Below, piece by piece: positions 1 through 64,000 of a stretch of DNA of 64,000 nucleotides (position 1 is its first letter; the number at the start of each line of letters is the position of its first letter). Both the position numbers and the translations under genes were made by a program. The notes under the pieces were generated by a model, which searched no databases, had not been told where the DNA came from, and worked only from the letters and a program-made list of their open reading frames with translations. Location of the stretch: contig JAGAQG010000008.1 of assembly GCA_017622875.1 (NCBI GenBank), positions 1 to 64,000 on the forward strand, written 5' to 3'. The DNA is from Lachnospiraceae bacterium (lineage in GTDB: Bacteria; Bacillota; Clostridia; Lachnospirales; Lachnospiraceae).

Positions 1-177
1 AGGGATTGCTTTTTAATATGGATACCTTTCGAACACCTCTTGGAATCATTCTTTACTCCAAAACCACTTGGTACGAAGAATGATGCTCCTTCAGAGTTCT
101 GTTATCAAATTGTTATCAGAAGAGATTTTCAAATTCAGAAAACCCAGTGTTTTCAAAGCTTTCCGGGCTTTTCGCGA
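1..177. other. Left-edge sequence without a callable gene
   Basis: Lies downstream of guaA. The only open stretch is a reading frame of about 33 codons on the minus strand running out of the window, too short to assign. An imperfect inverted repeat at about 137-174 (GAAAACCC against GGGCTTTTC, one mismatch) could be the guaA terminator, but it has only a weak T-run. Confidence 0.35.
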
Positions 178-1722
178 TTATTCGAACTCAATTGTTCCAG
201 GTGGTTTGGAAGTTAAATCATAAAGTACTCTGTTAACTCCTTTTACCTCATTAATAATTCTGCTCATCACAGTCTGAAGCACCGCAAACGGAATCTCCGC
301 TGCTTCTGCAGTCATAAAGTCGATAGTATTCACCGCACGAAGTGCCACCGCATAGTCATAAGTTCTCTCATCCCCCATAACACCCACGGAACGCATATTA
401 GTCAGTGCCGCAAAATACTGTCCCATATCTTTATCCAATCCAGCCTTCGCAATCTCTTCGCGATAAATCGCATCTGCATCCTGCACAATACGTACCTTCT
501 CAGCAGTAACCTCGCCAACAATACGTACCCCAAGTCCAGGACCCGGGAATGGCTGACGAAATACTAAATATTCTGGAATGCCAAGCTCAAGACCAGCCTT
601 ACGAACCTCATCCTTAAACAGATCACGCAAAGGTTCAATAATCTCTTTAAAGTCTACACAATCAGGAAGTCCTCCAACATTATGATGAGACTTGATCACA
701 GCAGACTCACCACCAAGACCACTCTCAACAACATCAGGATAGATTGTTCCCTGTACAAGGAAATCCACCGCGCCAATCTTCTTAGCTTCCTCTTCAAATA
801 CACGAATAAACTCTTCGCCAATGATCTTACGTTTCTTTTCCGGTTCAGAAACACCTGCCAGTTTTTCATAGAAACGTTCCTGTGCATTTACACGAACAAA
901 GTTTAATTCATAATTACCTTCCGGTCCGAAAATTGCTTCTACTTCATCCCCTTCATTTTTACGAAGAAGACCATGATCTACAAATACACATGTCAACTGT
1001 TCGCCAACAGCTTTTGATAAAAGTACTGCTGCCACAGAAGAGTCAACCCCGCCTGATAATGCACAAAGCACTTTACCATTTCCGACTTTTTCGCGGATTG
1101 CCTTAATAGAATTTTCCACGAAAGCATCCATTTTCCAGTCCCCTGCACAACCACATACATTGTACACAAAGTTAGAAAGCATCTTTGTACCTTCCTGTGT
1201 ATGAAGCACTTCCGGATGGAACTGAATCGCATATAATTTATCTTCTGGTCTTTCTGCTGTGGCTACCGGACAATCTGCTGTATAAGCAGAAATCTTAAAT
1301 CCTGGTGCAATTTTAGAAATATAATCAAAATGACTCATCCAGCAAATCGTTGTTGGAGATACATTTTCAAATAATGCTGAATTTGTATCTACAAAAACTT
1401 TTGTCTTACCATATTCGCGAACCGGCGCCTTTTCAACCTTTCCGCCAAGCACATGCATCATTAACTGTGCTCCATAGCAAAGGCCGAGAACAGGAATTCC
1501 AAGCTCAAAAAGCTCTTTTGTATAAGTTGGTGCACCCTCTTCATAACAGCTGTTTGGTCCGCCTGTTAAAATGATTCCCTTAGGATTCATTGCCTTGATC
1601 TTTTCAATATCTGTTTTATAAGAATAGATCTCACAGTATACGTTACATTCACGAACACGACGAGCTACCAGCTGATTGTACTGTCCACCAAAGTCAATTA
1701 CAATGACAGTCTCTCTCTTCAC
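178..1722 (-). CDS. guaA: GMP synthase (glutamine-hydrolysing)
   Basis: Converts XMP to GMP using ATP and ammonia from glutamine, the last step of de novo GMP synthesis, in the cytoplasm. The N-terminal class I amidotransferase domain shows LTGGPNS, the nucleophile Cys in LGLCYGAQ and FHPEV. The ATP pyrophosphatase domain follows with the loop SGGVDSS, then the C-terminal dimerisation domain. At 514 aa it is full length. The start codon is GTG with GGAGG seven bases upstream. No purine riboswitch was seen upstream. It stands alone between the yfcC terminator and the window edge. The identification is secure. Confidence 0.97.
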
Positions 1723-1837
1723 GTTTTTTCCTCCATAGACGGATTATTAAAATAATCACCCATCTTAATCTCTATGATAGGAAATTATATAAAAAAAACT
1801 TCTTATTTACAATATTTTTTTACAGACAAACATCAAA

Positions 1838-1865
1838 AAAGTGCGCAGCTAAAGCCGCGCACTCC
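1838..1865 (-). terminator. Terminator of the yfcC-family gene
   Basis: Perfect 7-bp inverted repeat AGTGCGC/GCGCACT (1840-1846 and 1857-1863), followed on the minus strand by six T. It begins 13 bases past the carrier stop codon. Confidence 0.85.
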
Positions 1866-1878
1866 ATAACAGCCACGG

Positions 1879-3387
1879 TTATGATAATCCAAGTACAACC
1901 GCAAGAATCATAACAACCGTACATGCCACAACCAGAATTCCCTGGAATTTGATCATGAACTTCGCCCAGTTACCCCATTCCATCTTCGCTGCTGCAAGTG
2001 CACCAAGTAAGCATCCTGAAGTTGGTACGATAAAGTTCGTAAATCCATCCCCTAACTGATAAGCAACAACCGCTACCTGACGTTCTACGCCTACAAGGTC
2101 CGCCAGAGGTGCCATAATTGGCATTGTAAGAGCAGCCTGTCCTGAACCAGATACAACAAAGAAATTGAAGATTGCCTGGAACGCATACATGCACCATGCA
2201 GAAATGATTGTCGGGAATCCTTTCATTGCATTGCTGATTGTATAAAGAATTGTATTTAACACGGTACCGTCTGTTGGGCTTGTACCGCCAAGAACAATGA
2301 TGATACCCTGTGCCATACCAACGCACATCGCAGCGCCCACCATATCCGCAGCACCACGTTCAAAAGCTCTTGCGATATCATTCATCCTCATATCATTTAA
2401 CTTAAATACCACACCGATAATACCAGCCACAAGTCCCATTACAAAGAACTGGGAGGCAATTTCAGGAATGTAGTATCCCTGTGCTACAACGCCCCAAACT
2501 GTCCAGATCATTGTTGCGAGAATTGTAAGAAGCACCAGTTTATGCCCTAAGGTAAACGGTACATCCTTCTGATCTTTTCCAGCGAACTCTTCTCTGTAAG
2601 CTCTGTCTGATTCATAGGCAACAGAAAGCTTTGGATTTTTCTTGATCTTCTGTGCATAGCGCATTGTAAAAACAATCGTTAATACCGTGAAGAAAATCCA
2701 CATCGGAATTCTGAACCAGGCACCTGACATGACCGGAACCCCTGCAATTCCCTGTGCAATGGCAAGGCCAAAAGGATTCTGCCATGAAGAACCAAATCCA
2801 ATCTGTGTAGCAACATAAGAACACATGACACCTACTACTGCATCATAGCCCATAGCAATGAACATCGGCACCAGGATCATTACAAATGGCAGCGCCTCTT
2901 CGCCCATACCAAATACTGCTCCTCCCAAAGAGAACAGCGTGATAAGGATTGGTATGAGCATGATTTCCTTACCATTTAACAGTCCGATAATACGTAAGAT
3001 TCCGGCATCGATTGCACCGGTACGCATCACAATACCAAACGCACCTCCAACAACAAGGATAAATGCAATGATACCTACCGCACTTCCCCATTTGTCACCA
3101 GTTGTCAGTCCTTCAAATACGAAGTTTAAAATCCCTTGTCCGCCAAAGTCCTCTGTACCGAACAATGGTGCAACAGCAGTTACCTTATTTCCGTTCTCAT
3201 CCAATACATACTCAAAGCTGTCCGGATCGACAACAGTTCTTGTTTTCTCTACACCGTCTACCATATAAGTAACTTCCGTTGTCTGGAAGCGTCCCTGTGG
3301 AACAAATACAGTAAGCAGCGCCGCAAGCAGTACTACACCAAAAATAATGATGTAAGTATGCGGAAATTGAAATTTCTTTTTTTCCAT
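1879..3387 (-). CDS. YfcC-family (C4-dicarboxylate/arginine-ornithine antiporter-like) carrier
   Basis: A 502-aa polytopic membrane protein with about 12 hydrophobic segments. It has one N-terminal helix (residues 10-28), a hydrophilic loop of about 60 residues outside, and then the YfcC/ArcD-DcuC type transporter body with glycine-rich turns such as VVGGAFGIVMRTGAID and the C-terminal VPTSGCLLGALAAAK. YfcC proteins are usually annotated as basic amino acid or C4-dicarboxylate carriers. The substrate cannot be read from sequence. It is monocistronic with its own terminator. An AT-rich palindrome upstream (3447-3466) may be its operator. Confidence 0.85.
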   Translation of the reverse strand: MEKKKFQFPHTYIIIFGVVLLAALLTVFVPQGRFQTTEVTYMVDGVEKTRTVVDPDSFEYVLDENGNKVTAVAPLFGTEDFGGQGILNFVFEGLTTGDKWGSAVGIIAFILVVGGAFGIVMRTGAIDAGILRIIGLLNGKEIMLIPILITLFSLGGAVFGMGEEALPFVMILVPMFIAMGYDAVVGVMCSYVATQIGFGSSWQNPFGLAIAQGIAGVPVMSGAWFRIPMWIFFTVLTIVFTMRYAQKIKKNPKLSVAYESDRAYREEFAGKDQKDVPFTLGHKLVLLTILATMIWTVWGVVAQGYYIPEIASQFFVMGLVAGIIGVVFKLNDMRMNDIARAFERGAADMVGAAMCVGMAQGIIIVLGGTSPTDGTVLNTILYTISNAMKGFPTIISAWCMYAFQAIFNFFVVSGSGQAALTMPIMAPLADLVGVERQVAVVAYQLGDGFTNFIVPTSGCLLGALAAAKMEWGNWAKFMIKFQGILVVACTVVMILAVVLGLS

Positions 3388-3446
3388 AAGTTATCGTTTC
3401 CCTCTCCTGTCTATTCTTTAAATTTTAAAGTGCTTTAGCAGTATAA

Positions 3447-3466
3447 CATAAATGTGTATATTTATG
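3447..3466. promoter_or_regulatory. Palindrome upstream of the YfcC-family carrier
   Basis: Perfect inverted repeat CATAAAT-N6-ATTTATG, just upstream of a TATACT-like -10 reading toward the carrier. It resembles an AT-rich arginine-repressor-type box, but that link is only inference. Confidence 0.3.
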
Positions 3467-3509
3467 CATTCTTTTTTTGCATAAAATCTTTACCATTTCT
3501 TTACCTCGC

Positions 3510-3543
3510 AAAAAGACGGACCTTAATTATGGTCCGCCTTTTC
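3510..3543 (-). terminator. Terminator of spoIIID
   Basis: Inverted repeat of about 10 bp (AAGACGGACC against GGTCCGCCTT, one mismatch) with T-rich flanks, 26 bases past the spoIIID stop codon. Confidence 0.8.
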
Positions 3544-3568
3544 AAAATCTCTTATATTTGTTTCATTT

Positions 3569-3829
3569 TTATGCACTTTCATGCTTCTGCAAATATTTCT
3601 CTTTTGTTGCCATGCCGCCTCGGATATGTCGTTCCTGTTTATTGACCTCCAAAATCCCCCGCACCTCTTTTGCAATTGCTGGATTGATCTGTTTGAGCCG
3701 ATCTGTACAATCTTTATGTACCGTACTCTTGCTGATTCCAAACCGCTTCGCTGCCTGTCTGACCGTTGCATTATTTTCTATAATAAACTCCGCGACCTCC
3801 ACAGCTCTTTCTTCAATATAATCTTTCAA
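3569..3829 (-). CDS. spoIIID: Sporulation transcriptional regulator SpoIIID
   Basis: Small DNA-binding regulator of mother-cell gene expression. The 86-aa product begins (M)KDYIEERAVEV, contains the helix-turn-helix with KRFGISKSTVHKD (about residues 20-45) and ends with the RHIRGG-ATKEKY tail that contributes to DNA binding in this family. The start is TTG at 3829, with AGGGGA five bases upstream. An in-frame ATG at 3877 lies upstream of the predicted -10 element and would add 16 residues absent from B. subtilis SpoIIID, so it is rejected. A sigma-E-like promoter precedes it, matching the known mother-cell control of this gene. Confidence 0.93.
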   Translation of the reverse strand: MKDYIEERAVEVAEFIIENNATVRQAAKRFGISKSTVHKDCTDRLKQINPAIAKEVRGILEVNKQERHIRGGMATKEKYLQKHESA

Positions 3830-3856
3830 AAAAATCCCCTGCAAACATCTTTTTAC

Positions 3857-3885
3857 AATGTATGCAGAGGATTTCATTTCAATTC
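3857..3885 (-). promoter_or_regulatory. Sigma-E-type promoter of spoIIID
   Basis: On the minus strand the -10 is CATACATT (3857-3864), a full match to the sigma-E consensus. A GAATTGA -35 (3879-3885) lies 14 bases upstream. The predicted transcript starts about 20 bases before the TTG codon. Confidence 0.6.
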
Positions 3886-3926
3886 ATTTTAAAGAAGAGA
3901 AATATTCAGCCTGACAATGTTTTTTC

Positions 3927-4724
3927 TTACAGAATTCCGAAGAATGAGCAAACGATTGCAAGTACAAATGTACAAACGATTAATACAACCGGGCTAACTT
4001 TCTTCTGTTTTAAGAAATAGTACATTAAGAATACATAGCCAATAGATAAGATATTAGGGAAAATCTTATCGAAGAAGTCTGCCTGTACCATAACTGTTTT
4101 AGCTTCGTTTACAGGGATTTCAATAGCTACTGCAATGCTTACGTAGTTAGCAATCAGACCACCGATTACTGTACAGCCAAGGATTGTAGCTGCTCTACCA
4201 ATTTTTTCAGCACCTTCTGTAATTGTTCCAACTGCTTTTGTACCAAGGTTGTATCCAAGATGTGTCCATACAAATCTTAAAGCAAAGATTACAACATATG
4301 TAAGGAAGAAAATAATTGGACCAACAATACTTCCTTCAATCGCCATAGAAGCAGAGATACCTGCAACGATTGGAAGAATTGTGAACCAGAAAATCGCATC
4401 ACCGATACCTGCTAAAGGTGCGAATAAAGCTACTTTTAAACCTTTAATAGTGTTTCTGTCCGCATGAGCTTCTTCTAAGGAAATTAAAAGACCCATTAAG
4501 AAACCTACTAAGTTTGGATGAGTGTTGATAAATTCAAGGTTGTCTTTCATTGCTGCTGAAAGGCCTTCTTTATCATCTTTATAAATTTTCTTTAAAGCAG
4601 GAAGCTGTGCACATAAGAAACCACCAGCCTGCATTCTTTCATAGTTGAAAGATGCCTGTAAAAACATGGACGTAAACGCCAATTTAGTAATATCTTTTTT
4701 ATCGAGTACTTTATTAGATGCCAT
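3927..4724 (-). CDS. PTS mannose-family IID component (system 1)
   Basis: Membrane subunit of a mannose/fructose/sorbose-type phosphotransferase system, forming the sugar channel with IIC. The family signature is plain: SFNYERMQAGGFLCAQLPAL near the N-terminus, a THPNLVGF stretch, and GDAIFWFTILPI with several C-terminal hydrophobic helices. Length (265 aa) is normal. The start codon overlaps the end of the IIC gene inside GATGATGGCATCTAA; the preceding ATG is an alternative one codon earlier. It is the last gene of a IIB-IIC-IID operon that lacks a IIA gene. Substrate unknown. Confidence 0.92.
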   Translation of the reverse strand: MASNKVLDKKDITKLAFTSMFLQASFNYERMQAGGFLCAQLPALKKIYKDDKEGLSAAMKDNLEFINTHPNLVGFLMGLLISLEEAHADRNTIKGLKVALFAPLAGIGDAIFWFTILPIVAGISASMAIEGSIVGPIIFFLTYVVIFALRFVWTHLGYNLGTKAVGTITEGAEKIGRAATILGCTVIGGLIANYVSIAVAIEIPVNEAKTVMVQADFFDKIFPNILSIGYVFLMYYFLKQKKVSPVVLIVCTFVLAIVCSFFGIL

Positions 4725-5505
4725 CATCAAAATCCTCCTCTACAACAGTTTTCTGAGCTGCTACAGCTGCGATCTTGCCTTCGATGTTGTATACTAACAG
4801 AGCAAGAGCTACACCAACAATTGCGATTGGTAATAAGTTGGAGAAGTCAAGGAAGCAAGCAATAACGAAACCGATTAATAAATAAGGAACGAATTCAACT
4901 TTAAGCATAACTCTAAGAAGCATAGCGAAACCTACTGCTGGAAGGATACCACCTGCTACTTCGAAACCATGTGTTAACCATGCTGGAAGCATTTCAACTA
5001 AAGCTTTCATAGCGTCCTGAGCTGCATATGCGCAAAGGAATACGATAACTCCATAAAGTGCTGCAATAATACATGAACAAATGATATTTGTTTTGTAAAC
5101 ACCTTTTACGTCTGCTTCTTCTGCTGCTTTGTCTGCACCCTTCATGAAGAATGAGAATGTAGAATAGCAGAAAAGAATTACGTACTGCATTAAGAATGAG
5201 AATGGAAGAGCTAAAGCCATAGAAGCTTCTGCACCCTGTCCTGTAATGTAAGCGATTACTACAGACATAACACCTGCTAATACTGGGTTAGGTGGCTGTG
5301 TTCCACCTGCTGGTGTAAGACCTGCGAATGCTAATTCTGTGATACCCCCACAAACAAGACCTAACTGAACGTCTCCTAAGATTATTCCTGTTAATGTACT
5401 TACGATAATTGGTCGGAAGATAAATAATGCTTCTAACCAGAAATCTAAGCCTACAACGATTGCCATAATTGCTAAACCGATGCCCTGCATCAATGTGATT
5501 TCCAT
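4714..5505 (-). CDS. PTS mannose-family IIC component (system 1)
   Basis: Sugar-translocating membrane subunit. It has the IIC-family features: an N-terminal helix, RPIIVSTLTGIILGDVQLG (the conserved RPL/I-TG-GD region) and GTQPPNPVLAGV, with about seven hydrophobic segments across 263 aa. It ends in an acidic tail EEDFDDGI that overlaps the ribosome binding site and start of the IID gene. AAGGAGG lies seven bases before the start codon. Partner of the adjacent IIB and IID. Confidence 0.92.
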   Translation of the reverse strand: MEITLMQGIGLAIMAIVVGLDFWLEALFIFRPIIVSTLTGIILGDVQLGLVCGGITELAFAGLTPAGGTQPPNPVLAGVMSVVIAYITGQGAEASMALALPFSFLMQYVILFCYSTFSFFMKGADKAAEEADVKGVYKTNIICSCIIAALYGVIVFLCAYAAQDAMKALVEMLPAWLTHGFEVAGGILPAVGFAMLLRVMLKVEFVPYLLIGFVIACFLDFSNLLPIAIVGVALALLVYNIEGKIAAVAAQKTVVEEDFDDGI

Positions 5506-5531
5506 ACAATTTCCTCCTTATCTCTCACAGA

Positions 5532-6008
5532 TTAATATTTAACCTGTTCTTTTGCGTCCCCTGGGACGTCCTGAATGTATACGTTTACGCCAGCATCTTC
5601 AATTGCCTTTAAATCTGCCAGGTCCGCATCGTCAACATATACTTTCTTACTGATCTGACGTTTTCCTTCAGAAAAGTGCATATTTCCAACATTCACTTCT
5701 TTGATAGGTACGCCGCCTTCGATTAATTTGCGTACAGTTGCAGGTGTCTTTGCAACGATAAAGATTTTCTGTCTTTCAGAAGCTTTGTGAATCGTATCGA
5801 TTGTCTTCTGAATAGTCCAGAATCTTGGTGATGCCCCTGACTGTTTTGCAGTCGCAGCCATCAGCTGCTGCATCAAATCATTTCCTGCTGTTTCGTCATC
5901 TGCCACAAGAATTAAATTCGCGCCAACCGATGTTGTCCATGTCACTCCTACCTGACCATGAATCAAACGGTTATCGATTCTTGTGAGCACAATGTTTGGT
6001 CCTGCCAT
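5532..6008 (-). CDS. PTS mannose-family IIB component (system 1)
   Basis: Cytoplasmic phosphocarrier that takes phosphate from IIA and gives it to the incoming sugar. The phosphorylated His lies in RIDNRLIHGQV (about residue 18), the hallmark of this family. The product is 158 aa, full length. First gene of the IIB-IIC-IID operon, with AAGGAGGG before the ATG. No IIA is encoded nearby, so phosphate must come from a IIA encoded elsewhere, for example one of the two mannose-type IIA genes later in this window. Confidence 0.93.
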   Translation of the reverse strand: MAGPNIVLTRIDNRLIHGQVGVTWTTSVGANLILVADDETAGNDLMQQLMAATAKQSGASPRFWTIQKTIDTIHKASERQKIFIVAKTPATVRKLIEGGVPIKEVNVGNMHFSEGKRQISKKVYVDDADLADLKAIEDAGVNVYIQDVPGDAKEQVKY

Positions 6009-6020
6009 ATTTCCCTCCTT

Positions 6021-6041
6021 TGTGCAAAATTACTATGCACA
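6021..6041. promoter_or_regulatory. Candidate operator in the leader of PTS system 1
   Basis: Perfect inverted repeat TGTGCA-N9-TGCACA lying between the promoter and the ribosome binding site, where a bound repressor would block transcription. The regulator is unknown. Confidence 0.4.
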
Positions 6042-6060
6042 TATCTTTAATAGTAGATTT

Positions 6061-6089
6061 ATTTTACAGCTTTTTTATATTTATTTCAA
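6061..6089 (-). promoter_or_regulatory. Promoter of PTS system 1 operon
   Basis: Minus-strand TTGAAA (6084-6089), 17-bp spacer, TAAAAT (6061-6066): a good vegetative-type promoter. No sigma-54 -24/-12 motif was seen, unlike LevR-controlled mannose PTS operons. Confidence 0.6.
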
Positions 6090-6189
6090 CATTTTCAAAA
6101 ATATAAATTAAATTTCGACAATTTTCACCCCTAAAACTACAATATTCAAAAAATTCAAGAAAAAATCTTTGGGGATTCTGCACAATTTA

Positions 6190-6213
6190 AGGGCCGGCAT
6201 AAAAGCCGGCCCT
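6190..6213 (-). terminator. Hairpin after the phosphoesterase gene
   Basis: Perfect 8-bp GC-rich inverted repeat GGGCCGGC/GCCGGCCC just upstream of the system 1 promoter. It begins at the stop codon of the phosphoesterase gene and probably ends the cls operon. The T-run is short. Confidence 0.7.
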
Positions 6214-6822
6214 TTACGTTTTTACTCTATATTTTTTTGACTCATGATATTCTATCCACTCATCCAGTCCAAGCGGTACATAATTCGAATACATGCAAAA
6301 ACAGTTCAACAGATTACATGGTATAGGCGCATCATTTCTCATGGTATTCCTGGTTATCTGCTGAAATTGTTCTAAGAGTCTCTGATCCAAAGTATCATGA
6401 ACATGCCCGTGCAGCATAAAGGTCTTAGGATTTCCATGCTTGCTTAAACGATTCTGTCCGTTATAGCACATTACCGGATAATGTGACAGGATCACCTTTC
6501 TCCCATTGTCATGCATCTCGGCATAAGAACGTACCCAGACAAATCTGGATGCATCAAAGTCCTTATCCTTTATAAAGCGGTCGTGATTTCCCTGAATCAG
6601 ATAAATCTTCCCTTTTAACTGATCCAAGACCTCTTTTGTCCTGTCCCATTTTTCCATGGAAAGATCTCCGAGGACCACTACCTCGTCATTTTTTCTGACC
6701 CGGCGATTCCATTGAGCAATCATATATTCATTCATATCCTGCTCATCGCGAAAGCCACGGTTGTCCATGGCCTGATTCAGCGCACCGTGGTAAAAATGCA
6801 GATCAGAAATGTAATATCTCAT
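6214..6822 (-). CDS. Calcineurin-like metallophosphoesterase
   Basis: Predicted cytoplasmic metal-dependent phosphoesterase, 202 aa. All metallophosphatase motifs can be read in order: SDLHFYH (D-x-H), VLGDLS (GD), GNHD, SHYP and HGHVHD. This spacing is typical of the small COG4186-type group. The physiological substrate is not known. It follows the foldase lipoprotein gene by four bases and is the last gene of the cls operon. Confidence 0.87.
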   Translation of the reverse strand: MRYYISDLHFYHGALNQAMDNRGFRDEQDMNEYMIAQWNRRVRKNDEVVVLGDLSMEKWDRTKEVLDQLKGKIYLIQGNHDRFIKDKDFDASRFVWVRSYAEMHDNGRKVILSHYPVMCYNGQNRLSKHGNPKTFMLHGHVHDTLDQRLLEQFQQITRNTMRNDAPIPCNLLNCFCMYSNYVPLGLDEWIEYHESKKYRVKT

Positions 6823-6826
6823 TTTC

Positions 6827-7918
6827 TTATTCCTCTGCTACCGCATTTGCTGTCAGGAATTCTACTGCCATATCAGAAGTCAGCTGTAATTCTACAGTTT
6901 CCTTTGTATAGGCTTCTTCCAGCTCTTCAATCGTTGTGTAGCCGTAATATTCCATATATTCTTTTGCTCTTTCGGTATATTCTTCCTCAGTAAGCACTAA
7001 GCCTTCCGCCTCTGCAACAGCCATCTGAACCAATGGATTCTGGATTCTGTAAATCGCAATTTCTCTGCACTGGTCTTCAAACTCTGTCATTGTCATACCG
7101 GAAGCAAGTGTCACATAGGTTTCCAGATCATATCCGTAATAGGATGCATAAGTTTCATACTGGCTCTTTAAGTCATTTACATACAATGTAATCTCATCTT
7201 CGTTCATTTCAAAAGTACTGTTATCAATGACTTTCTGCAAGATCTGATACTGCATATCTGCTTCTGCATCCTGCTGTTTTGATATTTCATACTGTTCTCT
7301 GATACCTGCATATAACGCATCTACATTATCATACCCGTTTTCAACAGCAAATTCATCATTCAATTCAGCTGGCAGCTGTTCCCAACAGCTGTTGACAGTA
7401 ATTGTAAACACAACATCCTGGCCCGCCAAATCTTCTGCATGATAATCTTCCGGGAATGTCATCGGACAGTCCTTTGTCTCTCCTACCTTCATTCCCACAA
7501 TACTCTCTGCAAAACCTTCAATGTATCCACTGTTTTCAATGCTAAGCTCCTGACTGGAAGCTGTTCCTCCATCAAATGCTACGCCGTCCTTTTTTCCTAC
7601 ATAATCAATATTCACATAAGAAGTTTCTGTTACAATCTCCTGCTCGTTTTTTGTATAGGAATTAGCTAACATATACTGCACTTCTGTTTCTACTTCTTCA
7701 TCAGTCACAGTTGTATCCATCGGTGTGTAGGTTAATCCCTTATACTCCCCAAGCTCTACAAGAGTACTTGTTCCCAGTGCACTGGTATCCACTGTTTCCG
7801 CTTCTGCTGTCTCTTCTGTCTCTGTTGTTCCTTCTGCTTCTTTTTCTTTATTTCCACAGGCTGTCATAGAGAACACCATACATCCCGCAAGAAGCATTAC
7901 TAATAATTTCTTTTTCAT
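6827..7918 (-). CDS. Trigger-factor-like peptidyl-prolyl isomerase lipoprotein
   Basis: Predicted extracytoplasmic folding factor. A signal peptide ends in a lipobox (SMTACGN, Cys about residue 21), followed by an acidic Glu/Thr-rich linker. An FKBP-type isomerase domain (roughly residues 105-190, with YVNIDYVGKKDGVAFDGG) comes next, then a helical C-terminal domain like that of trigger factor. The ribosome-binding N-terminal domain of true trigger factor is missing, so this is the membrane-anchored relative rather than tig. It sits between cls and the phosphoesterase gene. Ribosome binding site GGAGGGG. Confidence 0.85.
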   Translation of the reverse strand: MKKKLLVMLLAGCMVFSMTACGNKEKEAEGTTETEETAEAETVDTSALGTSTLVELGEYKGLTYTPMDTTVTDEEVETEVQYMLANSYTKNEQEIVTETSYVNIDYVGKKDGVAFDGGTASSQELSIENSGYIEGFAESIVGMKVGETKDCPMTFPEDYHAEDLAGQDVVFTITVNSCWEQLPAELNDEFAVENGYDNVDALYAGIREQYEISKQQDAEADMQYQILQKVIDNSTFEMNEDEITLYVNDLKSQYETYASYYGYDLETYVTLASGMTMTEFEDQCREIAIYRIQNPLVQMAVAEAEGLVLTEEEYTERAKEYMEYYGYTTIEELEEAYTKETVELQLTSDMAVEFLTANAVAEE

Positions 7919-7933
7919 CTTTCCCCTCCGGTT

Positions 7934-9403
7934 TTATAATATAAATGAAAACATTCTCGAAAACTGTTCTTTGATGCGTATCGCAAGGCTTCTCTTTGCG
8001 TAAACCTCCGGTGTAATCTCGGTACAATACGCCAAATCTTCTTCAAAAATCTTTTCTAATTTTGACGTTGTCTTTTGACTGTAAATTGTCGCATTGACTT
8101 CAAAATTCAGTGCAAAACTTCTAACGTCCATATTTGCAGTTCCGTAGCTGCAGACCAGCCCGTCACTCATAACTCCCTTCGCATGCAGAAATCCATTGTC
8201 ATAGGTATAACATTTTACCCCTGCATCAATGAGCTCTCCCACATAAGAATAGGTCGCCCAGTAGACCAGCGGGTGGTCCGGCTTACATGGTATCATAATT
8301 TTCACATCAATGCCAGAGTAAGCTGCCATTTTGATCTCATTTACAATAATTTCATCTGGCACCAGATAAGGTGTCTGAATGTAAACATGATCACGGGCCT
8401 TTCCAATTAGCTTCTGATAATTGTCACGAATTTCCTGATTCTGCGTATCCGGTCCGCTGGTAATGATTTGTACTCCTTCTTTTCCCTGTCCCGGAACAAA
8501 TTCATGCACCAAATTTTCATTCTCAAATAAATTCTGTTTCGTAGCATAATTCCAATCCAGAATAAAGCGAACATGAAGGCTGACTGCTGCGGAACCTGAA
8601 ATTCTCAAATGGGTATCTCTCCAGTAACCAAACTTTTTATCCAGCCCCAGATATTCCCTCCCGATGTTAAAACCGCCCACATAGGCGCTCGTTCCATCAA
8701 TCACTATGATCTTTCTATGATTTCTGTAATTGATACGAAGATGAAGCCGCTTAAAAAATGCCGGAAAAAATTCTCCCACCTGTATTCCTTTTCTTTGAAT
8801 GCGTTCCCAGTCCCGTTTTCCCATTTTACGACAACCCATGCTGTCATAGAGAATACGTACCTGCACACCTTCCTTCACCTTCTTATACAAAAGCTTTTCT
8901 AATGCCTGCCAAAGCTCATCGTTTTTGATGATATAGGACTGAATGTGAATAAATTCCTTTGCGGTGCTGATGGCCTCATACAAATGAGCAAAATATTCCT
9001 TCCCATCTGTATAGATTTCCACATCATTGTCATCTGTATACACAGACTTGGCCGCAGCAAGATTATACATAACAAGATCATGATATCTGGAAAGTTTTCC
9101 ATCATCATTAAAGATTCTTTTATTCTTTACCTTCTGCTCCTGCTTTAGAACTGCAGACTGTACCACATCCTCCAGTTCCTTATTTTTAAACATCTTACTC
9201 TTTCTCATGTCCTGCCCGATGAGAAGATATAAAAGGAATCCTAAGACTGGAATAAAATACAGCACCAAAAGCCAGGTCCAGATCGTCTTTGGATCTCTTC
9301 GCTCAAAAAATACGATCGTGATTGCCAGTAAAATATTAATGCTGAATGCGTGATCCACGATGAATGTAAGCACCGTCGTAATCATCCCAAAGATTTCTTC
9401 CAT
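7934..9403 (-). CDS. cls: Cardiolipin synthase
   Basis: Joins two phosphatidylglycerol molecules, or a close analogue, to form cardiolipin at the membrane. There are two N-terminal membrane segments, including FERRDPKTIWTWLLVLYF, and two phospholipase D HKD motifs: NYRNHRKIIVIDG and the later FLHAKGVMSDG. The length of 489 aa is normal. The start chosen is the ATG at 9403, preceded by AGGAGG nine bases away. An upstream in-frame start at 9475 would add 24 residues and has no such site. First gene of the three-gene operon. Confidence 0.94.
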   Translation of the reverse strand: MEEIFGMITTVLTFIVDHAFSINILLAITIVFFERRDPKTIWTWLLVLYFIPVLGFLLYLLIGQDMRKSKMFKNKELEDVVQSAVLKQEQKVKNKRIFNDDGKLSRYHDLVMYNLAAAKSVYTDDNDVEIYTDGKEYFAHLYEAISTAKEFIHIQSYIIKNDELWQALEKLLYKKVKEGVQVRILYDSMGCRKMGKRDWERIQRKGIQVGEFFPAFFKRLHLRINYRNHRKIIVIDGTSAYVGGFNIGREYLGLDKKFGYWRDTHLRISGSAAVSLHVRFILDWNYATKQNLFENENLVHEFVPGQGKEGVQIITSGPDTQNQEIRDNYQKLIGKARDHVYIQTPYLVPDEIIVNEIKMAAYSGIDVKIMIPCKPDHPLVYWATYSYVGELIDAGVKCYTYDNGFLHAKGVMSDGLVCSYGTANMDVRSFALNFEVNATIYSQKTTSKLEKIFEEDLAYCTEITPEVYAKRSLAIRIKEQFSRMFSFIL

Positions 9404-9500
9404 TGTTTTCTTCCTCCTGTTACTTTCACCTGTTCGGCCGCTATGGTCGAAGAAAACTAAAATGTAGTATAACATATTTATCTCTTAAATGAAACTCTAC

Positions 9501-9529
9501 TTGCCTTAAATCCGAAAGAATGGTAGAAT
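9501..9529 (+). promoter_or_regulatory. Promoter of the 147-aa membrane protein gene
   Basis: TTGCCT (9501-9506), 17-bp spacer, TAGAAT (9524-9529), reading toward the gene at 9592. Confidence 0.6.
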
Positions 9530-9591
9530 ATCAAATAGTATATTTGGAGAATTATCCACTTATCTGGATAAAATAGACGGAGGTACAAAAA

Positions 9592-10035
9592 ATGTTTTGG
9601 AAAGTGTTGATCGTGATCCTGGTTATCGTAGTGATTGCATTGGCAGTTCTCTATTACTTCGGTAGCAAGGCACAGAAAAGACAGCGTGAAAATCAGGCTC
9701 AGTTAGATGCTATGGCTCAGACAGTTTCCATGCTGATCATCGACAAGAAACGTCTTAAGATCAAAGAATCCGGTCTTCCACAGATGGTAATTGACCAGAC
9801 ACCGAAATATATGCGTTGGACAAAACTTCCTATCGTAAAAGCAAAAATCGGTCCAAAGATCATGACACTTGTTGCAGATGAAAAAGTATTTGAACTGATT
9901 CCTGTAAAGAAAGAATGTAAAGTCGTTTTAAGCGGAATTTACATCACAGCAATCAAAAGTGCACGCGGCGGTTTAGAAACACCGGCACCAAAGAAAAAAG
10001 GCTTTTTCTCAAGATTTAAAAAGGACGCAAAATAA
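9592..10035 (+). CDS. Small membrane-anchored protein of unknown function
   Basis: I do not recognise a named family. The 147-aa product has one strongly hydrophobic N-terminal helix (residues 4-24). A basic, soluble region follows with PQMVIDQTPKYMRWTKLPIVKAKIGPK, and then a very basic C-terminus (KKKGFFSRFKK). The soluble part is probably cytoplasmic given the positive charge right after the helix. It has its own promoter and a strong terminator, so it is transcribed alone. A good ribosome binding site (CGGAGG) and clean codon use support a real gene. Confidence 0.8.
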   Translation: MFWKVLIVILVIVVIALAVLYYFGSKAQKRQRENQAQLDAMAQTVSMLIIDKKRLKIKESGLPQMVIDQTPKYMRWTKLPIVKAKIGPKIMTLVADEKVFELIPVKKECKVVLSGIYITAIKSARGGLETPAPKKKGFFSRFKKDAK

Positions 10036-10040
10036 AGCAT

Positions 10041-10077
10041 CAGGGAGGTACTTCTTTAAGAAGTATCTCCCTGTTTT
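10041..10077 (+). terminator. Terminator of the 147-aa protein gene
   Basis: Nearly perfect 15-bp inverted repeat beginning CAGGGAG and ending CTCCCTG, followed by TTTT. Confidence 0.9.
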
Positions 10078-10090
10078 CATTTGTTTATGT

Positions 10091-10418
10091 TTATTCCGGA
10101 TCCCAGACCGTAAAATCAATACCGTTGTCAGTATAGAAAGAGAAATTACCATACTCCAGATTACAGATTCCTACCCAAAGATTTGCCGGAATTCCAGATT
10201 ACAGATTCCTACCCAAAGATTTGCCGGAATTCCAGTGCTGCCGACACTTGTACTTCGGTAGGTTTCTGTCGGAGTATAATTAAGAATAGTCGCAGCTTCT
10301 CCTGTAAACTCGCTGATGCCTTCTGTTTTATGATAGCCCACACTCAGTCGGAATCCTTATGGGCATAACTGATAAATATATAGGATTTTTCTCCCCTGTA
10401 CGGTATAGGAGGAATCAT
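10091..10418 (-). pseudogene. Remnant of a TIR-domain protein gene
   Basis: From an ATG at 10418, with AAGGAAGG upstream, the minus strand reads MIPPIPYRGEKSYIFISYAHKDSD and then a stop. That is the first strand and loop of a TIR domain (YIFISYAHKDSD). A second frame continues from about the same point (GFRLSVGYHKTEGISEF and so on) without the rest of a TIR domain, implying a large internal deletion. This frame is then broken by a 38-bp tandem duplication; removing one copy lets it run to the stop at 10091 ending FTVWDPE. The gene is dead by at least two lesions. Its original role, signalling or defence, cannot be told. Confidence 0.7.
10155..10235. repeat. 38-bp tandem duplication inside the TIR remnant
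   Basis: Two adjacent copies with a 38-bp period (10155-10192 and 10193-10230) plus five more matching bases. No mismatch was seen between copies, so the duplication is probably recent. 38 is not a multiple of three, so it shifts the frame. Confidence 0.9.
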
Positions 10419-10501
10419 GGCTTCACACCTTCCTTTGTTCTTCTTTCTGTAATTATATCGACTTTTTGGGTGTCATTCAAGTTATTACTCTTTTAAACAG
10501 C

Positions 10502-10550
10502 AAAAAACGCTGTGCCGAAAGTTATTTCAAAACTTTTGACACAACGTTTT
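10502..10550 (-). terminator. Terminator of the murI operon
   Basis: Imperfect inverted repeat with matching segments AAAACG/CGTTTT and TGTG/CACA. On the minus strand it is followed by six T, nine bases past the DUF1934 stop codon. Confidence 0.75.
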
Positions 10551-10558
10551 CTATATCT

Positions 10559-10996
10559 TTAAAATTTTAAAAGCTCCTTTGGGAAAACTTCAATGTTTAC
10601 AGTGCTCTCCGAAACCACAATCCCTTCCGTTTTCAACGAATATTCTATTTCAAGCTTGATACGTTCTTCGCCAATCTCCGATACGATTTCCTCCGTATAT
10701 AATGAAATCGACAGCGGTCCCATCGGTGTCTGATAAATGACCATATTTTCATGTCCCGGCTGAAAGACCATTCTAGTAGAAGCCATCCCGCTTCTAAGTA
10801 ATTCCACCTGATTTTCCGTAAATTTAATGGTACTTTTCACAGCACCCTCCAGTCCCTCGATCATTTCATCGTAGACAACATAATGCTTTCCATTTTTGAA
10901 ATAATATTGGGCAGGCGTCATTGTTTCAATCGGTGCATCCGAATCTCCATCCGTTGCATGAAGACCGGAAATTGTTAAGATAATATCTTTTGTCAT
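10559..10996 (-). CDS. DUF1934 (YwiB-like) beta-barrel protein
   Basis: 145-aa cytoplasmic protein of the DUF1934 family, a small beta-barrel fold related to lipocalin-like proteins. Family features seen: the N-terminal TISGLHATDGD segment, PAQYYFKNGKHYVVYDE, and the C-terminal strand pattern with TPMGPLSISLYTEEI and IEYSL. The function is not established. It begins two bases after the murI stop and is the last gene of a small-protein/murI/DUF1934 operon. Confidence 0.85.
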   Translation of the reverse strand: MTKDIILTISGLHATDGDSDAPIETMTPAQYYFKNGKHYVVYDEMIEGLEGAVKSTIKFTENQVELLRSGMASTRMVFQPGHENMVIYQTPMGPLSISLYTEEIVSEIGEERIKLEIEYSLKTEGIVVSESTVNIEVFPKELLKF

Positions 10997-10998
10997 CC

Positions 10999-11823
10999 TT
11001 AATATTCCTCAATGTTAATCTTCTTGATACTCGTCACATCGCACGGCAGAATGGAACTCGCAAATGTTTTAAATTTTTCCGCCAAATCGCTGACAAAAAA
11101 TTCATATGGGTTTTCAAAATTTTTATTTTCCCCATCATTGGCAATGCCTTCGCGCTCAAGAAGTGCACGAAGCTCCAGGGCTGTTTCATAGGCCGGATTT
11201 ACCAGTGTTACCTGCTCTCCCATAATGTCTCCCACCATATGCCGCAGCAGCGGATAATGAGTGCAGCCCAAAATCAATGTATCAATGTCGGATTTCTGCA
11301 AATCTGCCAGATAACGTCTCGCCACTTCCTCTGTCACAGGATCCTTTGTCCAGCCTTCCTCTACCAGAGGAACAAACAACGGACATGCTTTCCCGATTAC
11401 TTCCGCTTCTGGCAGATGCTCCTGAATGAGCTTGACATACATTCCGCTGTTTACCGTAGTTTCCGTACCAATGATACCTATTCTCTTATTTCTGGTAGCT
11501 TCTGCTGCCACCTTTGCTCCCGGGCGGACCACCCCGATAATCGGGATATCCAGTTCATCCCTGACCGCTTCCAGCGCAACTGCACTGGCTGTATTACAGG
11601 CAACCACAATTGCCTTAACGCCTCTGGTCTTTAAAAAACGAATGATCTGTCTTGTATATCGAATCAATGTATCTGTGGATTTGCTTCCGTATGGAACCCT
11701 CGCTGTATCTCCAAAATATACAATACGTTCCTGTGGAATCTGACGCATGATCTCTCTTGCAACAGTCAGACCACCTACACCGGAATCAAACACACCAATC
11801 GGTGCTTCTTTCAAATTCTGCAT
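10999..11823 (-). CDS. murI: Glutamate racemase
   Basis: Interconverts L- and D-glutamate to supply D-Glu for peptidoglycan. Conserved elements are FDSGVGGLTV near the N-terminus, catalytic Cys in VACNTASAV and LGCTHYPLL, and PYGSKS in the substrate loop. The ATG at 11823 is chosen because AGAAGGGA precedes it. An ATG ten codons earlier (11853) has no ribosome binding site and overlaps the stop of the upstream small gene. The length of 274 aa is normal. Co-transcribed with the flanking genes. Confidence 0.95.
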   Translation of the reverse strand: MQNLKEAPIGVFDSGVGGLTVAREIMRQIPQERIVYFGDTARVPYGSKSTDTLIRYTRQIIRFLKTRGVKAIVVACNTASAVALEAVRDELDIPIIGVVRPGAKVAAEATRNKRIGIIGTETTVNSGMYVKLIQEHLPEAEVIGKACPLFVPLVEEGWTKDPVTEEVARRYLADLQKSDIDTLILGCTHYPLLRHMVGDIMGEQVTLVNPAYETALELRALLEREGIANDGENKNFENPYEFFVSDLAEKFKTFASSILPCDVTSIKKINIEEY

Positions 11824-11853
11824 ATGTGTTCCCTTCTTCGTAATCACTGGCAT

Positions 11854-12042
11854 CTAACGGAAAATTTTCAAAAGGCGAAATTCCAGTTTTACCGGAATCT
11901 CATCGCTATATTCTCCCTCGACAGAAATCTCATTTCCTTTTGCATCTACCAGCTTTACATGATGTTCCAGCAGCAGTTTTGGATACAGACTGCCAATGAG
12001 CAGACATCCGCAGATTACTGCTGCCGCCATATATCGTTTCAT
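11854..12042 (-). CDS. 62-aa exported or membrane-anchored small protein
   Basis: Not assigned to a named family. The product has a short basic start and a hydrophobic segment (AAAVICGCLLIGSLY, residues 6-20) that could be a signal anchor, then about 40 soluble residues containing VDAKGNEISVEGEYSDEIPVKLEF. AAGGAG lies eight bases before the ATG. Its stop codon is 30 bases upstream of the murI start, so the two are probably translated from one transcript. The ribosome binding site and tight spacing argue that it is real. Confidence 0.65.
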   Translation of the reverse strand: MKRYMAAAVICGCLLIGSLYPKLLLEHHVKLVDAKGNEISVEGEYSDEIPVKLEFRLLKIFR

Positions 12043-12081
12043 ACTTTTGCTCCTTTTTATTCTTTAGCAAAAGTATTCCCA

Positions 12082-12747
12082 TTATTTTATCTTGCTAATC
12101 ACTGCCAACTGCTGATTGTCAATATGATCTCTCATGCAGACTCTTGCCTTTTCTTTATCTCCGGCTTCAATCGCATCTAAAATTTCTTTGTGCTCTCCCA
12201 CCAGACTATCATAATAATTAGAGTCCTTTAAATATTCAATCCTGTAGCGATACATATTTTCACGGAGATTATTTAACATCTGCACAAGGCGCTCGTTATG
12301 AGTGGCCTCATAGATGATCTCGTGAAAATGCATATCAGTTTCCGCAATGCGAATCAGATCCATAGATCCTTTGGAAGCCTCAAATGCATCTGCTGCTTCC
12401 TTTAACTGAATGAGTTGTGCTGCAGTGATCCTGTCGCAGGCAACCTCTACAGCAAACATTTCCAGCGTTCTGCGCACCTCCAAAACATCCTTGGTATCTT
12501 TTTCTGTAATGTTTGCGACTGCTGCACCCTTTCTTGGAATCATCACCACAAGCCCTTCAAGCTCCAGCTTTCTGATTGCTTCACGTATCGGCGTGCGGCT
12601 CACCCCCAGGCTTTCCGCCAGCTTAATTTCCATCAGGCGCTCTCCCGGCTGTAGTTCCCCTTTTAAAATTGCCTGACGAAGTGTCTGAAAGACTACGTCG
12701 CGCAGTGGCAGATATGCATTTTCTGCAATGGTCAGTCCTGATATCAT
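12082..12747 (-). CDS. GntR-family regulator, FadR (FCD) subfamily
   Basis: 221-aa transcription regulator. The winged helix (residues about 15-78) includes LAESLGVSRTPIREAIRKLELEGLV. The C-terminal all-helical FCD domain (about 85-210) carries the usual metal/ligand His and Asp residues in DMHFHEII and HNERL. The ATG overlaps the ispE stop codon (ATGA), so translation is coupled to ispE. The ligand is unknown; the neighbours give no metabolic clue. Confidence 0.9.
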   Translation of the reverse strand: MISGLTIAENAYLPLRDVVFQTLRQAILKGELQPGERLMEIKLAESLGVSRTPIREAIRKLELEGLVVMIPRKGAAVANITEKDTKDVLEVRRTLEMFAVEVACDRITAAQLIQLKEAADAFEASKGSMDLIRIAETDMHFHEIIYEATHNERLVQMLNNLRENMYRYRIEYLKDSNYYDSLVGEHKEILDAIEAGDKEKARVCMRDHIDNQQLAVISKIK

Positions 12748-13631
12748 TTCATTTCCTCTCTCTGATTGTATGGGGTCGTCAGATAAATCTGCTTTGACAG
12801 ACCGCTCTGCTCGATCTTTTCATAAGCTTCCTTCGCCTTTGTATAGCTTTTAAAAATCCCAAATACAGTTGGCCCGCTGCCGCTCATCATAGAACCCAAT
12901 GCTCCGCAGTCCACCATCATCTGCTTGATCTCATCAATGACCGGATAAGCTGGAACAGTAACTCGCTCAAGCACATTTCCCATGTTTGCTACAAGCTTTT
13001 CCAAATCTCCATGCCTTAATGCTTCCAGCTGCATATCCACAGGCGGGTGATCTTCCGGCTTCAGATCATTGGCATGAAGATTTTCGTATACAAATTTTGT
13101 CGAAACATTAATCGGCGGCTTTGCAATAAGGATATGACATTTCGGCATAGCCGGAAGTTTGGTAAGCTTTTCCCCAATACCTTCTGCAAGGGCAGTTCCC
13201 CTCATAATGCAGTATGGAACGTCTGCTCCCAGCTTCACACCTCTGTCCATCAAATCCTGCATGGACAGCTTCAGACCATAGAGCTTATTCATCCCAAATA
13301 ATACTGCAGCTGCATCTGAACTGCCGCCTGCCATACCGGCCGCTACCGGGATGACCTTTTTTAAATTTATAGAAACGCCGCCTGGAAGGTCAAATTCATC
13401 CTTCAGTATTTTTGCGGCTTTGTATGCTAAGTTATTTTCATTGTTTGGAAGATAATAGAGGTTTGTGCGAATCCGGATTTCTTCTTCCTCTATTTTACGG
13501 ATATGAATCTGATCATGGAGATTGATTGTCTGCATGATCATTTTCACTTCATGATAGCCGTCTTCTTTTCTTCTCAAAACGTCAAGACCTAGGTTGATCT
13601 TTGCAAGTGCTTTTAATCTGATCTGGTTCAT
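12744..13631 (-). CDS. ispE: 4-diphosphocytidyl-2-C-methyl-D-erythritol kinase
   Basis: GHMP kinase of the MEP isoprenoid pathway, phosphorylating CDP-methylerythritol. Visible motifs are the N-terminal AKINLGLDVL, the ATP-binding VAAGMAGGSSDAAAVL (about residues 95-110) and the C-terminal MSGSGPTVFGIF. The 295-aa length is normal. A promoter lies about 40 bases upstream, and the gntR-type gene overlaps its end. Confidence 0.95.
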   Translation of the reverse strand: MNQIRLKALAKINLGLDVLRRKEDGYHEVKMIMQTINLHDQIHIRKIEEEEIRIRTNLYYLPNNENNLAYKAAKILKDEFDLPGGVSINLKKVIPVAAGMAGGSSDAAAVLFGMNKLYGLKLSMQDLMDRGVKLGADVPYCIMRGTALAEGIGEKLTKLPAMPKCHILIAKPPINVSTKFVYENLHANDLKPEDHPPVDMQLEALRHGDLEKLVANMGNVLERVTVPAYPVIDEIKQMMVDCGALGSMMSGSGPTVFGIFKSYTKAKEAYEKIEQSGLSKQIYLTTPYNQREEMK

Positions 13632-13671
13632 GTTTTCACCTCATGTACTTTGTATACAATATACTATGTAC

Positions 13672-13700
13672 ATTATAAGGGATAAGCTATGCAAATGCAA
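13672..13700 (-). promoter_or_regulatory. Promoter of ispE
   Basis: Minus-strand TTGCAT (13695-13700), 17-bp spacer, TATAAT (13672-13677). The surrounding 13679-13709 is also partly palindromic (GGGAT ... ATCCC) and may end sipL transcription. Confidence 0.65.
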
Positions 13701-13718
13701 GCCCATCCCTTCGATGCA

Positions 13719-15293
13719 TCATAATAACTGCAGGGGTTCTGCCGCTGTTTTTAGTATCAAAAGCTTCTGTCCCGGTGTTATCTCTTCCGCAGTCAGATCA
13801 TTCACTTTTTTCATTTCTTCTACGGTAGTTCTGTTCTCCTTTGCAATGCCCCAGAGGGTCTCTTTTGGCTGCACAAAATGAATCCTCATGCCGGGACAGT
13901 TTTTATATTCCTCTAAATCATAAGGTTCTGCAGTAATGTTTACAATGTTGTTCCGGCTGCACTGCTGCATCACACAGACCTGAAAACTTATGATTCCCCG
14001 AAGCTCCAGTACATTTCCTTCCGGCATGGTAATCGATGTCTGCTCCAGCATTTCACTGACTTTCCAGGAATCATCCTTCTCTATCTCAGGAATTTCAACC
14101 AGCTGACTGTAAGGAACCGATACCACCATCGTATCAAACGGCCGGCTGTCACTGGATGTCACATACAAGATCTGTACCTCCAGCATTCCTTCACAGAGAA
14201 CTCCCTGTTCTGTCATTTTGCACCGCTTATTCTGCAGCCCAGCCTGATGGCCGAGAATCTGTAAGATTTTCACATCCTCTCCAAGCCGTTCCTGACCGCT
14301 CACCTTGCATTTTGTCTGATTACACATACGCAGTCTTTCATACTGAATTTCTTCCGTCTGCAAGTTTAGTTTTTCCTCTGTACTATAGACATCCATAAGG
14401 ACCTGGCAGGTCTGCTCCTCATAAACATTCATGTGAATCTCCAGAATCATTTCCACCTGGAACATCCTCATCTCCCCATCGTAATCCGGTTTAATTTCAA
14501 TGCTCTGATGAGAAACTTCCGTTTCCAGATGACCGAACATTTCAGGAGTCAGCCCTGTCACATCCACCGTGCCATGGAAAGGAACAGTCTGCTCCAGCCA
14601 CTGCACCTGTGACTCTTCACCCTCCGGCTGATACAGAACAAAAAGTAAGGCTTCCCCCTTCACTCCCAGTCTTCCTTCCTGCATACGGATATCAAGTCCC
14701 CGCATCTGCAGATCCTTCCATAGAATATTCTGTACATTTGGCTTATTTGCAGGCAGATTAATTTCATCCCGAATTCGGAAGTTCTCTCTTCTCTCCATCA
14801 CAGGTTCTGCCATGACAAAGTTTTCCGTCCTTGCATAAACATTCGGCGCTTCCGCTGTATTTTCCGCAACCATATGTCCCTTCGTCCCGGTAATCATACC
14901 ATTCAGTCCAATCAAGGCCCTCACATTCAGTTTTCCAGGATGTACAATGCCGATCCTAAGCTCTTCAATATCCCAGTCAATCTTCAAATTATCCCCGTTC
15001 TCTGCTCCCTCCATGTACAAAATCTCATCGAAGGGAAATTCCATAAAAAGACTGTCTGCAGGCTCTTTCGCCCGCTCTGTCAGATAGAGCACCCACACCT
15101 TTAATTTTCCGCGAATTCTGATTTTTCCTTTTTCTGTGTGAACCTCCTCTGCCAGCAGCTCCGCTTTTTTCTGAAGTACACTGGAAATATCCGGCTTTCC
15201 TTCCGGGATGCTGTAGTCATCCCCGACGGTAATCTGGCTCTTCGCCTCACATTTTTGATAGTTCCTATGTATCAAATGCTGTTTTAAGTCCAT
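13719..15293 (-). CDS. sipL: SipL-like spore morphogenesis protein (SPOCS/DUF3794 and LysM)
   Basis: Predicted mother-cell protein that links SpoIVA to the coat, as SipL does in Clostridioides difficile. It has repeated SPOCS (DUF3794) segments, including GKPDISSVLQKKAEL near residues 30-45 and KPNVQNILWKD farther on. The C-terminal LysM domain is at about residues 470-524 (QPKETLWGIAKEN, ITPGQKLLIL). The ATG at 15293 is preceded by AAGGAGG; a TTG at 15338 falls inside the predicted promoter and is rejected. A sigma-E-like promoter fits sporulation control. 524 aa, apparently intact. Confidence 0.88.
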   Translation of the reverse strand: MDLKQHLIHRNYQKCEAKSQITVGDDYSIPEGKPDISSVLQKKAELLAEEVHTEKGKIRIRGKLKVWVLYLTERAKEPADSLFMEFPFDEILYMEGAENGDNLKIDWDIEELRIGIVHPGKLNVRALIGLNGMITGTKGHMVAENTAEAPNVYARTENFVMAEPVMERRENFRIRDEINLPANKPNVQNILWKDLQMRGLDIRMQEGRLGVKGEALLFVLYQPEGEESQVQWLEQTVPFHGTVDVTGLTPEMFGHLETEVSHQSIEIKPDYDGEMRMFQVEMILEIHMNVYEEQTCQVLMDVYSTEEKLNLQTEEIQYERLRMCNQTKCKVSGQERLGEDVKILQILGHQAGLQNKRCKMTEQGVLCEGMLEVQILYVTSSDSRPFDTMVVSVPYSQLVEIPEIEKDDSWKVSEMLEQTSITMPEGNVLELRGIISFQVCVMQQCSRNNIVNITAEPYDLEEYKNCPGMRIHFVQPKETLWGIAKENRTTVEEMKKVNDLTAEEITPGQKLLILKTAAEPLQLL

Positions 15294-15316
15294 AAAATGC
15301 GCCTCCTTATAAGAGC

Positions 15317-15344
15317 ATTCTATGCAGACTTTCTCCAAATATGA
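15317..15344 (-). promoter_or_regulatory. Sigma-E-type promoter of sipL
   Basis: Minus-strand TCATATT (-35, 15338-15344), 13-bp spacer, CATAGAAT (-10, 15317-15324; one mismatch to CATACAHT). It lies 24 bases upstream of the start codon. Confidence 0.6.
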
Positions 15345-15368
15345 CTTTCCTAAAATTTCTCCACAAAA

Positions 15369-15401
15369 AAATGAAGCCTGCTTAATGCAAGCTTCATTTC
15401 G
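15369..15401 (-). terminator. Terminator of malQ-plsC
   Basis: Inverted repeat AAATGAAGC/GCTTCATTT (15369-15377 and 15391-15399). A T-run follows on the minus strand, nine bases past the plsC stop. Confidence 0.85.
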
Positions 15402-15409
15402 ATTTTCCT

Positions 15410-16153
15410 TTATGCTTCAATCAAAGCTTTATTTTTTTCCAGCATTTCCTGGATTCTGTCACGACAGTATGCTCCAAGGTGCTTTTTCTCTTCCCTGGAA
15501 AGTTCCTTTGGATCGATCGGTGTGCCGTATTCGATCACGACCTTACATTTGTGAATCCAAGGCATATGATTTTCAAAGATTTCTGCTGTATTGGTCAGCG
15601 CAACAGGAATGATCAGGCACCCTGTCTTTTCCGCCATCTTCAAACTTCCCTCTTTAAAGCTAAGCATCTCAGTATCCACCTTATTTCTGGTTCCTTCCGG
15701 GAAAATACACATAGAGATTCCATTTTTGATGTTTTCGATTCCCTGCAAAATTGTTTTCAGACCTTCTCTTGGATTTTCCCTGTTCAGAAAAAGACAATAC
15801 AATTTTTTCATCCAGTCACGAAGCAGTGGATATCTCAGCATCACATCCTTCGCAACAAACCCTGTCAGACCAGGAACCTTGGAATAGATCAACAGGATAT
15901 CAAAATAACTTCTGTGATTTGGAATGTATAATACCGGCTGATCCGTTGGAACATTTTCTTCTCCAATAACCGTCTGCTTTGTTCCTGCAACCCAGAGCAT
16001 CACCTTGAATGCCCACTGTACCAGACGAAGTGCCGCAAGGTCGCTCTTATATTTCCATTTATCTACCTTTCCAATCAGGTGTAACACCAGCAATACAGGA
16101 ATTCCGAGGACAAGATAAAGCCCCAGAAAAAGTGCATCAATAATAAATCTCAT
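15410..16153 (-). CDS. plsC: 1-acyl-sn-glycerol-3-phosphate acyltransferase
   Basis: Acylates lysophosphatidic acid to phosphatidic acid at the inner face of the membrane. The catalytic NHRSYFD (HX4D) lies near residue 80, with FPEGTRNK about 65 residues later. One N-terminal membrane helix (about residues 5-27) is present. 247 aa, normal for PlsC. It starts eight bases after the malQ stop and shares its transcript. Confidence 0.92.
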   Translation of the reverse strand: MRFIIDALFLGLYLVLGIPVLLVLHLIGKVDKWKYKSDLAALRLVQWAFKVMLWVAGTKQTVIGEENVPTDQPVLYIPNHRSYFDILLIYSKVPGLTGFVAKDVMLRYPLLRDWMKKLYCLFLNRENPREGLKTILQGIENIKNGISMCIFPEGTRNKVDTEMLSFKEGSLKMAEKTGCLIIPVALTNTAEIFENHMPWIHKCKVVIEYGTPIDPKELSREEKKHLGAYCRDRIQEMLEKNKALIEA

Positions 16154-16161
16154 ATGGTCTC

Positions 16162-17694
16162 CTATCTGTTGAACAGCTGAGTCATTTTCTTTAATTCAAT
16201 AGCATGCCACTGCTGAATATCTTCTTTTTCAAATCTCCATGCCCAGTTTGCACCTAAAACGCCCGGTACATTCATTCTGGATTCAGAACCGAGACGCAAT
16301 ACATCCTGCATTGGGTAGATTGCATATTTTGCAATGGAGCTCATGGCCAAACGAATAAAATCCCAGCTGACATTGCCGCCGTCACAGTTTAAGTAACGTC
16401 TTACACGGTCACGAGCTTCTTCTTTAGCATCTTCATACCAGCCAACAGTTGTATTGTTGTCATGAGTTCCTGTATAGCAGATGCAGTTCGTTGTCTTAAA
16501 GTTATGTGGATAGAAAGCATCTGTAGCCCATGCTTCAAATCCAAACTGAAGTACCTTCATTCCAGGGAATCCACATTCATCACGGAGTGCTTCTACCTCT
16601 GGTGTAATGATACCTAAATCTTCTGCGAAGATCTTCATATCATCTCCAAGTGCTTCTTTCACTGCATTGAATAAATCTACGCCCGGACCTTTTTTCCACT
16701 TACCGTTGATTGCTGTTTCTTCTCCTGCCGGCACTGCCCAGTAAGCTTCAAATCCACGGAAATGGTCGATTCTTAAATAATCTACCATGGTAAACTGTGT
16801 TTTGATACGGTTGATCCACCATTCATAGCCTGCTTTTTTATGTGCAGCCCAGTTATAAAGAGGATTGCCCCAGAGCTGTCCTGTTGCACTAAAATAATCT
16901 GGCGGAACACCTGCTACCTCTGTCGGGTAACCCTTAGAATCCAAGCAGAATAACCCTTTGTTTGCCCATACATCGGAGCTGTCAATAGATACAAAAATTG
17001 GCATATCACCAACGATGCTCACACCTTTTTCATTTGCATAAGCCTTTAATTCGCCCCACTGTTTGTAGAATTCAAACTGTGTAAACTTCTGATAAGCGAT
17101 CTGGTCTGCCAGTTTTTCTTCCCATTCTTTACGAACCTTTGCAGTTGGTTTCTGTAATGACTTGTCCCATTCAAGCCAGCCCTTATTTTCGTTTTCCGCA
17201 CGCACTGACATATAGAATGCGTAATCATCTAACCAGAAGCTGTGCTGTTTTAAAAATGCTTCATATTCTTCTAACAGTTCTTTATCTTCTGTTTCCTTAA
17301 ATGCCTCAAAAGCTTTTGTGAAGATTTCTGTCTTCCATGCCAGAACATCGCCGTATTTTACGACTTTGCTGTCAAATTCCGGAACTTCTTTTAAATCTTC
17401 CTCTGTGATCAGTTTCTGTTCCACCAGTTTTTCCGGACTGATGAGCAGTGTCTGTCCTGCAAATACAGAATAACTGGAGTATGGAGAATCCCCATATCCT
17501 GTCGGACCCAGCGGAAGTACCTGCCATAAGGTCTGTCCCGCTTTTTCCAAAAAGTCAACGAAATCATACGCATCCTGTCCCATATCGCCGATACCATATG
17601 GTGATGGTAAGGATGTTGGATGAAGCAGAATACCGCTGTAGCGCTTGTCTACTTTTACAGTTTCTTTTTCCTGTGTTTTTTTTGTTGCTGCCAT
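16162..17694 (-). CDS. malQ: 4-alpha-glucanotransferase
   Basis: GH77 amylomaltase that transfers alpha-1,4-glucan segments between maltodextrins in the cytoplasm. It opens with SGILLHPTSLPSPYGIGDMG, a family hallmark, and carries the catalytic region DYLRIDHFRGFEAYW (nucleophile Asp), FAEDLG (acid/base Glu) and YTGTHDNNT. 510 aa. A Thr/Lys-rich N-terminal extension of about 20 residues precedes the conserved start. First gene of the malQ-plsC unit. Confidence 0.96.
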   Translation of the reverse strand: MAATKKTQEKETVKVDKRYSGILLHPTSLPSPYGIGDMGQDAYDFVDFLEKAGQTLWQVLPLGPTGYGDSPYSSYSVFAGQTLLISPEKLVEQKLITEEDLKEVPEFDSKVVKYGDVLAWKTEIFTKAFEAFKETEDKELLEEYEAFLKQHSFWLDDYAFYMSVRAENENKGWLEWDKSLQKPTAKVRKEWEEKLADQIAYQKFTQFEFYKQWGELKAYANEKGVSIVGDMPIFVSIDSSDVWANKGLFCLDSKGYPTEVAGVPPDYFSATGQLWGNPLYNWAAHKKAGYEWWINRIKTQFTMVDYLRIDHFRGFEAYWAVPAGEETAINGKWKKGPGVDLFNAVKEALGDDMKIFAEDLGIITPEVEALRDECGFPGMKVLQFGFEAWATDAFYPHNFKTTNCICYTGTHDNNTTVGWYEDAKEEARDRVRRYLNCDGGNVSWDFIRLAMSSIAKYAIYPMQDVLRLGSESRMNVPGVLGANWAWRFEKEDIQQWHAIELKKMTQLFNR

Positions 17695-17849
17695 TTTTCC
17701 TCCCTGGTAAAGCCTGTCGCTTTACAATTCTTAAAACCAGCCCCACAAGCCGGTCACATAATGCAATTATTATAATAGAATTGTTAAAAAATTACAAGGC
17801 TTAGCGGTTTTCTTAAGGTTTCCCTGTAAGGTTTTATCGAATTCTTTTC

Positions 17850-17877
17850 TTGATATTTTAAACCCGTCATATATAAT
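17850..17877 (+). promoter_or_regulatory. Promoter of the ddl-murF-aldolase unit
   Basis: TTGATA (17850-17855), 16-bp spacer, TATAAT (17872-17877). Confidence 0.65.
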
Positions 17878-17887
17878 AAGAAGAAGA

Positions 17888-17918
17888 GTATAGCTGTATT
17901 GCCAAAATACAGCCATAC
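17888..17918 (+). promoter_or_regulatory. Hairpin in the ddl leader
   Basis: Inverted repeat GTAT-a-GCTGTATT / AATACAGC-c-ATAC with a five-base loop, starting about 11 bases after the -10. It is not followed by a T-run. It could be an operator or an RNA-stabilising stem. Confidence 0.4.
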
Positions 17919-17944
17919 CAGAAATTATCTTGGAGGTAATCAGA

Positions 17945-18997
17945 TTGAAAATCGTAGTTTTAGCAGGTGGAACAAGCACAGAGCGCGATGTTTCCCTCTG
18001 TTCCGGAAACGGTATATACAATGCATTAAAGAGCAAAGGACACGAAGTCGTCCTTGTAGATTTATATTTAGGATATGAAACAGAAGAGTCTCTGGATTCT
18101 CTCTTTGCAGCGCAATATAACTGCTGTGGGGAAAGTGCAGGAATCTCCGAAAAGAGTCCTGATCTCTCCGTATTAAAGAGCATGAGAAAAGATGGTGGAA
18201 GAAGCATCTTCGGCCCAAACGTTTTAGCACTTTGCGAAATGGCCGACATCGTATTTATGGCTCTTCATGGCGCAAATGGGGAAGACGGACGTATTCAGGC
18301 CGCATTTGACTTAATAGGCATCCGTTACACAGGCACAGGCTATTTAAGCAGTGCCATTTCCATGGATAAGGGGATCACAAAACAGTTCTTCCGTACACAT
18401 AATGTACCAACTCCGGCAGGAATCACATTGAAGAAAGGGGAAATGGCAGACGTAGCATCAGAAGTCAGATTCCCATGTATGGTAAAAACATGCTGCGGTG
18501 GTTCTTCTGTAGGTGTTTATAAAGTAGAAAATACAACCGAATTATTAAAAGCACTAGAAGATGCTTACACTTATGAAGACGAAGTTGTCATTGAACAGTT
18601 TGTCAAAGGACGCGAATTCTCCGTAGGCGTAATCGACGGAAAAGCACTTCCAGTTATCGAAATCGCGCCACTGGTTGGTTTCTATGATTATAAAAATAAA
18701 TATCAGGCAGGCAGCGCCATCGAAACATGCCCCGCAGAACTTTCCGAAGAACAGACAAAGGAAATGCAGGCACATGCAGAAGCTGCTTACCGCGCAGTTG
18801 GAATGCAGTCCTATGCTCGTTTTGACTTTATGATGGACGCAAAAACAGGGAATATGTACTGTCTGGAAGCAAATACACTCCCGGGCATGACACCGACCAG
18901 CTTACTTCCACAGGAAGCCGCAGCCATCGGTATGTCCTATCCGGACCTTTGCGAACATTTAATTAAAGTTTCCATGAATAAATATGAGGAAAACTAA
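17945..18997 (+). CDS. ddl: D-alanine--D-alanine ligase family protein
   Basis: ATP-grasp enzyme forming D-Ala-D-Ala for peptidoglycan precursors. Motifs in order: VVLAGGTSTERDVSL (N-terminal), ALHGANGEDGRIQ, the ATP loop CCGGSSVGVYKV, FDFMMD, and the metal/ligand-binding LEANTLPGMTPTSLLPQ. The terminal residue is conventional D-Ala type as far as can be judged. TTG at 17945 is chosen because GGAGG lies eight bases upstream; the earlier in-frame TTG at 17930 overlaps that site. murF follows with no gap. 350 aa. Confidence 0.92.
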   Translation: MKIVVLAGGTSTERDVSLCSGNGIYNALKSKGHEVVLVDLYLGYETEESLDSLFAAQYNCCGESAGISEKSPDLSVLKSMRKDGGRSIFGPNVLALCEMADIVFMALHGANGEDGRIQAAFDLIGIRYTGTGYLSSAISMDKGITKQFFRTHNVPTPAGITLKKGEMADVASEVRFPCMVKTCCGGSSVGVYKVENTTELLKALEDAYTYEDEVVIEQFVKGREFSVGVIDGKALPVIEIAPLVGFYDYKNKYQAGSAIETCPAELSEEQTKEMQAHAEAAYRAVGMQSYARFDFMMDAKTGNMYCLEANTLPGMTPTSLLPQEAAAIGMSYPDLCEHLIKVSMNKYEEN

Positions 18998-20365
18998 ATG
19001 ATGAAACATATGACTCTTAGAGCTATTTGTGCTGCATGTGACGGTACTTACTATGGTCCGACAGATAACCTTAGCAAAGAAGCAGCAGGTATTACCATCG
19101 ACAGCCGAAAAGTAGAAAATAACTGGCTTTTTGGAGCAACTGTTGGAGAACGTGTAGACGGCCACTCCTTTATTGAATCCTGTTACGAAAAAGGAGCTCT
19201 TTGCTGTCTCGGAGAAAAACCACCTGTATCCGAAAGTCATTCTTACATTCAGGTTCAATCCACCTTTCAGGCATTAAAGGACATTGCTGAATACTACCGC
19301 AGCACTTTAGAAATTCCAATAGTGGGAATTACCGGAAGTGTGGGTAAAACAAGCACAAAAGAAATAATTGCTTCTGTCTTAAGTGTAAAATTCAACACCT
19401 TAAAAACAGCAGGCAACTTTAATAACGAAGTAGGTCTTCCACTGACTGTATTTAACATTCGTGGAGAACATGAAGCAGCGGTTCTCGAAATGGGTATCAG
19501 TGATTTTGGTGAAATGCATCGCCTAAGCAAGATTGCCCGTCCAAACATCTGTGTCATGACAAATATCGGACAATGTCATCTTGAAAATTTAGGTGACAGA
19601 GACGGCGTGCTCCGTGCAAAATCTGAAATCTTTGATTTCGCCGCAGAAGGAGCAAAGGCAATCGTAAACGGCGACGACGATAAGCTTCGTACTTTAAAAT
19701 CCCGTGAAGATTTAGACTGCACTACCTTTGGTATGGAAAAAACTAATGATGTCTATGCTAAAACAGTAGAAAACCTTGGCCTGGACGGATTGAAATGTAA
19801 CATTTCCACACCAGTTGGCGATTTTAGCGCCCATATCCACATTCCTGGTATGCACATGGTATATAATGCCCTGGCTGGAACCTGCGTGGGGCTTGCCTGC
19901 GGTCTTACCTTAAAAGAAATTAAAACCGGCATCGAAAAAGCTGAAACCATCAGTGGGCGTAATCATCTTATCCATACCGAGAACTATACCATCATGGATG
20001 ACTGTTATAACGCAAACCCGATGTCCATGAAAGCATCCCTGGACGTGCTCGCAACTGCCCTTGGCAGAAAAGTTGCCATCTTAGGTGATATGGGGGAACT
20101 CGGCGCAAATGAACGTGCACTTCATTATACAGTAGGGGAACATGCTGCAAAGAAGAACATTGACCTTTTACTCTGCGTTGGTACACTTTCAGAAGAAATT
20201 GTAAAGGGTGCCAAGGCAAAAAATTCATCGATGAATGCATGTGTTTTCACTACAAAAGAAGAGCTTTTGGAAAAATTACCGGAACTTCTTGTGAAAGGAG
20301 ATTCCATTCTTATCAAGGCATCTCATTTTATGCAGTTTGAAAAAATTGTAAAGGCACTACAATAA
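18998..20365 (+). CDS. murF: UDP-N-acetylmuramoyl-tripeptide--D-alanyl-D-alanine ligase
   Basis: Adds the D-Ala-D-Ala made by the preceding enzyme to UDP-MurNAc-tripeptide. Mur ligase features: N-terminal DSRKVENNWLFGA, P-loop ITGSVGKTSTKE (about residue 110), and a C-terminal DDCYNANPMSMKASLD. 455 aa, standard. It begins immediately after the ddl stop codon, with AGGAAAAC overlapping the end of ddl. The pairing explains itself: both act in the same precursor step. Confidence 0.95.
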   Translation: MMKHMTLRAICAACDGTYYGPTDNLSKEAAGITIDSRKVENNWLFGATVGERVDGHSFIESCYEKGALCCLGEKPPVSESHSYIQVQSTFQALKDIAEYYRSTLEIPIVGITGSVGKTSTKEIIASVLSVKFNTLKTAGNFNNEVGLPLTVFNIRGEHEAAVLEMGISDFGEMHRLSKIARPNICVMTNIGQCHLENLGDRDGVLRAKSEIFDFAAEGAKAIVNGDDDKLRTLKSREDLDCTTFGMEKTNDVYAKTVENLGLDGLKCNISTPVGDFSAHIHIPGMHMVYNALAGTCVGLACGLTLKEIKTGIEKAETISGRNHLIHTENYTIMDDCYNANPMSMKASLDVLATALGRKVAILGDMGELGANERALHYTVGEHAAKKNIDLLLCVGTLSEEIVKGAKAKNSSMNACVFTTKEELLEKLPELLVKGDSILIKASHFMQFEKIVKALQ

Positions 20366-20396
20366 TATAAATTCACAACATTACGGAGGACTAGAT

Positions 20397-21242
20397 ATGT
20401 TAGTGACATCAAAGGAATTACTTTTAGACGCACAGAAAAACGGTTACGCAGTAGGTGCATTCAATGTGGAAAACATGGAAATGGTGCAGGCTGTGATCGC
20501 AGCAGCTGAAGAGCTTCGCTCTCCAGTCATCATGCAGACAACACCATCCACATTAAAATACGCTGATGCAGACTATTTCTATGCAAACGTAGCATGTGCA
20601 GCAAAGAAAGCAAGTGTCCCTGTGGTTATGCACTTAGACCATGGCAGCAGCTTTGAACTGGCAATGAAGGCATTCCGCGCAGGATATACTTCCATCATGA
20701 TCGATGGCTCTCACAGCGTTTTTGAAGAAAATATTGCTATCACAAAATCTGTGGCAGATGCTTGCCATCCGGCAAATGTACCAGTTGAAGCAGAGCTTGG
20801 TAAAGTTGGCGGTAAAGAAGATGATTTAGACGGCGGAAACGGTGGATATACAGAGCCTTCCGAAGCTGCAGAATTTGTCGAAAGAACAGGTGTTGATTTC
20901 CTGGCAGTAGCTATCGGAACTGCTCACGGAGTTTATAAGGGAATTCCAAAGCTCGACCTTGAACGTTTAAGTGAAATCCGCGAGGTAGTTTCTATTCCAT
21001 TGGTACTTCATGGAACTTCCGGTGTACCTGATGATACAGTTAAAGAATGTATCAAACGCGGCATCTGTAAAGTTAATTATGCAACAGATCTTCGTATTGC
21101 ATTTACAGAAGGTGTAAAGCAGGTATTAGCAGAAAAACCAGAAACCATTGATCCGAAAAAATATAATGCAGCAGGCCGCGAAAAAGTAAAAGAATACGTT
21201 ATGAGCAAAATGCTTGTTTGCGGAAGCAACGGCAGAGCTTAA
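20397..21242 (+). CDS. Class II ketose-bisphosphate aldolase (Fba/KbaY/GatY family)
   Basis: Zinc aldolase splitting a ketose-1,6-bisphosphate into two triose phosphates. Catalytic Asp and first zinc His are in MHLDHGSS. Further zinc His residues are in IGTAHGVYKG and LVLHGTSG, and the phosphate loop starts ELGKVGGKEDD. The 281-aa length, the N-terminal DAQKNGYAVGAFNVEN and the C-terminal VCGSNGRA resemble tagatose-bisphosphate aldolases KbaY/GatY as much as fructose-bisphosphate aldolase. It lies 31 bases after murF with no terminator between. It may be the housekeeping Fba or the catalytic partner of GatZ encoded at 30.8 kb. Confidence 0.88.
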   Translation: MLVTSKELLLDAQKNGYAVGAFNVENMEMVQAVIAAAEELRSPVIMQTTPSTLKYADADYFYANVACAAKKASVPVVMHLDHGSSFELAMKAFRAGYTSIMIDGSHSVFEENIAITKSVADACHPANVPVEAELGKVGGKEDDLDGGNGGYTEPSEAAEFVERTGVDFLAVAIGTAHGVYKGIPKLDLERLSEIREVVSIPLVLHGTSGVPDDTVKECIKRGICKVNYATDLRIAFTEGVKQVLAEKPETIDPKKYNAAGREKVKEYVMSKMLVCGSNGRA

Positions 21243-21265
21243 AGCTTAAGTATCCGGGAACTAAT

Positions 21266-21299
21266 AAAGGTGTAAGATTTTAAAGTCTTACACCTTTTT
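21266..21299 (+). terminator. Terminator of ddl-murF-aldolase
   Basis: Perfect 12-bp inverted repeat AAAGGTGTAAGA/TCTTACACCTTT followed by a T-run. Confidence 0.9.
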
Positions 21300-21317
21300 A
21301 TCTTTCCTGTGATATGT

Positions 21318-21821
21318 CTAAAACTGTCTGATTCTGTCATCTTCATCCGAGCTGTCAGAAATTCCCCTGATTTCCACCTCATATCCATAGGAATCATTGA
21401 CCTGTACATAGACCATATCGCCTACTTTATGTCCAAGCAATGCCTTCCCCAGAGGAGATTCTATACTGATATATCCGTTAATAGAACTTCCTCGAATAGA
21501 AGTCACAATCTTATATTCCTCTTCTTCCTCATCTTCCGGAATATACACCTTCACCCTTTTATTCAGTCCCACTTCATCACTTCCGGCATGGTCTTCAATG
21601 ATTTCCGCATTTTTTAACATTTTTTCCAGATAGCGGATTCGGCTCTCATTTTTATTCTTATACTGCTTTGCAGCCTTATATTCAAAATTTTCACTCAAAT
21701 CGCCATGTGCCCTTGCTTCTTTTACGGACTCTAATGCTTCTTTTCTGATTACCAGCTTACGATGTTCAATCTCGTCCTGAATCTTTTTCACATCAGATTC
21801 AGTCAGTTTTTCATGCAACAT
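21318..21821 (-). CDS. greA: Transcription elongation factor GreA/GreB family
   Basis: Rescues backtracked RNA polymerase by stimulating transcript cleavage. The N-terminal coiled coil (about residues 8-80) carries the acidic tip GDLSENFEYKAAK, and the C-terminal FKBP-like domain includes SPLGKALLGHKVGD. A very acidic stretch (PEDEEEEEYK) links strands in the C-terminal domain. 167 aa, slightly long for GreA (about 158). Monocistronic, with AGAGGAG before the ATG. Confidence 0.9.
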   Translation of the reverse strand: MLHEKLTESDVKKIQDEIEHRKLVIRKEALESVKEARAHGDLSENFEYKAAKQYKNKNESRIRYLEKMLKNAEIIEDHAGSDEVGLNKRVKVYIPEDEEEEEYKIVTSIRGSSINGYISIESPLGKALLGHKVGDMVYVQVNDSYGYEVEIRGISDSSDEDDRIRQF

Positions 21822-21888
21822 AAATTCTCCTCTTTCCTAAATATCCTCTGAGAGATCTCTGATTTAAAATATCTATGATAAGAAATGC

Positions 21889-21914
21889 CGCCTCCCCTTA
21901 AGGGAAGCGGCCTC
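21889..21914 (-). terminator. Terminator of nagB
   Basis: Inverted repeat GCCGC-c-TCCC / GGGA-a-GCGGC downstream of nagB, followed on the minus strand by a T-rich stretch. Confidence 0.7.
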
Positions 21915-21945
21915 TGTTTCCAATTTTCTTTAAAGCTGTCACAAA

Positions 21946-22671
21946 TTAGATTAAGCTTCCAGCAGCTTCATCTACTACTACAACTACATCTGGATGCATC
22001 TGAAGGATAGATGCCGGAACCTGTGGAGTAACTGGTCCGAAGAAAGCTTTCTTTACGATTTCAGCTTTGTCTGCACCACTTACGATTACAAGGATTTTCT
22101 TAGCCTGCATAATTGTATTGATGCCCATTGTATAAGCCTGTGTTGGAACATCTTCTACTTTTTCGAAGAATCTCTTGTTTGCCTGAATTGTGCTTTCCTG
22201 TAAGTCTACACAATGTGTTTCTTTTACGAATTCATCTGCTGGTTCATTGAATCCGATATGTCCGTTATGTCCCATACCAAGGAGCTGTAAGTCCTGTCCG
22301 CCAAGTGCTTTTACAACAGCTTCATATCTTGCACATTCAGCTTCAGCATCTGGATTTTCACCATTTGGAATGTTTAAGTTTTCGAAGTTGATGTTAATGT
22401 GGTTGAACAGATTATCTTTCATAAAATAATCATAGCTCTGATCGTTAGATTTTGGTAATCCACGATATTCATCAAGGTTTGCTGTTTTAACTAAAGAAAA
22501 ATCTAAATCTCCGTTTTCATAACCTTTGATCAGCTCTTTGTAAGTACCGATTGGTGTAGATCCTGTAGCAAGACCAAGTACACAGTCAGGTTTTAAAATA
22601 ACCTGTGCAGCGATAATGTTTGCAGCTTTTCTGCTCATGTCAGCATAGTCTTTTGCTTTAATAATTCTCAT
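21946..22671 (-). CDS. nagB: Glucosamine-6-phosphate deaminase
   Basis: Converts glucosamine-6-phosphate to fructose-6-phosphate and ammonia. Motifs: LATGSTPIGTYKELI (phosphate loop), NLDEYRGL (catalytic Asp region), GMGHNGHIGFNEPA (active-site His). The start at 22671 gives MRIIKAKDYADMS, matching the usual NagB N-terminus, and has GGGGA upstream; an ATG seven codons earlier is rejected. 241 aa. It has its own promoter and terminator and feeds amino sugars from the neighbouring PTS genes into glycolysis. Confidence 0.95.
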   Translation of the reverse strand: MRIIKAKDYADMSRKAANIIAAQVILKPDCVLGLATGSTPIGTYKELIKGYENGDLDFSLVKTANLDEYRGLPKSNDQSYDYFMKDNLFNHININFENLNIPNGENPDAEAECARYEAVVKALGGQDLQLLGMGHNGHIGFNEPADEFVKETHCVDLQESTIQANKRFFEKVEDVPTQAYTMGINTIMQAKKILVIVSGADKAEIVKKAFFGPVTPQVPASILQMHPDVVVVVDEAAGSLI

Positions 22672-22718
22672 TTTAAAAATCCCCTTTTCCATTCATGCCA
22701 TGGTTTTTAGATAATTTC

Positions 22719-22746
22719 ATTCTATCATAGGCGCCCAAAAAGTCAA
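22719..22746 (-). promoter_or_regulatory. Promoter of nagB
   Basis: Minus-strand TTGACT (22741-22746), 16-bp spacer, TAGAAT (22719-22724). Confidence 0.65.
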
Positions 22747-22769
22747 CCAGACTCTTTCCTATACTGTTA

Positions 22770-22806
22770 AAAAAAATGCCAGCTCACACCCAAGTGTGAG
22801 CCAGCA
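22770..22806 (-). terminator. Terminator of PTS system 2 (IIB-IIC-IID)
   Basis: Inverted repeat GCTCACAC/GTGTGAGC extended by flanking CTGG/CCAG pairs. On the minus strand a run of eight T follows. Confidence 0.9.
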
Positions 22807-22888
22807 GATTTTTCAATCAAGGAGTATGTATTAATCTGTCAAATTTTCTTATACAAATGAATTGCATACGCACTTCATTTGTTATGAA

Positions 22889-23701
22889 TTAAAAGAGACC
22901 GATTGCTCCACCAACAAGACCGATTACTAAGAGTAAAGCGATACATTTAACTGGTGTCCAGCCTTTTTTCTTCATTAAGAAGTAGCACATTAATGTTAAT
23001 GCTAATGGAATCATCTTAGGAAGAACGCCATCAAGGATGCTCTGAACAACGATTGGTGATTCACCGTTAGCAATTTCAAGAGCAACTGTTGTTCCACCGT
23101 AGTTAGATGTTAACGCACCAACGATGAATACACCGAGCATAGAAGCTGCACGTGTGAATTCTTTAGCGTTAGCTGTTAAGATACCAATAGCTGCAGAACC
23201 AAGTTTGTAAGACCATCCCATTAAGAAGAAACGAACTGCAAACTGTACTGCATTGAAGATAATCAGGAACAGGATAGGTCCCATAACGGATCCATTAATA
23301 GCCATATTAGAGCAGATACCTGCTGCGATTGGTACTAATGTGAACCAGAAAATAGCATCACCGATACCACCGAGAGGTCCCATAGCAGCAACACGTACGG
23401 CACGGATTGTGTTGATATCAGCTTTCTGCTGTTCCATTGATAAAACGATACCCATTACGAATGTTACTAAGAATGGATGTGTATTGAAGAACTCAAGGTT
23501 ATGAGCCATAGCTAACTTTAAGTCTTCTTTGTCAGTATGGATTTTTTCAAGTCCTGGAAGGATACAGTATAACCAACCAGCAGCCTGCATTCTTTCGTAG
23601 TTGAAAGAACCCTGTAAGTTCAGAGAACGCCATACCATTTTATTAAGAGTTTTTTTGTCTAACGGCTGAGCCGGTGTCAAATTTCTGTAATTAGATGCCA
23701 T
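22889..23701 (-). CDS. PTS mannose-family IID component (system 2)
   Basis: Membrane subunit of an amino-sugar-type mannose-family PTS (AgaD/AgaE-like group). Signature LNLQGSFNYERMQAAGWLYCILPGLEK, GPLGGIGDAIFWFTLVPI and C-terminal helices are present. The start MASNYRN at 23701 is preceded by GGAGG eight bases away; it overlaps the IIC end by 11 bases. 270 aa. The neighbouring AraC regulator, agaS, nagA and gatZ suggest N-acetylgalactosamine or galactosamine as substrate; this is inference from context. Confidence 0.92.
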   Translation of the reverse strand: MASNYRNLTPAQPLDKKTLNKMVWRSLNLQGSFNYERMQAAGWLYCILPGLEKIHTDKEDLKLAMAHNLEFFNTHPFLVTFVMGIVLSMEQQKADINTIRAVRVAAMGPLGGIGDAIFWFTLVPIAAGICSNMAINGSVMGPILFLIIFNAVQFAVRFFLMGWSYKLGSAAIGILTANAKEFTRAASMLGVFIVGALTSNYGGTTVALEIANGESPIVVQSILDGVLPKMIPLALTLMCYFLMKKKGWTPVKCIALLLVIGLVGGAIGLF

Positions 23702-24497
23702 CCTCTTCACCTCCTGCATTGTTTCCGCCGCAAGCTTTCATAGCTGTACGTGTCTGGAAATCATAAAGAGCAAGTGCAATACCGAACATAGCGATAAGGA
23801 TTAAAGCTGATCCGCTTAATCCATCTACATATCCGATGATTGTTGCTAATGCGAAACCTGCGAAATAAATTCCCCAGAAATCATTAGATAACATGATACG
23901 AAGTAATGTAGCGAAACCTACATATCTCATCATACCACCTGCTGCGCTTAAGCCGTTCATGAACCAAGCGTATTTTTCTGCTAATGCGTTTAATGTTGTA
24001 CCAAGAGCAGATCCACCAAGTAAACCAGCTACACAAACAACTGCGAAGAGTAAACCAAGAGCTGCCATAGCTAAGTAGTTGATACGATCGATACCTTTTG
24101 TATCTGCGTTTTCTGCACATTTGTCTGCTTTAGCCATAACTGGAGACATAACTGTGAAGAGTAATGTTACCATGTACTGACCGATGAGAGCGAATGGTAC
24201 TGCAAGACCAACTGCTGCAGATGTTTCAAGTCCTGAAGCTACTGCAAATACTGTAGCCATAACACCACCGATAACAGCGTTAGGAGGCTGAGCACCACCA
24301 ACTGGCATGTTACCGATTGTCATTAACTGATATGTACCACCAACAACTAAACCTGTGTTAAGGTCGCCAAGGATAGCGCCGATAACAGCACCAGTTACGA
24401 TTGGCTGATACAGGGATTCTAAAAGATCGAACTGGTCGATGGCAACGATAAATGTCCATACAGCAACCAATAAAATCTGAATTGCATTAAAATCCAT
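23691..24497 (-). CDS. PTS mannose-family IIC component (system 2)
   Basis: Sugar-translocating subunit, 268 aa, about seven hydrophobic segments. Family features: YQPIVTGAVIGAILGDLNTGLVVGGTYQLM and PVGGAQPPNAVIGGVMA. The tail GGEEDGI is acidic and overlaps the IID start, like the tail of system 1 IIC. AAGGAG precedes the ATG. Works with the adjacent IIB and IID; the IIA is encoded 3 kb away at 27.8 kb. Confidence 0.92.
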   Translation of the reverse strand: MDFNAIQILLVAVWTFIVAIDQFDLLESLYQPIVTGAVIGAILGDLNTGLVVGGTYQLMTIGNMPVGGAQPPNAVIGGVMATVFAVASGLETSAAVGLAVPFALIGQYMVTLLFTVMSPVMAKADKCAENADTKGIDRINYLAMAALGLLFAVVCVAGLLGGSALGTTLNALAEKYAWFMNGLSAAGGMMRYVGFATLLRIMLSNDFWGIYFAGFALATIIGYVDGLSGSALILIAMFGIALALYDFQTRTAMKACGGNNAGGEEDGI

Positions 24498-24560
24498 AAA
24501 CCTTTTTCTCCTTTCATAAGACCTCTTTTCGGGTCTTATCTCTCATTTTGAACATTTTAC

Positions 24561-25037
24561 TTATTTGAAAAGTTTTTCAATGTTCTCTGCACCTTCAGAT
24601 GGAACTCTTCTGATTTCGAGTTCTACACCGAGGTCACGTAATTTTGCAAATGCAGCGACATCAGCATCATCAACAGCTACAGAACCTGCAACCTGACGTT
24701 TGCCTTCTGCCATATGCATATTGCCGATATTGACTTTTTTGATTGGTACTCCACCTTCAACAAGTCTTAAGACATCCTGTGGATTTTCACATACGATGAA
24801 GATCAGCTGTTTGTCTGAAGCTTTGTGGATTGTGGAAATAGTTTTGTCGATTGTCCAGTAACGCATAGCAGCATAAGAAGGAGCAGCCATATCCATAAGA
24901 CCCTGACGAAGTTTGTTTCCAGCTACTTCATCATTCGCTACAAGAATAAGATTTGCTCCGATGCTTCCGCACCACTGTGTAGCAACCTGACCATGTACCA
25001 GTCGGTTGTCAATTCGTGTTAAAACAATATTAGGCAT
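24561..25037 (-). CDS. PTS mannose-family IIB component (system 2)
   Basis: Cytoplasmic phosphocarrier, 158 aa. The phosphorylated His is in RIDNRLVHGQVATQW. AAGGAGGGG precedes the ATG. First gene of the operon and divergent from the AraC-type regulator gene, which probably controls it. The product is similar to system 1 IIB along its length (LILVANDEVAGN, VKKVNIGNMHMAEGKRQV), so the two operons are likely ancient duplicates. Confidence 0.93.
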   Translation of the reverse strand: MPNIVLTRIDNRLVHGQVATQWCGSIGANLILVANDEVAGNKLRQGLMDMAAPSYAAMRYWTIDKTISTIHKASDKQLIFIVCENPQDVLRLVEGGVPIKKVNIGNMHMAEGKRQVAGSVAVDDADVAAFAKLRDLGVELEIRRVPSEGAENIEKLFK

Positions 25038-25227
25038 TTTAACTCCCCTCCTTGATTATGATTCCCCCCTGAAAATCCCATTCAGAGTATAGTTAATTAT
25101 AATTCTTAAGCCCCAAGATTGTCTTTGTGATTTTTATGGAAATTCTTGTTCATTTTAGTTTTTTTCAAATGGTTTTTTTACTTTTTTCACACATTTTTTA
25201 TACTTTTATGGACATTTTGCACAAATA

Positions 25228-25236
25228 TGTTATAAT
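25228..25236 (+). promoter_or_regulatory. Extended -10 promoter of the araC-type gene
   Basis: TGT-TATAAT (TATAAT at 25231-25236 with TG one base upstream). The -35 (ATGGAC) is weak, as is common for extended -10 promoters. Confidence 0.5.
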
Positions 25237-25258
25237 ATACCCGATTGGAGGTAGTAAA

Positions 25259-26449
25259 ATGCAACATAAGACATCCAGCTCATTTTTTTCAAAATATGGT
25301 TCTGTTTACGAGCACCCAATTAACCTTGAAAAGACTGGTATGATCTGCCGGGAAACAGAAATTTCAATCAAGGAAAGTATTTCCTTATTCTCCTGTTTTG
25401 ACTGTGAGGTATTTATTGAAGTGAAATCTGGTATGGCAGCCCTGATTGTCAGCGAAATGCCGGAAACGGAAACTTTTGAGGCTTTTGCAGTTCATCGATA
25501 TGTCAAATTGAAGCCTCATATTTATTTTTATGTAGCTGCTGTAAGCTCTCAGGTGTCCTACAAGCTCATTACAGAAAATGAGTTCATTTCCACACCACAG
25601 CTTATTACACCTGCTTATCATTTTAACAGAATTCTTCCGCAGGTACGTGTAAAGGAAATTCTGGGATATTATTATTCGATCCGTGATTCAGGATATCATT
25701 TCGGGGGAGAATCTCATTCCTATTATGAACTTACCTATGTAGACCGCGGTACGATGGTAACAAAAATTGACGGCTGTGAGTATGAACTGAAGGAGCGGGA
25801 ATTGATCATTTATGGTCCGAACCAGTTCCATGACCAGAAAATCCGGGCCGGAAGCTCCTGTTCTTATGTCACTGTTCTTTTTGAACTTGAACGGGAACCC
25901 GAAGTCACTCATTTTGACTTTTTATTAAATAAAGTCTTTCCTTATACGAAAAAAATCCATACCCTGATGAAAACTTTCGTAAATGAAAGTTCCACCCTCA
26001 CTCCGTATATGGACAGTCTGCTTTTATGTCTGCTTCAGGAGGTAATCATCAGACTTTTGCAAAGTGAATACATTACCAATGTTCCGGACAAAAAGCCCGT
26101 CACCGATGCAAGGCAGCACTATCACGACGAACTTCTTGAGCAGATTCTGACCTACATTGACGATACCATTTATGAACCGATCACAGTCGGTGAAATCTGT
26201 CAGAAATTTTCAATGTCCAGATCTTCTTTGCAGATCCTTTTTAATGAAAATCTGAATCAGACACCGAAAAAATATATTAACGAACTGAAACTGGAAAAAA
26301 GCCGCCAGATGATCAGCGAGGGCCGCTATACCATCAGTGAAATTGCCCTGATGTTAGGCTTTAACTCCATCCACTATTTTTCCAGAGCATTTACCCAGAA
26401 ATACAATATGGCACCGACAGAATATGCGAAGACCATCTTCAAGAGTTAG
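25259..26449 (+). CDS. AraC-family transcriptional regulator
   Basis: 396-aa regulator. An N-terminal sensing region with a cupin-like segment (GGESHSYYELTYVDRGTM, ELIIYGPNQFHDQKI, about residues 150-210) is followed by the two-HTH AraC DNA-binding domain in the last 100 residues. The latter shows SMSRSSLQILFNENLNQTPKKYI and LGFNSIHYFSRAFTQKYNMAP. The ATG at 25259 is preceded by GGAGG seven bases upstream; the longer frame upstream is hydrophobic non-coding sequence and overlaps the promoter. Divergent from PTS system 2 and just upstream of an oxidoreductase gene, so a role in amino-sugar control is likely. Confidence 0.9.
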   Translation: MQHKTSSSFFSKYGSVYEHPINLEKTGMICRETEISIKESISLFSCFDCEVFIEVKSGMAALIVSEMPETETFEAFAVHRYVKLKPHIYFYVAAVSSQVSYKLITENEFISTPQLITPAYHFNRILPQVRVKEILGYYYSIRDSGYHFGGESHSYYELTYVDRGTMVTKIDGCEYELKERELIIYGPNQFHDQKIRAGSSCSYVTVLFELEREPEVTHFDFLLNKVFPYTKKIHTLMKTFVNESSTLTPYMDSLLLCLLQEVIIRLLQSEYITNVPDKKPVTDARQHYHDELLEQILTYIDDTIYEPITVGEICQKFSMSRSSLQILFNENLNQTPKKYINELKLEKSRQMISEGRYTISEIALMLGFNSIHYFSRAFTQKYNMAPTEYAKTIFKS

Positions 26450-26473
26450 TCCACAGATAAAAAGGAGAATCTT

Positions 26474-27430
26474 ATGAAAATTGGCGTTGTTGGAAACGGT
26501 ATGATCGTTGGAATGTTTCTGCATGATGCAGCACTTGTAGATGGTGCAGAAATCATTTCCCTGTGCGTACGTCCTCACAGTCTTGAAAAAGGACAGAAAA
26601 TTGCAGCGGAACACAAAATTCCTCTTCTTGAAACAGATTACGATACCTTTTTGAAAAACCCGGAAATTGAAACTGTCTATGTAGGTATCAGCAATCTCGT
26701 ACATTATGAATATGCAAAAAGAGCTTTAGAAGCCGGAAAACATGTCATTCTTGAAAAGCCATTTACCGTAACCGGCGAAGAAGCTCGTTCCCTTGCTGCT
26801 ATCGCAAAAGAAAGGCATCTTTTTATCTGGGAAGCATTTATCATTCCATATCTGCCTTCCTATAAAATCGTGAAAGATGCAGTCGCAAAGGCAGGAAATG
26901 TGAAACTTGTACAGACGAATTACAGCAAGATTTCCAGCCGCTATGCCCAGTATTTAAGCGGTGTGATCTTGCCGGCCTTTGATCTTTCTTTAGCCGGCGG
27001 CGCACTTTATGACCTAAACATTTACAACCTGCATTTTACCATCGGACTTTTCGGCAAGCCAAAAGCAGCTCATTATTATCCGACCAAAGGTTATAACGGA
27101 GTAGATACTTCCGGTATCGCTGTTTTGGAATATGATGATTTTAACGCAGTCTGCTGTGCAGCCAAAGATTCTACAAGTCCATCCTGCTTTGTAATTCAGG
27201 GAGATGCGGGAACCCTTCGCGGTGAAGGCTCCGTGAGCACTTTATCAAAGATTGCTTTCTCTGATAAATCGGGAGAAAACATTCTTGCTGAATTTGACGG
27301 CAAGATCAAGCTTTCCTATGAGCTGACCGAATTTATCAGACAGTTCGAAGAAAAAGATTACGACTCCTGTTACGGAATGTTAGATCATTCCGTGGCAGTT
27401 GCAGAGGTCGTTGATGAATTATTAAAATAG
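26474..27430 (+). CDS. Gfo/Idh/MocA-family oxidoreductase
   Basis: NAD(P)-dependent sugar dehydrogenase-type protein, 318 aa. The Rossmann fold starts GVVGNGMIVGMF and the family Lys is in HVILEKPFTVTGEEA (about residues 90-105). The C-terminal half has the alpha/beta domain with AGGALYDLNIYNL. The exact substrate is unknown. It follows the AraC gene by 24 bases and is followed by a strong hairpin, so the two are probably co-transcribed. It may act on an amino sugar or derivative. Confidence 0.88.
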   Translation: MKIGVVGNGMIVGMFLHDAALVDGAEIISLCVRPHSLEKGQKIAAEHKIPLLETDYDTFLKNPEIETVYVGISNLVHYEYAKRALEAGKHVILEKPFTVTGEEARSLAAIAKERHLFIWEAFIIPYLPSYKIVKDAVAKAGNVKLVQTNYSKISSRYAQYLSGVILPAFDLSLAGGALYDLNIYNLHFTIGLFGKPKAAHYYPTKGYNGVDTSGIAVLEYDDFNAVCCAAKDSTSPSCFVIQGDAGTLRGEGSVSTLSKIAFSDKSGENILAEFDGKIKLSYELTEFIRQFEEKDYDSCYGMLDHSVAVAEVVDELLK

Positions 27431-27438
27431 TTTTGAAC

Positions 27439-27493
27439 GTGCGCCGTCCGGCGCACACGAAAAAGAGGGAAAACCTTTCGGTTTTCCCTCTTG
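27439..27493. terminator. Paired hairpins between convergent units
   Basis: First hairpin GTGCGCCG/CGGCGCAC (27439-27456). Second hairpin AAGAGGGAAAACC/GGTTTTCCCTCTT (27463-27492), followed by T5 on the minus strand. They probably stop both the oxidoreductase and the yajC-ending transcript. Confidence 0.85.
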
Positions 27494-27505
27494 CTGTTTT
27501 ACTGT

Positions 27506-27793
27506 TTAGTTTTTGATCAGTGTCTGAATTGCGTATCTTGAAATAGTAATAACTGTTCCCTTTGCTACTTCAATATTTACAACTTCATCATTGTCATTAA
27601 TTCCTACAACTTTTCCGTAGATACCGCCGCAGCAGATCACCTTGCATCCAATTGCAAGTTCTGTATGAACTTCTTCAAGTTCTCCTCGACGTTTTCTTAC
27701 ATTTACAGCGGATAAAATTGAAAGTCCAAGTGCTACTACAACGACAATGACGAATAACGTAGCACATGTCCAGCCGATTACTTCCCAATTCAT
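27506..27793 (-). CDS. yajC: YajC-like protein within the PTS operon
   Basis: 95-aa protein with one N-terminal membrane helix (about residues 8-29) and a short cytoplasmic domain typical of YajC (ELAIGCKVICCGGIYGKVVGI, YAIQTLI). YajC is normally an accessory subunit of the SecDF complex, encoded near tgt or secD. Here it is the last gene of agaS-IIA-yajC, a position known for YajC paralogues in host-glycan PTS loci of streptococci. Its role in sugar uptake is not established. It begins three bases after the IIA gene. Confidence 0.85.
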   Translation of the reverse strand: MNWEVIGWTCATLFVIVVVVALGLSILSAVNVRKRRGELEEVHTELAIGCKVICCGGIYGKVVGINDNDEVVNIEVAKGTVITISRYAIQTLIKN

Positions 27794-27796
27794 AAT

Positions 27797-28234
27797 TTAG
27801 ATACCATCCTCATCTTCATCTTCTTCTACGCGTGCAGCAAGTTCAAAACGAATAATGCTGTCTTTTCCTTCTGGAATCATAGCTTCTGCCAGATCTAAAG
27901 GATTTTCAAATACTGCTGTCATTGTAGAACTTGCAATGAGCAGTGGAAGGTTTGTTCCAGCGATTACTTCGATTGCCTGGTCCTGACGTTCATATTTTAA
28001 TTCAACTGCTGTTTTAAATGGAGATCCTCCTGGTAAGTCAGAAAGAACCAACACACCATCATATTCTTTTAAAGAATCCAGCGCTTTTGTTAAATTATCT
28101 TTTAATACTTCGATAGAATGATCTGCTTCAAAATCAACGAAAGCTACATTTGGCTGTGCACCAGCGATCAGTTCCAAGCTGGAATTTAAACCTGTAGCAA
28201 AATGGCCATGGCCTGTAACTAATAAACCTAACAT
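27797..28234 (-). CDS. PTS mannose-family IIA component (system 2)
   Basis: Cytoplasmic phosphocarrier receiving phosphate from HPr. The active His is in VTGHGHFATG (about residue 10), and LSDLPGGSPF is the second conserved loop. 145 aa. The ATG at 28234 gives MLGLLVTGHG; a TTG three codons earlier is too close to AGGAGG. The C-terminus is strongly acidic (EEDEDEDGI). It lies between agaS and yajC and most probably serves the IIB-IIC-IID encoded at 22.9-25.0 kb. Confidence 0.92.
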   Translation of the reverse strand: MLGLLVTGHGHFATGLNSSLELIAGAQPNVAFVDFEADHSIEVLKDNLTKALDSLKEYDGVLVLSDLPGGSPFKTAVELKYERQDQAIEVIAGTNLPLLIASSTMTAVFENPLDLAEAMIPEGKDSIIRFELAARVEEDEDEDGI

Positions 28235-28254
28235 AGGGTTCAATCCTCCTGAAA

Positions 28255-29430
28255 TTATTTAGCGTATGGATATAATGTTACACCTTTTACAACACGGTTA
28301 ACTTCGCCTGTTGGGCATGGGTTATCTGGTGTAATATCAAGTGCCAGAGATTTCATAACTGCAAGTGTCTGAGCAAATAAAATGAATTCTAAGCCAAGAA
28401 CTACATTTTCCATAGCTTCACCAGAGTTGATCTGGATCTGATAGTTTACAAGGTCGTCTAAACCTTCACATGCCGTGTTGTAAACTGCAACAACTTTGTT
28501 GCCTTTTCTCTGAGGACCCATTTCTTTGATTAAGTCTAATTCGTATTTTCTCTGATATTCATCATCGCTTAAGTATACAACTGTTAATGTTGTGTCGTCG
28601 ATGATGGATTTTGGTCCGTGACGGAATCCAAGTGGTGTATCGTACATAGTAGCAACTTTACCAGCTGTTAATTCAAGCATCTTAAGAGCTGATTCCTGAG
28701 CAACACCTTTAAGACCTACTGCGCCAAGGTATACGATACGTTCGAAATTGAATTCATCAACGATTGCCTGAACCTGACCGTATTTGTTATCTAAGAAGTC
28801 CTGTCCTGCTGCGATCAGTTTGTCGATCTGAGCTGTGATTTCATCTAACTTGTCTAAGTTAAATGCAAGGTAAGTTGCAAGATACATGTTAGAAAAACTA
28901 GATGTCATAGCAAAGGACTGGTCATGTGTTTCGTCTGTTAAGTTGATTGCGAAACAGTTATCACGAGATTCTGCCATTTTTGAAAGAGCACCATTTTTGT
29001 TACATGTAACAAATAAGTGATATAAGTTTTCGCAAACTGCTTCTGCATTATCTACAGCACCTGTAGATTCTGGAGAGTTTCCGGAACGTCCAAAGCTTAC
29101 AAGGATTGTAGGTTTTGTTTTAGATAAGTAGTTTTCCGGAGCTGGAACGATATCTGTTGTTCCAAAAGATTTTGCTTTGTGATTGTATTTTGTGTTTAAT
29201 GCCTGGTATAAAGAGTTTCCTACGAACTCACTTGTTCCTGCACCTGTTAATACAATATCAAAATCTTCTGCTTTTACTACCTGATCAATAAAAGCCTGAA
29301 GTTCATCCTTGCATGCTGCGATCTGCGCGCAAGTTTTTTTCCATGTAGCCGGCTGCTGATAAATTTCACTTAAAGTGAATACTGATGATGTTGCCTGCAT
29401 TTTTTCATCAGAAATGTTAAAAATAGCCAT
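28255..29430 (-). CDS. agaS: AgaS-type sugar isomerase/deaminase (SIS domains)
   Basis: 391-aa protein with two SIS sugar-phosphate-binding domains. LTGAGTSEFVGNSLYQ opens the first, SFGRSGNSPESTGAV carries its Ser-rich phosphate loop, and FRHGPKSIIDD lies in the second. AgaS is the galactosamine-6-phosphate deaminase/isomerase giving tagatose-6-phosphate. The placement with PTS, nagA and gatZ supports that function. GAGGGGG precedes the ATG. First gene of agaS-IIA-yajC, divergent from nagA. Confidence 0.93.
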   Translation of the reverse strand: MAIFNISDEKMQATSSVFTLSEIYQQPATWKKTCAQIAACKDELQAFIDQVVKAEDFDIVLTGAGTSEFVGNSLYQALNTKYNHKAKSFGTTDIVPAPENYLSKTKPTILVSFGRSGNSPESTGAVDNAEAVCENLYHLFVTCNKNGALSKMAESRDNCFAINLTDETHDQSFAMTSSFSNMYLATYLAFNLDKLDEITAQIDKLIAAGQDFLDNKYGQVQAIVDEFNFERIVYLGAVGLKGVAQESALKMLELTAGKVATMYDTPLGFRHGPKSIIDDTTLTVVYLSDDEYQRKYELDLIKEMGPQRKGNKVVAVYNTACEGLDDLVNYQIQINSGEAMENVVLGLEFILFAQTLAVMKSLALDITPDNPCPTGEVNRVVKGVTLYPYAK

Positions 29431-29563
29431 CGTAAGTTTACCCCCTCTATTAAAATTGCTTATTTGGTTATTTTAATTTTATCAGAATCAAACAAAAAAA
29501 CAATACAGCAATTAAAACTAATAATTTTTCGTTTAAAAAATACAACCCTTTTTTCAAGATAGA

Positions 29564-29572
29564 TGCTATAAT
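29564..29572 (+). promoter_or_regulatory. Extended -10 promoter of nagA-gatZ
   Basis: TGC-TATAAT (TATAAT at 29567-29572) about 70 bases upstream of the nagA start; no good -35 seen. Confidence 0.5.
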
Positions 29573-29590
29573 AGCCTTAGAAATTTAGCT

Positions 29591-29613
29591 TATTGAATCA
29601 TTCATATTCAATA
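29591..29613. promoter_or_regulatory. Candidate operator in the nagA leader
   Basis: Inverted repeat TATTGAAT-N7-ATTCAATA starting 18 bases downstream of the -10. It may be a repressor site for the divergent agaS and nagA units. Confidence 0.4.
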
Positions 29614-29644
29614 GGAATAGGGAATCAAAACAGGAGGGTTTTTT

Positions 29645-30787
29645 ATGTTAATTCAGAGTAAAAAAGTATGGATTGCAGATCAGTTTATTCCTGCAGTCAT
29701 CGAAATGAATGATGGAAAAATTACAGGTATTTTTCCATATGGAACAAAGGAAGCTGATGTAGATTATGGTGACAAACGCATTGTTCCTGGCTTCATCGAC
29801 ATTCATTGTCATGGTGCTTTTGGCTTCGATACAAACGATGCCAATGAAGAAGGTCTTCGTGCATGGACAAAAGGAATCGTAACCGAAGGTACAACTGCTT
29901 TCCTTGCTACTACTATCACACAGAGCGAAGAAGTTCTGACAAATGCAGTTGCAAACGTAGCAAAGGTTATGGAAGAGGGCTATGAAGGTGCTGAAATCTT
30001 AGGTATCCACTTTGAAGGACCATACCTTGATATGGTCTACAAGGGAGCACAGCCAGAACAGCATATTGTAAAAGGAACCATCGAACAGTTTGAACATTAT
30101 CAGAAAGCTGCCAAGGGAAATATCAAATACATCACCATGGCAACAGAAACTGATGATGATTTTGAACTGACAAAATATTTAACTGAAAACGGAGTCACTG
30201 TAAGCATTGGACATTCCGCAGCTACTTATGAAGAAGCTGTTATGGCATGGGCTAATGGCGCAAAATCCATGACTCATGTATACAACGGTATGACAGCTTT
30301 CAATCATCGTAAAAACGGTCTTGTAGGTGCTGCTTACAGAATCCGTACAATGTATGGAGAAATCATCTGCGATGGCAATCACTCTACAACAGCTGCATTA
30401 AACAACTACTTCATGAGCAAAGGCCCTGACTACTCTATCATGGTTTCTGATGCGTTAATGGCAAAAGGCTCTCCAGCAGGTTCCAAATTCATCTTTGGCG
30501 GAAACGAGATCGAAATCTACCCTGACGGAAGCGCACATTTAACAGCTACAGGTGGTCTTGCAGGCTCTACTTTAAGATTAAATGAAGGACTTCGTATTCT
30601 TGTGGAAGAAGCTATGGTTCCATTTAACTATGCAATCAATTCATGTACAATTAACCCAGCTCGCTGCATCGGTGTTGATGACCGTAAGGGAAGTATCATG
30701 GTAGGAAAAGATGCTGATATTGTAGTCCTTGATACAGATTACAGTGTGATTCAGACATATTGTAAAGGTGAGGCAAAATTATCATAA
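29645..30787 (+). CDS. nagA: N-acetylglucosamine/N-acetylgalactosamine-6-phosphate deacetylase
   Basis: Amidohydrolase removing the acetyl group from the imported N-acetylated amino-sugar phosphate. Metal and substrate motifs: DIHCHGAFG, HFEGPYLD, VSIGHSAATYEEA, THVYNGMTAFNHR and VSDALMAKG (catalytic Asp). 380 aa, standard. AGGAGG precedes the ATG. Followed by gatZ with 37 bases between, which points to the galactosamine branch (AgaA role), though sequence alone cannot separate NagA from AgaA. Confidence 0.94.
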   Translation: MLIQSKKVWIADQFIPAVIEMNDGKITGIFPYGTKEADVDYGDKRIVPGFIDIHCHGAFGFDTNDANEEGLRAWTKGIVTEGTTAFLATTITQSEEVLTNAVANVAKVMEEGYEGAEILGIHFEGPYLDMVYKGAQPEQHIVKGTIEQFEHYQKAAKGNIKYITMATETDDDFELTKYLTENGVTVSIGHSAATYEEAVMAWANGAKSMTHVYNGMTAFNHRKNGLVGAAYRIRTMYGEIICDGNHSTTAALNNYFMSKGPDYSIMVSDALMAKGSPAGSKFIFGGNEIEIYPDGSAHLTATGGLAGSTLRLNEGLRILVEEAMVPFNYAINSCTINPARCIGVDDRKGSIMVGKDADIVVLDTDYSVIQTYCKGEAKLS

Positions 30788-30824
30788 TTAATATAGAAAG
30801 AGATACATCAGGAGGATTTAAATT

Positions 30825-32120
30825 ATGAAACATCCAATGCAGGAAATGATGGAAAAACGCCGCCAGGGAATCAAATGCGGTATTCCTTCTTATTGCAGTG
30901 CAAACGAACTGGTTCTTGAAATTGCACTTCGCCGCGCGAAACTTTTAAATACACCAGTACTGATCGAAGCAACAGCAAACCAGGTTAACCAGTATGGCGG
31001 TTACACTGGAATGCTTCCAAAAGATTTCTACAAATTAGTATTAGACATGGCTGCTGAAATTGATTTACCGGAACAGATGGTAATCTTAGCCGGCGACCAC
31101 TTAGGACCTTTAACATGGCAGAACCTGCCAGAATCAGAAGCGATGGAAAAATCTATTGAGTTAGTTTACCAGTACGCTCGTGCAGGATTTACTAAAATCC
31201 ACTTAGACACAAGTATGAAGGTTGCTGATGATGCTGAAGGACTTCTCTCTACAGAAGTCATTGCACGCCGTGGTGCAATTCTTTATAAAGCAGCAATCAA
31301 AGGCTACGAAGAATTAAAGGCTGAAAAACCAGAAGCAATCCGTCCTGTATTCGTTATCGGTTCTGAAGTACCAATCCCAGGCGGTGCTCAGGAAGCAGAA
31401 GATTCTTTAGCAGTTACAAGCGTTGCAGCATTCAAAGATACAGTTGCTACTTACAAACGCGTTTGGGAAGAAGAAGGCGTCGGCGAGGGCATGAATGACG
31501 TCATCGCAGTTGTTGTTCAGCCAGGTGTTGAATTCGGTGATGACCAGGTATTCTTATATGATCATGATGCAGCAGCTGAACTTTGCGCAGCATTAAAAGA
31601 ATTCCCAGAAGTATGCTTCGAAGGTCATTCTACTGACTACCAGAGCCGGGAATGCTTAAAGGCAATGGTCGAAGACGGTATCGCAATCCTTAAAGTAGGT
31701 CCGGCTTTAACTTATGGTTTAAGAGAAGCATTATTCTCCATGAGCTTAATGGAAAACGAATTAGTTCCAGAAGAAGAACGCTCTAACTTCATCGATGTTC
31801 TTGAAAAAGTAATGTTAGAAAACCCAGGCAACTGGCAGAAACATTACCACGGCGATGAAAAACAGCTCCATCTTGCAAGAAAATACAGTTTCTCTGACCG
31901 TGCACGTTATTATATTGGACAGCCGGAAGTTGTCGAAGCTATGAACAAGCTGTTTGCAAACTTAAATGCACACAAGATTCCTTTAAATATGCTTCATCAG
32001 TATATGCCATTAACATACGCTAAAGTTCGTGATGGAGAACTCCCATTAGACGCAAAAGAACTGGCTATGGATGGCGTTACAAACTTCATGCTTGACTACG
32101 AATACGCAGTAACACTGTAA
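30825..32120 (+). CDS. gatZ: D-tagatose-1,6-bisphosphate aldolase, non-catalytic subunit (GatZ/KbaZ)
   Basis: 431-aa TIM-barrel subunit that stabilises and activates the class II tagatose-bisphosphate aldolase. Recognisable stretches: IPSYCSANELVLE near the start, ILAGDHLGPL, KIHLDTSMKVADD, VIGSEVPIPGGAQE and FEGHSTDYQ. The catalytic partner (KbaY/GatY) is not adjacent; the class II aldolase gene at 20.4 kb is a candidate. AGGAGG precedes the ATG. Second gene of the nagA operon. Confidence 0.93.
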   Translation: MKHPMQEMMEKRRQGIKCGIPSYCSANELVLEIALRRAKLLNTPVLIEATANQVNQYGGYTGMLPKDFYKLVLDMAAEIDLPEQMVILAGDHLGPLTWQNLPESEAMEKSIELVYQYARAGFTKIHLDTSMKVADDAEGLLSTEVIARRGAILYKAAIKGYEELKAEKPEAIRPVFVIGSEVPIPGGAQEAEDSLAVTSVAAFKDTVATYKRVWEEEGVGEGMNDVIAVVVQPGVEFGDDQVFLYDHDAAAELCAALKEFPEVCFEGHSTDYQSRECLKAMVEDGIAILKVGPALTYGLREALFSMSLMENELVPEEERSNFIDVLEKVMLENPGNWQKHYHGDEKQLHLARKYSFSDRARYYIGQPEVVEAMNKLFANLNAHKIPLNMLHQYMPLTYAKVRDGELPLDAKELAMDGVTNFMLDYEYAVTL

Positions 32121-32132
32121 GGTTCTTAGATT

Positions 32133-33011
32133 ATGGCAAGTAGTCTTATTATATTGGCTGTACTCGTCGCCCTGTTTGCAATCGTTCTTTTCGCCATCTG
32201 GTTAAAAGGGAAACAGTTAGACAAACAGTATCCTGATACAGAAGAAAAGGTTACAATCTCTAAGGACGATAACTTTGAAGCCATTTTAAAAAAATTTGAA
32301 GTACCTGAAGAACATTATAAAATCGTAATTTCTCAGGCACGTACCTATAATGTCGTCAACTGTCCTGCAGTCATCTGGAAGGAAGAGGACAAGGTCAAGG
32401 TTCTCGTTTTAAAATCCCAGCCATTTGTTGCTGTGGAAGAATGGGAAGACTTTTTATATATTACTTCCTCTCCTTTCGTAAACTTCAGACAGTTTGACGG
32501 TACAGAGTTTCCAGACTGGGCAAAACAGACACAGGAAATCAAAGATCTGTTCCTTCCTTATGTGGAAATGACCGCTGCTCCGGGCGGTATCGACCGCACC
32601 AGACAGCAGTATTGGGCCGGCACGATCTGTGTCTACGCACCATCTCTTACACAAATCCTGCTGATGATGGGAAAACCTCTTTCTGATTACGAAATCACAG
32701 TAGACAATCCGATGCGTATGAGAGAAGATGGTTCCATTCCTTCCGAGCTTCTTTCACAGCACGACGCAGAGAAAAGAGCTGCAGCAGAGCAAGCAGCAGT
32801 TTCTGCAAAAGGCACATCCGCAAAAGAAATGGATGCTGTCTGGGAAGCTATCAGACGTCTGGAAAATCAGAATAAAGAAGATATCAGTGCAGAAGATATT
32901 AACAAACTGAATGCTTACCTTCTTTCTGAAAAACGTTATGAAGATTTAGAACGAAGCACTAAGGATAAGGAATTCCAGAAGGAACTCTTAAAAGAAATGA
33001 ACAGCAAGTGA
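32133..33011 (+). CDS. Membrane-anchored protein of unknown function
   Basis: I do not recognise the family. The 292-aa product has one N-terminal membrane helix (residues about 4-24). A compact globular region (about 40-195) follows, with VVNCPAVIWKEEDKVKVLVLK and PGGIDRTRQQYWAG. A charged, probably coiled-coil C-terminus (about 210-292, rich in Glu, Lys and Ala) ends it. It starts 12 bases after gatZ with only a weak ribosome binding site, so it may depend on translation of gatZ. A strong terminator follows. Confidence 0.7.
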   Translation: MASSLIILAVLVALFAIVLFAIWLKGKQLDKQYPDTEEKVTISKDDNFEAILKKFEVPEEHYKIVISQARTYNVVNCPAVIWKEEDKVKVLVLKSQPFVAVEEWEDFLYITSSPFVNFRQFDGTEFPDWAKQTQEIKDLFLPYVEMTAAPGGIDRTRQQYWAGTICVYAPSLTQILLMMGKPLSDYEITVDNPMRMREDGSIPSELLSQHDAEKRAAAEQAAVSAKGTSAKEMDAVWEAIRRLENQNKEDISAEDINKLNAYLLSEKRYEDLERSTKDKEFQKELLKEMNSK

Positions 33012-33016
33012 AAATA

Positions 33017-33052
33017 CGGAAGACCGCTGAAAAACAGCAGGTCTTCCGTTTT
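33017..33052. terminator. Terminator between the nagA operon and the acetyltransferase
   Basis: Inverted repeat CGGAAGACC/GGTCTTCCG with an inner GCTG/CAGC pair, then TTTTCT on the plus strand. It serves the nagA operon. Confidence 0.85.
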
Positions 33053-33646
33053 CTATTTCTGATAACCGCGTTTATATTTCTCATCATCCTCAGGTGTCAG
33101 TTCTCTGATTACCCTGCAAGGATTTCCTCCTGCCAGGACATTCGCCGGAATGTCTTTTGTCACAACACTTCCTGCCGCAATGATGGAATTATCTCCAATT
33201 GTCACTCCTCCAACAATACTGACATGCCCGCCAATCCATACGTTGTTTCCAATTGTTACCGGCCATGCATATTCCAGCCAGGAGTTTCTTTCTTCTACAG
33301 AAAACGGATGCCCTGCTGCATAGATTCCACAATTCGGACCAAACATCACATGATCTCCAATCGTCACATAATTTCCTGCCAGGATTGTAAAATTATAATT
33401 TGCGAAAAAATCTTCCCCTACAGAAACTCTCTTCCAGAAATCACAGTGAAACGGCTGCTCAATTCTGATGCGTTCCCCTGTTTTTCCAAATTCTCTTTTT
33501 AAATAGGCCGCTCTGCCCGCTCTGTCAGCCGGACGAATCTGGTTATAGTCAAAAGAAAGTTCCTGACTTCTAATACGCTCTTTTTCCAATTCCGGTTCAT
33601 CTGCCTGATAAAATAATCCTGCCAATGCTTTTTGTTCTTCTGTCAT
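33053..33646 (-). CDS. Sugar O-acetyltransferase (maltose/galactoside type)
   Basis: 197-aa left-handed beta-helix acetyltransferase that moves acetyl from acetyl-CoA to a sugar hydroxyl. The N-terminal maltose-acetyltransferase region (residues about 5-60) is followed by hexapeptide repeats with NYNFTILAGNYVTIGDHVMFGPN, the catalytic His in YAAGHP, and GNNVWIGGHVSIVGGVTIGDNS. Monocistronic with AGGAGG upstream. The acceptor sugar is unknown. Confidence 0.9.
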   Translation of the reverse strand: MTEEQKALAGLFYQADEPELEKERIRSQELSFDYNQIRPADRAGRAAYLKREFGKTGERIRIEQPFHCDFWKRVSVGEDFFANYNFTILAGNYVTIGDHVMFGPNCGIYAAGHPFSVEERNSWLEYAWPVTIGNNVWIGGHVSIVGGVTIGDNSIIAAGSVVTKDIPANVLAGGNPCRVIRELTPEDDEKYKRGYQK

Positions 33647-33669
33647 AATATCCTCCTCTTATAAAGAAC

Positions 33670-33697
33670 GCCGGACCAGCCTAAGCTTGTCCGGCAT
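33670..33697 (-). terminator. Terminator of the ABC/creatininase operon
   Basis: Inverted repeat GCCGGAC/GTCCGGC (33670-33676 and 33689-33695), 42 bases past the substrate-binding protein stop. Confidence 0.75.
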
Positions 33698-33736
33698 TGT
33701 ATTGGGGTATAGCAAAACTAGCTCCTGCATTTCAAA

Positions 33737-34747
33737 TTAGTCGTATAATAATGGAGCAATATCCTCATCATCCATATTTGTTGCATCGTACCAACGACAT
33801 CCTGTATCATAGTAGCTTTCTACTTCTTCGCCATTGATCAGCTTAATTGCGATTTCAATCGTTTTTCTTCCCATACCAATTGGATCCTGTGTAATTGCCC
33901 CTGCAATTTCACCATCTCTGATTGCCTGTTTTAATGCTGCAGAAGAGTCGAAACCAATCAGGAGAACCTCACCAATTAAATTACCTTCTTTTAATCCATT
34001 GTAAGCACCTACACAAGCACCTTCATTCGATGTATAAATAAGATCAATATCCGGATTTGCTGTCATCATACTCTTTGCAATTTCCGCAGATTTTAACTGG
34101 TCACCTTCCCCATACTGAACATCAACGATTTCAATGTCAGGATATTCACCAATTTTTTCGATGAAACCATCAACTCGCTGAACAGCATCAATTGTTGTCT
34201 GAGAATGTCCAATTACTGCCACTTTACCTTTTTCGCCAAGGAGTTCTGCTGCATGCTCTGCTGCCATTGCACCTGCTGCAAGGTTGTCTGTAGAACATTT
34301 AGAATCAGATTCTTCTTCGCCTACACCAGCGTCAAATCCAACAACTGGGATACCTTCTGCTTTTGCTTCCTGTAAGATTGTTGCTACAGATTCTGTATCG
34401 ATTGCTGCCATGCAAACCGCTTTTGGATTGTTCTGTAATGCAGTTTTCAGCATATCTACCTGCTTATCTACCATTGTTTCTGTTTCAGGACCCTCAAATG
34501 TGATTCTGTATCCTGCTTCTGCCGCAGCTTCTTCCGCCCCCTGTTTTACTGCCTGCCAGAACTGATGTCCGAAACCTAAAGATACCATTGCAATGTAATT
34601 ATCATTACTTGCTGTATCTCCTGTTTCTGCTGTTTCAGCGTTTCCTGCCTCTGGTGCTGCTGCTTCTTCTGAAGCACCGCCGCCGCATCCAACTGCCGAA
34701 AGTACCATTGCTGCCATTAAGATTGCTGCTAAAATTTTCTTTTTCAT
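33737..34747 (-). CDS. Sugar-type ABC transporter substrate-binding lipoprotein (RbsB-like)
   Basis: Extracytoplasmic binding protein of the ribose/pentose class (peripla_BP_4). Signal peptide with lipobox VGCGG (Cys about residue 21), then a low-complexity Ala/Glu/Thr linker to about residue 48. The mature domain shows SLGFGHQFWQAVKQGAEEAA, VGFDAGV and LIGFDSSAALKQAIRDGEIAGAITQDP. The ligand may be a sugar, cyclitol or related compound. Last gene of the operon that starts with the mutarotase-like gene. 336 aa. Confidence 0.92.
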   Translation of the reverse strand: MKKKILAAILMAAMVLSAVGCGGGASEEAAAPEAGNAETAETGDTASNDNYIAMVSLGFGHQFWQAVKQGAEEAAAEAGYRITFEGPETETMVDKQVDMLKTALQNNPKAVCMAAIDTESVATILQEAKAEGIPVVGFDAGVGEEESDSKCSTDNLAAGAMAAEHAAELLGEKGKVAVIGHSQTTIDAVQRVDGFIEKIGEYPDIEIVDVQYGEGDQLKSAEIAKSMMTANPDIDLIYTSNEGACVGAYNGLKEGNLIGEVLLIGFDSSAALKQAIRDGEIAGAITQDPIGMGRKTIEIAIKLINGEEVESYYDTGCRWYDATNMDDEDIAPLLYD

Positions 34748-34816
34748 GAAAAAACCTCCTTTTTATTGGGCTGCATTTTTATGTTCAAGGCTCCCAGCCT
34801 TAACCATCCGTTTATC

Positions 34817-35782
34817 TTATCTTCCTGCTTTCATTTTCTTTGCCTGATCCAAGAATACTGCCAACGCAAGAACCAGACCTACGATCGCTGACTGAAGTTC
34901 TGTAGGAACTGCCATGATACGGAGCCCATTTGTTAAGGAACTAATGATCAACGCGCCTATAATTGTTCCCACGATGCTTCCTTCTCCTCCGGAAAGTGAG
35001 TTGCCGCCAATAACTGCCGCTGCAATTGCTTCTGTTTCGTAACCTGTACCAAGAGACGGCTGTGCTGAATTTAATCTGGAGGACATTACAAGACCTGCAA
35101 CACCTGCCAGTAAACCAGATAATGCGTAAATTATGATTTTCCATTTATCTACATTGATACCAGACAAACGGGTCGCTTCCTGATTAGAGCCAATTGCCAG
35201 AGTATAACGTCCTAGTAACGTATGCGAGAACAAAATATAGCAAATAACTGCAACTACAATTAAGATAATAATCGCATTATAGAAGCCTGGAATTCCCAAA
35301 AATTCGCCTGTCGCGATTTTCTGATAAAATGAACACTCACTAAAATATACCGGCTTGATTCCTGAAACAACCAATGATAACCCTTTCGTAATCATTTGCA
35401 TCGCCATGGTCGCAATAAATGGTGGAAGATACATTTTTGTAATTGCAAAACCGTTAATTGCACCACAGAGTGCTCCCACAAAAAATCCAAACAGAATTGC
35501 GATCCAGATATTCCATCCCCACACAGTAAAAGCTGTACCACTCATTACACAAGAAAACGTCATAACTGTACCTACGGAAATATCAATTCCCCCGGTAATG
35601 ACCGGAAACGATACACCCAGTGCCAAAATTCCGTTTACACACGTTGCCAGCAAAATTGTCATAATATTGCTGTAAGATGCATAACTTGGATTCATGACTG
35701 AAAAGAATCCAAAGATTAAAATAAACGCACAAACAATAATCAGTTTATGTGATGCTTCTCTGCTTTTTAAAATTGATTTCAT
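34817..35782 (-). CDS. Sugar ABC transporter permease (RbsC-like)
   Basis: 321-aa membrane permease of the BPD_transp_2 family with about eight to ten hydrophobic segments. Typical features are ITGGIDISVGTVM near residue 65 and AAVIGGNSLSGGEGSIVGTIIGA near residue 250, the conserved coupling regions of ribose-type permeases. It lies between the ATPase and the binding-protein genes, with AAGGAGG upstream. Confidence 0.94.
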   Translation of the reverse strand: MKSILKSREASHKLIIVCAFILIFGFFSVMNPSYASYSNIMTILLATCVNGILALGVSFPVITGGIDISVGTVMTFSCVMSGTAFTVWGWNIWIAILFGFFVGALCGAINGFAITKMYLPPFIATMAMQMITKGLSLVVSGIKPVYFSECSFYQKIATGEFLGIPGFYNAIIILIVVAVICYILFSHTLLGRYTLAIGSNQEATRLSGINVDKWKIIIYALSGLLAGVAGLVMSSRLNSAQPSLGTGYETEAIAAAVIGGNSLSGGEGSIVGTIIGALIISSLTNGLRIMAVPTELQSAIVGLVLALAVFLDQAKKMKAGR

Positions 35783-35796
35783 CTTCCTTTCCTCCT

Positions 35797-37299
35797 TTAA
35801 GCCAGACGTCTGGTTGCATAACCCATAATTACGTCCTGATCAATTTCTTCTTTCGTAACCTCACCGGTAATTCGTCCTTCACACATAACGATTACCCTAT
35901 GACATGTACGAATGATTTCCGGTAATTCAGATGAAATTACAATGATGGTCTTTCCCTGATCTGCCAGTTCATTCATCAGTTTATAGATTTCATTTTTCGC
36001 ACCAATGTCAATTCCCCTGGTAGGTTCATCAAAAACAAGGATGTCCGTATTACGTGTCAGCCACTTCGCCAATACGACTTTCTGCTGATTTCCGCCTGAG
36101 AGATTCTTTACCTTCTGTTTCAGTGATGGAGTTTTTATCTGTAATGCATTTCGCTGCTGTTCAGAATTTTCCATAGATTTCTTTTTATTAATAATTCCAA
36201 AAACATTAATAAAGCTTCTCATATCTGCCATGGAAATGTTCTGGTCAATATCTAATCCCAGCGCAAGCCCATATTGTTTTCTATCTTCTGAAAGATATGC
36301 AATTCCATTTTCCACTGCAACTTTTGGAGAGGTAATCTTAACCGCTTTGCCTTTAATAATGATCTCTCCGCTTTCATATCTGTCTGCACCAAAGATAGCT
36401 CTCATGGTTTCTGTTCTTCCAGCTCCCACCAGACCTGCGAATCCAAGAATTTCTCCAGCACGTGCTTTGAAAGAAACATCCTGTACCATTCTTCCTGCAT
36501 TCAGATTTTTTACCTCCAGTGTTACTGGGGCATTAACATCCTCAAAGTCTTTCTGTTTTGTTACAAAAATTTCTCGTCCTACCATCATTTTAATGATTTG
36601 ATCTACTGTAACATCTTCAATATTTTTTGTATCGACATAAGCACCGTCTCGCATGACTGTGATTCTGTCGGCAATATCCTGAAGTTCTTCCAAACGATGA
36701 GAAATATGTATCACCGATCTTCCTTCTGCTTTCAGCATACGAATTACACGGAAAAGATCTTCTATTTCATTGTCTGTTAACGCCGCTGTCGGCTCATCCA
36801 TAATCAAAACCTTAAAGTCAAAGGAAATCGCCTTTGCAATCTCCACCATTTGCTGTTTCGCAACCGTTAATTCTCCTACCCGAACCGTTGGATCAATATC
36901 TACATTCAATTTTTCGAACAGTGCTTTTGCTTCTTTATTTTGTTTTGCCTTGTCTAAGAACAGATTGCCTGACTTCTTAAATTCACGTCCAATAAAGATA
37001 TTTTCTGCCGCACTCAAATGATTCATTAAGTTCAATTCCTGATGAATCATAACAATTCCTGCTTCCTGCGCATCGCGGACACCTTTTATTGTTAACTCCT
37101 GTCCATTCATATAAATGGTTCCTTTATCTTTTGGATAAACTCCAGTCAGCACCTTCATCAGGGTAGATTTTCCAGCCCCATTTTCACCTACAAGCGCATG
37201 TACTTCGCCTGCTCTCAACTCAAATCGAACATCATCCAAGGCCTTTACACCGGGGAAAGACTTTTCAATATGTTCCATGCGAATCAGTTCTCCAGCCAT
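35797..37299 (-). CDS. Sugar ABC transporter ATP-binding protein (RbsA-like, two cassettes)
   Basis: 500-aa protein with two fused ATP-binding cassettes. The first has Walker A GENGAGKST and Walker B LIMDEPTAAL. The second has the degenerate Walker A GLVGAGRTE, signature LSGGNQQK and Walker B LVFDEPTRGID, as in ribose, galactose and other CUT2 transporters. It starts 30 bases from the creatininase-family stop codon. Energises uptake through the following permease. Confidence 0.95.
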   Translation of the reverse strand: MAGELIRMEHIEKSFPGVKALDDVRFELRAGEVHALVGENGAGKSTLMKVLTGVYPKDKGTIYMNGQELTIKGVRDAQEAGIVMIHQELNLMNHLSAAENIFIGREFKKSGNLFLDKAKQNKEAKALFEKLNVDIDPTVRVGELTVAKQQMVEIAKAISFDFKVLIMDEPTAALTDNEIEDLFRVIRMLKAEGRSVIHISHRLEELQDIADRITVMRDGAYVDTKNIEDVTVDQIIKMMVGREIFVTKQKDFEDVNAPVTLEVKNLNAGRMVQDVSFKARAGEILGFAGLVGAGRTETMRAIFGADRYESGEIIIKGKAVKITSPKVAVENGIAYLSEDRKQYGLALGLDIDQNISMADMRSFINVFGIINKKKSMENSEQQRNALQIKTPSLKQKVKNLSGGNQQKVVLAKWLTRNTDILVFDEPTRGIDIGAKNEIYKLMNELADQGKTIIVISSELPEIIRTCHRVIVMCEGRITGEVTKEEIDQDVIMGYATRRLA

Positions 37300-37329
37300 T
37301 TTTTCACCTCTTTCATCTAATTCTCCAAT

Positions 37330-38067
37330 CTAAACAATTATTTTTTCCAGAGTTTCCAACGCACACTGTACCATATGCTGGCCTAACTCCATGCTGGTTT
37401 CTGAGGCACTCATTGCGAACCACTCTGTATTTAGCTTTGTTCGTTCCAAATCAACATGATTCGGATATAAAGCATACATAAGACTGGATTCATATTTGCC
37501 TGCATGATCAAAACCGCCGCACTTATGCTGTGCTTCTGCAGACAGAAGCGGGATTACTTTAATATAAGAAAGAGGATCATCACCTGTTCCAAGATTCTCA
37601 TAATAATCTGAAAAATCATTGCTTCCCCACCAGCCTTTGCCTCTTGTATCCTCCATATATTCCATAAGGACCTTTTTGGCTGCTTTGTGACAGGCGATCG
37701 TCATTGGCATCAATCCCGCTTCTTCTGTCTGATGATGAGCCACACAATAAATATTTTTCACGCCTCCATACACCATGGATTTCAAAATACAATATATGTA
37801 ATTTTCATACGCATCTACATCCACATGAATGGTTCCGCTTTCCGGTCCTGCAACTGCGTAACTTGCAACACCATACCAAATCGGCGGGCAGACAACGATT
37901 TCTTTTGTCTTTTCCAGTTCCCTCATGATTCCATTGATAACCATTGTATCGGTTCCACAGCTTGCATGTTGTGCATGATACTCAATGGTGCCAATTGGAA
38001 TGACAAAAGGTACTTTTCTATTTTTGCAATCTTCCAGTTCCTGATAGAACATATCAATCATCTGCAT
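37330..38067 (-). CDS. Creatininase-family amidohydrolase
   Basis: 245-aa metal-dependent hydrolase of the creatininase fold. Metal-binding pattern IPIGTIEYHAQHASCGTDT (E-x-H and Asp) is near residues 25-42. The second site His is in VAHHQTEEAG (about residue 110), where true creatininase has H-Y-E, so the Glu ligand is replaced. The family also contains formamidopyrimidine deformylase and 3-dehydro-scyllo-inosose hydrolase (IolN), so cyclic sugar-lactone or amide substrates are possible. Its neighbours are a creatinase-like protein and a sugar-type ABC importer. Substrate unproven. Confidence 0.85.
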   Translation of the reverse strand: MQMIDMFYQELEDCKNRKVPFVIPIGTIEYHAQHASCGTDTMVINGIMRELEKTKEIVVCPPIWYGVASYAVAGPESGTIHVDVDAYENYIYCILKSMVYGGVKNIYCVAHHQTEEAGLMPMTIACHKAAKKVLMEYMEDTRGKGWWGSNDFSDYYENLGTGDDPLSYIKVIPLLSAEAQHKCGGFDHAGKYESSLMYALYPNHVDLERTKLNTEWFAMSASETSMELGQHMVQCALETLEKIIV

Positions 38068-38112
38068 AATATTCCCACCTCACATTAGTACAATTTTGGT
38101 TTCCACTCCGAC

Positions 38113-39291
38113 TTAAAAGTCAAGTTCATAAAGTTTTCCGATCTCAGGAGACAAAACGTCACATCCAGTTTCAGTAACCGCAATACCCTTTTCCCAACGT
38201 ACACCAAAAGTATCTGTTGCAATAAACGTATCGATCTGGAACGTCATATTTGGCTGCAAGTTATAGTTAGAACTTGTTTCTACCCAAGGAGCCTCTACCT
38301 CAATTAATCCTGTTCCATGAAGCGGGCCATATACAAAATTCTCTTTATATCCATTTTCTACATAGTAGTTATAAAATCCGCTTGCAATATCTGCTGCCGG
38401 AACACCTGCTTTAATCTGCTTTTCAGACCATTTATGTGCTTCCAGACCAAACATTACAATGTCACGTCTCTTTCCTTCCAGTTTTCCAAGAACCACCGGA
38501 TAACCAATTGCTGCGGAATATCCATCAATCTTTGCCGAGAGATTTAGCTGAACAATGTCCCCTTTTTCAAATTTGCGATAGCTGGAACGCGAAATAGCAT
38601 GTCTTGTGGAAGCTTCTGAGAATACATACATTGGAAGTCCTTCATATTCTGCACCCTGTTCATAGACAACTCGCTGTGCCACACCAACCATCTGAAGCTC
38701 TGTCATACCTGGTTTAATTTCTTTGATAACCTGCTGAGATGCTAACTCCGCGATGCGATAGCCTTCACGCAGGCAATTGATTTCGTTTACGGATTTAATA
38801 CGACGAAGTTCTACCATAATATGGTCTGCACGAACAATTTCTGCTTCCGGAAAAGCATCTTTAATACCTTCCATGATAACAACAGAAGTATCAAGGTAGC
38901 TTGCAACACCAATACGAAGCTTTTTACCTGTGACTCCAACTGCTTTAAAAGCATCCTGGAAAGTATCTGGTACAAGCTCCGGATATGCAGGATCCGCACT
39001 CTCTCTATATTCTTTTAATACAAATATTTTATCGATTTTAGATCTGTCCGCTGCAAATTCACGGCTTTCCGGACCTACCATCAGCGCTGCATCTCCTGAA
39101 GGTGCGATTACTACGCCACATCTTTCAAACAATGGCCAAAATCCTGAGAAATAACGTGCATTTGCATAATCTGCTTCGTTAGAGTTTACAATCAGCGCAT
39201 CTAACTTATCTCTCTTGATTAATTCTGCCGCTCTCAATGCTCTTTCTTTGTATTCGCTTACCGGGATTAAAATTTTTCCATGTTCTGCCAT
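38113..39291 (-). CDS. M24-family creatinase-like protein
   Basis: 392-aa pita-bread fold protein with an N-terminal creatinase domain (about residues 10-155) and an M24 domain (about 165-385). Metal ligands of aminopeptidase P are largely lost: the first two Asp are Asn250 and Ala261, the Glu in the fourth position is Asp354, and only His325 and Glu367 remain. Creatinase itself has no metal, so a non-peptidase hydrolase role is likely. His231 (STRHAIS) is near the position of the catalytic His of creatinase. The ATG at 39291 follows AGGAGG; the longer frame upstream lacks such a site. Confidence 0.85.
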   Translation of the reverse strand: MAEHGKILIPVSEYKERALRAAELIKRDKLDALIVNSNEADYANARYFSGFWPLFERCGVVIAPSGDAALMVGPESREFAADRSKIDKIFVLKEYRESADPAYPELVPDTFQDAFKAVGVTGKKLRIGVASYLDTSVVIMEGIKDAFPEAEIVRADHIMVELRRIKSVNEINCLREGYRIAELASQQVIKEIKPGMTELQMVGVAQRVVYEQGAEYEGLPMYVFSEASTRHAISRSSYRKFEKGDIVQLNLSAKIDGYSAAIGYPVVLGKLEGKRRDIVMFGLEAHKWSEKQIKAGVPAADIASGFYNYYVENGYKENFVYGPLHGTGLIEVEAPWVETSSNYNLQPNMTFQIDTFIATDTFGVRWEKGIAVTETGCDVLSPEIGKLYELDF

Positions 39292-39331
39292 GATAATTCC
39301 TCCTGTTTTTTTGTTTTTCATCATAAATTGT

Positions 39332-39691
39332 TTATTCGTTATATCCAGGGGTTGTATAGAATGCAACCGCTCTGGTTTCTGCCCGTCCATACTGTGCAAC
39401 GATTGGAACATTGCTTTCCAGCATAATCGCATACTGTTCACCAACAGTTGCCAGATAGCCACCGAAGTCTTTTTCTTCGTTTGTTCTCAAACAGCGGACT
39501 CTTCCTGCCCCTACTGTTACACAAAGACCTTTGACCGGCTCTTTTTCTTCATAGAAGAGGGTAATATTTACCTTTGCTTCTTCTTCTCCCGTATTCGTGA
39601 TAATTACCGACTCATGTCCTGGAATGTTATTCACTCCTTCTGGCGGCAATTCTGCATCCGGGAATATCCATACCTTTTTTCCGTAGCCCAT
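39332..39691 (-). CDS. ASRT-family (sensory rhodopsin transducer-like) small-molecule-binding protein
   Basis: 119-aa all-beta protein of the Anabaena sensory rhodopsin transducer superfamily. Matching features are KVWIFPDAELPP at the start, HESVIITNTGEEEAKVNITLFYEEKEP, the Arg-rich turn GAGRVRCLRTNE, and ESNVPIVAQYGRAETR. There is no rhodopsin gene nearby. Relatives in non-photosensory bacteria were proposed to bind sugar-like ligands, so a ligand-binding or sugar-processing role in this operon is reasonable. AAGGAG precedes the ATG. Confidence 0.85.
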   Translation of the reverse strand: MGYGKKVWIFPDAELPPEGVNNIPGHESVIITNTGEEEAKVNITLFYEEKEPVKGLCVTVGAGRVRCLRTNEEKDFGGYLATVGEQYAIMLESNVPIVAQYGRAETRAVAFYTTPGYNE

Positions 39692-39708
39692 GTTTGTTCT
39701 CCTTTGCT

Positions 39709-40038
39709 TTATTCATAATAAAAAATCTGTTCCATATCGTGATAGAACTCACTCTCGGGTGAAATGGAATATTTTTCAAAGCATGGCTTTGTATGTTTCC
39801 ACCACTCCTGCGTCACTTTGTCAGCTTCCATCTTTTTCATGTCACCCTCATAGTCTTCTCCTACATATTCAAAGTAAGAAAACACCTGATTCCCCTGAAG
39901 AAAGATTGAGTAATTTTGGAGATTACAATCCGAAATCGTTTTTAGGACTCCCGGCCATGCATTGGCATGCAGTTTTTTATATTCCTCTACTTTTTCTGAT
40001 TTTAATGTGCCAATTTGCCCAAAAACCTTTCTGCTCAT
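39709..40038 (-). CDS. L-rhamnose mutarotase family protein
   Basis: 109-aa ferredoxin-like-fold protein related to RhaM, which interconverts anomers of L-rhamnose. Conserved elements are KLHANAWPGVL (His), NYSIFL (Tyr), YFEYVGEDY and QEWWKHT (Trp pair). The ATG at 40038 follows AGGAAGAG; a GTG six codons earlier is rejected. No rhamnose isomerase, kinase or aldolase is present, so the substrate is probably another pyranose-like compound. First gene of the operon divergent from the LacI fusion. Confidence 0.85.
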   Translation of the reverse strand: MSRKVFGQIGTLKSEKVEEYKKLHANAWPGVLKTISDCNLQNYSIFLQGNQVFSYFEYVGEDYEGDMKKMEADKVTQEWWKHTKPCFEKYSISPESEFYHDMEQIFYYE

Positions 40039-40079
40039 AATCTCTTCCTGACTCACATTTCTGTTTTATGTATATTGAC

Positions 40080-40108
40080 ATTTTATCTACCCCTCATCTA
40101 AAAATCAA
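40080..40108 (-). promoter_or_regulatory. Promoter of the mutarotase-creatininase-ABC operon
   Basis: Minus-strand TTGATT (40103-40108), 17-bp spacer, TAAAAT (40080-40085). Confidence 0.6.
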
Positions 40109-40138
40109 TATTTTTAACTTGTTTTCACTTTAATTTAA

Positions 40139-40151
40139 TTGAAACGTTTAA
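40139..40151. promoter_or_regulatory. LacI-type operator between divergent promoters
   Basis: TTGAAACGTTTAA has the central-CG palindrome typical of LacI-family sites. It lies upstream of both -35 elements, 12 bases from that of the regulator gene and about 30 from that of the operon. Confidence 0.6.
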
Positions 40152-40163
40152 CTTATATTTTTA

Positions 40164-40192
40164 TTGTATTTTACCTTTAAGTTATGTATAAT
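40164..40192 (+). promoter_or_regulatory. Promoter of the LacI-fusion gene
   Basis: TTGTAT (40164-40169), 17-bp spacer, TATAAT (40187-40192). Confidence 0.65.
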
Positions 40193-40224
40193 AAACATAT
40201 TATCTTTGGAAAGGATTATTTATT

Positions 40225-42480
40225 ATGGCTACAATCAAAGATGTCGCTCTCATGGCTGGAGTATCTATTGCAACCGTATCAAACTACTTAAATCACACCA
40301 AACCTGTCAGTAAAGAGGTATCTGCAAAAATTCAGGATGCAATTGAACATTTAAAATACACACAGAACTTATCTGCAAAAACGTTGAAATCACGAACATC
40401 TGTCGATATCGGTGTAATCCTTCCCGATTTTGACAATCCGTACTATATTCAGTTGTTAAAGGGAATCGAAAGCGCTTTTGTCAATACAGATTATTTCTTG
40501 AATATTGCTATTTCATATGACATTCCTGATATAGAGAAAAACATTGTACAGAATTTTTTAAAAAAACAGATCAGCGGTCTGATTATTATCTCTTGTCAAC
40601 CTGATCAATGGAAATATTATTACGACCATTTTACTTCCCGTAATCTCCCTATCGTCATGGTCGATCGTGATATTCATGGATTAGATGCCAATTTTATTGC
40701 CTTTGACAATATTTCAATTGTTCATCAGATGACAAGTCATCTTTTGCAAAACCAATACCGGGATATTTTCCTTTTTTCGGGACCATCCGATTTTGAATGC
40801 GAAGAGAACTGTCGTACGGGCTTCCAACAGGCTTTTGAAGATTTTGAGATTTCATTTTCCATGGAACAAATGATCAAAACAAATTTCAGCAAGGAAAATG
40901 CATTCAGCAAAACAATTCAGCTTTTAGGCACTCATACACCGGAAGCTATCGTTGCAACCTCTGAAATCATTGCAACTGGTGTAATGGAAGCTTTGAGAAT
41001 TCTTGGCTATAAAAACGATGAAATTCCTGTACTGACTCTCGGTGAAGCGCACTGGAATCTGTGTACTCACACGTTTTCAACTGTTTCTGCAGTTCGCCCG
41101 GTCATGAAATTAGGAAAAACCGCAGCCGAACTGCTAATTCAGCAGCTTGCTTCTCCTCACGCCAAAGAAACTGAAAGAATCATTTTCAAAAACGAAGAAA
41201 TAAAAATGTATCCCCCACTCTCCACGATTCCTCCGCTGCAGCCGCCAAAAGAGGTTCCCCAGCCGAAGGAAAAACTGCGTATTTTAATGCTGGATACCCC
41301 ACAAGTACATACTTTCATGGGGCTTTTACGTATTTTTGAGCAAAAGGAAAATATTAAAACCGAAGTAACGATTATCCCTCATCACCTTTTGTATGATCGA
41401 ATTCTGGAAAACTACCGTTCAGATACTGAAGAACCTTTTGACATTTTAATGTATGACCTGCCATGGCTGGTGCCTCTTGCCTCCAAACATATTCTGGAGG
41501 ATATCTCAGATTTGATGACAACCATCGATCAGGAAATTTTTTTACCAGACTGTTTAAAATTTTACAGTATTTACAACAACCATTTTTATGGCATTCCATT
41601 CATGTACGCACCGCAGCTTTTTTATTACCGAAAAGATCTGTTTGAAAATCCGGAATTAAAAGCGGAATATGAGCGTCAGAACAATCTTTCTCTCAGGCCT
41701 CCATTGACCTTAAAGGAATTTAACACAATCGCTGACTTCTTTACAAACTATTCCGATGCCATTCCTTACGGTGTATCCATTCCTGCGTCCTATGACGAAT
41801 GCCTTGCACCTGAAATCTATATGCGAATGCGTGCTTTTGGTGGAAATATTTTTGATAAATCAGGAAAAGTATGCTTTAACAGTTCTTCAACTTTAAAAGC
41901 TTATATTAGTTTTATCAAATCCACTCATTTTGCCAAGCCAGATTATCGCAATGCTACAGATGTCAGTGTCGTACAGGATTTCTTGAATGGTGAAACTGCA
42001 ATGCTGATTTCTTATCCGTCCTTTTTAACGGATGTTGCAGATTTACGTAAGAGCAGTATCATCGGCTCCATTGGTTATCATCACATTCCGGGGCGCAGTC
42101 CTTTGCTTGGTGGGTGGAGCCTTGGAATCAGCAGTAAATCTTTCAAAAAAGACAATGCTTTCCAGTTTTTAAAATGGATGTGTGAAGAACCAATTGCAAA
42201 TTATTTTACATTGCTTGGGGGACAAACAGCGATTACCTCCACTTACACCAACGATGAATTAAACAAGCTTTATCCATGGTTATCGCTTTATCATAATACC
42301 TATCAATATGCGAAACCAATTATTTCTCCTAGTATGGGAAAATATAATATCATTTCTCAGACTGATGTAGACGCTATCGTTTGCAGGCAGCTCTATGAAT
42401 TGATGGATGAAAAAGTTGATGTAACAACTGCTATTGAAAAAACCCATTTTGATCTTGAGTCCTATTTAAAACAAATATAA
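40225..42480 (+). CDS. LacI-family regulator fused to an extracellular solute-binding-protein domain
   Basis: 751-aa cytoplasmic regulator built of two sensor folds. Residues 1-55 are the LacI helix-turn-helix (TIKDVALMAGVSIATVSNYL). Residues about 60-335 form the LacI/periplasmic-binding core (IGVILPDFDNPYYIQLL). A Pro/Lys-rich linker (PPLQPPKEVPQPKEK) follows, and residues about 350-751 are a family 1 solute-binding protein domain (FDILMYDLPWL, YGIPFMYAPQLFYYRKDLF, LGGWSLGISSKSFKKDNA). No signal peptide is present, so the second domain also senses an intracellular ligand. Normal LacI proteins are about 340 aa. It likely controls the divergent operon. Confidence 0.9.
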   Translation: MATIKDVALMAGVSIATVSNYLNHTKPVSKEVSAKIQDAIEHLKYTQNLSAKTLKSRTSVDIGVILPDFDNPYYIQLLKGIESAFVNTDYFLNIAISYDIPDIEKNIVQNFLKKQISGLIIISCQPDQWKYYYDHFTSRNLPIVMVDRDIHGLDANFIAFDNISIVHQMTSHLLQNQYRDIFLFSGPSDFECEENCRTGFQQAFEDFEISFSMEQMIKTNFSKENAFSKTIQLLGTHTPEAIVATSEIIATGVMEALRILGYKNDEIPVLTLGEAHWNLCTHTFSTVSAVRPVMKLGKTAAELLIQQLASPHAKETERIIFKNEEIKMYPPLSTIPPLQPPKEVPQPKEKLRILMLDTPQVHTFMGLLRIFEQKENIKTEVTIIPHHLLYDRILENYRSDTEEPFDILMYDLPWLVPLASKHILEDISDLMTTIDQEIFLPDCLKFYSIYNNHFYGIPFMYAPQLFYYRKDLFENPELKAEYERQNNLSLRPPLTLKEFNTIADFFTNYSDAIPYGVSIPASYDECLAPEIYMRMRAFGGNIFDKSGKVCFNSSSTLKAYISFIKSTHFAKPDYRNATDVSVVQDFLNGETAMLISYPSFLTDVADLRKSSIIGSIGYHHIPGRSPLLGGWSLGISSKSFKKDNAFQFLKWMCEEPIANYFTLLGGQTAITSTYTNDELNKLYPWLSLYHNTYQYAKPIISPSMGKYNIISQTDVDAIVCRQLYELMDEKVDVTTAIEKTHFDLESYLKQI

Positions 42481-42493
42481 TTATTTCGCCAAA

Positions 42494-42536
42494 GGGGGCG
42501 GTATAGATTTTTCTCAAAAATCCATACCGTCCCTTC
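42494..42536. terminator. Bidirectional terminator after the LacI fusion
   Basis: Long inverted repeat of about 19 bp (GGGGGCGGTATAGATTTTT against its imperfect complement ending at 42533) between the convergent regulator and protease genes. Confidence 0.85.
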
Positions 42537-42542
42537 CGTTTC

Positions 42543-44075
42543 TCAGACAAATTCCCTCATATTCAATAATGTTTCATAAATATCAATCTTTCCCCATCCA
42601 AACTCCGTATTGGGATATTTTCTTGCATCCCTTTTGGCTCCTCTTATTAGATAATTTTTAATCTGAACCCCGGTATATTCATGGTTATACTCCATCATCA
42701 AAACTGCCACCCCGGCCGACAACGCTGCTGCTACAGAAGTTCCGCTTCTTGCAGTATAGAGTCCGCCCCGAATCGGACCTCTGACGCTGACTCCTGGTGC
42801 TGCCAAATCCGGTTTCACCATTCCGTCTCTCGTAAAGCCTCTGGAGGAATCCAGATAAACGCCTTCTGTCTCTGTAGAATACGCAGAGATTGTCATACTT
42901 TGACTTCCATTTCCAGGTTCTGTAATCGTTGTTTCCGGATCAGGTTTTAAAAACACTGCTTCTCCCTGAATAAATGGGGTAATTGGCATCCACAGATCAA
43001 AGCGGCCCCCGTAAACCTCTTCCTGAAAAATTCGCAGTTTCCAGATTCCGTCGGCTGGTTTTTCCATAAAAATACGAATAAGTGTCGCTCCTGTCACTGC
43101 CTCCACCCGTTCATAAATAACATAAATTTTTGTCTGTTCAAATATAAAGGACAAAGCTTCCCGCAAATAAGTCCTCGTAGGCAATTTTTCCACCACTTCT
43201 CCTGTAGGAGATACAAATCCAATTCCATACAGGTCTGGCACATCAGCCCAAAACTCTATATAGAGCCCCTCTTTTACCCCGGCAATCCTAACCTCCACAT
43301 CCTGATATAGAATCCCTTCATAAGACCGGCTTTTAAAATGATGGGCTGCATTTCCTTCATTTCCGCCTGCTACCACCACCGCACGTCCCGGCTGCAGTGA
43401 TATCAGATCCAGATAACCATTAAAATCTCCTCTGCCATTATGATCTCCTCTGCTGGAAGATATCCCAAAATACAAGACCATATCCCTATCTCTTTCCTGT
43501 GCAAAGGAAATCATAAAATCTGTGGCGGCGATCAGATCATCTTCCGTATAAGCAGGAGTTTCCTCCTCTACAAACCAGAATTTTTTCAAACATTTGTCTG
43601 CCTGCCGCAATTTCACCACAAGGATCTCCGCATTCGGTGCAATTCCTGTGAATTCTTCCTCTTCTTCTACATTTCCTACTGCAAGTCCTGTCATAAAGGT
43701 TCCATGACCAATCTCATCTGTCACCGGTAAAATTTCCAAAGGATTTTCATTTTTTAATGCTTCATTAATCTCCTCTTGCAAATATAATTTTCCAAAAGAA
43801 ACTCCCGATGCAGGGGCATCCTCTGCGCTCTGATCCCAGATTGCCAAAATACGGCTCCTTCCGTCTCCAAAGCGAAAGACTGGATGAGTATAATCAATTC
43901 CTGTATCTGCAATCCCAAAAATAATTCCACGCCCCGTCAAATTCAAATAGGGCTGACGTCTCAGCTTTAAGACCCCCATCTCTTCTGCCGCGATCAGATC
44001 AGAAAGACCATACAGCTTCTGATTCAAATAGATTTCATATTGTTCCGAAAAAGGTGTCACGTTGCATTCCGGCAT
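42543..44075 (-). CDS. Subtilisin-like S8 peptidase (Csp-like)
   Basis: 510-aa subtilase of the clostridial Csp type, proteases linked to spore germination or intracellular processing. All three catalytic residues are present: Asp57 in IADTGIDYTH, His in EIGHGTFMTG, and Ser in RSGTSVAAAL. A large insert of about 200 residues lies between the His and Ser regions, as in CspB. No signal peptide. The ATG at 44075 is preceded by AAGAGG; an upstream ATG at 44114 lies inside the preceding terminator and is rejected. Whether it works in germination is inference. Confidence 0.9.
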   Translation of the reverse strand: MPECNVTPFSEQYEIYLNQKLYGLSDLIAAEEMGVLKLRRQPYLNLTGRGIIFGIADTGIDYTHPVFRFGDGRSRILAIWDQSAEDAPASGVSFGKLYLQEEINEALKNENPLEILPVTDEIGHGTFMTGLAVGNVEEEEEFTGIAPNAEILVVKLRQADKCLKKFWFVEEETPAYTEDDLIAATDFMISFAQERDRDMVLYFGISSSRGDHNGRGDFNGYLDLISLQPGRAVVVAGGNEGNAAHHFKSRSYEGILYQDVEVRIAGVKEGLYIEFWADVPDLYGIGFVSPTGEVVEKLPTRTYLREALSFIFEQTKIYVIYERVEAVTGATLIRIFMEKPADGIWKLRIFQEEVYGGRFDLWMPITPFIQGEAVFLKPDPETTITEPGNGSQSMTISAYSTETEGVYLDSSRGFTRDGMVKPDLAAPGVSVRGPIRGGLYTARSGTSVAAALSAGVAVLMMEYNHEYTGVQIKNYLIRGAKRDARKYPNTEFGWGKIDIYETLLNMREFV

Positions 44076-44096
44076 AAAAAACCTCTTTTTAATTAA

Positions 44097-44136
44097 AATA
44101 CGCTCATAGAACATTTCAGTTCCACGAGCGTATTTA
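44097..44136 (-). terminator. Terminator of the glucose-type IIA gene
   Basis: Inverted repeat AATACGCTC/GAGCGTATT (44097-44105 and 44126-44134) with an inner GAAC/GTTC pair, followed by TTTT on the minus strand. Confidence 0.8.
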
Positions 44137-44147
44137 AACCTTTAATT

Positions 44148-44684
<537 letters not shown>

Positions 44685-44769
44685 TTAGTAACAAATTACA
44701 ATCTTATTATATCGTTTATCCCATTGAATAGGAAGTCTGAAAATTCACTCTCATCTTTTTAATAATAAA

Positions 44770-44812
44770 AAGTGCTGTCACACTCTTTTTAATAGTGTAA
44801 CAGCACTTCTGA
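44770..44812 (-). terminator. Terminator of the GNAT-MurQ-PTS operon
   Basis: Inverted repeat AAGTGCTGT-c-ACAC / GTGT-a-ACAGCACTT with T5 on the minus strand. Confidence 0.9.
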
Positions 44813-44825
44813 CGTTATTCTCTTA

Positions 44826-45209
44826 TTATGGAAATTGCATCACAGATTCTTTTGTAGTTTCTACTGCGCGGAAAGCCAGATCCTTTGCTGTCCCTGTTCC
44901 TTCCATCGCCATTTCCATATAGGCCATTTGATTAATACCTACAACGGTCTGATATTTTTCCGGATTTGCAGCTGTTCTTATTGCAGATACCTGAAATGGA
45001 GTTGCCCCTGGAAGATCACAACAAAACAAAACTTCTTCATCCTTCATCTGTTCCAGCATCTTATCCAGATTATCTTCAAGCTCTGTTCTTTCCTGACTCA
45101 ATGCAAAATTTAAAAAATGCATATTTTCAGGAACGCCAACAACCATCTCTAAATTTGTCCGAATCCCATCTGCATAACCGCCATGTCCAATTACAATAAT
45201 CTCTGCCAT
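44826..45209 (-). CDS. PTS mannose-family IIA component (system 3)
   Basis: 127-aa phosphocarrier with the active His in VIGHGGYADGI (residue 9) and the second loop CCDLPGATPFQV. Last gene of the operon and partner of the IIB, IIC and IID upstream. AAGGAAGA precedes the ATG. Similar in layout to AgaF-type IIA proteins. Confidence 0.93.
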   Translation of the reverse strand: MAEIIVIGHGGYADGIRTNLEMVVGVPENMHFLNFALSQERTELEDNLDKMLEQMKDEEVLFCCDLPGATPFQVSAIRTAANPEKYQTVVGINQMAYMEMAMEGTGTAKDLAFRAVETTKESVMQFP

Positions 45210-45222
45210 TTCTCATCTTCCT

Positions 45223-46089
45223 TTATGCGTATACACCAAATGCATATCCGACTGCTGTAAGGATTGCTGCTAATACAAGGATTAATCCCATCAGTTTCAT
45301 TGGAGACCATTTTTTCTTTGTATATAAATGATAAACAACTAAAGTCAATCCAAGCGGAAGAATCTTAGGGAAAATAGCATTTAACATATTATCCGCATTA
45401 AATAATACCTGTGCTTCTAATGTTGTCTGTGTTGTTGCATCATAAACGTCTTTTACAATCTGGATTGGCAAGGACATACTTACATAGGAAGCTGTCAACG
45501 CACCAACAACAAGAAGTCCCATTACAGTCATTGTATCCGTCAATTTATCAAGTTTTCCATTTGCCATAAATGTCTGCATTCCATTCAGACCTGATTTGTA
45601 ACCAAATTTAAACAAATTCCAGCTGATGATACATGTACATAATGGATAAATTACCAGATAAAGGACTGCACCTACCCATGACATTGTCTCGTTTGCCTGT
45701 GAAATTGATAAACAGATTGTTAACAATATCGGAATAATGGTTGCAACCCATAAAGAATCACCAATTGCAGATGTCGGTCCAATTAATGCTGTTTTAACAC
45801 TGCTGATAATTTCAGGAGTACATTCGCCATTTGCATTTGCTTCTTCCATACCGCATACAATACCGTTACAAATAGATCCCACCTGTGCTTCGGTATTAAA
45901 TAATGTAATATGTCGTTTTAATGCTGCTGATTTTTCTTCTTTTGTATCATAAAGTTCGTCTACGACCGGTGCCATTGCCTGACCAAAAGCCATACCGAGC
46001 ATACTCTCTGCCTGCTGTGAGCATCCGTTCCAGAAGAACCAGTTCCAGAAGGATTTTTTCAAAGTTTTTTCACTGATTTTCTTTGCCAT
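45223..46089 (-). CDS. PTS mannose-family IID component (system 3)
   Basis: 288-aa membrane subunit, more divergent than systems 1 and 2. The family motif near the N-terminus is WFFWNGCSQQAESMLGMAFGQAM, in place of SFNYERMQ. IGPTSAIGDSLWVATIIPI corresponds to the GDAIFWF region. Several C-terminal helices end at VGYAFGVYA. It starts three bases after the IIC stop. The altered N-terminal motif suggests a different sugar from the other two systems. Confidence 0.9.
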   Translation of the reverse strand: MAKKISEKTLKKSFWNWFFWNGCSQQAESMLGMAFGQAMAPVVDELYDTKEEKSAALKRHITLFNTEAQVGSICNGIVCGMEEANANGECTPEIISSVKTALIGPTSAIGDSLWVATIIPILLTICLSISQANETMSWVGAVLYLVIYPLCTCIISWNLFKFGYKSGLNGMQTFMANGKLDKLTDTMTVMGLLVVGALTASYVSMSLPIQIVKDVYDATTQTTLEAQVLFNADNMLNAIFPKILPLGLTLVVYHLYTKKKWSPMKLMGLILVLAAILTAVGYAFGVYA

Positions 46090-46092
46090 GAC

Positions 46093-46875
46093 TTATTCCT
46101 CCACTTTCACTTTATCAACTACTACAAAATAGAGAACTGCTGTTAATACTGCTACAACTGCCACTCCCATCATGCTCAAACCGAAATAAGTTACTAAAAT
46201 AAATCCGATTAAGAAAATTGCAATGTGGTATTTTTTCTTTAACAGGAAGGAAAGGATGATACCCATTCCAAGTGCTGCCATCATGCCGCCGAATACGCCT
46301 AACATTGTTGTAATCCATCCTGGAATCAGACTAGCAAAATCAGCCTGTGCAGAAGCTGCTGTCATAGAAGTTAAAACGATTACTGCTGGAATAAAACGGC
46401 ACACAAAACCGATCAACTGACCTCCAACAAGGTTTGGAATATACATTTTCTTTGTTTCGCCTGCTTCTGCATATTTGTTTGCAATACGGTTTAATGGAAG
46501 ATTTAAAGCATAAGAAACATTCCACATCAGCTGTCCTACAAGACCTCCGATACCAGCAAACACAACAGCAAGACCAATAATTTCTGTCGTACCCATTCCT
46601 TTACCAAAAACAAGTGCACCTGCCGTTCCAATATATGTAGCATAAGATAAATCCCATGCAACAGCACCACCAGGTGTTACATTTCCCATATACATAATCT
46701 GTAATGGAATACCAACCATCATTGCAGTCGGTACATCCCCCATAATCAGACCTACAACAAATGATGCAACCAATGGTCTTCCGAGAGTATACCATCCAAT
46801 CGTATTTCCAACGATAGATCCAATCGCTCCCAGGTAAATAAATAATGCAATCAAGATAATCTGAACCGTACTCAT
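46093..46875 (-). CDS. PTS mannose-family IIC component (system 3)
   Basis: 260-aa sugar-translocating subunit with about seven hydrophobic segments. WYTLGRPLVASFVVGLIMGDVPTAMMVGIPLQ and NVTPGGAVAWDLSYATYIG match the IIC pattern, though the usual QPPN is replaced. The ATG at 46875 follows AAGGAGAG; the longer upstream frame overlaps the IIB gene and has no ribosome binding site. Confidence 0.92.
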   Translation of the reverse strand: MSTVQIILIALFIYLGAIGSIVGNTIGWYTLGRPLVASFVVGLIMGDVPTAMMVGIPLQIMYMGNVTPGGAVAWDLSYATYIGTAGALVFGKGMGTTEIIGLAVVFAGIGGLVGQLMWNVSYALNLPLNRIANKYAEAGETKKMYIPNLVGGQLIGFVCRFIPAVIVLTSMTAASAQADFASLIPGWITTMLGVFGGMMAALGMGIILSFLLKKKYHIAIFLIGFILVTYFGLSMMGVAVVAVLTAVLYFVVVDKVKVEE

Positions 46876-46901
46876 TTTTTTCTCTCCTTTTCTTATGAAT
46901 T

Positions 46902-47390
46902 TTAAATGGTTTCCTTGAATGCTTTCCAAGTCACTTTCGTGGCATTCGGCAACTGATGAAATACAATATCAATTCCAGTATTTGCCAAATCGTCTAAAAT
47001 CTTCACATCTGAATCGCTCAGATAAAAAATTCCTGTAGCACCGCTCACTTTATGAATTGTGTCATCCCGCTTGGCAATATTTCCCAAAATCAGCTGTTCA
47101 CAATTTTTGATATTTTCTGCAATCTCTGCAAGTTTTTCAGGAAACTTTACAATTACCAACCGATTTTTATCACTGCTCTGCTTTAATAATTCGTTTGCTT
47201 CTGCTGTTGTAACAATATTGGTTTTGTAATTCTTTGGAACACCCATTGTCAAAATAGACTTCAGCATTGGATTCTGTGCACTCACATCATCAATTGCTAT
47301 AATTTCTTCAATACCAAGTGTCGGACACCATGCCACAATTGTCTGACCGTGAATCAGACGATCATCTACGCGTACATATACTTTTCCCAT
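46902..47390 (-). CDS. PTS mannose-family IIB component (system 3)
   Basis: 162-aa cytoplasmic phosphocarrier with the phosphorylated His in RVDDRLIHGQTIVAW. Full length, AAGGAGG upstream. It follows murQ by 21 bases in the GntR-controlled operon, linking transport of the sugar to the etherase step. Confidence 0.93.
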   Translation of the reverse strand: MGKVYVRVDDRLIHGQTIVAWCPTLGIEEIIAIDDVSAQNPMLKSILTMGVPKNYKTNIVTTAEANELLKQSSDKNRLVIVKFPEKLAEIAENIKNCEQLILGNIAKRDDTIHKVSGATGIFYLSDSDVKILDDLANTGIDIVFHQLPNATKVTWKAFKETI

Positions 47391-47411
47391 GGTTCTCCTC
47401 CTTTCTTTACT

Positions 47412-48326
47412 TTATTTTTTTGAAGGGCTCACACATTTTCTGACAAACCCTTTATTTTTTTTAAGCAGCTCAATTGCTTCTTTTCTGCTTGTTCCGGTCA
47501 GTATCATAACAATTGCTTCTTTTGTAGAATACTGTGTCTCTTCCAGAACCTGCTCAGCCGTTTCATAATCACACTGTGTACTCTGCATTACAATTCGTTT
47601 TGCACGTTCCACCAGCTTTAAGTTGGTTGCCTTCATATCAACCATCAGATTCCCATATACTTTTCCAATTCCCACCATGGACGCAGTGGAAATCATATTA
47701 CAAATTAATTTTTGACAGGTTCCTGATTTCAATCTTGTGGACCCTGTTAAAATTTCAGGCCCTGCATCCACTTCAATAGCAATTTCAGAATACTGAGAAA
47801 TCTTTGCATTTTTATTGCAGCTGATACTAACAGTTGCTGCTTCAACTGACTTTGCATATTCCAATGCGCCTATACAATACGGAGTTCTTCCTGATGCTGC
47901 AATAGCACAAACTACGTCATTTTTGGCAAGCTGTAATTCCGCCAAATCCTTCTGTGCAAGCTCTTTCGAGTCCTCAGCTCCCTCTACTGCCTTCACAAAA
48001 GCTCCATTTCCACCTGCAATGATCGCCTGTACTTCATCTGTTGTAGAAAATGTCGGAACACATTCAACTGCATCCATGATTCCAATTCTTCCACTTGTTC
48101 CAGCTCCTACGTAAATCAGTCTGCCGCCGGCATTCAAAGAACAGATCACCTGTTCCACCGCTTTCTCAATCTGAGGAAGTGCTTCTTCCACCGCAGAAAT
48201 AACCCGATGATCTTCCTCATTCATAATACGAAGAATCTCTTTTGTTGATAAAAGGTCCAGATCCATTGTCTTTGGGTTTCTTGTTTCAGTACCCAAGTGA
48301 CTGATATTTACTTTTACTTCGCTCAT
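47412..48326 (-). CDS. murQ: N-acetylmuramic acid 6-phosphate etherase
   Basis: Cleaves the lactyl ether of MurNAc-6-phosphate to give GlcNAc-6-phosphate and lactate. SIS-domain features: GGRLIYVGAGTSGRIGIMDAVECVPTFST (about residues 50-78), CAIAASGRTPYCIGAL, and the catalytic Glu region. The ATG at 48326 follows the end of the PIG-L gene by five bases with a weak ribosome binding site, so translation is probably coupled. 304 aa, as expected. Being next to a mannose-type PTS is unusual; MurP transporters are glucose-type. Confidence 0.94.
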   Translation of the reverse strand: MSEVKVNISHLGTETRNPKTMDLDLLSTKEILRIMNEEDHRVISAVEEALPQIEKAVEQVICSLNAGGRLIYVGAGTSGRIGIMDAVECVPTFSTTDEVQAIIAGGNGAFVKAVEGAEDSKELAQKDLAELQLAKNDVVCAIAASGRTPYCIGALEYAKSVEAATVSISCNKNAKISQYSEIAIEVDAGPEILTGSTRLKSGTCQKLICNMISTASMVGIGKVYGNLMVDMKATNLKLVERAKRIVMQSTQCDYETAEQVLEETQYSTKEAIVMILTGTSRKEAIELLKKNKGFVRKCVSPSKK

Positions 48327-48331
48327 ATGAT

Positions 48332-49012
48332 TTACCAAAGGTCATTTTCAATCAGGCTTGCATACATGTAATTTACAGTAAATCCATTGCTGCCGCATTC
48401 GATCTGACGTACCTTTCCGTTCGTTGTATAATATGGAATATATGGGAAATCATTAATTTCTCCATTGAACACCTGATATTCTTTTAATCCTGCAAACCAC
48501 TGTTCTTTTTCTTCCTCGTTTAATACAAAGTATGCCTGTGGAATAAATCCCACAAGATCTTCAAAAGTTTCTCCATAAACAAGACGAATTGGATTTCCCT
48601 TTCTTCTCAACCTCTTCACTGCAGTTGTTACAGCATCGTGAGTATTAATATGTCTTGGGTGCATAGATCCTCTCCAATGTGTAATTACAAGATCTACTTT
48701 CTCATCCATAAAATATTTTTCCAGTCTGTCAGCAAACTCTTCTGTAGAAGGCATATTGCTTGAAACATATCCAAGCCAAATAGTATCTCCACCAAGTGCT
48801 TTTGCCGCTCTTTGATTCTGATCCAATAACGACTGCAAATAAGCAGCCTTTGCCTCTTCTGTCGCATTCGGATCTTCCAGTCTTCCCTGTGTTACATGAA
48901 TAAAAGTACAATGTGCTCCTTCTTTTGCATATTTAAGCATCAAAGGGCCTCCCATCAATTCTGCATCAAGAGAATGTGCTCCAATGCTGACAATACGTTT
49001 TAACGCACTCAT
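48332..49012 (-). CDS. PIG-L/LmbE-family protein with altered active site
   Basis: 226-aa protein of the zinc-dependent N-acetyl-sugar deacetylase fold. The family motif AHPDD appears as AHSLD (residues 12-16): zinc ligands His13 and Asp16 are kept, but the catalytic-base Asp is Leu15. The third ligand region WRGSMHPRHINTHDAV is present. It may bind zinc yet work by another mechanism, or be a different hydrolase. It is encoded between a tandem GNAT protein and MurQ. AGGAG precedes the ATG. Confidence 0.85.
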   Translation of the reverse strand: MSALKRIVSIGAHSLDAELMGGPLMLKYAKEGAHCTFIHVTQGRLEDPNATEEAKAAYLQSLLDQNQRAAKALGGDTIWLGYVSSNMPSTEEFADRLEKYFMDEKVDLVITHWRGSMHPRHINTHDAVTTAVKRLRRKGNPIRLVYGETFEDLVGFIPQAYFVLNEEEKEQWFAGLKEYQVFNGEINDFPYIPYYTTNGKVRQIECGSNGFTVNYMYASLIENDLW

Positions 49013-49024
49013 TCCAATTTTCTC

Positions 49025-49969
49025 CTATTCTTCAAAGAATTTTTTGTAAGATGTAAAGCTTCGGAATACATGAATTCCATGTCTCTCATAATAACGACGT
49101 CCCGGATCATCTGTAGAAACAAAATACATATGATAAATTCCTCTTTTAGCCATTTCGAACTGGGCAAAGTCAAGAAGAATACTTCCAAGACCTTCATTTC
49201 TCATGCCGGAATCAATTCCTATTGGTCCAAATCTGGATGGATTTCCATCAATCATACGCATACAGAATCCGCAGATTTTTCCTTCCGGACTAAGCACTAA
49301 TAAAATCAGATCTTCTGCTGTCCCATTTTGCATTGCAATCAGCGCATTACGTTTCCATCCACCGCCAAACTGATTTTTATTAAACTCTAAAAGCTCTAAT
49401 GCATAGTCATAGGTAAAATTAATAAAGCGGAATCCTTTTTTCTCTGCTGCTTCCATTTTGGCTTTTGCTTCCGGGCTCATCTGGTAACCGTGCAAATCCT
49501 TACACATAGAATAATCTTTCTTTCCGGCCACATATCCAAGCTTTTCAAAAAATGCTTTTGCTTCCGGATAATTTTCTTCATCCACCCCTGGAAAGAAATA
49601 GCTCGGGCTGTATGCACTTAATGTGATATTTTTGGCACCGGCTGCTTTCATATCATCTTCCGCGCGTTTTACCAGCGCTGTGCCAATTCCTTTTCTCTGA
49701 TGCTCCTTTGCAACAAACATGGCAACAATCCAGCCTCTGTCAGGCTCCAATCCTCGTTCCATGTACGGGAACTTTCTTCTCATACCAAGGCAGAACCCAA
49801 CTGGTTTTTCCTCTTCCAAAGCAACGTAGCAAAGAGCCGGATCAAAATTGTCATCAAATAATGCCTGTTTTCTGAATTTCTGGATTGTAATCGGGTCTGC
49901 AAGCATCGTTTGATTCCACAATTCTACGACTTCTTTCTCATACTTTTGCTCATAGTTAACAATAATCAT
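49025..49969 (-). CDS. Tandem GNAT-domain N-acetyltransferase
   Basis: 314-aa protein with two GNAT folds. The first (about residues 1-155) has the acetyl-CoA loop VAKEHQRKGIGTALV. The second (about 175-314) has IDSGMRNEGLGSILL and ends YYERHGIHVFRSFTSYKK. Probably one half is catalytic; the acceptor is unknown, with an amino sugar or peptide-linked sugar being likely from the operon. First gene of the operon, with GGGAGG upstream and the GntR operator in its promoter. Confidence 0.88.
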   Translation of the reverse strand: MIIVNYEQKYEKEVVELWNQTMLADPITIQKFRKQALFDDNFDPALCYVALEEEKPVGFCLGMRRKFPYMERGLEPDRGWIVAMFVAKEHQRKGIGTALVKRAEDDMKAAGAKNITLSAYSPSYFFPGVDEENYPEAKAFFEKLGYVAGKKDYSMCKDLHGYQMSPEAKAKMEAAEKKGFRFINFTYDYALELLEFNKNQFGGGWKRNALIAMQNGTAEDLILLVLSPEGKICGFCMRMIDGNPSRFGPIGIDSGMRNEGLGSILLDFAQFEMAKRGIYHMYFVSTDDPGRRYYERHGIHVFRSFTSYKKFFEE

Positions 49970-49983
49970 ATCGCACCTCCCTA

Positions 49984-49999
49984 CTTAATATGTTAACAT
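49984..49999. promoter_or_regulatory. GntR operator, copy 1
   Basis: CTTAATATGTTAACAT, identical to the copy at 50836-50851. It lies just downstream of the -10 of the GNAT-MurQ-PTS operon. Confidence 0.75.
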
Positions 50000-50029
50000 G
50001 TTATATTTTTTAATTAGATTATATGTCAA
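50000..50029 (-). promoter_or_regulatory. Promoter of the GNAT-MurQ-PTS operon
   Basis: Minus-strand TTGACA (50024-50029), 18-bp spacer, TATAAC (50000-50005). Confidence 0.65.
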
Positions 50030-50059
50030 CTAGGTACGGTTTGCAATATAAAAAATAAA

Positions 50060-50095
50060 AAAGGCAAAGTCACCAAATCAGCGACTTTGCCTTTG
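50060..50095 (-). terminator. Terminator of the gntR-type gene
   Basis: Perfect 12-bp inverted repeat AAAGGCAAAGTC/GACTTTGCCTTT followed on the minus strand by a T-rich stretch. Confidence 0.9.
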
Positions 50096-50105
50096 TATAA
50101 TTTAA

Positions 50106-50819
50106 CTAAATTTTAATCGTAACTGTAACTGAATACCATTCTTTATGAAAATAAGTCTCAGAATACTCGACTATTTTATCTTCATCGTTATATCCCACAC
50201 GCTTTACAAAGAAAGCGGCTTCCCCTTTTTGCATTCCCATAAGCTCTGCAATATGAGCATCCTTAACATTACGTACAGAATAGTTCTCCGTTGCCCAGGT
50301 AGGTTTCATCCCTATATTCTCTAACGTTTTATAAAATGATTTACACTCATATATCTCTTGCGCCTGCTGCAGGCTTAAGACTCTGCTGTCTATATAGGAT
50401 ATATGATACGCAACCGGTTCTTCATTTGCCAGGCGAACTCTCTTGATTCTGATGACAGACTGGCCTTCTGGAATGTCCAGAATCTTAGAAATTTTTTTAT
50501 CAATTATTTCTTCCACTGCATCCACATGAAGATCAATGACATACTTTTGCTCCAGAAGCTCTTCACTAAAGCTTAATGATGTCAATGCTCTTATCATCTG
50601 CTTCTTGGCCACAAAGGTCCCCACGCCCTGAATGCCATATAGATATCCCTGATTAATCAAATCCGAAAATGCTTTACGGACAGTAATGGTAGATACACCG
50701 TATTTTTGTTTCAAAACTGATTCACTGTCAATTTTATCCCCCGGCTGCAGTCTTCCGTCCTTAATGGCTTCAATGATATCATCTTCTATTCTCTGGTATT
50801 TCACATCCCTTGCGCACAT
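50106..50819 (-). CDS. GntR-family regulator, HutC (UTRA) subfamily
   Basis: 237-aa regulator with a winged helix (residues about 5-75, SVLKQKYGVSTITVRKAFSDLINQGYLYG) and a C-terminal UTRA ligand domain (about 95-235). HutC-type regulators such as NagR bind phosphorylated amino sugars. The ATG at 50819 follows GAGGGGG; the longer frame reaches back over the promoter. Identical 16-bp sites in its own promoter and that of the following operon indicate autoregulation and control of MurQ-PTS. Confidence 0.92.
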   Translation of the reverse strand: MCARDVKYQRIEDDIIEAIKDGRLQPGDKIDSESVLKQKYGVSTITVRKAFSDLINQGYLYGIQGVGTFVAKKQMIRALTSLSFSEELLEQKYVIDLHVDAVEEIIDKKISKILDIPEGQSVIRIKRVRLANEEPVAYHISYIDSRVLSLQQAQEIYECKSFYKTLENIGMKPTWATENYSVRNVKDAHIAELMGMQKGEAAFFVKRVGYNDEDKIVEYSETYFHKEWYSVTVTIKI

Positions 50820-50835
50820 ATAATCCCCCTCTTCT

Positions 50836-50851
50836 CTTAATATGTTAACAT
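50836..50851. promoter_or_regulatory. GntR operator, copy 2
   Basis: CTTAATATGTTAACAT, identical to copy 1. It overlaps the -10 of the gntR-type gene's own promoter. Confidence 0.75.
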
Positions 50852-50869
50852 ACAACCCGTTTTTGTCAA
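50842..50869 (-). promoter_or_regulatory. Promoter of the gntR-type gene
   Basis: Minus-strand TTGACA (50864-50869), 16-bp spacer, TAACAT (50842-50847). Confidence 0.6.
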
Positions 50870-50928
50870 GATACTTTCCTTTTGGCAATCATACAGAAAT
50901 TATTGTATACGCAAATAAGTACTCATTT

Positions 50929-51675
50929 TTATACATACACAGACACCTCTGCGCAGATTTTTCCTTTTTTTGTTTCGTATTTTACACCCTCATAGACAAA
51001 CTTTCCAAAACCTCGAAAAGTTACCACATCGCCCTGCTTTAGCTGATAACTGTTATTCTCACATTGTCTGCCATTGACAAAAACCTTCTTCTCACGAAAC
51101 GCCAGGATGCTCTGGCTACGCGATAAATTGCACAGTTTTCCCAAAATCGCATCAATGCGTTCCGATGCGGCCGTCACTTCTTTTTTCTCCAGTGTTGGCT
51201 TTAAAATATCAGGCGCATTTTCCAACACAGTGCATCTCATGGAAGTATGCTTTACCTGCACCAGGTTTTCTGCAATATAAGACGCTATCTTCTCTGTGCA
51301 GAAAATATAGGCACGCTTTCCCTTAATCGCAATATCTCCCACAACTTCTCTCTCAATTCCAAGGTTCATAATTGCCCCTAGAAAGTCTCTGTGAGAAAAA
51401 TTATCTGCAAATTTTTCAATCAAAGGCTCTGCCTGAATACAACAAATTGGAAAGGGTTCCTCATATCCAAACATTTCCTCAGAACCGAACCGCAGCATCA
51501 GTCTCTCACAATTTTCTGTTCCCCCAAAAGCGGTAAACGGAATATAGGAAATCTCTTTGCGCATCTCATAAAACGCATTCATCTCCGCCATATTTAAGAA
51601 ATTTGTAAACACATACTGATTATTACGATAGGATTTTTCCGCTAACTCCGTCAGTCTTTTCTTCAAAAGCTCCAT
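50929..51675 (-). CDS. ylmH: YlmH-family S4-domain RNA-binding protein
   Basis: 248-aa protein with the YlmH N-terminal region (about 1-165) and a C-terminal S4 RNA-binding domain (SERIDAILGKLCNLSRSQSILAF, KVFVNGRQ, GDVVTFRGFGKF). YlmH homologues are ribosome-associated factors, classically encoded near divIVA and the cell-division cluster. Here it is the last gene after the ABC transporter pair. The initial methionine follows the ABC stop by nine bases. Confidence 0.88.
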   Translation of the reverse strand: MELLKKRLTELAEKSYRNNQYVFTNFLNMAEMNAFYEMRKEISYIPFTAFGGTENCERLMLRFGSEEMFGYEEPFPICCIQAEPLIEKFADNFSHRDFLGAIMNLGIEREVVGDIAIKGKRAYIFCTEKIASYIAENLVQVKHTSMRCTVLENAPDILKPTLEKKEVTAASERIDAILGKLCNLSRSQSILAFREKKVFVNGRQCENNSYQLKQGDVVTFRGFGKFVYEGVKYETKKGKICAEVSVYV

Positions 51676-51684
51676 AGACCTCTC

Positions 51685-53421
51685 CTATCCTGCAAACTGG
51701 CTATTATAAAGTTCTGCATAAAAGCCATTCTGAGCAAGCAGTTCTTCATGACTTCCCTGTTCAATAATGTTTCCATCCTTCATGACCAGAATGATATCCG
51801 CTTCACGTATAGTCGAAAGTCTGTGAGCTACAATAAAGCTCGTACGCCCTTCCATCATTTTCGCAAAAGCCTGCTGAATCTTAATTTCCGTACGGGTATC
51901 AATGCTTGATGTAGCTTCATCTAAAATTAACATTGGCGGCAGACACAGCATGACTCTGGTAATACAAAGAAGCTGCTTTTGCCCCTGAGATAAATTACCG
52001 CCCTCTTCTCCAAGCACTGTATCATAACCCTGTGGCAGTCGCTTAATAAAATCATGGGCACGGGAAGCTTTTGCTGCTGCTATGATTTCTTCCATCGTCG
52101 CATCCGGCTTTCCGATCACAATATTGTCCTTTACCGTTCCTCCCCGAATCCATGTATCCTGAAGCACCATTCCATAATTTGTACGCAAAGACCCCCTGGT
52201 GATGTCACGGATCTCATTACCATCCACTGAAATCTTTCCTTCATTGACATCATAAAACCTCATCAAAAGATTAATCAGTGTCGTTTTTCCGCAGCCCGTC
52301 GGACCTACGATTGCAATCCTCTGTCCTGGTTTTACAGACAGATTAAAATCCTGAATCAATTTTTTATCCGCTGTATAAGAGAAATAAACATGCTCCAGCG
52401 TAATCTCTCCGTTTGCATTCTCAAGAATGACTGCGTCCTTTTTCTCTGGAACCTCCGGTTCCTCTTCAATCAGCTCAAACACTCTGGCCGCACACGCAAG
52501 TGCATTCTGAAGTTCTGTGATAACACCTGAAATCTCGTTAAAAGGCTTTGTATACTGGTTTGCATAGCTTAAAAAACAAGTCAGCTGCCCTACAGAAATC
52601 CCTCCATTTAATGCAGAAATTGCGCCTGTAATGCCAACTCCCGCATAAATCATGCTATTGATAAATCTCGTACATGGATTCACCAGTGAAGAATAAAAGA
52701 TCGCATCCAAAGAATACTTCTGCAGTCTGCCATTAATCTCATCAAAGTTTTCCTGATTTTCATCCTCATGTCCAAAAGCCTTTACGACCTTTAAATTGCC
52801 CACCATTTCTTCGATCAGAGAAGTCTGTTCCCCTCTTGTCTCAGACTGCTTTTTAAACATGGTATAAGTACGTTTCGCAATAAATCCGGCTACAAACAAC
52901 GATAACGGTGTCAGCAATACAACTACCAGTGCAATCTTTACATTAATATCGAACATAAAAAATAATGTACCTACAATCGTAAGAAGCCCTGTAAACAACT
53001 GTGTGAAACCCATCAGCAAGCCTTCTGCAAACTGGTCAACATCCGCAATCATTCTGCTCACAATGTCTCCATAAGAATGACTGTCCACATATTTTAATGG
53101 AAGCTTTTCCAGTTTCTCAAATGCTTCTCTGCGGATATCCTGTACCACATGGTAAGTGATATGGTTGTTAATAATATTCATCAACCACTGAAAAACTGCT
53201 GTAGCCACCAAAACTGCTACCATTGTTTTTAAAATCTTGAAAAGTCCTGTAAAATTCACAAGCCCTTTCGCAACAATTCCATCTACTGCTTCCCCTGTCA
53301 GAATCGGCAGATAAAGCGTTAAAATCACTGTGGCAGCTGCCATCAAAAGTGACAGAACCACCAGCAGACGATATTTTTCGATTCGTTTCAAAACCTTTTT
53401 CAAGGTGGATTTCTTATTCAT
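51685..53421 (-). CDS. ABC exporter half-transporter (second of pair)
   Basis: 578-aa protein with a six-helix membrane domain (about residues 15-315) and an ATP-binding domain (about 340-578). The latter shows Walker A GPTGCGKTT, signature LSQGQKQLL (Gln instead of the second Gly) and Walker B LILDEATSSID. The ATG at 53421 overlaps the end of the preceding ABC gene by eight bases and follows AGGAGGG. The two products probably form a heterodimeric multidrug-type exporter. Confidence 0.93.
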   Translation of the reverse strand: MNKKSTLKKVLKRIEKYRLLVVLSLLMAAATVILTLYLPILTGEAVDGIVAKGLVNFTGLFKILKTMVAVLVATAVFQWLMNIINNHITYHVVQDIRREAFEKLEKLPLKYVDSHSYGDIVSRMIADVDQFAEGLLMGFTQLFTGLLTIVGTLFFMFDINVKIALVVVLLTPLSLFVAGFIAKRTYTMFKKQSETRGEQTSLIEEMVGNLKVVKAFGHEDENQENFDEINGRLQKYSLDAIFYSSLVNPCTRFINSMIYAGVGITGAISALNGGISVGQLTCFLSYANQYTKPFNEISGVITELQNALACAARVFELIEEEPEVPEKKDAVILENANGEITLEHVYFSYTADKKLIQDFNLSVKPGQRIAIVGPTGCGKTTLINLLMRFYDVNEGKISVDGNEIRDITRGSLRTNYGMVLQDTWIRGGTVKDNIVIGKPDATMEEIIAAAKASRAHDFIKRLPQGYDTVLGEEGGNLSQGQKQLLCITRVMLCLPPMLILDEATSSIDTRTEIKIQQAFAKMMEGRTSFIVAHRLSTIREADIILVMKDGNIIEQGSHEELLAQNGFYAELYNSQFAG

Positions 53422-55159
53422 CTGCTCCCTCCTCTTCCTCCGGGTTCTGATACTGAGAATCATATATTTCCTGATATACTTCACAATGCTCTAACAGATA
53501 TTTATGAGTACCAAGTCCTACAATCTTACCATCTTCTAAAACAATGATCTTATCCGCAAACTGAATACTGGATGTTCTCTGAGAAACGATAAATGTAGTC
53601 ATACTCTCTTTACGTGCTTTTAGCTCTGCACGCAGACGGGCATCTGTGGCATAGTCCAGAGCCGAAGTACTGTCATCTAAAATCAAAATTTCCGGCTTTC
53701 GAACCATGGCACGTGCAATGGTAAGCCTCTGTCTCTGACCACCGGAAAAGTTCTTTCCACCCTGAGCCACCGGCGCATCTAAATATTTATCAAGCTTTTC
53801 TACAAATTCCTTTGCCTGAGAAACTTTCAAGGCTTCTTCCAGCTCTTCGTCAGAAGCCTTCTCATTCCCCCACTGCAAATTACTCTTAATTGTCCCTTTA
53901 AAAAGTACTGCTTTCTGTGGAACTACCCCAATGCGTCCTCGTAATTCTTCCAAATTGTATTCCCCGATCGACTTTCCATGATAGAGAACCTGGCCGCTTG
54001 TAGCATCATAAAATCTTGGAATCAAATTTACAAGAGTAGACTTACCCGAACCAGTACCTCCAATGATTCCCACCGTTTCGCCTTTATAAACGCTAAAATC
54101 AATATTGGATAAAGAATCCTCTCCTGCTCCTGCATAACAAAAACCCACATTTTCAAATTCCAGGATTGGGATTTCTTTCTCCTCCTGAATAGATGCGTCT
54201 CCATTCTCTGTCATACTGCTGCTGATATCAAAAATATTGCTAAGACGGTTCGCACTGGAAAGAGCCTTGGTAATCAACACGATCAAATTAGCCATTTTAA
54301 TAAGCTCCACGAGAATCTGAGAAATATAATTGATCAGCGCAATCACCTGTCCCTGAGTCAAATGACCTGCATCTACCTGAATAGCACCAAAATAAATCAA
54401 AAGCACCAGTCCAAGATTAATGATTACGTAGGTCACCGGATTCATTAAAGCTGAAACCTTTCCTACTCCTAACTGAATCTCTGTCAGCTCTTCATTGCTC
54501 TTTTTAAATTTTTCAATTTCTTCCTTTTCCTTATGGAATGCACGGATCACACGGATACCTGTCAGGTTTTCTCTGGTGAGCGCAAGTACTTCATCCAGAC
54601 GCTTTTGTACCAGCTTATACATCGGCATGGTAAGCACCATGATTCCGAATACAACAATGCATAAAAGCGGAATTACCCCTACAAAAACCAACGCAGCCTT
54701 CACATCTACCGTAAATGCCATGATCATTGCGCCAAAAACAATAAACGGAGAGCGAAGTAAAAGACGCAGTGTCATATTAACTCCAGACTGCACCTGGTTA
54801 ACATCACTTGTCAATCGTGTAATCAGAGTCGAAGTTCCCACCTGATCAATTTCTGTATAAGATAAGCTCTGAATATGCTGAAACAATGCAGAACGAAGTC
54901 CTGTGGCAAACCCTACTGCTGCCTTCGCCGCAAAAAACTGCGCAGATACTGCTGCTATCAGACCAATAATTCCCAGCAGAATCATAATTCCGCCAGCTTT
55001 ATAGACATAGTTCAGATTTCCCTGTCCAATTCCCTGATCTACAATTGCCGCTACTACCAGCGGAATCATAAGTTCAAAGGATGCCTCTAACAGCTTGAAC
55101 AGCGGCGCTAACACCGTCTCTTTCTTATAATCCTTTAAAAAAACCAACAATCTCTTCAT
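53414..55159 (-). CDS. ABC exporter half-transporter (first of pair)
   Basis: 581-aa half-transporter. The membrane domain is at about residues 10-310 and the ATP-binding domain at about 330-575, with Walker A GGTGSGKST, signature FSGGQRQRL and Walker B ILDDSTSALD. The residue after Walker B is Asp instead of the catalytic Glu, so this is the degenerate site of an asymmetric pair. The ATG at 55159 gives MKRLLVFLKDYKKE. It starts two bases after the 49-aa gene. Confidence 0.93.
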   Translation of the reverse strand: MKRLLVFLKDYKKETVLAPLFKLLEASFELMIPLVVAAIVDQGIGQGNLNYVYKAGGIMILLGIIGLIAAVSAQFFAAKAAVGFATGLRSALFQHIQSLSYTEIDQVGTSTLITRLTSDVNQVQSGVNMTLRLLLRSPFIVFGAMIMAFTVDVKAALVFVGVIPLLCIVVFGIMVLTMPMYKLVQKRLDEVLALTRENLTGIRVIRAFHKEKEEIEKFKKSNEELTEIQLGVGKVSALMNPVTYVIINLGLVLLIYFGAIQVDAGHLTQGQVIALINYISQILVELIKMANLIVLITKALSSANRLSNIFDISSSMTENGDASIQEEKEIPILEFENVGFCYAGAGEDSLSNIDFSVYKGETVGIIGGTGSGKSTLVNLIPRFYDATSGQVLYHGKSIGEYNLEELRGRIGVVPQKAVLFKGTIKSNLQWGNEKASDEELEEALKVSQAKEFVEKLDKYLDAPVAQGGKNFSGGQRQRLTIARAMVRKPEILILDDSTSALDYATDARLRAELKARKESMTTFIVSQRTSSIQFADKIIVLEDGKIVGLGTHKYLLEHCEVYQEIYDSQYQNPEEEEGADE

Positions 55160-55161
55160 AA

Positions 55162-55311
55162 CTACTTTCTTTCTTCCATCAAATCTTCCAGAACAAATTC
55201 TGAAATATCCCATTTATCGCAAATTGTGTCACAGTTCTTACTACGGTCACAGCCATAATATTTACAGTTCGCACACACATAATCTTCTTCTCTTAATTCA
55301 AAATCTTCCAT
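55162..55311 (-). CDS. 49-aa cysteine-rich small protein
   Basis: Short gene reading MEDFELREEDYVCANCKYYG and onward to a stop at 55162. Five Cys (13, 16, 21, 27, 31) form C-x2-C-x4-C-x5-C-x3-C, which looks like a small zinc or metal-binding knot. The C-terminus is acidic (ISEFVLEDLMEERK). GAGGT lies eight bases before the ATG and overlaps the end of the upstream gene. The stop is two bases from the ABC start, so it is embedded in the operon. Unknown function. Confidence 0.75.
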   Translation of the reverse strand: MEDFELREEDYVCANCKYYGCDRSKNCDTICDKWDISEFVLEDLMEERK

Positions 55312-55315
55312 GAAT

Positions 55316-55849
55316 CTATACCTCTAATGTTATCATTCTGGCCTTTAAGGCAAGCTTTTCAATTTCCTCCGAAATCTCATCCATCAAAAGAAGCATTTTC
55401 CTTCCAAGGAATGGTTTTAAGCTTCCCATACACTCTTCTTCACTGATAATTGTAAACCTTCCATCACTTAAGAGCAGAATCAGCTTGGAACGTGCCTGAA
55501 ACATTTTCAAATTCCGGAACAGAACATCAATGTGTTTTTTCTCGCAGCTTTGCTCATAAGCTTCAAATGGCGTTCCCATCTGCAGAACCGTCATCGGAGT
55601 CACTTCTGTCACGATATTTTCATCTGATTTCCACCACACCACATTCAACCGAACATTACGAAAGGTTTCACTATGGGATTTCAATGCTTTGATCATCGTC
55701 TGAACACAGTTTTTTGCATCCTCCTTTTCAAGGCTGCAGTCCACAATCAAAGCCATTTCCAGAATGCCTCCCTTATAATTTCCTGGTACATGCAGGATTC
55801 TCTCCACTCCCTGTTTCATTTTTAAAAGCTGTATTATTTCAAGTTCCAT
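55316..55849 (-). CDS. Protein of unknown function with vWA-like features
   Basis: 177-aa cytoplasmic protein, not in a family I can name. ALIVDCSLE (Asp37) and LILLLSDGRF resemble the first and later strands of a von Willebrand A fold, but a full MIDAS site cannot be confirmed. The C-terminus is helical. The ATG at 55849 follows AAGGGAAG; an upstream in-frame start lies in the comEB terminator and is rejected. First gene of the operon with the Cys-rich protein, ABC pair and ylmH. Confidence 0.7.
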   Translation of the reverse strand: MELEIIQLLKMKQGVERILHVPGNYKGGILEMALIVDCSLEKEDAKNCVQTMIKALKSHSETFRNVRLNVVWWKSDENIVTEVTPMTVLQMGTPFEAYEQSCEKKHIDVLFRNLKMFQARSKLILLLSDGRFTIISEEECMGSLKPFLGRKMLLLMDEISEEIEKLALKARMITLEV

Positions 55850-55880
55850 AATTTTCTTCCCTTCATCTGCAGGTATTCGA

Positions 55881-55918
55881 AAAAGCAGGAGCAACACCCG
55901 TTTTCAGTGCTGCTCCCT
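55881..55918 (-). terminator. Terminator of tsaC-rpiB-upp-comEB
   Basis: Inverted repeat GGAGCAACAC/GTGCTGCTCC, then a TTTTT run on the minus strand. Confidence 0.85.
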
Positions 55919-55927
55919 AATGTTTGA

Positions 55928-56410
55928 TTATACTTCCAGCTTCAGTTCTTTGCCAGAATATTGATATTCATATACTTCTACGCCCGCTGCTTTGAACATT
56001 CGTTTAGAAGCAACCACTGATGGAGTTCCGTCATATTTGTTATTTCCATAAACCACAGTTTTAATGCCTGCCTGAATAATCGCCTTCGCACATTCATTGC
56101 ATGGAAACATGGAGACATACAATTTTGCTCCTTCCAGATTTCCACGATAATTTAAAATGGCATTTAATTCTGCATGACATACATAGGCGTATTTTGTTTC
56201 CTGCGTTTCTCCCACTCTTGCCCACGGAAATTCATCGTCTGAGCAGCCGATTGGAAATCCATTGTAACCCATTGATAAAATTTTATTTTTCTGACTGACA
56301 ATACATGCACCTACCTGAGTATTTGGATCCTTTGATCTCATACCTGCAAGTTTAGCAACTGCCATAAAATATTCATCCCACGAAATATAATCTGTGCGTT
56401 TATCCCCCAT
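55928..56410 (-). CDS. comEB: Deoxycytidylate deaminase (ComEB-like)
   Basis: 160-aa zinc deaminase converting dCMP to dUMP. HAELNAI (catalytic Glu with zinc His) and PCNECAKAII (zinc Cys pair) form the active site. GACIVSQKNKILSMGYNG is the N-terminal substrate region. The ATG at 56410 follows AAGGGG; a longer frame overlaps the end of upp. It is encoded with upp, so the operon groups pyrimidine salvage steps. Confidence 0.93.
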   Translation of the reverse strand: MGDKRTDYISWDEYFMAVAKLAGMRSKDPNTQVGACIVSQKNKILSMGYNGFPIGCSDDEFPWARVGETQETKYAYVCHAELNAILNYRGNLEGAKLYVSMFPCNECAKAIIQAGIKTVVYGNNKYDGTPSVVASKRMFKAAGVEVYEYQYSGKELKLEV

Positions 56411-56420
56411 AACGTACCCC

Positions 56421-57050
56421 TTATTTTGTTCCAAAAATACGGTCACCTGCGTCTCCAAGACCAGGAACGATATAACCGTGTTCGTTTAAATGATCATCCA
56501 ATGCTCCAACGTAAATATCTACATCCGGGTGAGCCTCTGTCAATGCCTTCACGCCTTCCGGTGCTGCAATCGTACACATGAAACGGATATTCTTTACCCC
56601 TTTGTCCTTTAACATCTGAATTGCTGCGACTGCCGAACCGCCGGTTGCCAGCATTGGATCTACTACAAATGTATCTCTTTCATGGCAGTCTGCCGGAAGC
56701 TTGCAGTAATATTCTACAGGTTCCAGTGTCTCTTCGTTTCTGTAAAGACCAATATGTCCTACTTTGGCAGCCGGAACCATCGTAAGCATTCCCTCTACCA
56801 TACCAAGACCAGCTCTTAAGATTGGAATCACTGCCATTTTCTTTCCTCCAAGCTCTTTTACAGTTGTCTTACAGATAGGAGTCTCTATTTCCACATCGGA
56901 AAGTTCCAGGTCTCTGGTAGCTTCATAGCACATCAGCATTGCGATTTCACTGACCAGAGTTCTGAATTCTTTTGTACCGGTTTCTTTTCTTCTTAAAATA
57001 CCAATTTTGTGCTGAATCAGCGGGTGATTCATATAAACTACCTTTGCCAA
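56421..57050 (-). CDS. upp: Uracil phosphoribosyltransferase
   Basis: Forms UMP from uracil and PRPP. The PRPP loop [15 protein letters not shown] (about residues 130-145) and [12 protein letters not shown] are clear, as is the C-terminal [18 protein letters not shown]. 209 aa, full length. It begins three bases after rpiB. Confidence 0.97.
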
Positions 57051-57053
57051 TAC

Positions 57054-57488
57054 CTATTCTCCTTTTTCAATCTTTGCAATTCTTCTGATGTGACGCTCAT
57101 CATTCGAAAATGGTGTGTCTAAAAATGTATCTACGATTTTCAGTGCAAGGCCTGGTCCTAAAACTCTTGCTCCCATTGCCAGCATATTTGCATTGTTATG
57201 TTCTTTTGTAGCTGCTGCGGAGAAACAATCTGAGCAAAGTGCACAACGGATTCCCGGCACCTTGTTTGCAGAAATGGAAATTCCGATTCCTGTACCGCAG
57301 ATAACGATTCCATATTCACATTCGCCGGAAGCAACTGCTTCTGCTGCCGCACGTCCATATTCAGGATAATCAACTGCTTCTGTTCCGTAGCATCCCAAAT
57401 CCTTGTACTCAAATCCTCGTTTTGTCAAATGAGCCTTTACTTCCTGCATTAATTCATAACCACCGTGGTCACATCCTAAAGCGATCAT
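57054..57488 (-). CDS. rpiB: Ribose-5-phosphate isomerase B
   Basis: Interconverts ribose- and ribulose-5-phosphate. GCDHGGYELM at the start, catalytic Cys in VICGTGIGISISANK and RCALCSDCFSA fit RpiB. 144 aa. Second gene of tsaC-rpiB-upp-comEB; GGAG precedes the ATG. Confidence 0.94.
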   Translation of the reverse strand: MIALGCDHGGYELMQEVKAHLTKRGFEYKDLGCYGTEAVDYPEYGRAAAEAVASGECEYGIVICGTGIGISISANKVPGIRCALCSDCFSAAATKEHNNANMLAMGARVLGPGLALKIVDTFLDTPFSNDERHIRRIAKIEKGE

Positions 57489-57513
57489 ATTCTATCTCCT
57501 CTTTCTTTCAAAA

Positions 57514-58560
57514 TTATACTTTCATGATTTTATGTCCCGCCGCCTTTAACAGACGGTTCATAATAGCGCTTCCCATGGCACCTTCTGAAAAGCTCTCTGA
57601 ATAGATTATTTCCGCATCACTTTCATCGAACTCTCTTAAAATACTATATAAATGACTGCTGATAGACAGCTCATCTCTTCTTGTTCCCATGGATTTTACG
57701 ATTCCCGACGGATATCTGGAAATCGTCTCCTCTGTACCGATGATACCTGTACAAACCCCTTTTGATTCATTCTCTTGTACCAACGCATTGATTTTTTCAA
57801 TAACTGCTTCTCTGGCACCTTCTACGATCATAAGATCTGCTTTTGGCGCATAATGACGATACTTCATTCCCGGAGCTTTTGGGGGAGTCTTGGAATCAGC
57901 GGAAAGTCCTTTATCGATCTGAACCTCTCCAACCACTTCCTCCAACATTTCCTTGGTGATAAATCCCGGCCTTAAAATGGTCGGAACTCCTTCCGTCAAA
58001 TCTACAATGGTGGATTCAATCCCAATTCCTACTGCTCCTCCATCTAAGATCATCGGAATGATTCCATTCATATCATCTAACACATGGCTTGCCAGTGTGG
58101 GACTTGGTCTGCCAGATGTATTCGCACTCGGCGCTGCAATATATCCTCCGCCATAACGGATCATCTCTAAAGCAATCGGATGGGATGGCATACGTACTGC
58201 CACTGTATCCAGTCCACCGGTGGTTCCATAAGGTACTGCATCACTTTTTTTCAGTACCATCGTAAGAGGGCCCGGCCAGAACTTGTCCGCAAGCTGATAG
58301 GCAGCCTCCGGAATTTCCTCCGTAATCAGTTTAAGGCTTTCCATATCCGCAATATGTACAATCAGCGGATTATCAGAAGGTCTTCCTTTCGCTGCATAGA
58401 TTTTCGCTGCCGCTTTTTCATCCAGCGCATTGGCTCCAAGACCATAAACAGTCTCTGTAGGAAAAGCTACCAGAGCACCTGCTTTCAAAAGCGCACCTGC
58501 TTCCTTCATGATTTTCTCATCGATGCAGTTTTCGTCTACTTTTCTAATAATTGTCTGCAT
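57514..58560 (-). CDS. tsaC: L-threonylcarbamoyladenylate synthase (Sua5 type)
   Basis: Makes threonylcarbamoyl-AMP for t6A modification of tRNA. The YrdC domain (about residues 10-200) includes LVAFPTETVYGLGANA, AKGRPSDNPL and APSANTSGRPSPT. A C-terminal Sua5 domain (about 245-348) makes it the long form. GGTGA precedes the ATG. First gene of the operon and divergent from cwlD. Confidence 0.95.
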   Translation of the reverse strand: MQTIIRKVDENCIDEKIMKEAGALLKAGALVAFPTETVYGLGANALDEKAAAKIYAAKGRPSDNPLIVHIADMESLKLITEEIPEAAYQLADKFWPGPLTMVLKKSDAVPYGTTGGLDTVAVRMPSHPIALEMIRYGGGYIAAPSANTSGRPSPTLASHVLDDMNGIIPMILDGGAVGIGIESTIVDLTEGVPTILRPGFITKEMLEEVVGEVQIDKGLSADSKTPPKAPGMKYRHYAPKADLMIVEGAREAVIEKINALVQENESKGVCTGIIGTEETISRYPSGIVKSMGTRRDELSISSHLYSILREFDESDAEIIYSESFSEGAMGSAIMNRLLKAAGHKIMKV

Positions 58561-58722
58561 TTTTCACCTATTTTAAGTCTATTTTATCTTACACAGTATA
58601 TCACTTTGGTTGTTTTGGTACAAGAGATTCTGCCCTTTCCTGGAAAATTTACAAAGAAATACTCATACTTTTCTTTTCATTTACATAGCTATACAGTAAC
58701 TTTCCTTTTCCGGAGATTCTTC

Positions 58723-59421
58723 ATGAGCAGTTCCAAGGAATTTTTCGCTTTATTTTCTGTCATCTTTTTGCTGACTCTTTCCATTTTTCTTATCAATTCC
58801 CGCCTGGAAACAGTTATGGGAGACACTGTTTCAGGCAAAAACTCTTCCTTTACCGTAGTCATCGATGCCGGGCATGGAGGTTTTGATTCCGGAAAAGTAG
58901 GAGTGGACGGCACTCTTGAAAAAGATGTAAATTTAAAAATTGCCAAAAAACTTGAAAAACTTCTGACCGCCGCAGATGTCAATGTCATTATGACCCGTAC
59001 AGAAGATACCGGACTTTATTCAGAATCTTCTTCCAACAAAAAGCGGGAAGATATGGCTGCCCGTGTAGAACGGATGAACAAACCTCTGCCAGACTGCATT
59101 GTCAGCATCCATCAAAATAGTTACCCAGAGGAATCCATTGATGGAGCGCAGGTATTTTACTATACAGGCTCCGATGCCGGCAAAACACTAGCTGCCCTTA
59201 TTCAAGATGAATTGATCACGGATGTAGACCCGTCCAATCACCGTACGGAAAAATCCAACAGCAGTTATTATTTGTTAAAAAATGCCTCTGCCCCCATTGT
59301 TATTGTAGAATGCGGCTTTCTCTCCAACTGGGCAGAAAGCAAAAAATTAGTGGATGACGCATACCAGCAAAAGCTGGCATGGGCCATCCACATGGGAATC
59401 CTGCAATTTCTAAATCAATAG
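58723..59421 (+). CDS. cwlD: N-acetylmuramoyl-L-alanine amidase (CwlD-like)
   Basis: Amidase_3 zinc hydrolase, 232 aa. An N-terminal helix (about residues 8-26) is followed by the catalytic domain with VVIDAGHGGFDSG, CIVSIHQNSYPEE and IVIVECGFLSNW. In spore formers CwlD with PdaA makes muramic delta-lactam in cortex peptidoglycan. The ATG at 58723 follows CGGAG nine bases upstream; the much longer open frame upstream is antisense to tsaC and is not coding. It ends five bases from the convergent GH18 gene. Confidence 0.9.
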   Translation: MSSSKEFFALFSVIFLLTLSIFLINSRLETVMGDTVSGKNSSFTVVIDAGHGGFDSGKVGVDGTLEKDVNLKIAKKLEKLLTAADVNVIMTRTEDTGLYSESSSNKKREDMAARVERMNKPLPDCIVSIHQNSYPEESIDGAQVFYYTGSDAGKTLAALIQDELITDVDPSNHRTEKSNSSYYLLKNASAPIVIVECGFLSNWAESKKLVDDAYQQKLAWAIHMGILQFLNQ

Positions 59422-59426
59422 AAATC

Positions 59427-61157
59427 TTAATTTACATATTTTAAAATGATATCCCAGATTTCGTCTTTTTCATAGCCAAGACGCCAGGATGCGATGCCGG
59501 CAAGACCATATTCTTTCATAAGCTTTGCCTTTTCTTCGATGGAGCGTTCCTCTTCCAGCCATATCTGATAGAAACCTTCTGAGTTTGTAAACTCACCATA
59601 GTACTGGGCAGTTTCTTCATCCCATTCTGGAGTGATATTATTATTGGCAAGCGTTTTGGCTGCACTGCTCATTCCAATGGCAGAACTGCTTAAATCACCA
59701 TCATTGTCCGTATGCCATAATCTGGTATAGAAAGGTACTGCATTGATTACTTTTTCTGCCGGTACTTCTTCTAATGTTTTTTCAATACCATTTCTTACAT
59801 AGCCAATAGATGCCACGGAGCCAGCTTCTTCACTGCCTGCAAAATGTTCATCATATCCCATAATAATCACATAGTCAGCAACAATGCCCTGTTCCTTGCG
59901 ATTATAATTCTGGTTATATGCCATTGGTACATAGTTGTCTACCGAAAGAATGATATTATTTCTTCTGCACATAATGGAAAGCTCGCGGACAAATTCAATA
60001 AATCCATCTCCGGCCTCTCCCGGAAGTGCTTCAATATCTACATTAATACCATCCAGATCATACTGAATCGCCTGTGCGATCAGCTGTGTCACAAGATTCT
60101 GACGTGAGGAAGTTTTGTTTAGAATAGAGGTAATATCAATCTGATCTTTATAAGTAATATTTTCTACAAGTCCCCATACTTCCACACCATTCTGGTGGCA
60201 GTAATTTACGTAATCCTGAGATGCCAGTGACTGAATATTTCCGTTGTCATCTTTAATAAAGAACCATGTCGGAGAAATCGTCGTAAGTCCCTTGGCATCT
60301 GCAAGTTTTTCGAGTACTGTATTGTTTGCATCCTTATTTGTTACCTGATGCCATGCAAGGTTAATGGTATAATCCTTTGTCAGACTTGAATATTCCGGTT
60401 CCACAAAATCTGTAGAAGTTGTAATTGTATATTCATCCTTTAACTTACTGTCTCTGATATAACCAATATATCCATCGGCGGTGCGGACTCTTGTCCATTT
60501 TTCAATCTCTTCCGGCTCTTCCAGAACATAAAGCACATCGCCCTTCTTCACCTCTGTAAGAATTGGGCTCTTCACACCCGCACGATAACGAACTTCGGAA
60601 TTTCGCTTTGCATCCACCACAGTTGTTTCCCCATATTCACAGGTAATCTGCACGCGGTTCGGCTCTTCCATATATTCATAATCCAGAGCAGTATGTTCCT
60701 TAATATATTCCAAAGCAACATATGCAACGCCATCTTCAACCTTTATGATCTGATAATCCACTGCAGTACTCTTCTTATCTACTGTATATTGGCTCTCACC
60801 TACTGCTGCAGTGATCATTTCATCTGGTGTGGTATAAATGTAAAGATTTTCTGCGCTGTCCCAGTAGAAGCGTTCATTTAAGTAATCTTTTACTACCTCT
60901 GTGCTGACATAAGGTCTTCCGTTTAATACGATTCCTTTATCCTCGATCAGTTCATTCTGTACAATGATGGCAAGATCGTCCTCTTCTTCCAACTGGAAGT
61001 ATAATTTCAAATCCATCAATTCCTTTGATGGAGAATACTTTCTTATTAAAAATACTGCCGCCGCAATAACCACGATCAAAAGGATTGCCAAAATCCCTAC
61101 TGCTGCCGGATTGATCCTGCTTCGTCTTCTTTTGCGCCGTCTTTTCTTTGCTGCCAT
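59427..61157 (-). CDS. Membrane-anchored GH18 glycosidase with SH3 domain
   Basis: 576-aa protein. A very basic N-terminus (KKRRRKRRR) and one membrane helix (about 18-38) anchor it outside the cell. Residues about 70-180 resemble the copper-amine-oxidase N-terminal-like repeat (VLNGRPYVSTEVV). An SH3-type domain (about 190-245) follows, then the GH18 domain (about 265-576) with DGINVDIE (acid Glu377). Related proteins hydrolyse peptidoglycan or cortex glycan. Convergent with cwlD. AGGAGG precedes the ATG. Confidence 0.9.
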   Translation of the reverse strand: MAAKKRRRKRRRSRINPAAVGILAILLIVVIAAAVFLIRKYSPSKELMDLKLYFQLEEEDDLAIIVQNELIEDKGIVLNGRPYVSTEVVKDYLNERFYWDSAENLYIYTTPDEMITAAVGESQYTVDKKSTAVDYQIIKVEDGVAYVALEYIKEHTALDYEYMEEPNRVQITCEYGETTVVDAKRNSEVRYRAGVKSPILTEVKKGDVLYVLEEPEEIEKWTRVRTADGYIGYIRDSKLKDEYTITTSTDFVEPEYSSLTKDYTINLAWHQVTNKDANNTVLEKLADAKGLTTISPTWFFIKDDNGNIQSLASQDYVNYCHQNGVEVWGLVENITYKDQIDITSILNKTSSRQNLVTQLIAQAIQYDLDGINVDIEALPGEAGDGFIEFVRELSIMCRRNNIILSVDNYVPMAYNQNYNRKEQGIVADYVIIMGYDEHFAGSEEAGSVASIGYVRNGIEKTLEEVPAEKVINAVPFYTRLWHTDNDGDLSSSAIGMSSAAKTLANNNITPEWDEETAQYYGEFTNSEGFYQIWLEEERSIEEKAKLMKEYGLAGIASWRLGYEKDEIWDIILKYVN

Positions 61158-61282
61158 GTGTCTCCTCCGTATATCTATCTTATCGCAAACAAAATCTGTC
61201 CTTTATAATAGATATAGTATACCATATTTTGTGTATTCGTCATCGACTTTTTTCGAGTTTTAAAAAATTTTAAGTTTTTCAT

Positions 61283-61514
61283 GGGCAGGATGTAGTTTCA
61301 CATGCATAGAGGGGTTTCTATCTACAGGAGTTTTACATCCTGCCCCGCTGTCGTACCTTAAGCATAAACAAAATGTGATATATTAAAGGTATACGACTGA
61401 AAGAGCTGTTTTTGCATTTTTTAATTTTACCAACAATCCGGAATTTATTCGCCGACTGGCGGGAATTGTAAGATAGGAGCAGCTTACACAAAGATGAAAA
61501 AGTTCTGCTCTTTC
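61283..61514 (-). ncRNA. Candidate structured RNA upstream of the GH18 gene
   Basis: About 232 bases downstream of a minus-strand promoter, with no reading frame. Several complementary pairs fit one fold. GAAAGAGC/GCTCTTTC (61506-61513 with 61399-61406) closes a domain that contains GTAAG/CTTAC and GCC/GGC stems. GTCGTACCTT pairs with AAGGTATACGAC (61350-61359 with 61386-61397, two-base bulge). The 3' hairpin has 12 perfect pairs (GGGCAGGATGTA/TACATCCTGCCC). It may be an independent RNA or a leader of the GH18 mRNA. Confidence 0.5.
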
Positions 61515-61520
61515 ATGTAT

Positions 61521-61549
61521 TATTATAGAAAAAATTGCCGGTTTTGACA
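61521..61549 (-). promoter_or_regulatory. Promoter of the candidate RNA
   Basis: Minus-strand TTGTCA (61544-61549), 17-bp spacer, TATAAT (61521-61526). Confidence 0.65.
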
Positions 61550-61644
61550 AGCCGCAGATTTATAAATTTTTTCTTAATTCTCCTGTATTTACAAATTATA
61601 CAACTTTACATCTTTTTGTTTTTTGTTTATACTATAATGTAACT

Positions 61645-61665
61645 CTAAATGCTTTGGCATTTTAG
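61645..61665 (+). promoter_or_regulatory. Hairpin at the expected 5' end of the mecA mRNA
   Basis: CTAAATGC-TTTG-GCATTTTAG (one bulge), starting seven bases after a TATAAT (61633-61638). It would place a stem at the extreme 5' end of the mRNA. Confidence 0.35.
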
Positions 61666-61707
61666 GTTCAGATCGCGAAATTTTTCAAATAGAATGGATG
61701 TGATATT

Positions 61708-62451
61708 ATGAAACTTGAAAAGTTAAACGACAACCAGATTAGATGTACGCTGACAAAAGCAGATTTAGCTGACCGTCAGATCAAATTAAGTGAGCTGGCC
61801 TACGGTTCGGAAAAGGCAAAATCACTTTTTAGAGATATGATGCTTCAGGCCAACGCCGAATTTGGTTTCGAGGCCAATGATATTCCGCTGATGATTGAAG
61901 CTATCCCAATGCCGAATGACTGTATTGTGCTCATTATTACCAAGGTTTCTGACCCTGAAGAATTAGATACCCGGTTTTCCAAGTTCTCTCCATCCAGCAC
62001 AGATGCCCTGGATTCCGTTACAGAATCCAAAAAGCAGATTTCCGCAGAAGGTGCCGACGAAGTGCTGGATATTTTTAAGCGCATGATGGAGCAGCACTTA
62101 AAAGCTCTGGAGGACGACAAAAAAGAAGAAAAACCAGTAACTGCAGCTGACGAGATTGATTTAACCAGACTTTATCTCTTTGGAAATCTGGAAGCGCTTG
62201 TCGATGCAGCCCATGTTTTGAACAACTATTATCACGGTGAAAACCGACTTTATAAAAACAGTGCCAAAAAATTATATTATCTGGTGTTAAGCAAATCTTC
62301 TCATACACCGGAAGAATTTAACAAGATCTGTAATATTCTTACCGAATACGGAAGCAATGAGCCTTACACAAAAGCTGCTGAAGCATATATGGCAGAACAT
62401 TATGATCTGGTCATTAAAAAAGACGCACTTCAAAAACTACAGAAGGCATAA
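61708..62451 (+). CDS. mecA: Adaptor protein MecA
   Basis: 247-aa adaptor that delivers substrates to the ClpC unfoldase. The N-terminal substrate-binding domain (MKLEKLNDNQIRCTLTKADL, LFRDMMLQANAEFGFE) and the C-terminal ClpC-binding domain (about 145-230, YLFGNLEALVDAAHVL and YKNSAKKLYYLVL) are joined by a charged linker. Length fits. Followed by a strong terminator. Confidence 0.92.
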   Translation: MKLEKLNDNQIRCTLTKADLADRQIKLSELAYGSEKAKSLFRDMMLQANAEFGFEANDIPLMIEAIPMPNDCIVLIITKVSDPEELDTRFSKFSPSSTDALDSVTESKKQISAEGADEVLDIFKRMMEQHLKALEDDKKEEKPVTAADEIDLTRLYLFGNLEALVDAAHVLNNYYHGENRLYKNSAKKLYYLVLSKSSHTPEEFNKICNILTEYGSNEPYTKAAEAYMAEHYDLVIKKDALQKLQKA

Positions 62452-62485
62452 AAAAACGAGCGATCTTATCGCTCGTTTTTTATGT
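62452..62485 (+). terminator. Terminator of mecA
   Basis: Inverted repeat ACGAGCGAT/ATCGCTCGT with a three-base loop and a T6 run. The A-run on the other side lets it also serve the convergent ferredoxin gene. Confidence 0.92.
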
Positions 62486-62494
62486 AGTCTCTAA

Positions 62495-62665
62495 TTAAGC
62501 TTCAACGATAGCTTCATTTGGACATTCAGCTGCACATGTTCCGCATTCTGCACAAACATCAGCGTCGATCACGTATTTTCCATCACCTTCAGAGATAGCT
62601 TCAACTGGACATGCATCTGCACATGCTCCACACATTACACAATCATCAGTAATTACGTATGCCAT
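62495..62665 (-). CDS. 2[4Fe-4S] ferredoxin
   Basis: 56-aa clostridial-type electron carrier with two cluster motifs, CVMCGACADACP and CAECGTCAAECP. It starts MAYVITDDC at 62665 after AAGGAGG; the longer frame upstream is not needed. Likely partner of hydrogenase or pyruvate:ferredoxin oxidoreductase. Monocistronic. Confidence 0.95.
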   Translation of the reverse strand: MAYVITDDCVMCGACADACPVEAISEGDGKYVIDADVCAECGTCAAECPNEAIVEA

Positions 62666-62813
62666 AATAAAGTCCTCCTTATATTTTCGAGGGTCATCTA
62701 GTGACTTTCCCTTTTCTTTAAGCACATTGTAATATAGCCCCTATGAGTTAGTCTAGCATAACTTTATAATTTCCAAAAAATTTATATTTGCCGGGAACTG
62801 CCTTTAGAATGCC

Positions 62814-62842
62814 TTGCAAATTAAAGACTAGCGTTGTATAAT
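62814..62842 (+). promoter_or_regulatory. Promoter of the DUF1858 gene
   Basis: TTGCAA (62814-62819), 17-bp spacer, TATAAT (62837-62842). Confidence 0.75.
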
Positions 62843-62873
62843 CGAATAAGAATTTTTGAAGGAGGCATTTCCC

Positions 62874-63092
62874 ATGGTAAAAATTGATAAATCAATGATC
62901 ATTGGCGACTTAATCAAGCTTGATGAAAATTTAATTTATATCCTTATGAGAGAAGGAATGCATTGTGTCGGATGCCCATCTTCCCAGATGGAATCATTAG
63001 AAGAAGCAGCACTTGTACACGGTATGGATCCAGATGTGTTAGTAGCTCGTTTAAATGAATTTCTTGGCGCTATGGAAGCAGACAAACAGTAG
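62874..63092 (+). CDS. DUF1858-domain protein
   Basis: 72-aa protein of the DUF1858 family, a small domain with a conserved Cys pair (MHCVGCPSS) often fused or adjacent to redox proteins. KIDKSMIIGDLIKLDENLIYILMREG is the family N-terminus. The ATG at 62874 follows AGGAGG eight bases upstream; the earlier start is rejected. Role unknown, probably redox or metal related. Confidence 0.9.
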   Translation: MVKIDKSMIIGDLIKLDENLIYILMREGMHCVGCPSSQMESLEEAALVHGMDPDVLVARLNEFLGAMEADKQ

Positions 63093-63149
63093 AAATTATG
63101 AGAAGCAGGTCAATGACCTGCTTCTTTTACGCCTATGTATATTTTTTGC

Positions 63150-63752
63150 TCAGGTAGGTCCTGTTGCCTCCTGTTGTATCTTCTGCTTTCTTCCAAAAAT
63201 TGCTTTTCGCTTTTTCTCCGGTTTTTCCTTCTTTACTTTCGCATTTCGTTTCTTCACATTCTGAAGTCTTTCATCAAGCTTTCGATAGTACGCTTCCTGA
63301 CGCTCCTCTTCAGCTCTGAACTGATAATTAATCTCCTTTGTGACCTGATCAGCAACCCGTCCTCCAAGCTCTTTTCCAAGACTGTCCTGATTTTCTCTTA
63401 AGGCCTGTCCCAAAGCCTTGCTTAAAATGCTTTGAAACTGCTGCATTTTCTCTGCATTACTGTTTATCACTTCTGTTTTTTCTCTCGTTACATCCTGAGG
63501 CAGAGTTTCCTCATGCGGTATCAGCTCTCCATTCTCGGAAATGTCCATCTTAATGGCTTTTAGCTGATAGCCTCGTTCCTTTAACTTCTTGATGTGTTTT
63601 AACAGTTGGATATCATCTTCCGTATAATACCGATGCCCCATTTCATTTCTGGCAATAGGGAGTTCTAATTCCTCCTCCCAATAGCGAAGTACGTGGCTCT
63701 CCACCTCTACCAGCTTGGCTGCATCTGAAATCATGTATCTTACCTGATCCAC
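63150..63752 (-). CDS. MerR-family DNA-binding protein with coiled coil
   Basis: 200-aa protein. The N-terminal MerR winged helix (MISDAAKLVEVESHVLRYWEEELELP, NEMGHRYYTEDD) is followed by a long charged helical region (about residues 85-190) rich in Gln, Glu and Lys. There is no effector-binding domain with Cys ligands. It resembles MerR-like proteins of Lachnospiraceae with unknown targets. The start is GTG at 63752 with GGAGGG five bases upstream. It lies downstream of dnaB. Confidence 0.85.
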   Translation of the reverse strand: MDQVRYMISDAAKLVEVESHVLRYWEEELELPIARNEMGHRYYTEDDIQLLKHIKKLKERGYQLKAIKMDISENGELIPHEETLPQDVTREKTEVINSNAEKMQQFQSILSKALGQALRENQDSLGKELGGRVADQVTKEINYQFRAEEERQEAYYRKLDERLQNVKKRNAKVKKEKPEKKRKAIFGRKQKIQQEATGPT

Positions 63753-63817
63753 AATATCCCTCCAATGCTTATGAAATTGTCATAACAAGTATAGCAAAAA
63801 ATATTCCTTTTCACAAA

Positions 63818-63850
63818 CAAAACCCATCGACGGGAATCGACGGGTTTTCT
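63818..63850 (-). terminator. Terminator of dnaB
   Basis: Inverted repeat AAAACCC-a-TCGA / TCGA-c-GGGTTTT. On the minus strand the final TTTT is short, but the position ten bases past the dnaB stop fits. Confidence 0.7.
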
Positions 63851-63859
63851 GCATTTTCA

Positions 63860-64000
63860 CTATTTTTTGATATTTGCAAACTTCGTATATTGTGGCAGCC
63901 ACGCAAGGGTGACCGTTCCGATTGGACCATTACGCTGTTTCGCGATAATTACTTCCGCTGTACCTTTCAGTTCAGATTCTTTATTGTAATATTCATCTCG
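63860..64000 (-). CDS. dnaB: Replicative DNA helicase DnaB, C-terminal part
   Basis: Partial gene; the 5' end is outside the window. The last 46 codons read RDEYYNKESELKGTAEVIIA, then KQRNGPIGTVTLAWLPQYTKFAN and a stop. This is the conserved C-terminus of DnaB, containing the sensor-like KQRNGP segment. DnaB unwinds DNA ahead of the replication fork. Confidence 0.88.
   Translation of the reverse strand, partial: RDEYYNKESELKGTAEVIIAKQRNGPIGTVTLAWLPQYTKFANIKK

Follow-up and report, generated by a model that had tools for sequence, protein, structure and literature searches.

A probable LacI-controlled operon with an M24-creatininase-family gene pair and a putative role in sugar uptake and processing in a Lachnospiraceae bacterium

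A divergent regulator and a series of minus-strand genes in the genome of a Lachnospiraceae bacterium are read here, on balance, as a LacI-controlled operon that imports one monosaccharide and carries out the first steps of its processing. They lie in a stretch of 64,000 nucleotides, which is called the window. That the operon serves a sugar of some kind is quite likely, and an L-fucose-like pyranose is our tentative candidate for its substrate. The core of the locus, consisting of an M24 pita-bread protein, a creatininase-family protein (CRN) and a protein of the Anabaena sensory rhodopsin transducer family (ASRT), is a real module which recurs in many gut bacteria, and its substrate is probably not creatinine but an unusual sugar.

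All the eight genes named by the initial annotation were recovered by Pfam at 33737-42480, with the families and places it had given (Table 1). The minus-strand genes are spaced 14-90 bp apart by their coordinates, as would be expected of a single operon. The ATG start of the M24 gene was deduced from its relatives, the listed frame being longer (from 39462), and the ATG of the mutarotase at 40038 fits its relatives, the frame list having a GTG at 40056. An acetyltransferase gene which the initial annotation did not include comes next on the same strand as the importer genes and is probably the last gene of the operon; its relatives are present at 17 of the 80 CRN loci and stand immediately behind CRN in three of them (L051, L063 and L101). 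For LacA, disposal of unusable analogues has been proposed, and this acetyltransferase may act similarly.

Table 1. Coordinates of the features of the locus in the window
Feature	Position	Strand	Evidence
Maltose/galactoside-type O-acetyltransferase (Mac + hexapeptide)	33053..33646	-	Pfam
RbsB-type solute-binding protein (SBP)	33737..34747	-	Peripla_BP_4 PF13407, 2.4e-60
RbsC-type permease	34817..35782	-	BPD_transp_2 PF02653, 1.6e-46
RbsA-type double ATPase	35797..37299	-	ABC_tran PF00005, two stretches
Creatininase-family protein CRN	37330..38067	-	Creatininase PF02633, E 2.5e-29
M24 pita-bread protein	38113..39291	-	Peptidase_M24 PF00557, 3.7e-27; Creatinase_N, 2e-11
ASRT-family protein	39332..39691	-	PF07100, 1e-25
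RhaM-family mutarotase, FucM-like	39709..40038	-	rhaM PF05336, 9e-27
Probable operator AGTTAAACGTTTCAATTAAA	40134..40153	-	Core shared among divergons
Divergent regulator, LacI-SBP fusion	40225..42480	+	PF00356, PF00532, PF13416, PF01547

The regulator joins LacI DNA-binding and LacI-type sensor domains to an extracellular-type SBP_bac domain, according to Pfam. The core AAACGTTT is common to 11 of 12 divergons, the window among them, and on this sequence likeness 40134-40153 is a probable operator; within the window alone one site was found against 0.43 expected, which is not beyond chance. The search for further pathway genes by means of the operator gave no lead, there being one site at one mismatch or fewer in the genome of the window, and four other sites in relatives, inspected by eye, lie near a phage-like region, other LacI-type genes or other importer genes. 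In scans of the window no RNA family reached its gathering score, 15 promoters were found against 20.5 expected from shuffles, and 9 terminators against 5.0; neither of these two counts enters the interpretation. Of what the initial annotation proposed, one locally regulated uptake-and-processing unit is supported.

The recurrence of the core was surveyed among relatives, most of which are incomplete metagenome genomes. Across 397 Lachnospiraceae genomes, close relatives of CRN (at least 49% identity) occur in 9, those of the M24 protein (at least 48% identity) in 10 and both in 9 (Fisher p 1.6e-17, kinship ignored). M24 is present at 52 and ASRT at 39 of the 80 CRN loci, and where usable frames of both were available, M24 and CRN lie on the same strand less than 500 bp apart at 42 of 50 loci. 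Unrelated genes surround CRN at many loci, which counts against the sugar reading. The occurrence of the core in differing surroundings, along with the joint presence of its parts across genomes, is more than chance would give, with exceptions. M24 is absent from the examined flank at 28/80 CRN loci, which tells against a strict dependence on neighbourhood; in 21 of 29 genomes whose CRN locus had no M24 frame (counted from at least 90 aa), an M24 protein of 59-80% identity is encoded elsewhere. ASRT has other partners too, since an M24 frame was found at only 9 of 34 ASRT loci (1.5 kb flanks). The gene order suggested for a conservation check holds in its core, and the complete seven-gene order was not seen at any locus inspected. 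A fixed seven-gene operon is ruled out because the importer differs between loci, that of the window's type being present at only 5/80 CRN loci. Of the 80 record titles, 43 (counted by eye) mention a site in the gut of goats, sheep, deer, yak or buffalo. Cultured carriers include Diplocloster agilis, Diplocloster modestus and Muricomes intestini.

The ATPase scores 570 bits against the RbsA model (cut-off 745), the permease 231 bits against ribose permease, its best NCBIfam model (cut-off 398), and the SBP 106 bits against RbsB (cut-off 337), all three being below the cut-off; the SBP retains the E. coli RbsB columns D114, R166, N215 and Q260 and has A instead of R115. The mutarotase found its best PDB match in the L-fucose mutarotase 7byw (83.5 bits, 40/103 positions), as compared with 20-27 bits for L-rhamnose mutarotases, and its 48.9 bits to the L-rhamnose mutarotase model TIGR02625 fall under the cut-off of 99.6. 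By sequence it is nearer to the L-fucose mutarotase, and identity as an L-rhamnose mutarotase is ruled out on scores; the RhaM family may hold further specificities. The ASRT protein (90.5 bits to PF07100, cut-off 25; PDB 2ii7 and 1nc7) is probably a sugar-binding protein. The pyranose-like ligand of the initial annotation was the better of its clues.

CRN is a member of the creatininase superfamily (102.8 bits to PF02633, cut-off 31.3), and its metal-site residues E29, H31, D40, H112, H188 and E193, which align with creatininase, are conserved in 80/80 sequences; the metal site appears intact on this evidence. An M24 metallopeptidase binds its metals through five residues, D, D, H, E and E. 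In alignment with M24 peptidases both Asp ligands of the window's protein are replaced, by N252 and A263 (S in 7/50 sequences), and H327, D356 (in place of Glu) and E369 are kept, so that it lacks the full set of five ligands of an M24 metallopeptidase; N252, H327, D356 and E369 are invariant in 50/50 sequences. The description of this protein as lacking most metal ligands is too strong. Its predicted model (pLDDT 89.9) has the M24 pita-bread fold and matches prolidases and creatinase with TM values of about 0.7-0.8, and a plain proline peptidase is ruled out by the loss of the Asp ligands.

In the scheme that we favour, the RbsB-type protein would capture the sugar and RbsAC would bring it in, the FucM-like mutarotase would equilibrate its anomers, and ASRT, a putative cytoplasmic sensor or accessory, would bind the sugar or a product. 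CRN may then act as a metal hydrolase that opens the ring of a derivative, be it a lactone, a cyclic amide or a cyclic ketone, with the M24 protein, its metal site altered, performing a partner step of hydrolysis or elimination, and the product would pass to isomerases, kinases and aldolases encoded elsewhere in the genome. In this scheme the gene content, the recurring core, the exchange of importers and the operator sequence in common are observed, and the order of the steps, the opening of a ring, the reaction of the M24 protein and the class of substrate are inferred. It is possible, though doubtful, that the pair carries out a step not described before, in which two enzymes jointly break down a deoxyhexose or rare sugar. 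CRN would open the ring as a lactonase-like metal hydrolase, the M24 protein would be a hydrolase or lyase with one metal or none, and ASRT would assist them, the whole being a portable module joined to different importers and glycosidases in anaerobic gut bacteria. No publication describing the M24-CRN pairing was found.

C-N bonds are the targets of enzymes with the creatininase and creatinase folds, and so the substrate might be an aminosugar or glycosylamine from which CRN or the M24 protein cleaves an amide or amidine. A weak hint in this direction is a protein with a GH20b domain at 8/80 CRN loci, whose predicted fold is weakly GH84-like; these matches rest, however, on a poor model (mean pLDDT 62.8; the first matches have an rmsd of about 10-12), and no deaminase or deacetylase was found by Pfam among the scanned window genes, so a nitrogen-bearing sugar is unlikely.

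Four of the five loci with the window's importer type (L083, L084, L087 and L101) also hold a class II aldolase, an FGGY kinase and a PfkB kinase by tblastn, inside the operon, unlike the window; the families were assigned on the copies of L087. Their importers are close to that of the window (SBP 68-73%, RbsC 64-67%, RbsA 69-70% identity; RbsA of L083 is a 66-aa fragment at 79%), and RhaM is present in three of them. In the genome of the window, which is 87.7% complete, neither their FGGY kinase nor their aldolase has a close orthologue, the best matches being at 26% and 41%, and their 228-aa protein has no match; these absences count against the favoured reading. The earlier statement that rhamnose genes are lacking is true of the locus and not of the genome, where contig C51 carries a match to the RhaA family and contig C37 one to the L-fucose-isomerase family. 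Against the IolC model the PfkB kinase of L087 reaches 163 bits, close to the 173 bits of its best match, and IolN (NF041098) is the second-best NCBIfam match of CRN, at 51.9 bits; both would suit a cyclic polyol pathway in which CRN hydrolyses a keto-inositol ring. This is quite unlikely, CRN being far under the IolN cut-off of 245, the scanned window genes including no dehydrogenase by Pfam, and a mutarotase having no obvious use on a cyclitol. The inosose or lactone chemistry raised by the initial annotation is a candidate, neither supported nor contradicted by the data.

No recognised isomerase was found among the genes of the four related loci, and in published ASRT operons (PMC2739507) ASRT is paired with an isomerase, so that the M24 protein and CRN might stand in for an aldose-ketose isomerase which a kinase-aldolase pathway needs and these loci lack. 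The isomerase could, however, be the 228-aa protein or be encoded at a distance, and the M24 relative of L177 adjoins a protein weakly like L-arabinose isomerase. We know of no isomerase with an M24 or creatininase fold, and this replacement is very unlikely. Creatinine catabolism, in which CRN would open creatinine and the M24 protein split creatine, is most improbable and was set aside on scores and gene context: the two proteins co-occur and belong to the superfamilies of creatininase and creatinase, and the M24 model has creatinases among its structural matches, but CRN reaches 62.9 bits against the cut-off of 235 for the creatininase model TIGR04448, its Q113 aligns with a Tyr that in creatininase adjoins the metal-site His, the M24 protein scores 93.7 bits to a putative aminopeptidase P and only 41.9 bits to creatinase (1chm), and the recurring partners, among the neighbours scanned, are mostly sugar genes.

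The sugar operon that we favour can be compared with known systems. De Souza et al. (2009, PMC2739507) described stand-alone ASRT genes beside monosaccharide ABC importer or isomerase-aldolase-kinase genes and predicted an intracellular sugar sensor; the window shares the ASRT with a monosaccharide-type importer, whereas no M24 protein, creatininase or RhaM is named in the text available. Compared with the signature SHEshChhN, H and N are kept here and C is I or V, in 38/38 sequences. The window's mutarotase is closest to FucM of the non-phosphorylating L-fucose pathway (PMC11199699), but a dehydrogenase, a COG3618-type lactonase and a dehydratase are absent from the nine scanned window genes. 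The importer type is that of the ribose operon rbsDACBK, from which the window differs in the absence of RbsK and RbsD from the scanned genes and at R115 of RbsB. With the creatininase-creatinase pathway both enzyme superfamilies and their pairing are common, and the scores and gene partners differ.

The locus is a lead to a sugar step so far uncharted in anaerobes, many of which come from the guts of herbivores, and gives a testable cellular role for two folds which are usually read as peptidase or creatininase. It also places ASRT, the ligand of which is predicted, in a context, and provides a caution that M24-CRN pairs should not be annotated as creatinine degraders.

The genes listed in the initial annotation are all real and lie at the coordinates claimed for them. 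From the divergent promoter region the minus-strand operon runs in the order RhaM-family mutarotase (RhaM), Anabaena sensory rhodopsin transducer family protein (ASRT), M24 (a pita-bread protein), creatininase-family protein (CRN), RbsA, RbsC, RbsB-type solute-binding protein (SBP) and acetyltransferase. The intergenic gaps are 17, 40, 45, 30, 14, 69 and 90 bp, with the M24 start taken as the ATG at 39291, which is common to the M24 relatives. An aminosugar pathway, with the NagA-like and GatZ/KbaZ-like genes and the class II aldolase frame, perhaps adjoins the operon.

Features of the window operon, its surroundings and related loci
Feature	Location	Strand	Remarks
Divergent promoter region	window ~40039-40224		start of the minus-strand operon
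Acetyltransferase	window 33053-33646	minus	probably last, after the RbsB-type gene; absent from the initial annotation
Divergent gene			LacI regulator that includes a sensor domain, followed by an extracellular-type solute-binding domain
NagA-like and GatZ/KbaZ-type genes (by eye)	window 29645-32120	plus	
Class II aldolase frame	window 20397-21242		41% to the L087 aldolase
Subtilisin-like protein (by eye)	window 42543-44114	opposite to regulator	3' of the regulator
Distant module, own genome	L056:8638-19514 (G000 contig C26)		RhaM-like (46%), ASRT, M24 (25%), M81 MlrC-type metallohydrolase; further two RbsC, RbsA, LacI regulator, acetyltransferase and, by eye, a short-chain dehydrogenase
228-aa protein	L084:5629-6315; L087:5974-6660		
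712-726 aa proteins	L160:267-2405; L162:11270-13450; L163:7620-9785		adjoin M24-ASRT pairs; glycosidase candidates
URO-D-family proteins	L055:8111-9160; L130:1967-3013; L097; L077		within related sugar loci (Pfam, tblastn)
690-738 aa proteins	L070:3255-5357; relatives in L063, L074, L075, L081, L082, L094, L114		GH20b the sole Pfam domain

The M24-CRN core extends wider than could be seen from a single stretch. CRN matches were found in 66 of the 397 genomes of the window's family (own genome included), nine of them with an identity of at least 49% (own 100, then 89, 86, 86, 84, 81, 80, 72 and 49%); the remaining matches are remote members at about 19-39%. M24 was found in 11 of the same genomes at E up to 1e-60, ten of these with at least 48% identity. 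Both occur together in nine genomes from seven genera (Fisher p 1.6e-17, kinship ignored), and one genome, G223, has M24 but no CRN.

The CRN alignment scan of named genomes confirmed 117 stretches, the best 80 of which form the set of CRN loci; by eye, 43 of these 80 have a ruminant or deer gut site in the record title, and two come from spirochaetes. The tblastn search of the best 80 of 117 loci with the window proteins gave CRN 80, M24 52, ASRT 39, RbsA 28 and RbsC 19 (remote transporters counted), LacI-type regulator 18 (other LacI proteins counted), RhaM 18, acetyltransferase 17 and SBP 13; the contigs are often short, so that the absence of a gene is weak evidence. CRN and M24 lie on the same strand less than 500 bp apart in 42 of the 50 loci with usable frames of both, and among the other eight the distance is 3.7-4.4 kb in four and about 0.9 kb in two, with the last two pairs on opposite strands. 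Whole-genome M24 search was given to the 29 CRN loci without an M24 frame of at least 90 aa, one of which (L124) has an M24 fragment at the contig end. M24 of 59-80% identity lies elsewhere in 21 of these genomes, so the two genes are coupled even if non-adjacent, with exceptions: five genomes have M24 of just 24-39% identity and three gave no M24 at E up to 1e-30. At many loci housekeeping genes surround CRN (by eye); solo copies of about 70% identity adjoin such genes in L103, L105, L109, L117, L125, L136 and others.

Residues E29, H31, D40, H112, H188 and E193 of CRN, which align with identical metal-site and catalytic-base residues of creatininase, are kept in 80 of 80 sequences (the window and 79 loci), as are H111, Q113, T114, E115, W146 and W147. 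Judged by its sequence, CRN should be an active metal hydrolase with a specificity other than that of creatininase; creatinine, earlier considered as a substrate, is unlikely. In M24 (numbered on window:38113-39297) the two Asp ligands are replaced by N252 and A263, the latter being S in 7 of 50 sequences, and H327, D356 and E369 are kept in all 50. The predicted structure is a pita-bread fold (mean pLDDT 89.9), and since the model matches prolidases, creatinase and ectoine hydrolase as well as the DMSP lyase DddP, the fold supports both hydrolysis and elimination.

ASRT has partners besides M24. Among 34 ASRT loci with flanks of about 1.5 kb (15 from the own genome and nearer relatives, 19 from 398 phylum genomes), nine have an M24 frame; two of the nine are among the 19 phylum loci, one being a mere fragment. 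At other ASRT loci the neighbours resemble rhamnose-isomerase or glycosidase genes (by eye), matching published contexts. A 2009 paper describes ASRT next to sugar importers and isomerase-aldolase-kinase genes and proposes it as an intracellular sugar sensor (PMC2739507). No paper on the M24-CRN-ASRT combination was found in the open-access literature, a scope outside which most subscription journals fall. In the distant module of the own genome, on another contig than the operon, an M81 (MlrC-type) metallohydrolase takes the place of CRN, and M24, ASRT and M81 genes also stand together in L055 and L162. The hydrolase partner is not constant, since L058, with distant M24 and ASRT by an importer, gave no M81 match.

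The importer is exchangeable. The window-type importer (RbsA, RbsC and SBP, at least 60% identity) was found in five of the best 80 of 117 CRN loci (L063, L083, L084, L087, L101), and in L175 and L176 it accompanies M24 and ASRT with no CRN nearby (RbsA 77%, RbsC 79%, SBP 69-71%). A tree built from 74 M24 proteins places six of these seven importer loci (all but L063) in a sister M24 lineage at 63% identity, and the window and L063 in the other. The six nearest M24 relatives of the window (L064, L066, L068, L069, L071, L073) are accompanied by AraC-type regulators; all six have CRN, five have ASRT and four have a DUF4432 protein behind CRN. Their flanks showed no window-type importer (L071 ends shortly after CRN). 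From these sequences the window looks like the core of one M24 lineage with the importer of the other. In L063 a single ASRT-M24-CRN core is flanked by two importers, one of the window type and one of another type that comes with a GH20b-bearing protein; that two importers can serve one core would argue for a single substrate, either free or in glycoside form. The GH20b-bearing protein occurs in eight of the best 80 of 117 CRN loci (domain scanned by Pfam in two copies), shows no signal peptide by eye and has a predicted fold that is weakly GH84-like; it possibly represents a glycosidase family so far unassigned.

AAACGTTT stands at a similar place in 11 of 12 divergent promoter regions with this type of LacI-fusion regulator (window included, some being near relatives), and the twelfth (L116) has AAACGATT instead. 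Allowing one mismatch, a single AGTNAAACGTTTNAATNNAA site lies in the own genome as searched, at the operon promoter; in seven genomes there are 11 distinct sites, seven at such regions (12 rows, one palindromic site being counted on both strands); its reversed control gave two matches. AGTNAAACGTTTNAATNNAA was derived from these regions, so its presence there is by construction and its rarity elsewhere is informative; when the window is taken by itself, its occurrence is compatible with chance.

Several features point to a neutral pyranose as substrate, perhaps one resembling L-fucose; none is decisive. The nearest PDB entries to RhaM are the L-fucose mutarotase 7byw/7byu (83 bits, 40 of 103 aligned positions; we take 7byw to be that enzyme), against just 20-27 bits for L-rhamnose mutarotases. 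SBP keeps the E. coli RbsB columns D114, R166, N215 and Q260, with A for R115; in RbsB these residues contact ribose. L-fucose and L-rhamnose isomerase family matches lie in the own genome on contigs other than the operon's, and in ten of ten and eight of ten carriers respectively (own genome among the ten; no background count). Between M24 and CRN, the loci L083, L084, L087 and L101 all have a class II aldolase together with two kinases, one FGGY and one PfkB (tblastn; the L087 copies were assigned to families with Pfam and NCBIfam). L084 and L087 also carry a 228-aa protein with no Pfam match and a weak NanE-type match, by sequence perhaps a sugar-phosphate epimerase; its relatives occur in 20 of 397 family genomes, only two of them (G015, G038) CRN carriers. 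In the own genome the best matches to the FGGY kinase (26%) and the aldolase (41%, window 20400-21131) are not close orthologues, and the 228-aa protein finds no match. Glycosidases near M24 or CRN genes in relatives include GH2, GH3, GH120, a GH141 insertion domain and a protein that matches DUF4838 below cut-off; such a below-cut-off match is all that the L160 copy of the 712-726 aa proteins has. The URO-D-family proteins, of which the one in L130 weakly matches MtaA-type methyltransferases, might hint at O-methylated sugars.

Most probably the locus represents a sugar operon that includes two putative enzymes, CRN and M24, and it is directly testable in cultured carriers.
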